Below are positions 1 to 21,819 of a DNA stretch of 21,819 nt, in pieces. The stretch's first letter is position 1. The number at the start of each line of letters is the position of its first letter. The DNA comes from a virus, in the IMG/VR virus record IMGVR_UViG_3300034198_011312, positions 1 to 21,819 of that record; one strand, written 5' to 3'. Made by a program: the position numbers and the translations under genes. The notes under the pieces are model-generated. The model had not been told where the DNA came from. It made no database searches and worked only from the letters and a program-made list of their open reading frames with translations.

Positions 1-612
1 TATTCGGGCACTACCGCCAGGATATATGTCTCGCAACTTTTCGCCATCTGCAGTGGTAACTGCTCCGCCGTGAATAACTTTGCCAGGACTAAACCCATAA
101 CATGCGTTCACAACATCACAAACGCCAAACATCATGACCGAAATTCTCTTGCGTCGCCATTTGGGAGAAGTTGTAATTTGTTGAATCATTGGGTCTCCAG
201 CGCGCCAATTAATCATCCCAACCCATGACGACATGTACTCCTTCTCAAGAACTTGAGACGCTTCTGAGTCATCCAATACAGTCCCCCACGGGTATCTATC
301 GTCCGCATAGCCGAGCAATATAAAGTGTGCTGGCTGAAGGTGTCTCCCATCAAGAAGAACGAACCACATTTTCACCACTTCGTCTTCAGGGCCAAATACT
401 TCTTCACGGTAGTACTTGACGACCAAACGACCTTCGGTGTCAACTTCTCCACGCCCCCACTCGGTTGGGTCTTCAGCGGGCAGTTCTTCGCCAACGTTAT
501 ACCAGCGTTTTGGTGGCTGACTCATGCCAGCCGAGAGCCAACGAATATCAAAGAAACGGTCGCTTAATTTGTTTCCAGTATCAAGCGCAAATGTTGAAGG
601 GAATTTTGCCAT
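1..612 (-). CDS. Unidentified phage protein, possibly a degenerate GNAT-fold protein (3' end outside window)
   Basis: This leftward frame is open from an ATG at 612-610 to the window edge, giving 204 codons with no stop; its C-terminus lies outside. The start is the first ATG after an in-frame TAG a few codons upstream, and no clear Shine-Dalgarno sequence precedes it. The protein is mixed alpha/beta-like, with no signal peptide or membrane segment. Around residues 150-175 it reads PKWRRKRISVMMFGV, which resembles the acetyl-CoA loop of GNAT acetyltransferases (RRxxGxG/A) but with the glycines replaced by Arg and Ser. If the fold is right, catalysis is doubtful. It follows the 629-1339 gene by 16 bases on the same strand, so the two are probably co-transcribed. 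The open frame makes the gene secure; the GNAT idea is weak. Confidence 0.7.
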   Translation of the reverse strand, partial: MAKFPSTFALDTGNKLSDRFFDIRWLSAGMSQPPKRWYNVGEELPAEDPTEWGRGEVDTEGRLVVKYYREEVFGPEDEVVKMWFVLLDGRHLQPAHFILLGYADDRYPWGTVLDDSEASQVLEKEYMSSWVGMINWRAGDPMIQQITTSPKWRRKRISVMMFGVCDVVNACYGFSPGKVIHGGAVTTADGEKLRDIYPGGSARI

Positions 613-628
613 ACGGCAAGACTATCAA

Positions 629-1339
629 TTAGTCATTCCACCATGTTGACCAAGGGGCCTTAGGGTCTTCTTTTTCTACAGTCTCAGAAACGCCAGTGTA
701 TGCAACATGGATTGTCACGGTTGCGTCTTGGTCGTAATCTGTCCAGTCGCCCTCGTTGCTGTATACAAACATGCTGATGATTTCATCTGGGTTAAGGATG
801 GCCATATTTGTCTTGTACTTGTTAGCAGCAAACTGACCACTGCTCCAGCCATTATTTCCCCAGTATGGGTTATGGTCGGCATCTAGCGCTGGGGCAAAAC
901 CAGTTGATGAGCGGAACGCTTGGGAATTGTCATAGTAATTGTTGATGTATTGCGTTGTTGCATCTTTGAACATGCCAGCAGGCGCATCTTCTGGAAGACC
1001 GAGCCAAATGGTTGGCTTGAACTCATCGCTACCGTAAACTTCTCCTGTCTGGCTCTCTGGTTCGTCGTAACCAAAGAACGGTGCCCAGTCTGTCGGTTCG
1101 TCAACATCAGAAAGAACAGTACGAGGAGACTTTGACTTTTGCGCTGAAAGTACCAATGTTCTTCCAGCGTCTTCAAACAAATCGCCGTCAAAGGTTCCCG
1201 TAAGCATTCTTCTATCTGCAGTGAACCAGATACCCTCAATTTGGACCTTGAAGGGGAAGGACACATTAATAAACGAGTTGTTAAGGTTCCCAACCATATA
1301 GTCGTAGGTAACGATTGATGGTGCGATAATTCCAGACAT
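629..1339 (-). CDS. Hypothetical phage protein, 236 aa, Trp/Tyr- and Asp-rich
   Basis: The ATG at 1339 is preceded on the minus strand by a strong AGGAG Shine-Dalgarno sequence six bases away, so the start is well supported. The protein is acidic and rich in aromatics, with many Asn, Gly and Asp residues (for example the NNGWSSG and STWWND stretches, the latter at the C-terminus). I see no catalytic motif, signal peptide or transmembrane segment. The composition suits a secreted or virion-surface beta-structured protein, but I do not recognise the family. It is the first gene of the leftward unit and starts 62 bases from the divergently oriented RuvC-like gene. A structural or decoration role is only a guess. 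Confidence 0.75.
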   Translation of the reverse strand: MSGIIAPSIVTYDYMVGNLNNSFINVSFPFKVQIEGIWFTADRRMLTGTFDGDLFEDAGRTLVLSAQKSKSPRTVLSDVDEPTDWAPFFGYDEPESQTGEVYGSDEFKPTIWLGLPEDAPAGMFKDATTQYINNYYDNSQAFRSSTGFAPALDADHNPYWGNNGWSSGQFAANKYKTNMAILNPDEIISMFVYSNEGDWTDYDQDATVTIHVAYTGVSETVEKEDPKAPWSTWWND

Positions 1340-1374
1340 TGGGTCTCCTATTGGTTATAAGCAACAAAAAAATA

Positions 1375-1380
1375 ATACTA
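1375..1380 (-). promoter_or_regulatory. Candidate -10 box of the leftward promoter
   Basis: On the minus strand these bases read TAGTAT, a good TAnnnT -10 hexamer. Transcription starting about 7 bases downstream would give a roughly 28-base leader with the AGGAG site before the ATG at 1339. No convincing -35 is visible. The box forms a perfect 6-bp inverted repeat with the rightward box at 1389-1394. Confidence 0.4.
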
Positions 1381-1385
1381 CAAAC

Positions 1386-1394
1386 TGCTAGTAT
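1386..1394 (+). promoter_or_regulatory. Candidate extended -10 box (TGC-TAGTAT) giving a leaderless RuvC-like transcript
   Basis: The sequence TGC-TAGTAT matches an extended -10 element, and seven bases separate it from the ATG at 1402. This is the spacing at which transcription would begin on the A of the start codon. No Shine-Dalgarno sequence precedes that ATG, which fits leaderless expression as is common in actinobacteria. There is no recognisable -35. Confidence 0.45.
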
Positions 1395-1401
1395 CGCCCG
1401 C

Positions 1402-1917
1402 ATGAATCTAATGGGTCTAGACCTTTCTTTAACCTCTACCGGAATATCTGTGAATGAAAAGACATTTGTGATTGCTTCTAAGCAAAAAGGTGCCGCACGT
1501 CTTTCTGAAATTAGCCAATTAGTGCTTGATTCATGTATAACCCTTGACGTCAGGTGTGTAATTATTGAAGGTTATTCATTTGCTTCCAGAAATAGCCAGG
1601 CTCATAGCATTGGTGAACTGGGCGGAGCGGTCCGTATGAGGCTCTATGAGAACAGCATTGACTATGTAGATGTACCCCCAACATGCCGAGCAAAGTTTGC
1701 TACCGGGAAAGGGAATGCTTCTAAAGGTGAAGTTATTTCAGCGGTGTCAGCAAAGACCAGGAAGGTATTTTCCGGAGGTGGTGGAAATGACGAATGTGAT
1801 GCATGGGTTTTGGAGCAGATGGGTCTTGCCAAACTTGGGGAGTCAAAATGGGATTGGTCAAAAGAACAACTTTCTGCTTTAAGCAAAGTAGAGTGGGGCT
1901 TACTATTCACCGCATAA
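1402..1917 (+). CDS. RuvC-like Holliday junction resolvase (RNase H fold)
   Basis: This 171-residue protein has the layout of RuvC-type resolvases, which cut four-way DNA junctions using two metal ions. The N-terminal strand reads GLDLSLTSTG with the first catalytic Asp at residue 7. A second acidic motif, VIIEGYSF, places Glu at residue 56. The C-terminal motif NDECDAWVL supplies Asp130 and Asp133. All expected acidic residues are therefore present. In phages such proteins resolve branched replication or packaging intermediates. I chose the ATG at 1402; an in-frame ATG at 1411 is the alternative, while extension upstream to 1339 would run through the divergent promoter region and is unlikely. 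It is the first gene of the rightward block, with the next ORF 10 bases downstream. Confidence 0.85.
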   Translation: MNLMGLDLSLTSTGISVNEKTFVIASKQKGAARLSEISQLVLDSCITLDVRCVIIEGYSFASRNSQAHSIGELGGAVRMRLYENSIDYVDVPPTCRAKFATGKGNASKGEVISAVSAKTRKVFSGGGGNDECDAWVLEQMGLAKLGESKWDWSKEQLSALSKVEWGLLFTA

Positions 1918-1927
1918 CAGGGAAAAA

Positions 1928-2275
1928 ATGATATCTAGAAACGCCCCCATCAGTCAAGTTGACATTGAGCACGAACTCCTTCGTTTATTAGAGATGCTGG
2001 AATCAGAGACCGAGGCTTTTGAAAAACTTGCAGAGGACTCAGCAAAAAAAGAAGCCCTTTATAAATCAAACTGGGCAAAAGAATATCTTTCAGCAAAAGG
2101 TTCAATCAAAGAACGAGAGGCTTGGGCTGAATACAAACTTGCAGATGAAAACTTTGACTTTAAGATTGCTGAAGCGCTTCTTAAATCAAAACGTGAGAAG
2201 TTGCTATCTTTGCGGACTTCTATTGACGCCATGCGAACCCTGAATGCAAACGTGAGAGTGCAGGTAACACATTGA
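1928..2275 (+). CDS. Coiled-coil phage protein of unknown function, 115 aa
   Basis: The protein is almost wholly helical and charged, with heptad-like Leu/Glu/Lys spacing from about residue 10 to 105, so it should form a long coiled coil or helical hairpin. The ATG follows a good AGGGA site about 5 bases upstream. It sits directly after the RuvC-like gene and its TGA overlaps the TTG start of the ParB-like gene, so the three are translationally coupled. Similar helical proteins with a 'ReaWAeyk'-type central segment are, from memory, common beside resolvase or recombination genes in actinophages, but I know of no assigned function. Confidence 0.75.
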   Translation: MISRNAPISQVDIEHELLRLLEMLESETEAFEKLAEDSAKKEALYKSNWAKEYLSAKGSIKEREAWAEYKLADENFDFKIAEALLKSKREKLLSLRTSIDAMRTLNANVRVQVTH

Positions 2276-3054
2276 TTGACAACATTTCACCAGGTCTTGA
2301 ATCTCTATGTATCAACATTGAGCAACTTGTTCCGCTTAACAACAACCCTCGCAAGGGCAACATTGGGGCAATAACTGCTTCTTACTCAGAGTTTGGTCAA
2401 GTAAAACCAATCGTTGTAAAACCAAACGACGATGGGACATTTACAGTGATTGCAGGAAATCATCAACTTGAAGCAGCAAAGCGCCTCGGGTGGACAAAGA
2501 TTGCCGCCGTGCAAATGGATGTAAACAATGAACGAGCAATTGCTTTTGCTCTTGCTGATAACCGCACTATGGAGATGGGTCACACAGACCAGTCTCTTCT
2601 TAATGGTCTCCTTGTTGATGTATCAGAGTTTTATCCTGAGTTATTTGAAAACCTTGGGTGGGACGAGTTTGAAATGGCCGCCATTGAGGAGTCTCATTAC
2701 TCGTCTGAGGTTGTTTCACCGATTGCCGATGCATATACAACTCCAGTAATGAGAGATTTATCAAACGGTCCTTCGGAAGTAAAAATTACTGTTGAAGAAT
2801 CAGATGATGGAGACAGGCGAATTGTTGCTGGTGGAGATGTGGACCATAACAAGGTTGCTGTTAGCGGAAGCACAATAACTGCTGGTGGGGCATCTTCTCA
2901 GGCTGTAGTTCAATACACGATTGTATTTGACAATCCTGAACAGCAACGCCGCTGGTATGACTTTGTTCGTTACCTGCGCAATGACCCAGGCATTTCAGGA
3001 ACAACTACTGCGGAAAAGTTAATTGATTTTATTGATATGCATACAGAGGTTTAA
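2272..3054 (+). CDS. ParB/sulfiredoxin-fold protein
   Basis: The N-terminal 120 residues form a ParB-like domain. The pieces visible are the N-P-R motif near residues 26-28 (NNNPRKG), a phosphate-binding type loop AGNHQLEAAKRLGW near residues 61-74, and the following AFALADNRT helix. In many phage relatives the loop reads GNHR; here the Arg is Gln. Such domains bind nucleotides or DNA, and some have nuclease or NTPase activity. Residues about 130-215 look like a loosely ordered linker. The last 45 residues (FDNPEQQRRWYDFVRYLR onward) form a second small domain often seen at the end of phage ParB-like proteins. The start is TTG at 2272, overlapping the previous stop as TTGA, with a GG-containing site 7 bases upstream. 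Confidence 0.8.
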   Translation: MIDNISPGLESLCINIEQLVPLNNNPRKGNIGAITASYSEFGQVKPIVVKPNDDGTFTVIAGNHQLEAAKRLGWTKIAAVQMDVNNERAIAFALADNRTMEMGHTDQSLLNGLLVDVSEFYPELFENLGWDEFEMAAIEESHYSSEVVSPIADAYTTPVMRDLSNGPSEVKITVEESDDGDRRIVAGGDVDHNKVAVSGSTITAGGASSQAVVQYTIVFDNPEQQRRWYDFVRYLRNDPGISGTTTAEKLIDFIDMHTEV

Positions 3055-3234
3055 GTGAAAATTCATAACCCCGATAACGTATATGACCTGCAGAAAATTC
3101 TTTATCAACTTCTTCGCAGTAAACGAAAATCACGAACAAATTCTGTTCTTCTGAGCAACTCTCTTATGCACGATATTTCCGAGAGAATTATCCGTCTTGA
3201 GAATAGAGTCCAAGAACTAGAGATAGATAAATGA
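3055..3234 (+). CDS. Small helical protein, 59 aa, GTG start
   Basis: A GTG codon directly follows the stop of the ParB-like gene, with an AGAGG ribosome site six bases upstream, and the frame runs 59 codons to a TGA that overlaps the next ATG as ATGA. The coupling at both ends argues that this is a real gene although it lacks an ATG. The protein is basic in the first half (RSKRKSR, residues 21-27) and amphipathic helical in the second half, ending in a short coiled-coil-like segment (ISERIIRLENRVQELEIDK). It may be an adaptor or DNA-contacting partner of its neighbours. I do not recognise the family. Confidence 0.65.
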   Translation: MKIHNPDNVYDLQKILYQLLRSKRKSRTNSVLLSNSLMHDISERIIRLENRVQELEIDK

Positions 3235-4373
3235 CTAGGCAGAGAATGTTTCTTGACATTGATTGTGTTGAGGCCGCAAGACAGAGAATAAGGCACGTTT
3301 ATGATACTTTTGATACTGTTTGCGTTCAGTTTTCTGGAGGAAAAGATAGCACAGCAGTGCTTTACTTGGCTAAAGAAGTTCATGAAGAACGAGGACTCGG
3401 ACCAGTCAAAGTAATATTCCGAGACGAAGAGATGGTTAGTCCATTGGTTCTTGACTATGTAAACAAAGTCCGCAACTACGACTGGGTTGATATGGAGTGG
3501 TACTGCCTTCCGTACAGTTCAGAAGTTTGGGTTCTTGGCGTTAGAGAGCCTGTAGTTATGTGGAACGCCAATCGTGAGCGAGAAGGTCGCCGCGTACGAC
3601 CAATACCATCATGGGCAATTACTGCTGAACACTTTGGGTTAACTGCGGATGAAGGTCTTCCAGAGAGAATTGACTACTACACCATGCAGGGCAAGACTGG
3701 TTCTGTTGCTTTTATTACCGGAGTTCGGGCTAATGAGTCAATGGTGCGTTATAGGTCTCTTGTGCAGAAACTGCACGAGAACTACATAGTTTCTCCATAC
3801 AAAATGAAGAAGTCAATACCTCTTAAATTTGCAAAAGTTATTTATGACTGGCAGACAGATGACGTACTCAAGTTCATCACAGAAGAACACGGCGCAGACT
3901 ATTGCGAGTACTATGACCTTGCTGCTCTCACTGGTTCAAATACCCGAGTTGGTATTCCTCTCCACTCTGTTGCCATTAGACGAATAGGTGACGTTGTGGC
4001 TACTGAGCCAGACTTCTATGACAGGTTGTGGGAGATTTGGCCAGACATTGATGCACAACGCAGGTGGTGGCCTGATTTTGACATTGAAAAACTAATTAGC
4101 CGATATGCGGATGAAGGTTTTGAAGGTGCAAAAGAATGCATACGGGAAAATATTCTTGGTGATGAATTGCAACGTAGAGCAAAAGCATATGTTTCAGACT
4201 TTAGAAAAAAACATATTCTTGACCCATACTCGTACCCCATTAACTGGATGATTAGAAATCTTCTACTCAACGAAATAGCCGTAACGTCAGCCGCACCTGT
4301 TGGGCCTAAAACTAGGGCTCACACAATCAGGCAAAAAGCAGCAGAACAAGAACTGGAAAATAATGCAAATTAA
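3231..4373 (+). CDS. PP-loop ATP pyrophosphatase, PAPS reductase/IbrA-like
   Basis: The protein has the P-loop-like PP-motif SGGKDS at residues 35-40 inside VQFSGGKDSTAVLYLA, the hallmark of N-type ATP pyrophosphatases that adenylate a substrate. Further family signs are FRDEEM after strand 2, the GVRANES..R segment in the middle and IYDWQTDDV, typical of PAPS reductase-like and IbrA-type proteins. The true PAPS reductase C-terminal ECGxH motif and paired Cys iron-sulfur motifs are not visible, so sulfate reduction is unlikely. At 380 residues it is longer than assimilatory PAPS reductases (about 240) and has an extra helical C-terminal half. It overlaps the preceding gene by 4 bases and the following IbrB-like gene by 11. 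The IbrA/IbrB pairing is known from Escherichia coli, where the proteins regulate immunoglobulin-binding genes; the reaction is not known to me. Confidence 0.85.
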   Translation: MTRQRMFLDIDCVEAARQRIRHVYDTFDTVCVQFSGGKDSTAVLYLAKEVHEERGLGPVKVIFRDEEMVSPLVLDYVNKVRNYDWVDMEWYCLPYSSEVWVLGVREPVVMWNANREREGRRVRPIPSWAITAEHFGLTADEGLPERIDYYTMQGKTGSVAFITGVRANESMVRYRSLVQKLHENYIVSPYKMKKSIPLKFAKVIYDWQTDDVLKFITEEHGADYCEYYDLAALTGSNTRVGIPLHSVAIRRIGDVVATEPDFYDRLWEIWPDIDAQRRWWPDFDIEKLISRYADEGFEGAKECIRENILGDELQRRAKAYVSDFRKKHILDPYSYPINWMIRNLLLNEIAVTSAAPVGPKTRAHTIRQKAAEQELENNAN

Positions 4374-4911
4374 TTATATAAATATTGACGAACTAGTTGT
4401 TGCCCCATTTAAGGCAACCTATATCTTGCGTCCTGACTTGCTTGTTTTGTCTAAGTCTCTTTATGATTTTGGATTTATTTACCCACTCCTTGTACAAAAG
4501 TCAACAAATGTTGTGATTGATGGAAACGAACGGTTAATGCTTGCTCGTGGTCAGAAACAAATTCGTGAAAAAATAGGAGAAGAAATTCCTGTTGTATTTG
4601 TCGATTGCGACAGTATTGACGCAAAGTTGATGCATATCCGCATGAATCGTGGCAGAGGAACAATGCTCGCTAAACCGGTGTCAGCAATTATTAGAAACAT
4701 TATGCAATCCAGAAAATATAAAAAAGAGGACATGGATTCCATTCTTCAAATGAAGCACGACGAGTACAATTTAATGATTGATGGTTCTCTTTTAAAGCAC
4801 CGAAAAGTATCTGAGCATAAATATTCGCGTGCTTGGGTTCCGGTTGAGGCTCCAGCAGGTACTCTTGACTCTGGTCCAGTAACGGAGACACCTCCTAACT
4901 CAGATAGGTAG
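4363..4911 (+). CDS. IbrB-like ParB-domain protein
   Basis: This 182-residue protein shows the ParB-like loop VIDGNERLMLARGQ around residues 48-61 and the characteristic HIRMNRGRGTMLAKP segment of phage and IbrB-type ParB proteins. A helical tail follows, and the last 30 residues are Pro/Ser/Thr-rich and probably disordered. I place the start at ATG 4363, which has a GGAAA site upstream and overlaps the PP-loop gene by 11 bases. A longer reading from an ATG at 4300 would lie wholly inside the upstream gene and is less likely. Pairing of an IbrA-like PP-loop protein with an IbrB-like ParB protein is a recognised arrangement and suggests the two act together, perhaps with the ParB part presenting DNA or a nucleotide substrate. 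Confidence 0.8.
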   Translation: MQINYINIDELVVAPFKATYILRPDLLVLSKSLYDFGFIYPLLVQKSTNVVIDGNERLMLARGQKQIREKIGEEIPVVFVDCDSIDAKLMHIRMNRGRGTMLAKPVSAIIRNIMQSRKYKKEDMDSILQMKHDEYNLMIDGSLLKHRKVSEHKYSRAWVPVEAPAGTLDSGPVTETPPNSDR

Positions 4912-4922
4912 AGCCCAGTTAG

Positions 4923-4931
4923 TGGTACAAT
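4923..4931 (+). promoter_or_regulatory. Candidate extended -10 promoter (TGG-TACAAT)
   Basis: Between the IbrB-like gene and the small basic gene lies TGG followed by TACAAT, a good extended -10 element. A start about 7 bases downstream gives a 25-base leader containing the GAGGATAGGA ribosome site. No -35 match was found at the usual distance. It could separate expression of the structural block from the preceding module. Confidence 0.35.
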
Positions 4932-4962
4932 TTCATCAGTTATCTTGAGGATAGGAACACTA

Positions 4963-5139
4963 ATGGGTCAAGCAGGTAGTAGCCGGAGAGAAAGAAGCGG
5001 TCGTAGAACAAGCCGACTTCGCCGTTTGGCACGTTCTGTTGCACAAACAGGTAGACGTCGTGGCGGTAGAGGTGGCGTTCAGGGCGAGCGTGCCCGTGAC
5101 ATCGTTCGGGAACTTAATCCCTTTCGTCGCCGCAGATAA
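4963..5139 (+). CDS. Arginine-rich small basic protein, 58 aa
   Basis: The ATG at 4963 has an AGGA site 7 bases upstream; an earlier in-frame TTG at 4945 precedes that site and is rejected. The protein holds 20 arginines in 58 residues and no lysine, with Gly, Ser and Ala making up most of the rest, and it ends in four arginines. That is protamine-like and predicts tight, non-specific nucleic acid binding or a disordered tail that folds on a partner. It lies between the ParB/PP-loop module and the connector gene, so roles in DNA packaging, the head-tail joint or as a capsid-internal protein are all possible. No family was recognised. Confidence 0.7.
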   Translation: MGQAGSSRRERSGRRTSRLRRLARSVAQTGRRRGGRGGVQGERARDIVRELNPFRRRR

Positions 5140-5166
5140 TAATCTGCCCTAGAACAGGGGTTTTAA

Positions 5167-6054
5167 ATGCTGGTATCAGTACAAGAACTAATTACTTACA
5201 TGGATATCCGCTTTTCCCTGCGTCAGCAAGATGCGGCTGAACTCATTCTTGCAGGACTTCAAAGCGAACTTGAGTCTTACCTTAGAAGACCGATTGAAGT
5301 CACAGAGTTCACCGAAGAGTACAAGGTTCCTGCAAATAACCTGGCTATGCCGATGTCTTCATTTTTCTACCAACAGAACCTGGAGTCTTCGTTTTATGCT
5401 GGGCAAGGCAATACGTCTCGCTCTGTAACAAACTACGCAATGCCCCCAGAGACGGTCTATTTAAGAAACTCTCCGGTGTCAAAAGTTTTGAGTGTTTCTA
5501 TTCAAAACCAATGGACTACCCCGACTTATCTTGGTGAAGCGATTAAGCGAACCGCGACTGTAACGGGTGCTACTAAAGTTGGCAACAAGGTTACATTCAC
5601 GTCAAATGGACACAAGTTAACGGTCGGTCAATACGTGACAATTAAGAATGCAGACCCTATTGGGTACAACGTTATAAACAAGAAAATTGTTGAAGTTACT
5701 GCTAACTCTTTTGTTATTGACGGCGTTACAGAGTCAATTGGTGCATATGTTTCCGGCGGAAACGCAGAAGCGGTTGGGACAAACTATACGGTCAGAAGAT
5801 ACGGTGTTGATGTCTACAATATGGTTGCTGACGACGTTATTACAATCAACTACGAAGCAGGACTTGATGGAGACACGGTACCTGTATTTAAGTTGTTAAT
5901 TCTCCGAGCCGCAACTCGTGAAATGCAAAACATGCACGACGATGTTGTTGGCGTCAAGGACTTAAACCCAAGAGGTGTTGCTCCAATGGAGACTGGTTTT
6001 ACAGATAGAGAATTGGCTTCAGTAAAGAAATATAAGCGCGTCAGGGTTGCATAA
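5167..6054 (+). CDS. Head-tail connector (adaptor) protein with inserted beta domain
   Basis: The helical N-terminus (VSVQELITYMDIRFSLRQQ onward, residues about 3-50) and the C-terminal helix that includes LLILRAATREMQNMHD match gp6-like head-tail adaptors, which ring the portal and receive the tail. Such adaptors are usually 100-200 residues, but this one has 295. The extra length lies between them and includes a beta-rich insert at about residues 135-200 (VTGATKVGNKVTFTSNGHK and onward), resembling the small repeated beta domain seen in several phage structural proteins. An AGGGG ribosome site lies six bases before the ATG. The TAA overlaps the next ATG as TAATG, as expected for a neck operon. 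Role by fold and position; not verified by search. Confidence 0.65.
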   Translation: MLVSVQELITYMDIRFSLRQQDAAELILAGLQSELESYLRRPIEVTEFTEEYKVPANNLAMPMSSFFYQQNLESSFYAGQGNTSRSVTNYAMPPETVYLRNSPVSKVLSVSIQNQWTTPTYLGEAIKRTATVTGATKVGNKVTFTSNGHKLTVGQYVTIKNADPIGYNVINKKIVEVTANSFVIDGVTESIGAYVSGGNAEAVGTNYTVRRYGVDVYNMVADDVITINYEAGLDGDTVPVFKLLILRAATREMQNMHDDVVGVKDLNPRGVAPMETGFTDRELASVKKYKRVRVA

Positions 6055-6506
6055 TGGCCGATGACGTAGTCGTACGCATTAAAGTTCACTCCCGTGAAGT
6101 GAAACGAATGCTTAACAAAATGGAAAAAAACGCACGTAGTTTTAAACCCGTATTTGTAGAGGCAGAAAGAACTTTAAAAAGAGCCTACACCGCTAACTTT
6201 GCTTCTGAAGGTGGAGCAGTTGGTGGGTGGGCACCGCTTGATGCTGACTATGCGGCATGGAAAGCAAAACACTATGGCATGGCTCCGAAACTCGTTCAAA
6301 ACGGGCAACTTTTCCAAAGTATTTCAAACTTGAACGTACGAGACATTGGGGATACTAAAGCCGTTTTTGGGACAGACCTTCCTATTGCAAAATTTCATCA
6401 ATACGGAACGTGGAGCATGCCTGAAAGGCGTCTCATTTTTGAACCACCGATGTTTGCTAGAAATCTTGCTCAAGATGCTGCCGACCATGTTCTCAAGGGG
6501 GCCTAA
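6054..6506 (+). CDS. Virion morphogenesis / tail completion protein (Mu gpG / P2 gpS-like)
   Basis: The 150-residue protein shows the typical pattern of this family: a helical N-terminus, then GGWAPLDADYAAWKAK, LVQNGQLFQSI, and FHQYGTWSMPERRLIFEPP. In related phages the product helps finish the tail and joins it to the head. It starts at an ATG overlapping the upstream TAA and its own TAA overlaps the next ATG, both as TAATG, so the connector, this gene and the next are translationally coupled. Length fits the family. The match is by remembered motif pattern, and I judge it strong. Confidence 0.75.
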   Translation: MADDVVVRIKVHSREVKRMLNKMEKNARSFKPVFVEAERTLKRAYTANFASEGGAVGGWAPLDADYAAWKAKHYGMAPKLVQNGQLFQSISNLNVRDIGDTKAVFGTDLPIAKFHQYGTWSMPERRLIFEPPMFARNLAQDAADHVLKGA

Positions 6507-7099
6507 TGGAACTTATGAATGGCTCTCAGTTTGCTAAGGACTATGTAAACGAATATCTTAAAAATGATTTTCCAATTCGTTTAATTAATTACCGTAACGG
6601 TTGGCAAGTTGATGACTTGAACTTACCTACTCCTGTTTCTTTCTTTACATATGAACCCTTGGCTATGGATGCTTGGCCAACAATTATTACGGTTGTTATG
6701 TCAACAAATAAACTAGAAAGAATTGGGCATGCTGGTGGCGACCCTTTGTATCGGGTTAATTATTCTATGCGGACATACGTTTGGGTCAGGGATGAACACT
6801 CAGAGCCAACGACACGCATGCGAGACCGTCTTACAACCGTCTTGCGCTCTTCTTTGATGGATTACCCATGTTTGAAGGCTTATGACGATAGAAAGTCTTT
6901 TCGCATTGAAATTGATGAATCAAGCATCCAAGAACAGTTTTCTGATTTGACACTGCTTAAAGGTGACAGGGTTTTGGCTGGAGCCTACATATCTTACGAC
7001 CTTGCAATAGATGAAGTAGTTACTAGAATGCCAATCGCACCATCGGCAGATGAAATAAATACCACGGTTAGTATCTATTCGCTGACCTCTGAGCAATAG
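6506..7099 (+). CDS. Probable tail terminator protein
   Basis: The 197-residue protein lies where tail terminators are normally encoded, after the completion protein and before the sheath. It has an alpha/beta pattern with the typical central beta hairpin of that fold: a strand at VNYSMRTYVWVRDEH, then a helix through the RMRDRLTTVLRSS region, then paired strands at FRIEIDESSI and AGAYISYDLAIDE. Tail terminators cap the growing tube and sheath and fix tail length. The gene has a GGGG-type ribosome site inside the upstream gene. No single diagnostic residue motif exists for this family, so the call rests on context and fold pattern. Confidence 0.6.
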   Translation: MELMNGSQFAKDYVNEYLKNDFPIRLINYRNGWQVDDLNLPTPVSFFTYEPLAMDAWPTIITVVMSTNKLERIGHAGGDPLYRVNYSMRTYVWVRDEHSEPTTRMRDRLTTVLRSSLMDYPCLKAYDDRKSFRIEIDESSIQEQFSDLTLLKGDRVLAGAYISYDLAIDEVVTRMPIAPSADEINTTVSIYSLTSEQ

Positions 7100-7108
7100 T
7101 CAATGATG

Positions 7109-7114
7109 TACAAT
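7109..7114 (+). promoter_or_regulatory. Candidate -10 box (TACAAT) before the 7144 gene
   Basis: The hexamer TACAAT sits 30 bases before the ATG, just after the tail terminator stop. It is the same hexamer as at 4926-4931, and TCA follows two bases downstream in both places. No -35 was found. Weak evidence for a promoter. Confidence 0.25.
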
Positions 7115-7143
7115 CGTCACTAGGCAGTGATATTGGAGAAAAA

Positions 7144-7521
7144 ATGTCTCACACCCATGAACTTGTAAAATTTAAAAGCGACAGAGCGAAGCAACTCCTT
7201 AAGGATTCGTCTAATGTTGTTGTCATTAACGTTTCAGGAAGAACCTTAACTATCGGTTCCCCTGCTGTGTCTATCTATCCTGGCGAGTCAGCAGTTGGCT
7301 GTCAAGATAATCCTTCAATTATTAAAGGACTTGAATCAAGGTCTTTGAAGATTGACGCATCTGCCCCTCAAGTTGAGGAATTGGCAGCAAAACCAAAAAA
7401 ACAAAAAGAAGAGCCCAAAGTGGAAGAAACTTTTATGACAGTTGCAGAGCCTGAGGCCGAGTCTTCTGTACAATTAGTTTCGTCCGACGACGGCGAGTTG
7501 TCATCAAGCGACACACTGTAA
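7144..7521 (+). CDS. Hypothetical protein with acidic tail, 125 aa
   Basis: A strong GGAG site lies five bases before the ATG. Residues 1-75 look folded, with alternating beta strands (VVVINVSGRTLTIG, AVSIYPGESAVG). From about residue 80 to the end the sequence is disordered, first Lys-rich and then Glu/Asp/Ser-rich (SSDDGELSSSDTL at the C-terminus). It sits between the terminator and the sheath. A small phage structural accessory or an adaptor would fit, but I do not recognise it. The stop is 18 bases before the sheath ATG. Confidence 0.7.
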   Translation: MSHTHELVKFKSDRAKQLLKDSSNVVVINVSGRTLTIGSPAVSIYPGESAVGCQDNPSIIKGLESRSLKIDASAPQVEELAAKPKKQKEEPKVEETFMTVAEPEAESSVQLVSSDDGELSSSDTL

Positions 7522-7539
7522 GACACTAAGAGAGGTCCT

Positions 7540-9003
7540 ATGCCCGGCGTTTCAATATCGACATCAGTAAGAACTGGCCCAACAAGCAATACCGTACGTT
7601 CGTCCTCACAGGCGTTCATTATCGGTCTTGCGGAGCGCGGTCCTTCCGACGCAGCAGTTCTAATTTCAAGCCTTGCAGAGTTTGAACAGCAGTTTGGTGG
7701 CTACGTTTCGTACGCCTACCTTCAACCAACAGTTCAGACCTTCTTTGAAGAGGGTGGCACTCAGGCTTACATCGTTCGCGTTGTAGGTCCAAATGCAACT
7801 ACAGGCGAGGCGCTCCTTAACGAAGGTGGCGTTGGCGGCGACGACGTAATTCGTCTTGATGCTGTTGGCGCTGGTGCTTGGAGTGCAAACCTTGAGGCGG
7901 TGACTTCAGTATCTGGCGCAGGTCGTATTGTTAAGTTGAAGTACAACGGAGAGCAAATTTTTTCTACTGGTGTCAAGTTGACGGCCGCTGCTCTTGTTAG
8001 CGCAATCAACAACAGTTCAATTGCGTCAAGTTACGTAACTGCAACTCTCCTTCTTGAGACTCTTCCAGAGGCAACTACCGTTACATTTAGCACTGGCGAT
8101 GACGATAGAACCGACAACACTGTTGATTCATCATTCACCGCCTATGTTGATGCTCTTGAACTCTTCCTTGATGCTTACGGAGATGGTGCAGTTCTTTGCC
8201 CAGAAACCCATGCAATCAATGCAGAATTGGTTCTTCACGCAAACGAGTACTCTCGTGTTGCTCTTCTTCATGGAGCAGATGATGTTTCAGTAGAAGACCT
8301 CACAAGTGCAGTGCAAGACATTGCTGCTGAACTCAACGCAGAACACGCAGCAATGTATTACCCTTGGGTTTATATCCCAAGCAATGTCCCAGGCGTGAAT
8401 AGACTTATTCCTCCAACCGGATATGCAGCAGGAAAGCGTGCACTTGCACACAACCAGACTGGCCCTCATCAGCCAGCCGCTGGTCTCATTTCTTCATCAA
8501 AGTTTGTAAACGGTGTTTACGCAAGCATCAACCGTACTCTCGGTGACACGCTTGACGCAGCATCAATCAACGCGATTAGAGTTATTGCAAATACTGTCCG
8601 CATCTACGGTGCGCGTTCATGTTCTGCAGATACTGACAACTTCCGCTTCATTACGGCACAAGATACCGTTAACACGGTTGTCACACAGGCTAACGTAACT
8701 CTTGAAGACCTCGTCTTCTCGGTTATCGACGCTCGCGGCGGTTTGTTCTCCTCAATCACCGGACGAATGATTTCAATTTGCGAAAACTTGAAGTCAATCG
8801 GCGCTCTTTATGAGGGATACAACGCTGTTGGAAAATTAGTTGACCCTGGATACACCGTCAAGTGCGATGCATCAATCAACTCAATTGCCTCATTGTCCGA
8901 AGGCCGTATCAACGTCCAAGTCGGCGTACGCGTATCAAGCATTGGTGACACAATTGACGTGACAATTGTGAAGTCAAACCTATCAACAACAGTCACACTC
9001 TAA
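7540..9003 (+). CDS. Contractile tail sheath protein
   Basis: The 487-residue protein opens with the standard sheath N-terminus: PGVSISTSVRTGP, then FIIGLAERGPSDA, a segment ending FEQQFGGY, and GGTQAYIVRVVG at about residues 75-85. Its C-terminus (ASINSIASLSEGRINVQVGV and the final beta strands) matches the conserved sheath fold that interlocks neighbouring subunits around the tube. The central stretch at about residues 95-250 is variable, as expected. The length is normal. AGAGG precedes the ATG by four bases. Codons ending in C appear more common than in the surrounding baseplate genes, which fits high expression of this abundant protein. Contraction of this sheath drives the tube through the host envelope. 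Confidence 0.95.
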   Translation: MPGVSISTSVRTGPTSNTVRSSSQAFIIGLAERGPSDAAVLISSLAEFEQQFGGYVSYAYLQPTVQTFFEEGGTQAYIVRVVGPNATTGEALLNEGGVGGDDVIRLDAVGAGAWSANLEAVTSVSGAGRIVKLKYNGEQIFSTGVKLTAAALVSAINNSSIASSYVTATLLLETLPEATTVTFSTGDDDRTDNTVDSSFTAYVDALELFLDAYGDGAVLCPETHAINAELVLHANEYSRVALLHGADDVSVEDLTSAVQDIAAELNAEHAAMYYPWVYIPSNVPGVNRLIPPTGYAAGKRALAHNQTGPHQPAAGLISSSKFVNGVYASINRTLGDTLDAASINAIRVIANTVRIYGARSCSADTDNFRFITAQDTVNTVVTQANVTLEDLVFSVIDARGGLFSSITGRMISICENLKSIGALYEGYNAVGKLVDPGYTVKCDASINSIASLSEGRINVQVGVRVSSIGDTIDVTIVKSNLSTTVTL

Positions 9004-9016
9004 CTAGGAGTCAATC

Positions 9017-9469
9017 ATGAAACTTTCACAGAGGCAAATTCTTGCGGAAATTGTTCCAGTAAATAGCAATCACCCAAAGTGGACAAAATTTAAATTTGCT
9101 CAAGTATCTGGTGGAGAAATCACTGCTTCAGTTGAGAAGATTTACGAAGGTGGCTCAACGTTCCCTACAGTACTTTGTGCTCCTGCTGAAATTGGCGACA
9201 TCACATTGACTGCTCATTATGACAGCGACACGACAGATACCGACACAACCCTTGGTATTGCAAAGAAGATTTCTGATTTGCGCAAACTTGTTGGTCGTGC
9301 TTACTATAACGTGAACATCACCATGTATAACTGCGACATTGCTGAACTCGGCACTGACCGTACTTACACAAACTGCCTTCTTGTTGGAATCACAGAGCCA
9401 GACGGTGACTCATCATCAGGTGCTCCTGCAACTTTTGCCCTTACATTCGCAGTACAGAGCGTCGCTTAA
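9017..9469 (+). CDS. Tail tube protein
   Basis: The 150-residue protein follows the sheath by 13 bases with an AGGAG site six bases from its ATG. Size, position and its beta-rich pattern (WTKFKFAQVSGGEITASVEK and FALTFAVQSV at the ends) fit the gp19-like tube subunit, which stacks as hexamers inside the sheath. The second half carries the expected helix (IAKKISDLRKLVG) and a beta hairpin. No signal peptide or membrane segment. This is a standard sheath-tube pair, so the call is secure even without a unique motif. Confidence 0.88.
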   Translation: MKLSQRQILAEIVPVNSNHPKWTKFKFAQVSGGEITASVEKIYEGGSTFPTVLCAPAEIGDITLTAHYDSDTTDTDTTLGIAKKISDLRKLVGRAYYNVNITMYNCDIAELGTDRTYTNCLLVGITEPDGDSSSGAPATFALTFAVQSVA

Positions 9470-9490
9470 TACAATAACGTTTTACACGAT

Positions 9491-9527
9491 TATTGCGCAC
9501 ATGGTTAAAACCTGTGCTATTGTGCAC
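9491..9527 (+). promoter_or_regulatory. Direct repeat plus dyad and possible -10 box before the chaperone gene
   Basis: TATTGCGCAC at 9491-9500 recurs as TATTGTGCAC at 9518-9527 (nine of ten bases). Between and overlapping them, GCACA at 9497-9501 pairs with TGTGC at 9513-9517, and GGTT with AACC inside, making a hairpin or operator-like dyad. TATTGT at 9518-9523 is six bases from the ATG at 9530 and could be a -10 giving a leaderless transcript. A TTGCGC at 9493-9498 is a possible -35 but its 19-base spacing is long. Confidence 0.35.
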
Positions 9528-9529
9528 CC

Positions 9530-10060
9530 ATGACTGAAAACTCACTTTACTCAGAAGAGCCAGCAAAGCCAGCAAAGGCTGAGAAGGCTCCATCTGCCAC
9601 ACATGAACAGACAATCCTTTCTAAACTGAAGGAAACTATTCAAAAGAAAGTTGAACGCCCGATTGTTCAACTGGAAGTTCCCGAGCGTCCTGGTGTTACT
9701 TTGCGCATTAGCCCAAATATCTCACAGAATCAGTTAAAGAACTGGCGCAAGCAGTGTGGCGAAGACAGTAAGAATGGCCTTGATGGCACTAAGTTTTCCT
9801 GCTTTGTAATTGGACACACAACAGTTGGTGTTTGTTTTGACGGAGAAGAAGTGCAAGATGACGCCGGCTACCCACTTAACTTTGCTTCTGCTGACATCCT
9901 CTCAATGACGGATACGTCTAGACCAATTCCAGACGCAGTTCGTGTGTTCTTTGGCGTTGACCCTCACCTTGAATCTGCTGCACTTGCAATCCTTGATGCT
10001 GCTGGATACTCGGATTCGGTCGCAACAGTGGACCCTACGATGGAGTCTTCGACGAACTAG
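9530..10060 (+). CDS. Tail assembly chaperone, first product (lambda gpG analogue)
   Basis: A 176-residue protein lying between tube and tape measure, exactly where tail assembly chaperones sit. The first 35 residues are Ala/Lys/Glu-rich and probably disordered; residues 40-150 look like a compact alpha/beta domain. Such proteins bind the tape measure and help start tube polymerisation. Downstream is a short reading frame in the -1 register that continues open past the stop of this one, as in the G/GT arrangement. No Shine-Dalgarno sequence precedes the ATG, which suggests leaderless or weak initiation from the adjacent candidate promoter. Confidence 0.75.
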   Translation: MTENSLYSEEPAKPAKAEKAPSATHEQTILSKLKETIQKKVERPIVQLEVPERPGVTLRISPNISQNQLKNWRKQCGEDSKNGLDGTKFSCFVIGHTTVGVCFDGEEVQDDAGYPLNFASADILSMTDTSRPIPDAVRVFFGVDPHLESAALAILDAAGYSDSVATVDPTMESSTN

Positions 10061-10227
10061 TTGACAACCCCTTAATCGTGTCCGCTGCACGGTTAGGTGA
10101 GTTGTTTGGGACAGACCCAATAAGTCTCCTAGACTCCGACGATAATGAATGGTTGATACGCCTTGCATGTGCTAAAGTTATTCAGCAAGACCGTGAGGAC
10201 CAAGAGAAAAAGGCATCTAAGTCTTAG
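9997..10227 (+). CDS. Tail assembly chaperone, second frame (T-like extension, probable -1 frameshift product)
   Basis: In the -1 register relative to the 9530 gene a frame is open from the stop at 9994-9996 to the stop at 10225-10227, and it has no ATG. Its later part reads LGELFGTDPISLLDSDDNEW followed by LIRLACAKVIQQDRED, the pattern of the second tail chaperone of actinophages. It must therefore be reached by a shift inside 9997-10060, or by internal initiation such as the GTG at 10078, which has no ribosome site. No XXXYYYZ slippery heptamer is present in the overlap. The listed start marks the frame boundary, not the true start. Confidence 0.6.
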   Translation, partial: CCWILGFGRNSGPYDGVFDELVDNPLIVSAARLGELFGTDPISLLDSDDNEWLIRLACAKVIQQDREDQEKKASKS

Positions 10228-10257
10228 GGCCTCTATCTAGTAGTAAGCCGGACCTTC

Positions 10258-13200
10258 ATGTCTCAAAACGCATCAGCAGACATTAGAATTAATGTTGACT
10301 ATGATGGTCGTGGGTTAAGAAGCGCGTCAAGAGATATTGACAGACTTACTCGCAAAAACAACGCCTTAGGTTCTTCGGGCAAGAAAAACGAAAACATGCT
10401 TAACACCACTATGAATAAGTGGAAAAAGCATTTTGACCAGTTTGACAAGATGACTGCAATGGCTGGGAAGATGGGTCTTAAAGCCTTCTCTTTGGCCCTC
10501 AAGGGTGCAGCGCTTGAAATAGTAGCCCTCGGTGCTGCTCTTGTTGGCATCCACGCCGCATTTGCTGCCGGTCAGTGGCTCATGAAGGCATACAGGGCCA
10601 CTCTAGGGCCTATTGCCGCAGGTATGACAGCAATCGTTGCCGCAGCCAGCGTTGCTGCAGCCGCCATCCGTGAAAACCAAGCGGCTATGTGGGCATACAA
10701 AACTACATCAAAGGGTGAGTTTGGCTCAAGCATGAACCAGACACGCCAAGTAATGCGTGCTCTCCATACAGACACCTATCTTGCTACTGCCGGTGTAGAA
10801 AACCTTAACAAAGCATTTGGAACAGTTTCAAAGTCCTCTACATGGACAATGAACAGTCAGAACATGCTCAAAGGTTTGATGGACTTTGCTTCTGCTGGAC
10901 AGCCAATTGAGCAGGGTATTCAAAAAGCGGCAGACCTAATTGCAATTATTCAGGATACAAAAAAAGGATTTGGTCAAGCCAAAACTGCTGCACAGCAGTT
11001 GTTCCCGGACAAAGCAAAAGTTGACGAAGCGTTTAAGAAATTAAAAATTAATAACAAGAAATCTCTTGAATCAGCAATTACTTCTGGTGAACTCGCTAAG
11101 GCGGCTGGTCTTGAAGGTCAATTTGAAGCGGTATCTGGAACATTAATTAATAAACTCAAGGGCTACATGACGGTCCTTAAGAATGAGTTTGCCGACATAG
11201 GTCAACCGATGCTCGCACCAGTAAAAGATGCAGCCGAAAAGATTTTTAGAATCATCCAAAGAGGAATTGTAAGAATATCTGGAGCCACTCAGAACTTTGG
11301 CATGGGTGGAATGCTTGATACTTTGGTAAACATTGTAGACAAGTTAACTACGAAGGCAACCGACTTTATTAATAACAATGTTAAAGGTTCGGTTGGAACT
11401 TTTGAAAAAATTGGTAATTGGTTTTCAAGATTTAAAGACGGTTGGAATTCAATTGTTGAAAAACTAAGACCAATGATAGACGGCGCAAGAGTCATTGAAA
11501 AAATGTTTGGCCGAGTCTGGGAGCATGTAAAAAATGCTTTCTCTGGAAAACTTGGTGAATTTAGCGATTGGCTTGTTGCTAACGAAAGCACCATGATGGA
11601 GTTTGGCGATAACGTTGGTGAATTAATTTCAAACATTATTAAAATGCAAGGCGAAGTTAAGAAAATAGTCATGGCTATTATGCCGTTTGTAAGCAGTGTT
11701 GTTGAGGGTATATCTTCAATGGTCAGCGGCATAACTAGTTTCTTAAAAATACTTAACGGTGGAAGCGGGCAGTTTAAAGCACTTGCGTTAATTATGGGTT
11801 ACAAGATGACTATGGGCAGAATGGCTGGTACTAAGGGCGGGATGATTGCCCAAACAACACCAATGAGCGCGTTTGGTTCGCAACAATATGCAAACCAAAT
11901 GAGAAACGGCATTACAGGCGGAGGCCCTGGTGGTATCGGTGGAGTTGCCGCATCAAATACGTCGGTAATGAATGTAACGGCAAGCGTTGTAAATATTAAT
12001 GGTGGCGGCGGCGGTGCTGGAGGAACACCCGTAGCGGGTGGTGGCGCTCTTGGTACTACTGGAGCACTGTTTGCTCCTCCGGGAAGACCTGGTGGCGCTG
12101 GTGGTCCTGGTGGTCCTGGTGGTCCTGCCGCACCTCGTACACTTGGTGGGTTTCCTGTTTCTCCAACAATGGTGGTATCGCACGCAGACCCATATGCAAT
12201 GAACAATGCTGGAGTTAACCAAAGAAGCATGCGAAGCATGTGGGGACCGAACATCACGCCACAGTCAATGATGACTTCATCACCGCTATTTGACGACAAT
12301 GGAAATAGAAGAAGAGCCGAATGGTATAGAGGCGATAGAGACTATGGAACAAAGATTCGTAGGGAAGACGGAAAGTTTGGCAAAGTAGGAAAACTTGCCA
12401 ACAAGTACGGTCAGTCCTATTATGACAACTTTGTCGCACAAGGCATGTCTGAGGAAGAAAGACTTGACCAAAGATACGCACAAGGCCACAAAAAAGAAGG
12501 TCAATTAACACGAAAAGCAAAACTTGCCCGCATTAAGAGTTTTACTCGTTACCAAAGAACAGAAAGCCGTGCTGGAAAAGCGTTCGGCAAATTTGAGGGT
12601 TCAATGGGCGCAAAAATGGGTGCTGGAATGGGTATGGGATTTCTTGCCTCTAAAGGTATAGGCGATAAAGGTTCAATGGCGCTTGGTTCTTCCTTGGCGA
12701 TGATGAGTCCGACCCTTGGTCTTGCTGTTGGTTTTGGTGGAACTGCTCTTAAAGCAAAAACTGCTGGTGGCGGTGCGCTTGCTGGTGGAATTGGCGGAGC
12801 GGCTCTTGGTGCAAAACTTGGTGGGTTTACACCGCTTGGACCTATCGGCGGTGCTGTTGTGGGTGCCTTGCTTGGAACCGTAACAGGTGCCGTTATGGGT
12901 CAAATCAATAAGCACAAAGCAATGGCAAAGGCTGCCGGTCAGGCTGCAAAGTCGGCTGTTAGTTCAATGTTTAACGACGTACTAGGAGATACATTTAGGG
13001 CAGTTCAGCGCGAAGCGGGCACAAAGGGAAGAAGTTCCACAAGAGATATTGGAAAAATTTTTACTGAGCGAGCAAATAAAGCAAAAGAAATTATTGGGAA
13101 TACTCCAGCAGAAAGAAACGTGTTCGGACCAGACGCTTTTCTCGGTGGTCGTGACAATGGCGGGCAACTTGGTCTAAACATTGAACATATGACCGGTAAA

Positions 13201-14955
13201 AAAATGCCAAAAGTTGTTGGCAGATTAGTTGGAAGCATAACTACCCCTATTGACGCAATCAGTAACGTTCTAGCCGGAACAGTAAAATTTTTTGGTGGTA
13301 AACGTCTTGTTAATAACAAATTCCTCAACCCTCTTGGTTACGGTACAGACAATAGAAAAGATGCCGATAGGCAGAGGCAAGAAGCCACAGTGACAAAGTT
13401 GTTTAGGAGACAGTCCGAGACTGGTTTCAAGATGACAAACAAGGAATATGAAGATGCCTTAAAAAAGCCAGGCAAATTTCTTGATACTTTTACAAAAGAA
13501 ATGGCAAACCGCGAAAAAGCCAATGGTCCAATCATGAAAGAGTACAACTCTCGACTTGATGACCTTGGAAAAATTACAGGCAAGACAGACACTGAAATTG
13601 TTGACCTTGCAAAAAGTATGGGCGTAAACCTCTACGACTCAACAATGTCATTTACTGAAGTTCTTGAAAAACTTGGCTTAGCGATGACAAGAACGGCAGA
13701 AGAAATGAATACTGCCTATATAAATGTTATTACAAAAAGCACAGATTATTTCCAAAAAAATATTGATGCGGCTAAAGCGCCAAAAATTTTAAATGAAGAA
13801 TTTCGTAAGTACAGAGACATGGCGGATGCATCAAGTGGTGGCGTACTTGATACGGAAAGCAAAAATGAATTCATGAAAAGCATCATGGAGAAAAACCTTG
13901 CATATTTTGGTGGTGATACTACAAAAGCATTTGCTCAAACAATGCAAACATTCAAAACCGACGGTACTCTTTACGCCAAAGGTGGAGCGTTTTATGGCGC
14001 TAAAGACCAGGGGATGGATGTCCTGTTCAATGACTACATAAAGAATTCTGGCGTTATGTCTGGTCTTGCAGGAGAATCAAGCAGTCAATTGAACGCTATT
14101 CTTAATGATTCGGGAATAAGTGTAACTGCAAAAGACCTAGAAGCAGCAATGGCGGGGATGGACGACGCTCAAATGCAAAAATTCCTTGAAGCCTCCATAA
14201 ATGGTTTCCAACTTCCTGAAGGAAGACAGGGAATGGACCTCAAGGACAAGTATGGCGCTACCGCTATTCTTGAATATCTTGGCATTGGAGGTATGAAAAC
14301 AGAAAAATTTGATAAAGCCGCAAGAGACAAGGCAGCGACTGACCTTACTACTGCTTCAAAAGATATTGCTAGCGCTACGACTACATTGATTGATGAACTT
14401 GGAACTTTCTTTAAGGACAACCAGGGGCAACCAACATGGATGACAACCCCTCCTGATTGGTGGAACAAGAACGACACAATGACTCCTCGTGGTTCCACAA
14501 TCGGTGATACGACATCTAGTCGTCTTTCTCAAACAATGGGTCGCCATGCGGCTATGGATGGAATGCTTACAGGTTCAAGAACCATTACATCTTCTTACAG
14601 AAACTACGGTCTTGGCTCAATTAACTCTGACCATGTGACTGGAAGAGCGTATGACTTGGTAGGGCAGAATCTCGGTCAATACTCCTCCCTTGTAAGCGCT
14701 GGCGGTGGATTTGCTGAGTTCCACGGAGTTGGTGGAGACCGTCATCTTCATGTTGTTCCAGGTCCTGGAATTGGCGACACAATGACGCCTGTTTCAAATG
14801 CTAAATCGATGGCAATGCCAACTCTTACAACTTCGGGTGGCGGCAATAGTTATACAATCCATGTAAACGGTGGAAAAGATTCTGCCGAACAAATTGCGCA
14901 AGCAGTTATGCAAAGAATTCGCTCCGAAGAGCGCTCAAATAGGGAACGTAGTTAA
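10258..14955 (+). CDS. Tape measure protein with embedded M15-type peptidase motifs
   Basis: The 1565-residue protein has the standard build: a charged N-terminus, long hydrophobic helical stretches at about residues 72-140, long helical coiled-coil regions, a Pro/Gly-rich linker at about 581-631 and an Ala/Gly-rich hydrophobic region at about 782-883. It sets tail length by spanning the tube. Between about residues 1436 and 1505 is a compact domain with SDHVTGRAYD (H1459, D1466), EFHG (E1487) and HLH (H1496, H1498), the zinc-ligand and catalytic pattern of M15 D,D-peptidases, implying cell-wall cutting during injection. The C-terminus ends in Arg-rich helix. The start lacks a strong ribosome site; the stop overlaps the next ATG as TAATG. 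Confidence 0.92.
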   Translation: MSQNASADIRINVDYDGRGLRSASRDIDRLTRKNNALGSSGKKNENMLNTTMNKWKKHFDQFDKMTAMAGKMGLKAFSLALKGAALEIVALGAALVGIHAAFAAGQWLMKAYRATLGPIAAGMTAIVAAASVAAAAIRENQAAMWAYKTTSKGEFGSSMNQTRQVMRALHTDTYLATAGVENLNKAFGTVSKSSTWTMNSQNMLKGLMDFASAGQPIEQGIQKAADLIAIIQDTKKGFGQAKTAAQQLFPDKAKVDEAFKKLKINNKKSLESAITSGELAKAAGLEGQFEAVSGTLINKLKGYMTVLKNEFADIGQPMLAPVKDAAEKIFRIIQRGIVRISGATQNFGMGGMLDTLVNIVDKLTTKATDFINNNVKGSVGTFEKIGNWFSRFKDGWNSIVEKLRPMIDGARVIEKMFGRVWEHVKNAFSGKLGEFSDWLVANESTMMEFGDNVGELISNIIKMQGEVKKIVMAIMPFVSSVVEGISSMVSGITSFLKILNGGSGQFKALALIMGYKMTMGRMAGTKGGMIAQTTPMSAFGSQQYANQMRNGITGGGPGGIGGVAASNTSVMNVTASVVNINGGGGGAGGTPVAGGGALGTTGALFAPPGRPGGAGGPGGPGGPAAPRTLGGFPVSPTMVVSHADPYAMNNAGVNQRSMRSMWGPNITPQSMMTSSPLFDDNGNRRRAEWYRGDRDYGTKIRREDGKFGKVGKLANKYGQSYYDNFVAQGMSEEERLDQRYAQGHKKEGQLTRKAKLARIKSFTRYQRTESRAGKAFGKFEGSMGAKMGAGMGMGFLASKGIGDKGSMALGSSLAMMSPTLGLAVGFGGTALKAKTAGGGALAGGIGGAALGAKLGGFTPLGPIGGAVVGALLGTVTGAVMGQINKHKAMAKAAGQAAKSAVSSMFNDVLGDTFRAVQREAGTKGRSSTRDIGKIFTERANKAKEIIGNTPAERNVFGPDAFLGGRDNGGQLGLNIEHMTGKKMPKVVGRLVGSITTPIDAISNVLAGTVKFFGGKRLVNNKFLNPLGYGTDNRKDADRQRQEATVTKLFRRQSETGFKMTNKEYEDALKKPGKFLDTFTKEMANREKANGPIMKEYNSRLDDLGKITGKTDTEIVDLAKSMGVNLYDSTMSFTEVLEKLGLAMTRTAEEMNTAYINVITKSTDYFQKNIDAAKAPKILNEEFRKYRDMADASSGGVLDTESKNEFMKSIMEKNLAYFGGDTTKAFAQTMQTFKTDGTLYAKGGAFYGAKDQGMDVLFNDYIKNSGVMSGLAGESSSQLNAILNDSGISVTAKDLEAAMAGMDDAQMQKFLEASINGFQLPEGRQGMDLKDKYGATAILEYLGIGGMKTEKFDKAARDKAATDLTTASKDIASATTTLIDELGTFFKDNQGQPTWMTTPPDWWNKNDTMTPRGSTIGDTTSSRLSQTMGRHAAMDGMLTGSRTITSSYRNYGLGSINSDHVTGRAYDLVGQNLGQYSSLVSAGGGFAEFHGVGGDRHLHVVPGPGIGDTMTPVSNAKSMAMPTLTTSGGGNSYTIHVNGGKDSAEQIAQAVMQRIRSEERSNRERS

Positions 14956-16553
14956 TGTCAAAAGAAGGCTCAACATATAAAAACCCAATTAAATCCTATA
15001 CGGATGCTTCAAAATGGACAATTGAACAAAAAGCAATAGTAGAACAAGTATTTAGCAATCAAACCCCTGGAACATTTCTCCAAGACATGGGCCAAGATAT
15101 TGGTGGCGGAACTATTAGCCAAAGCGTTTGGTACTGCACAAAGTATGTAACATCAGCACTCAACATTCGTATCTGGGTCCGAACATTTTTAAATGGCACT
15201 AAGGTTGTAGCAACAACCAATTACGCAATACTTATAAAAAGCGGAGAGGCTAATTCAGGTGTATCTTTCTTCAGAACTACAGCGGGTGTTACGGAAAAGC
15301 GTATTACCTCTGCGTTTACGGGAAGGTTTGGCCAAAGCGATTCAATTAATCAAAGATGGAAGTTTCAATGGGGCGCATACACATTTATAGGTTTATCCGC
15401 TCCAGAACTTGAATCACTAAAAAAACAATTAGGTGGTGGGTCTGAAACAAGAGTAACTATACCTGGTGCAGCGGCAGCCAGTACTCCAGAAACAAATATA
15501 GAAACAACAAATAGCGCAAACTCAAGAACGACAGGAGGCAGGTCCGGTTCTGGGAAAAACAACGAAGAGACAAGCAACTCCCCAAGAACTGTAACAAACG
15601 CAGAAAAAGCCTGGGCGTTAAACAACCCAGCGGGAGTTGACTTCACTCCTAAGGCACCAAAAAAGTCTAGTAAATCAAATAAAAGTTCTCGCAATAATGC
15701 CCCCCAAAAAAATCCAAACAACGGTCTATCTACTGTGACTATAAAAAAAATGCCTGAAAAAATTTATTCCAACGGCATTAAATTTACAAATACAAATCCT
15801 TATATTGAGCAAAGATACACAATTCCAGGACCAATAAACTCTGAAGGCGTATCAGAGATTAGACAAATTGTTCGTAGACACATTTTTGATATTATCCCAA
15901 ATACTTTTGAGTTCAGCAATTTAAGTTCGGCTTGGGAAGAAGTACCAAGAAATGGAAACTTTAACATGGTCGACTGGAGTAAGTACAATCTTACAAAAGT
16001 TGGTTTTAAATTTTTGATACAAGGAACAAGAACCGATACGTTTAATTTTGAACAACAGAAGAAAGCGGACGGCTCTTTAATACCAATACCGCCCCCAATT
16101 AGCACTATAGTAAATGACGGAATGTCTATTTCTATCGACGAGCAAGTTGCAAATATTAGACAAATTGGTGCAGCGCCTTACCCTGTAAGACTTTATAACT
16201 TAAACACATTGTTAACTGATGAATATAGATTTCCTTATGAATCGCCCGGAAAAGGAATTCTTTGGGTGATTGGTGATATGAACATAACTGCTTCACGTGT
16301 TACTCCAAAAGCAAAAAATATTGCAGTAGCAGAAGTAAACATTAGTTTGATTGAATACCCAGAAATTGGTAGAGATATTATTTTTCTTCCTCCACTTGTA
16401 CCAACACAGCCAGTACCAAAATGTGTAGGTAAAAAGTGTAAAACAACAACCACAACACCGTTGGGGTTACAGGTTGAAGGTACATATGGATATGTTCCAA
16501 AAAACGATTACCAGAGTCCAAGCCCATCACAACCTGATACCACACCTGCTTAA
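14955..16553 (+). CDS. Baseplate/tail-tip protein, two domains with a Ser/Asn-rich linker
   Basis: This 532-residue protein starts at an ATG overlapping the tape measure stop. It has an N-terminal beta-rich domain (residues about 1-155), a long disordered linker rich in Ser, Asn, Thr, Gly and Lys (about 159-255), a second beta-rich domain (about 256-490, including FEFSNLSSAWEEVPR and VDWSKYNLTKVGFKFLI) and a Thr/Pro/Ser-rich tail. Position after the tape measure and before the hub suggests it caps the tape measure or links tube and hub, as XkdP-like or gp53-like proteins do in other contractile tails. No LysM domain was visible. Assignment is by position; the family is not recognised. Confidence 0.6.
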   Translation: MSKEGSTYKNPIKSYTDASKWTIEQKAIVEQVFSNQTPGTFLQDMGQDIGGGTISQSVWYCTKYVTSALNIRIWVRTFLNGTKVVATTNYAILIKSGEANSGVSFFRTTAGVTEKRITSAFTGRFGQSDSINQRWKFQWGAYTFIGLSAPELESLKKQLGGGSETRVTIPGAAAASTPETNIETTNSANSRTTGGRSGSGKNNEETSNSPRTVTNAEKAWALNNPAGVDFTPKAPKKSSKSNKSSRNNAPQKNPNNGLSTVTIKKMPEKIYSNGIKFTNTNPYIEQRYTIPGPINSEGVSEIRQIVRRHIFDIIPNTFEFSNLSSAWEEVPRNGNFNMVDWSKYNLTKVGFKFLIQGTRTDTFNFEQQKKADGSLIPIPPPISTIVNDGMSISIDEQVANIRQIGAAPYPVRLYNLNTLLTDEYRFPYESPGKGILWVIGDMNITASRVTPKAKNIAVAEVNISLIEYPEIGRDIIFLPPLVPTQPVPKCVGKKCKTTTTTPLGLQVEGTYGYVPKNDYQSPSPSQPDTTPA

Positions 16554-16569
16554 TTAGGTATGATTTTTT

Positions 16570-18201
16570 ATGTTTACGTATGAATCACTTCAAATAGGAA
16601 ATTTGAGTAGAAAACAAATGGCGCTTGTTGCGTCAAACCTAATGAGCATTTCAGTCAATTATTCAATTGATATGGCAAATCAATTAACAATAACCATAAT
16701 TGACCCTGGTTTTGAAATGGCAATCAATAACTATTTTCAAGTGGGCGTTGACGTAGTTTACGAAACAACACAACTTCTTATGGGGAACATACCTGGCGGT
16801 GAAGATATTGCGCTAACAGGGAGAATGCGCTACATATATGAAATGGTTGAAGTAAGTGTCGCTCAGTCTGGAGCAGCGTCTCCGATTTGGACTATTCAGG
16901 CAATGCCAAAAGCGGTACAACAAATGAAAAGAGATAAAACTACAAAAATAGGAGGCTCCGGCTATATGTACGCATATAACGTGGCCAAACATTTTGGACT
17001 CAAATTTGTTGGAGAAAATAGCGCAAGAATAAAATCACCAAAGAAAAACTCCGGCGCTAATCAAGCAGATTCTGTTTGGACACGATTAACAAGCATTGCA
17101 TCAGAGTCTCAGTACGTGTGTTTTGTCATGGATGGAACTTTATATTTTGCTACAGAAAAATGGCTTCTCTATAAATGGGGAACTCATCGACAGCCTGGAA
17201 CAACTAAAAAAGACAAAAACGGCAAAGTCATTATAAATAAAAAAACAAAACTTCCTGAAATGAATGCTGCAAAATACTGGATACCGATGAATTATACAAA
17301 TACTGATTCGTATTCAAGAGAATTTCAAGTTCTCTCACTTCCTTCAATGAGAAAATCAGACAATGACCCTCGGCAAGGAGAAGGAACCCTGAGCGTTGAT
17401 AGGAATAATGGAGTTCAACTTAGACCTGGTATGACAATAAAAATTGACAACATACCTGGGTTTAAGGGGAGTTACTTAATTACAGAAGTTACTTTTAATG
17501 AACAAACGACAGAACCAGTATCTGTGTCTTTTAGAACTCCGGAACTTCTTAAAGTAAACGGCAAAGAGCCCAAAATACCAATGCTTCCTATTGGCAAAAT
17601 ATATAATAGTGACTATTTTATTGCAAATGCACGTGTTGGAGAGTCTTCCGTTGGTCTTCCTGTATATAACGAGTTAAGCCCTCCTCTTCAGTTTTTAGGT
17701 TCAACAATTAATCCAGTAGGGCCAAGTGTTGCTGGAAAGATTCCAAACTCAAGAAGACCTGATGTCTATGGATACCTTTCTGAAGTGTCACCATCATCAA
17801 CAAAACCTGTTTTATTAGCAGATTTTTTTGAACTTGGAAATATAGATATGTGGAATAGACCGGTCTACGTGAACGGTACTCGCCCTAATGTTGAAGCAAT
17901 GCTGTCTAAAACGTTCATTCATGCTGATGTAATTTTTTCAGGAGATGACGCTATCTCAGTGTGGGTCATTCTGGAAAGAGTATGGTGTCAGGGCGGAGCA
18001 CCTACGTTAATATCACAAGCAGATGCAATCACAAAATACGAAACAACAGGAGAGCATCACGGCATTCTTCGTTCAGAAATTGCAGCAACTAATTTTGAAT
18101 GGATTCTTAAAGATATTTGGGGTCCAGTTATTATGAAAAGATTTCCGAAGTCGTGGAAATTGATTTTGCAAAACGAAGTTGAATACATACCGAATTGCTA
18201 A
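16570..18201 (+). CDS. Baseplate hub protein (gp27/gpD-like) with C-terminal add-on domain
   Basis: The first 340 residues are beta-rich and follow the gp27-like hub pattern: an N-terminal strand set ([20 protein letters not shown]), a segment around [16 protein letters not shown], then [16 protein letters not shown] and late strands before [12 protein letters not shown]. Hub trimers sit at the tail tip and carry the spike. After a linker, residues about 415-520 look like a separate domain with [13 protein letters not shown] (423-435) and [19 protein letters not shown] (480-498). From memory this resembles a small domain often fused to phage tail or lysis proteins. The stop is one base before the next ATG. 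The ATG has an AGG site about 11 bases upstream, longer than usual, and also a TATGAT just before it. Confidence 0.7.
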
Positions 18202-18202
18202 T

Positions 18203-19021
18203 ATGACAAATTACGTTAACAGAAATAAAGCATCTTCTCACCCCACAAAACCTGGCGGTATATACGTTGGCGTAGTAAAGTCGGTAACTCCGGACGGAAA
18301 AGTATTTGTTCAAATTCCTTATCTCGGAAGCACTGTCGGTCCCCTTCGTGTTCTTAACAGCAATGTAAATAATCCATTAACCGTTGATACGCAAGTTTTA
18401 TGTGCAGACATAAATATGAGTTCATCAGACATGTATGTTCTTGGTTACGTAAATCCAAGCGACGCCCCTGTTGGTGTTTCTGGACCTTCTGGACCTTCTG
18501 GACCTGCCGGTGGTCCAACTGGCGCTACGGGCGCAACTGGTGCTACAGGACCTACAGGAGTGACTGGACCTTCTGGACCTTCTGGACCTTCTGGGCCTAC
18601 GGGCGCAACTGGTGCTACAGGACCTACAGGACCTTCTGGACCTTCTGGACCTGCCGGTGGTCCAACTGGCGCTACGGGCGCAACTGGTGCTACAGGACCA
18701 AGCGGAGACTGGTCAACACCACAGTCAATTGTTGCGTTTTCTTCTGCAACCGATGGGATGGGGGTCCTTCTTTCAAGCACCCCTGGAAAATTAATCTACA
18801 ATACTGGTTCACAGACTATAAACATAACAGGTGATACGAACTTTACTGTCGGTCAACAGGTTGACTTACTTCGTAGGCATACTGGAACCTTTACGGTCGC
18901 CGCCTTCTCCCCTGCAACGCTTCACGGCACCCCTGCTTTAACTTTACGAGCGCAGTGGTCAGCCGCATCAATTATCTGCATATCCGCAAACGAATATGTT
19001 CTCATGGGAGACCTTGGGTAA
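18203..19021 (+). CDS. Baseplate spike protein: OB-fold, collagen-like stalk and beta-rich tip
   Basis: The start is the ATG one base after the hub stop; an in-frame TTG at 18179 lies inside the hub gene and is not used. Residues about 15-90 ([20 protein letters not shown] and onward) form the gp5/gpV-like OB domain that sits on the hub. Residues 91-167 are 25 Gly-X-Y triplets of [12 protein letters not shown] type, broken by two extra glycines, and should form a collagen-like triple helix. The last 100 residues (about 169-272) are beta-rich and resemble the C-terminal cap of phage fibres. The protein is likely a trimer piercing or touching the cell surface. The DNA repeats within the stalk make copy number changes plausible. 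Confidence 0.8.
18482..18699 (+). repeat. Collagen-coding direct repeats (71 bp perfect copies 147 bp apart)
   Basis: Bases 18482-18552 recur exactly at 18629-18699. The offset is 147 bases, 49 codons, so the reading frame is kept. A shorter part of the unit also recurs at about 18597. The repeats lie entirely inside the collagen-like part of the spike gene. Confidence 0.9.
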
Positions 19022-19086
19022 TGATATTGAAACTTAAGTGGCCGTGTTTGTCGGCATCAGAACAATGGAATGTGGGATAATGGGTT

Positions 19087-19389
19087 ATGGACTGTCTGGC
19101 TTTTCCAATAAAATTTGACCCATATGGGTTGGTGAAACTTGAAGACGGTACGTACGATTATTTCAAACAACTCTTGACGGTTTCTCTCCTTACGGAGCCT
19201 GGCGAGCACCCCTTAACCCCAGACTACGGGGTTCTTGACTCAACGTTTATGCCAGTTGAACCGTCGGATTTTATTTTGAATGCTGCAAAATATGTTCCAG
19301 AAGTTGAGATTGTTGAAATAAATCCACTGTATACCGAGTCAACAGGTGCGCTCAGTGTTGAATTTTCATTTAGAATAATAGGTGATTAA
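19087..19389 (+). CDS. Baseplate wedge protein, gp25-like
   Basis: The 100-residue protein matches the gp25/GPW family in length, position and motif: FPIKFDPYGLVKLEDG early, then LLTEPGEHPLTPDYG, the remnant of the conserved loop that in relatives contains a conserved Pro-x-(F/Y)-Gly, and final beta strands VEFSFRIIGD. It joins the wedge to the sheath. The ATG at 19087 lacks a clear Shine-Dalgarno sequence; a GATAAT 5 bases upstream could be a -10 for leaderless expression. Only two bases separate its stop from the next gene. Confidence 0.85.
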   Translation: MDCLAFPIKFDPYGLVKLEDGTYDYFKQLLTVSLLTEPGEHPLTPDYGVLDSTFMPVEPSDFILNAAKYVPEVEIVEINPLYTESTGALSVEFSFRIIGD

Positions 19390-19391
19390 CT

Positions 19392-20594
19392 ATGGCTATT
19401 GACTTTTCAAGATACGTAAACTTAACACCTTTTGACGCATCTCCAACATCTATATATCTTGACGCGATTGAATACGGACGCGTTGCTCTTCCTGAATTTC
19501 AGATGCGCCAAGGCACTCCTGAGGACGCATTGCTTCAGGCAGTTTCTTATATTTCTTCCTTAAATGTTTCTGCAATAAATAGACTTCCAGACAGGCTCAT
19601 GGCTGGTCTTTTGGGGATGATGGGCGTTGAAGTAAACGATGGTGACCAAGCCGTTATTGATGTTGAATTTACGGCAATGGATTACGACGGAACCGCTATT
19701 CCTGAAACGACATTGCTTCGCTACGACTACGAGGTTCTTGGAGACCAGTTCTCAATTTATTTTCAAACAACTGAAGAAGGAATCATTGACCCCGTTGTAT
19801 ACACCGGAACAGAGTCTCTTCCTACTGTTGTTGTAGAAGCAAGATGTCTTGAAGTTGGAAGAATTCTCCCAGTAGGTGCTGGTCTTGAGTTAATGATTGA
19901 ATCACCAACATCAAATATTCTGAGTGCGACAATAGATTCTGTTATTTCTTTTGGAACAAACCCAGAAACAACGCTTGAGTATTTAAACCGCGCAAGCAAT
20001 TATCTTGCCTCGCTTTCTTCCGCTTTTGGTAAAGCATCTCAAATTGATGGCTATGTTTTTTCCACATTTAGCGACACCATAAGCGCAGTAAAAACTTATG
20101 ATTTAACAAACCATGAAGGCGACCTTTTGTGGGCCGACGCTGCGGAACAAGGATATGTCACAGTTTTTGTTTATGGTAAAAATGCTTATTCATCAACAGA
20201 TGAGAAGAATGACATTTTGATTTCTATTCAAGATAGAACAATTGCCGGACTTGAAGTTGGGGTAATCGATGTCAATATTGTTGACATTATGGTTGACGTT
20301 TCTGCTATTTATTCTTCTGAATACGATGTAGATAAAGTTGAATACAACATTCAGTCCGTTATAGCAACAAACTTTTCTCCTAATGGATATAAGTTTTCAG
20401 AAAAAATAAGAAGAAGCGAATTTATTGCTGTTGTATCTTCCGTTCCTGGAGTCATGTACGTTGAGGACGTTACGTTAACGTGTGGCGCAGGAGGAACTAT
20501 TGTTGATGGAAATGTTGAATTTACACAGAAGGGTTCTCTCCCTTTGACAGCGGTTGCAGACATAGTCGTAACACTGACATCTATGGAGCCATAA
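19392..20594 (+). CDS. Baseplate J-like protein (wedge component, gp6-like)
   Basis: The 400-residue protein shows the J family plan: an N-terminal helical segment (DALLQAVSYISSLNVSAINR, residues about 35-65), strand-rich middle (VIDVEFTAMDYDGTAIPETT), a second helical segment (LEYLNRASNYLASLSS), and beta strands with VDVSAIYSSEYDVDKVEYNI. J proteins form the ring of the baseplate that links wedges. The ATG follows AGGTGA at about six bases. Position after gp25 and before the I-like gene is the order of P2-type contractile tails. The assignment is secure. Confidence 0.85.
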   Translation: MAIDFSRYVNLTPFDASPTSIYLDAIEYGRVALPEFQMRQGTPEDALLQAVSYISSLNVSAINRLPDRLMAGLLGMMGVEVNDGDQAVIDVEFTAMDYDGTAIPETTLLRYDYEVLGDQFSIYFQTTEEGIIDPVVYTGTESLPTVVVEARCLEVGRILPVGAGLELMIESPTSNILSATIDSVISFGTNPETTLEYLNRASNYLASLSSAFGKASQIDGYVFSTFSDTISAVKTYDLTNHEGDLLWADAAEQGYVTVFVYGKNAYSSTDEKNDILISIQDRTIAGLEVGVIDVNIVDIMVDVSAIYSSEYDVDKVEYNIQSVIATNFSPNGYKFSEKIRRSEFIAVVSSVPGVMYVEDVTLTCGAGGTIVDGNVEFTQKGSLPLTAVADIVVTLTSMEP

Positions 20595-20595
20595 A

Positions 20596-21801
20596 ATGGC
20601 TAAAACAATTCAACGTTTATCTGATATAAACGCCTTAAGACGTTTCAATATAGTTAGTGGAAGAGATGTTGACTTATCTGACGTTATTGCTAATAATGAT
20701 TGGTATGCGGCTGGCAGTACTCCAATTAGCATTGTTCCATCAAACTTTTTTGTTAGCCACTATTACACAATGGAAATTGACCCCATTACAGAAGGTCCTG
20801 TTACTGTCTATCTACCGATAGACGATATTTTTGATGAGTTTGACTTAGGTGGAACATTTGTTTTTACCGGAGTTATTTATGCTCCGGAAGGAAACCTATT
20901 AACTGGAACATTTGCTGAATCCATTAACGTAACTGCTGCATTGTATAACGCAGACACTGGAGTGGTTGAAGGCAATACACGTTCTATTCAGTCTGGAACA
21001 TGGTTTGCTTTCAGGTCAAACCAAATGACGCTAGACACAGTGCCTGACGGCGACAACACTTCATACATGGTTGCGTTGACTATCACTGGCCATAAAGGTC
21101 TTCAGATTAAAATGTCAACACCTAATGTCGTTAATGACAATGTATGGGCACTTAATCCAGTAATAAGCAATCTCAGGTCTAGATTACCCGACTTTTACTT
21201 TGATTATGATGGCCTAGAGACTGACCCGCAATATCCATTTTTAAGACTGATTGATGTTTTTACGGAAACTATTGCTGACTCAATGCAGGCATATTCTGAT
21301 TGGTTTAAGTACGATACTGAAGAAATTCCGTTGGGAGTTGAGAGAGACTCCTATACGGCTCAAAGTGTTTTAGTAGACCCTAAATACATACGTGCGGAAT
21401 ATCTCCAGTGGGCATTCCAATTTGCTGGAGTTCCGCAGGTTAAACAATTGACCGTTGCTGGGAATGTAGAAATTCCTGCAACAAACGAAGATTACAAGAT
21501 TGCTCAACTGTCTCCAGCGATTTACGGTCGTGGAGCAGGTACTCAATCAGCAATTAGAACTGCTGTAAAATTTGTTCTTACTGGTTCAAAAACCGTTGTT
21601 ATTAGCCAAAGAGCAGGCGGAGACACTTGGGTTATTAAGTTAACTACTTTAACTTCTGAGTCTCCATCCTCAGAAGTTATTCTTGCTGCGGCGGAAGAAG
21701 CACGGCCTGTGGGTTTTACCATTATTCATCAAGCAGTTTCTGATTTCAACTTTATCCTCGGTGACCCAATCTATGGACGCCTTGGAAGTGGTCGCTTGTA
21801 G
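20596..21801 (+). CDS. Phage tail protein, P2 gpI-like, with N-terminal beta domain
   Basis: The C-terminal half (residues about 197-401), starting LPDFYFDYDGLETDPQYPFL, with YLQWAFQFAGV, the segment RTAVKFVLTGSKTVVISQR and WVIKLTTLTSE, matches the I-type tail protein family of contractile tails. This protein joins tail fibres to the J ring. Residues about 1-190 are beta-rich and resemble a carbohydrate-binding or jelly-roll domain rather than the family core, so it is a larger I protein than P2's (about 170 residues). GGAG lies seven bases before the ATG, and the stop of J lies one base before it. Confidence 0.75.
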   Translation: MAKTIQRLSDINALRRFNIVSGRDVDLSDVIANNDWYAAGSTPISIVPSNFFVSHYYTMEIDPITEGPVTVYLPIDDIFDEFDLGGTFVFTGVIYAPEGNLLTGTFAESINVTAALYNADTGVVEGNTRSIQSGTWFAFRSNQMTLDTVPDGDNTSYMVALTITGHKGLQIKMSTPNVVNDNVWALNPVISNLRSRLPDFYFDYDGLETDPQYPFLRLIDVFTETIADSMQAYSDWFKYDTEEIPLGVERDSYTAQSVLVDPKYIRAEYLQWAFQFAGVPQVKQLTVAGNVEIPATNEDYKIAQLSPAIYGRGAGTQSAIRTAVKFVLTGSKTVVISQRAGGDTWVIKLTTLTSESPSSEVILAAAEEARPVGFTIIHQAVSDFNFILGDPIYGRLGSGRL

Positions 21802-21808
21802 GTAATAA

Positions 21809-21819
21809 ATGAGGCACAA
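21809..21819 (+). CDS. Start of the next gene (truncated by the window end)
   Basis: An ATG at 21809 follows AGG by six bases and the stop of the I-like gene by seven. Only three codons are seen (M-R-H), so nothing can be said of function. A tail fibre or receptor-binding protein would be expected at this place. Confidence 0.5.

Follow-up and report, generated by a model that had tools for sequence, protein, structure and literature searches.

Results

A compact gene cluster in a viral DNA fragment

The window, a 21,819-nucleotide stretch of viral DNA (IMG/VR record IMGVR_UViG_3300034198_011312), encodes a ParB-like protein (ParB1), a small helical protein (p59), an IbrA-type PP-loop protein and an IbrB-type ParB-fold protein in a tight operon that is a genuine module (Table 1). 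The four open reading frames lie as described in an earlier note made from the letters of this DNA: ParB1 adjoins the 59-aa frame with zero gap, the 59-aa frame overlaps IbrA by 4 bases and IbrA overlaps IbrB by 11 bases. The start of ParB1 in turn overlaps by 4 bases the preceding gene for a 115-aa protein, which is absent from that note. This protein was detected in 53 of 84 sources, mostly upstream of ParB1, and a homologue (1.3e-8) also precedes a ParB–TET pair in another phage record. We do not count the neighbouring RuvC-like resolvase among the cassette genes; RuvC is found close to the cassette in Phlyer, Godines, Stinger, Quesadilla and prophi79-1 too. Downstream of IbrB, the window continues with head–tail genes.

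Table 1. Genes of the cassette and its upstream neighbour in the window.
Feature	Position	Strand	Remarks
RuvC-like resolvase	1402..1917	+	phrog_159 2e-31; neighbour
115-aa protein	1928..2275	+	phrog_1389, E 3e-12; cassette accessory
ParB1	2272..3054	+	TTG start; ParB_N 2e-9, phrog_723 2e-36
Small helical/coiled-coil protein, 59 aa	3055..3234	+	GTG start; homologues, dN/dS
IbrA-type PP-loop protein	3231..4373	+	phrog_2302 subfamily; PAPS_reduct 2e-9, phrog_2302 3.5e-75
IbrB-type ParB-fold protein	4363..4911	+	phrog_2159 1e-21; ParB fold (AlphaFold2)

Conservation of the module

Relatives of IbrA are encoded on at least 578 viral contigs, and co-occurrence was assessed in a set of 80 viral contigs, isolated phages and 80 genome loci. 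IbrB lies directly 3′ of IbrA in 75 of 84 sources and in 68 of 72 genome and phage loci, and ParB1 lies upstream of IbrA within the phage clade of the window. On nine contigs from two or three lineages IbrA stands alone; of five such records that were searched, three have ParB1 elsewhere and none has IbrB. The earlier note had looked to conserved co-occurrence of all four genes as support for a module. IbrA and IbrB do occur together nearly always, and ParB1 joins them within the clade, but the 59-aa protein does not follow suit. Its close homologues are confined, besides the window's own copies, to loci L010/L011 and L020–L022, and other phages have at its position different small coiled-coil frames that end in ELRAEVxRLSQIAKY. 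Strict conservation of the 59-aa protein was accordingly rejected: the slot keeps a small coiled-coil protein whose family varies. Homologues occupy the same place and the frame is under purifying selection (dN 0.16 and dS 0.73 against L020), which makes it a gene rather than a chance open reading frame.

IbrA has a PP-loop and lacks the reductase cysteines

The window protein has all the motifs of the IbrA family (SGGKDS, D.E, GxRxxES..R, DW..D and R239), with SGGKDS at residues 35–40, RDEE at 64–67, GVRANES..R at 164–173 and an invariant C225. Together with the placement of IbrB 3′ of IbrA, these motifs bear out the original assignment of the pair to IbrA and IbrB (DUF3440 YbdN and ParB-like YbdM), with which it also shares the order of PP-loop and ParB-fold genes. 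Position 225 is Cys in 27 of 27 sequences of the window's clade and Asn in 69 of 69 from the other IbrA subfamily, and we therefore regard the clade as a sister subfamily of IbrA proper (YN..YD subgroup), set apart by C225 and RDEE as against N225 and xDxE. C92 is nearly invariant in the window's subfamily. The window further differs from YbdN/YbdM in its upstream ParB1 and small coiled-coil gene, instead of which the sister loci have SNF2 helicase (13 of 72) or GNAT-like (24 of 72) neighbours.

The catalytic CGLH cysteine of sulfonucleotide reductases is absent from the window's IbrA and from its clade, and the protein has neither Fe–S nor paired cysteines. Single IbrA and IbrB sequences matched nothing in the PDB sequences, and we therefore searched with an IbrA profile, to which the closest solved sequences are FAD synthase (3e-9) and CysD (1e-7). 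FAD synthase (FMN adenylyltransferase) is also the closest fold match, at Z 12.5 and 3.4 Å over 169 residues, in a search that rests on a predicted IbrA structure of modest confidence (pLDDT 64.8); APS reductase and CysD trail FAD synthase by only about 1.5 Z, and the match in sequence and model is a likeness only. FAD synthase and CysD are both adenylyl-transferring enzymes. The presence of CysH/APSR among the top folds reflects a PP-loop-type alpha/beta fold and by itself indicates no function.

Two ParB-fold proteins lacking the ParABS nucleotide-binding box

ParB1 comprises a ParB N-domain (approximately residues 14–140) and a C-terminal 'QYTIVFD..QQRRWYDFVRYLR' domain (approximately residues 210–258). 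The N-domain belongs to the same family as the gene-1 ParB of phages that carry DpdA or TET, and N-domains of this type give HMM and BLAST matches (E 1e-11 to 1e-22) to ParBs beside DNA-modifying enzymes. The C-terminal domain is strong in IbrA-linked ParBs and at most weak elsewhere, being absent or weak in the ParBs of Hendrix and Bacillus 022DV001; the idea that it is unique to partners of IbrA was dropped in view of weak matches in 4 of 83 other ParBs.

IbrB has no Pfam match and instead matches the ParB-like phrog_2159. It carries DGNER and NRGRG motifs and a conserved tail (YSRAWVPVEAP...PPNxDR), and its AlphaFold2 model (pLDDT 82) has a ParB fold, with Z of about 12–13 against ParB, Noc and KorB (KorB, 12.8); the likeness to KorB and Noc spans 137 residues including the middle domain. 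The ParABS nucleotide-binding box GERRxxA is found neither in ParB1, which has GNHQLEAA where Noc has GERRWRA, nor in IbrB (DGNERL), and in isolated phages existing annotations place no ParA partner next to the cassette.

ParB1-type proteins accompany DNA-modifying enzymes

In the Bclasvirinae, the gene-1 ParB of Phlyer is 47–58% identical to that of the others over about 130–170 aa and its TerL 58–62% over about 320 aa, with RuvC beyond; what lies between ParB and TerL changes. Phlyer has IbrA–IbrB there, Godines and Quesadilla have DpdA–QueC–QueD–QueE–FolE and Stinger has a TET/JBP-type protein (the Mycobacterium phages compared included Godines, Stinger and Adawi), and Hilltopfarm, of another genus, has DpdA–QueD–QueE–FolE. 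Genes 1–5 of Phlyer (ParB, small genes, IbrA and IbrB) follow the order of the window, and its IbrA is about 34% identical to ours; terminase comes directly after IbrB in Phlyer, where the window has its head–tail genes. The DNA of Rosebush, a phage of the Godines type, contains dPreQ0 at about 28% of G (PMC6884629). This preQ0 system has the same ParB beside the enzyme and the same locus by TerL and RuvC, but uses a guanine transglycosylase and preQ0 synthesis genes rather than a PP-loop enzyme, and its ParB is without the IbrA-linked C-terminal domain.

A separate, independent scan using ParB patterns extended this partnership: at least 34 of 41 non-redundant ParB1-type loci have a DNA-base-modifying enzyme fused or adjoining (N6/N4-MTase, C5-MTase, TET/JBP, DpdA and Mom were counted), against a background of 37 matches among 1,564 ORFs for the same enzyme models. 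One 156-kb record (G005) has both ParB1–IbrA–IbrB and a p115-like–ParB–TET set, 50 kb apart; another locus (L189) has ParB, a C5-MTase and an amidotransferase-like protein; and some phage IbrAB loci adjoin the methyltransferase phrog_11826. Within the IbrA records themselves, PF01702 (TGT) had no match in 20. Because Pfam does not recognise phage DpdA, the search was repeated with a DpdA profile, which again matched 0 of 20 and detected two positive controls. N6/N4-MTases were found in 0 of 11 IbrA records, and C5-MTase, ThyA and Mom in 0 of 20. TET was clear in 1 of 20, with its own second ParB, and weak in one more, so modification genes are not strictly mutually exclusive.

Discussion

Since relatives of ParB1 stand beside or within known DNA-modifying enzymes, the operon probably marks phage DNA chemically, and we favour, on sequence grounds, the reading of ParB1–p59–IbrA–IbrB as a predicted base-modification (hypermodification) cassette. 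Position next to such enzymes is no proof of chemistry. The earlier note's suggestion of a nucleotide- or DNA-modifying step with recruiting ParB proteins is the best reading, and the positional replacement and the partner-enzyme scan now back it more strongly than the note could. The note had also called this the best candidate for an undescribed system: we found no described IbrA/IbrB chemistry, no published tie to DNA modification and, as far as found, no report of DNA modification in any IbrA phage, although the genes are already annotated as IbrA/IbrB or PAPS reductase in many phages. The gene families are known; assigning them to DNA modification is new, as far as found.

We propose that ParB1 and IbrB, with ParB folds of a presumed NTP-binding type, would hold DNA and hand it to IbrA. 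IbrA would attack ATP at the alpha-phosphate and transfer AMP to, or activate with AMP, a group on a DNA base or on a molecule to be joined to the base, paralleling the chemistry of FAD synthase and CysD. The C-terminal domain of ParB1 may serve IbrA as an adaptor, further contacts probably coming from the small coiled-coil protein and from the tail of IbrB, and the modified phage DNA would resist host restriction. Two systems offer partial parallels. In CmoX/AMP-forming ligase cytosine hypermodification, ParBc genes lie beside AMP-activating phage base-modifying enzymes (PMC12783734), but those enzymes (C5-MTase fold and AMP-forming ligase, with no PP-loop) are unrelated to IbrA. CasCysH of type IV-B CRISPR, for which nucleic-acid AMPylation has been proposed (PMC8175902), resembles IbrA in being described as a CysH-like PP-loop protein without the catalytic cysteine; its partner is the Csf RNP, whereas that of IbrA is ParB.

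Alternatively, IbrA and IbrB could be transcription regulators, the phage pair turning on late genes. Many records are annotated as 'co-activators of prophage gene expression', the KorB/Noc likeness of IbrB takes in the middle domain, and in E. coli ybdNM is under CitR control with YbdM a predicted transcription factor (PMC9068703). We nevertheless think this unlikely, as it leaves unexplained both a conserved ATP-cleaving PP-loop enzyme and the base-modifying partners of ParB1-type proteins elsewhere, and expression changes could arise indirectly from a modification system.

Thiolation of DNA or a nucleotide by IbrA (base thiolation or a phosphorothioate-like change) is improbable. Profiles of DndC, BrxP and LarE weakly match the PP-loop region, and two cysteines, C225 and C92, are fixed or nearly so in the window's subfamily. 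However, Asn replaces C225 throughout the sister subfamily, and a Cys occupies the equivalent place in FAD synthase, an enzyme that transfers no sulfur. DndC membership was rejected on the missing cysteines and a score of 27–31 bits against a curated cut-off of 290. The sulfur link that the earlier note had considered possible is therefore not sustained: catalytic and Fe–S cysteines are lacking, and the nearest relatives transfer adenylyl groups.

IbrA and IbrB might instead form a toxin–antitoxin, defence or anti-defence pair, with IbrA AMPylating a protein under the control of IbrB. This would suit the AMP chemistry of a PP-loop, and a Listeria DUF3440–ParB pair is a guilt-by-association candidate in TASmania (PMC7020466); we rate it very unlikely, because PADLOC matches are limited to the shared PP-loop and ParB domains and the exchange with DpdA and TET genes would go unexplained. 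Already disfavoured, and barely credible despite automatic annotation, the Pfam PAPS_reduct match and reports of phage genes so labelled as auxiliary metabolic genes (PMC8879888), is a true PAPS reductase in sulfate assimilation: CysH membership was rejected on the absence of CGLH and a score far below the NCBIfam cut-offs, and IbrA is inseparable from its ParB-fold partners.

A bolder form of the base-modification reading, which we put forward tentatively and at slightly less than an even chance, is that IbrA–IbrB–ParB1 represents a new hypermodification class, in which a DNA-acting PP-loop enzyme transfers adenylyl groups to make a never-seen base and ParB is a docking platform common to most phage base-modifying enzymes. 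A DNA-modifying role of any kind is less obvious for the many IbrAB pairs that are chromosomal in enterobacteria (ybdNM, adjoining citR) (PMC9068703).

IbrA/IbrB pairs occur widely among phages and bacteria, and IbrA-family genes are frequently annotated as PAPS reductase and tallied among the auxiliary genes of sulfur metabolism. Should the proposed role prove true, a further modification chemistry would come to light, a common annotation would need correcting, and the fusion of ParB domains to phage methyltransferases, long a puzzle, would be accounted for. As a general rule, we propose that a phage ParB-like gene outside ParABS may mark a DNA base-modification locus.

Organization and conservation of the cassette

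The window corresponds to a 21.8-kb IMG/VR virus record. ORF calling returned four ORFs and their overlaps at exactly the positions that an earlier note had proposed from sequence alone, and the preceding 115-aa gene (p115) adds a further 4-base overlap with ParB1. ParB1 matches ParB_N in Pfam and phrog_723 in PHROG, and the PP-loop protein, IbrA, matches PAPS_reduct and phrog_2302. The earlier description of the last protein, IbrB, as ParB-like is borne out by a PHROG match and by its AlphaFold2 fold; a Pfam search of IbrB gave no match. The IbrB model (alignment of 29 relatives, pLDDT 82) matches the structures of ParB, Noc and KorB, so IbrB has the ParB fold, to which it adds a tail that is conserved but unfolded.

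Scanning IMG/VR with the PP-loop protein yielded at least 578 relatives. The 80 best of these, together with two isolated phages and the window plus its copies, made up the 84 sources that were compared. IbrB follows IbrA in 75/84 and ParB1 was detected in 66/84, contig ends cutting many of the remainder. The nine sources without IbrB, where IbrA is solitary, represent two or three lineages; ParB1 lies elsewhere on the record in three of the five IbrB-less records searched. Conserved co-occurrence, which the earlier note named as support for a module, was found for IbrB and ParB1, whereas the 59-aa protein is kept in position only: among these 84 sources, close homologues occur, besides the window's own copies, only at loci L010/L011 and L020–L022. 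Elsewhere other small coiled-coil ORFs fill the slot and extend into the start of IbrA; ELRAEVxRLSQIAKY is the terminal sequence of many. With dN at 0.16 and dS at 0.73 against L020, the 59-aa ORF evolves as a protein-coding gene. In genomes and other phages the IbrA–IbrB pair is retained in 68 of 72 loci, ParB1 being restricted to the phage subfamily; the third partner at these loci is a SNF2 helicase (n = 13) or a small GNAT-like protein (n = 24).

Features of the window and of related loci
Locus	Position	Feature
Window	2272-3054 (+)	ParB1
Window	3055-3234 (+)	59-aa ORF
Window	3231-4373 (+)	IbrA
Window	4363-4911 (+)	IbrB
Window	1928-2275 (+)	p115, phrog_1389
Window	18179-19021	Protein with collagen-like repeats, within tail genes
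L175 (Stinger gene 2)	776-1744	Labelled queuine tRNA-ribosyltransferase (phrog_6059); Tet_JBP 4e-6, below Pfam cut-off
L184	6567-7526	Same label (phrog_6059); Tet_JBP 1.4e-5, below Pfam cut-off
L236	5902-7318	ParB immediately 5′ of Mom protein (PF25680 1e-48)
L229	6001-7551	ParB fused to N6/N4-MTase-like part and PLP-enzyme domain
L182	5998-7524	ParB–TET/JBP fusion
L260 (G005, second cassette)	1155-4306	p115-like, ParB, TET/JBP, 282-aa protein (glycosyltransferase-like by eye; no Pfam match)
L088 (Gaia gene 104)	5317-6216	Ectoine synthase (cupin)–ParB fusion directly after IbrA; PF06339 1e-32
L092 (XCL1123)	5311-6241	Neighbouring genes with similar ectoine synthase/ParB annotation
L052	9143-10192	About 1 kb separating IbrA from IbrB; encodes 349-aa protein with HESTH, zincin-like motif by eye
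L076		About 1 kb separating IbrA from IbrB
L047, L049, L051, L066, L067, L069, L080–L082		Lone IbrA, no IbrB, facing genes of opposite orientation

ParB1-type genes accompany DNA-modifying enzymes

A search with ParB1 matched phage DNA methyltransferases, in their ParB portion, and the first gene of many Mycobacterium phages. Within the Bclasvirinae, the gene-1 ParBs are homologous (Phlyer against others, 47–58% over about 130–170 aa), as are the TerLs (58–62% over about 320 aa). Between these two genes lie IbrA–IbrB in Phlyer, DpdA, QueC, QueD, QueE and FolE in Godines and Quesadilla, and a protein labelled queuine transferase that matches Tet_JBP in Stinger; in Hilltopfarm, which belongs to another genus, this position is filled by a 45-aa gene, DpdA, QueD, QueE and FolE. 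In Rosebush DNA, dPreQ0 replaces about 28% of guanines (PMC6884629). The Stinger and L184 proteins have no similarity to DpdA of Godines, and are probably TET/JBP oxygenases that carry the queuine label in error.

Scanning IMG/VR independently with the ParB alignment gave 80 loci, 41 of them non-redundant at 80% identity. At 34 or more of the 41, a recognised DNA-base-modifying enzyme (N6/N4-MTase, C5-MTase, TET/JBP, DpdA or Mom) adjoins or is fused to ParB, and two further loci carry a GNAT-ATPase protein; as background, the same enzyme models match 37 of 1,564 other ORFs of at least 150 aa. The L229 and L182 fusions are single-chain versions of this pairing. One 156-kb record, G005, carries both a p115-like–ParB–TET series and p115–ParB1–IbrA–IbrB. 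A 2025 paper reported ParBc genes adjoining phage CmoX and AMP-forming ligases and assigned no role (PMC12783734).

ParBs of 62 IbrA-phage loci and of Phlyer, Shrooms and prophi79-1 match the ParB1 C-terminal domain strongly; the DpdA- and TET-linked ParBs of the isolated phages lack it. This domain looks like an IbrA adaptor, although not strictly so, because 4 of 83 other ParBs match it weakly.

Predicted chemistry of IbrA

Invariant or nearly invariant in the IbrA family are SGGKDS, D65, E67, W111, R123, GxRxxES..R, D206-W207, D211, Y228 and R239. The catalytic cysteine that PAPS reductases carry in CGLH is missing from the alignment of IbrA's clade. Searching the PDB with a 12-sequence profile retrieved human FAD synthase (3e-9), CysD (1e-7) and then CysH (2e-6). 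Fold comparison, resting on a modest model (pLDDT 64.8), was consistent with this ranking and gave FAD synthase at Z 12.5 (r.m.s.d. 3.4 Å, 169 residues) and APS reductase and CysD at Z about 11. Position 225 is Cys in 27/27 of the window clade versus Asn in 69/69 of IbrA proper, and FAD synthase has a Cys in the same 'YC.LYD' context. Taken together, the proximity of FAD synthase and CysD, the missing CGLH and the context of C225 favour AMP transfer or AMP activation rather than sulfonucleotide reduction. CasCysH of type IV-B CRISPR, for which an AMPylation role has been proposed (PMC8175902), likewise lacks the cysteine.

A possible role in DNA modification

IbrA and IbrB genes are known and already annotated; in the literature searched, which excludes preprints and most subscription journals, we found no paper linking them to DNA modification, a role that we infer from position and sequence. 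Most likely, ParB1 (with IbrB) would bind DNA and present it to IbrA, which, using ATP, would adenylylate or activate an acceptor. In binding DNA, ParB1 may act as an NTP-dependent clamp whose nucleotide boxes are altered (ParB1 has GNHQ in place of GERR). The acceptor may be a base, a phosphate or else a small molecule that is added. In distant relatives, a phrog_11826 methyltransferase adjoins IbrA or IbrB (Shrooms, prophi79-1 and Bacillus 022DV001), a GNAT adjoins IbrA in Hendrix, and the ectoine synthase–ParB fusion beside IbrA is a possible clue to the chemistry; such neighbours hint that further chemistry may be involved.
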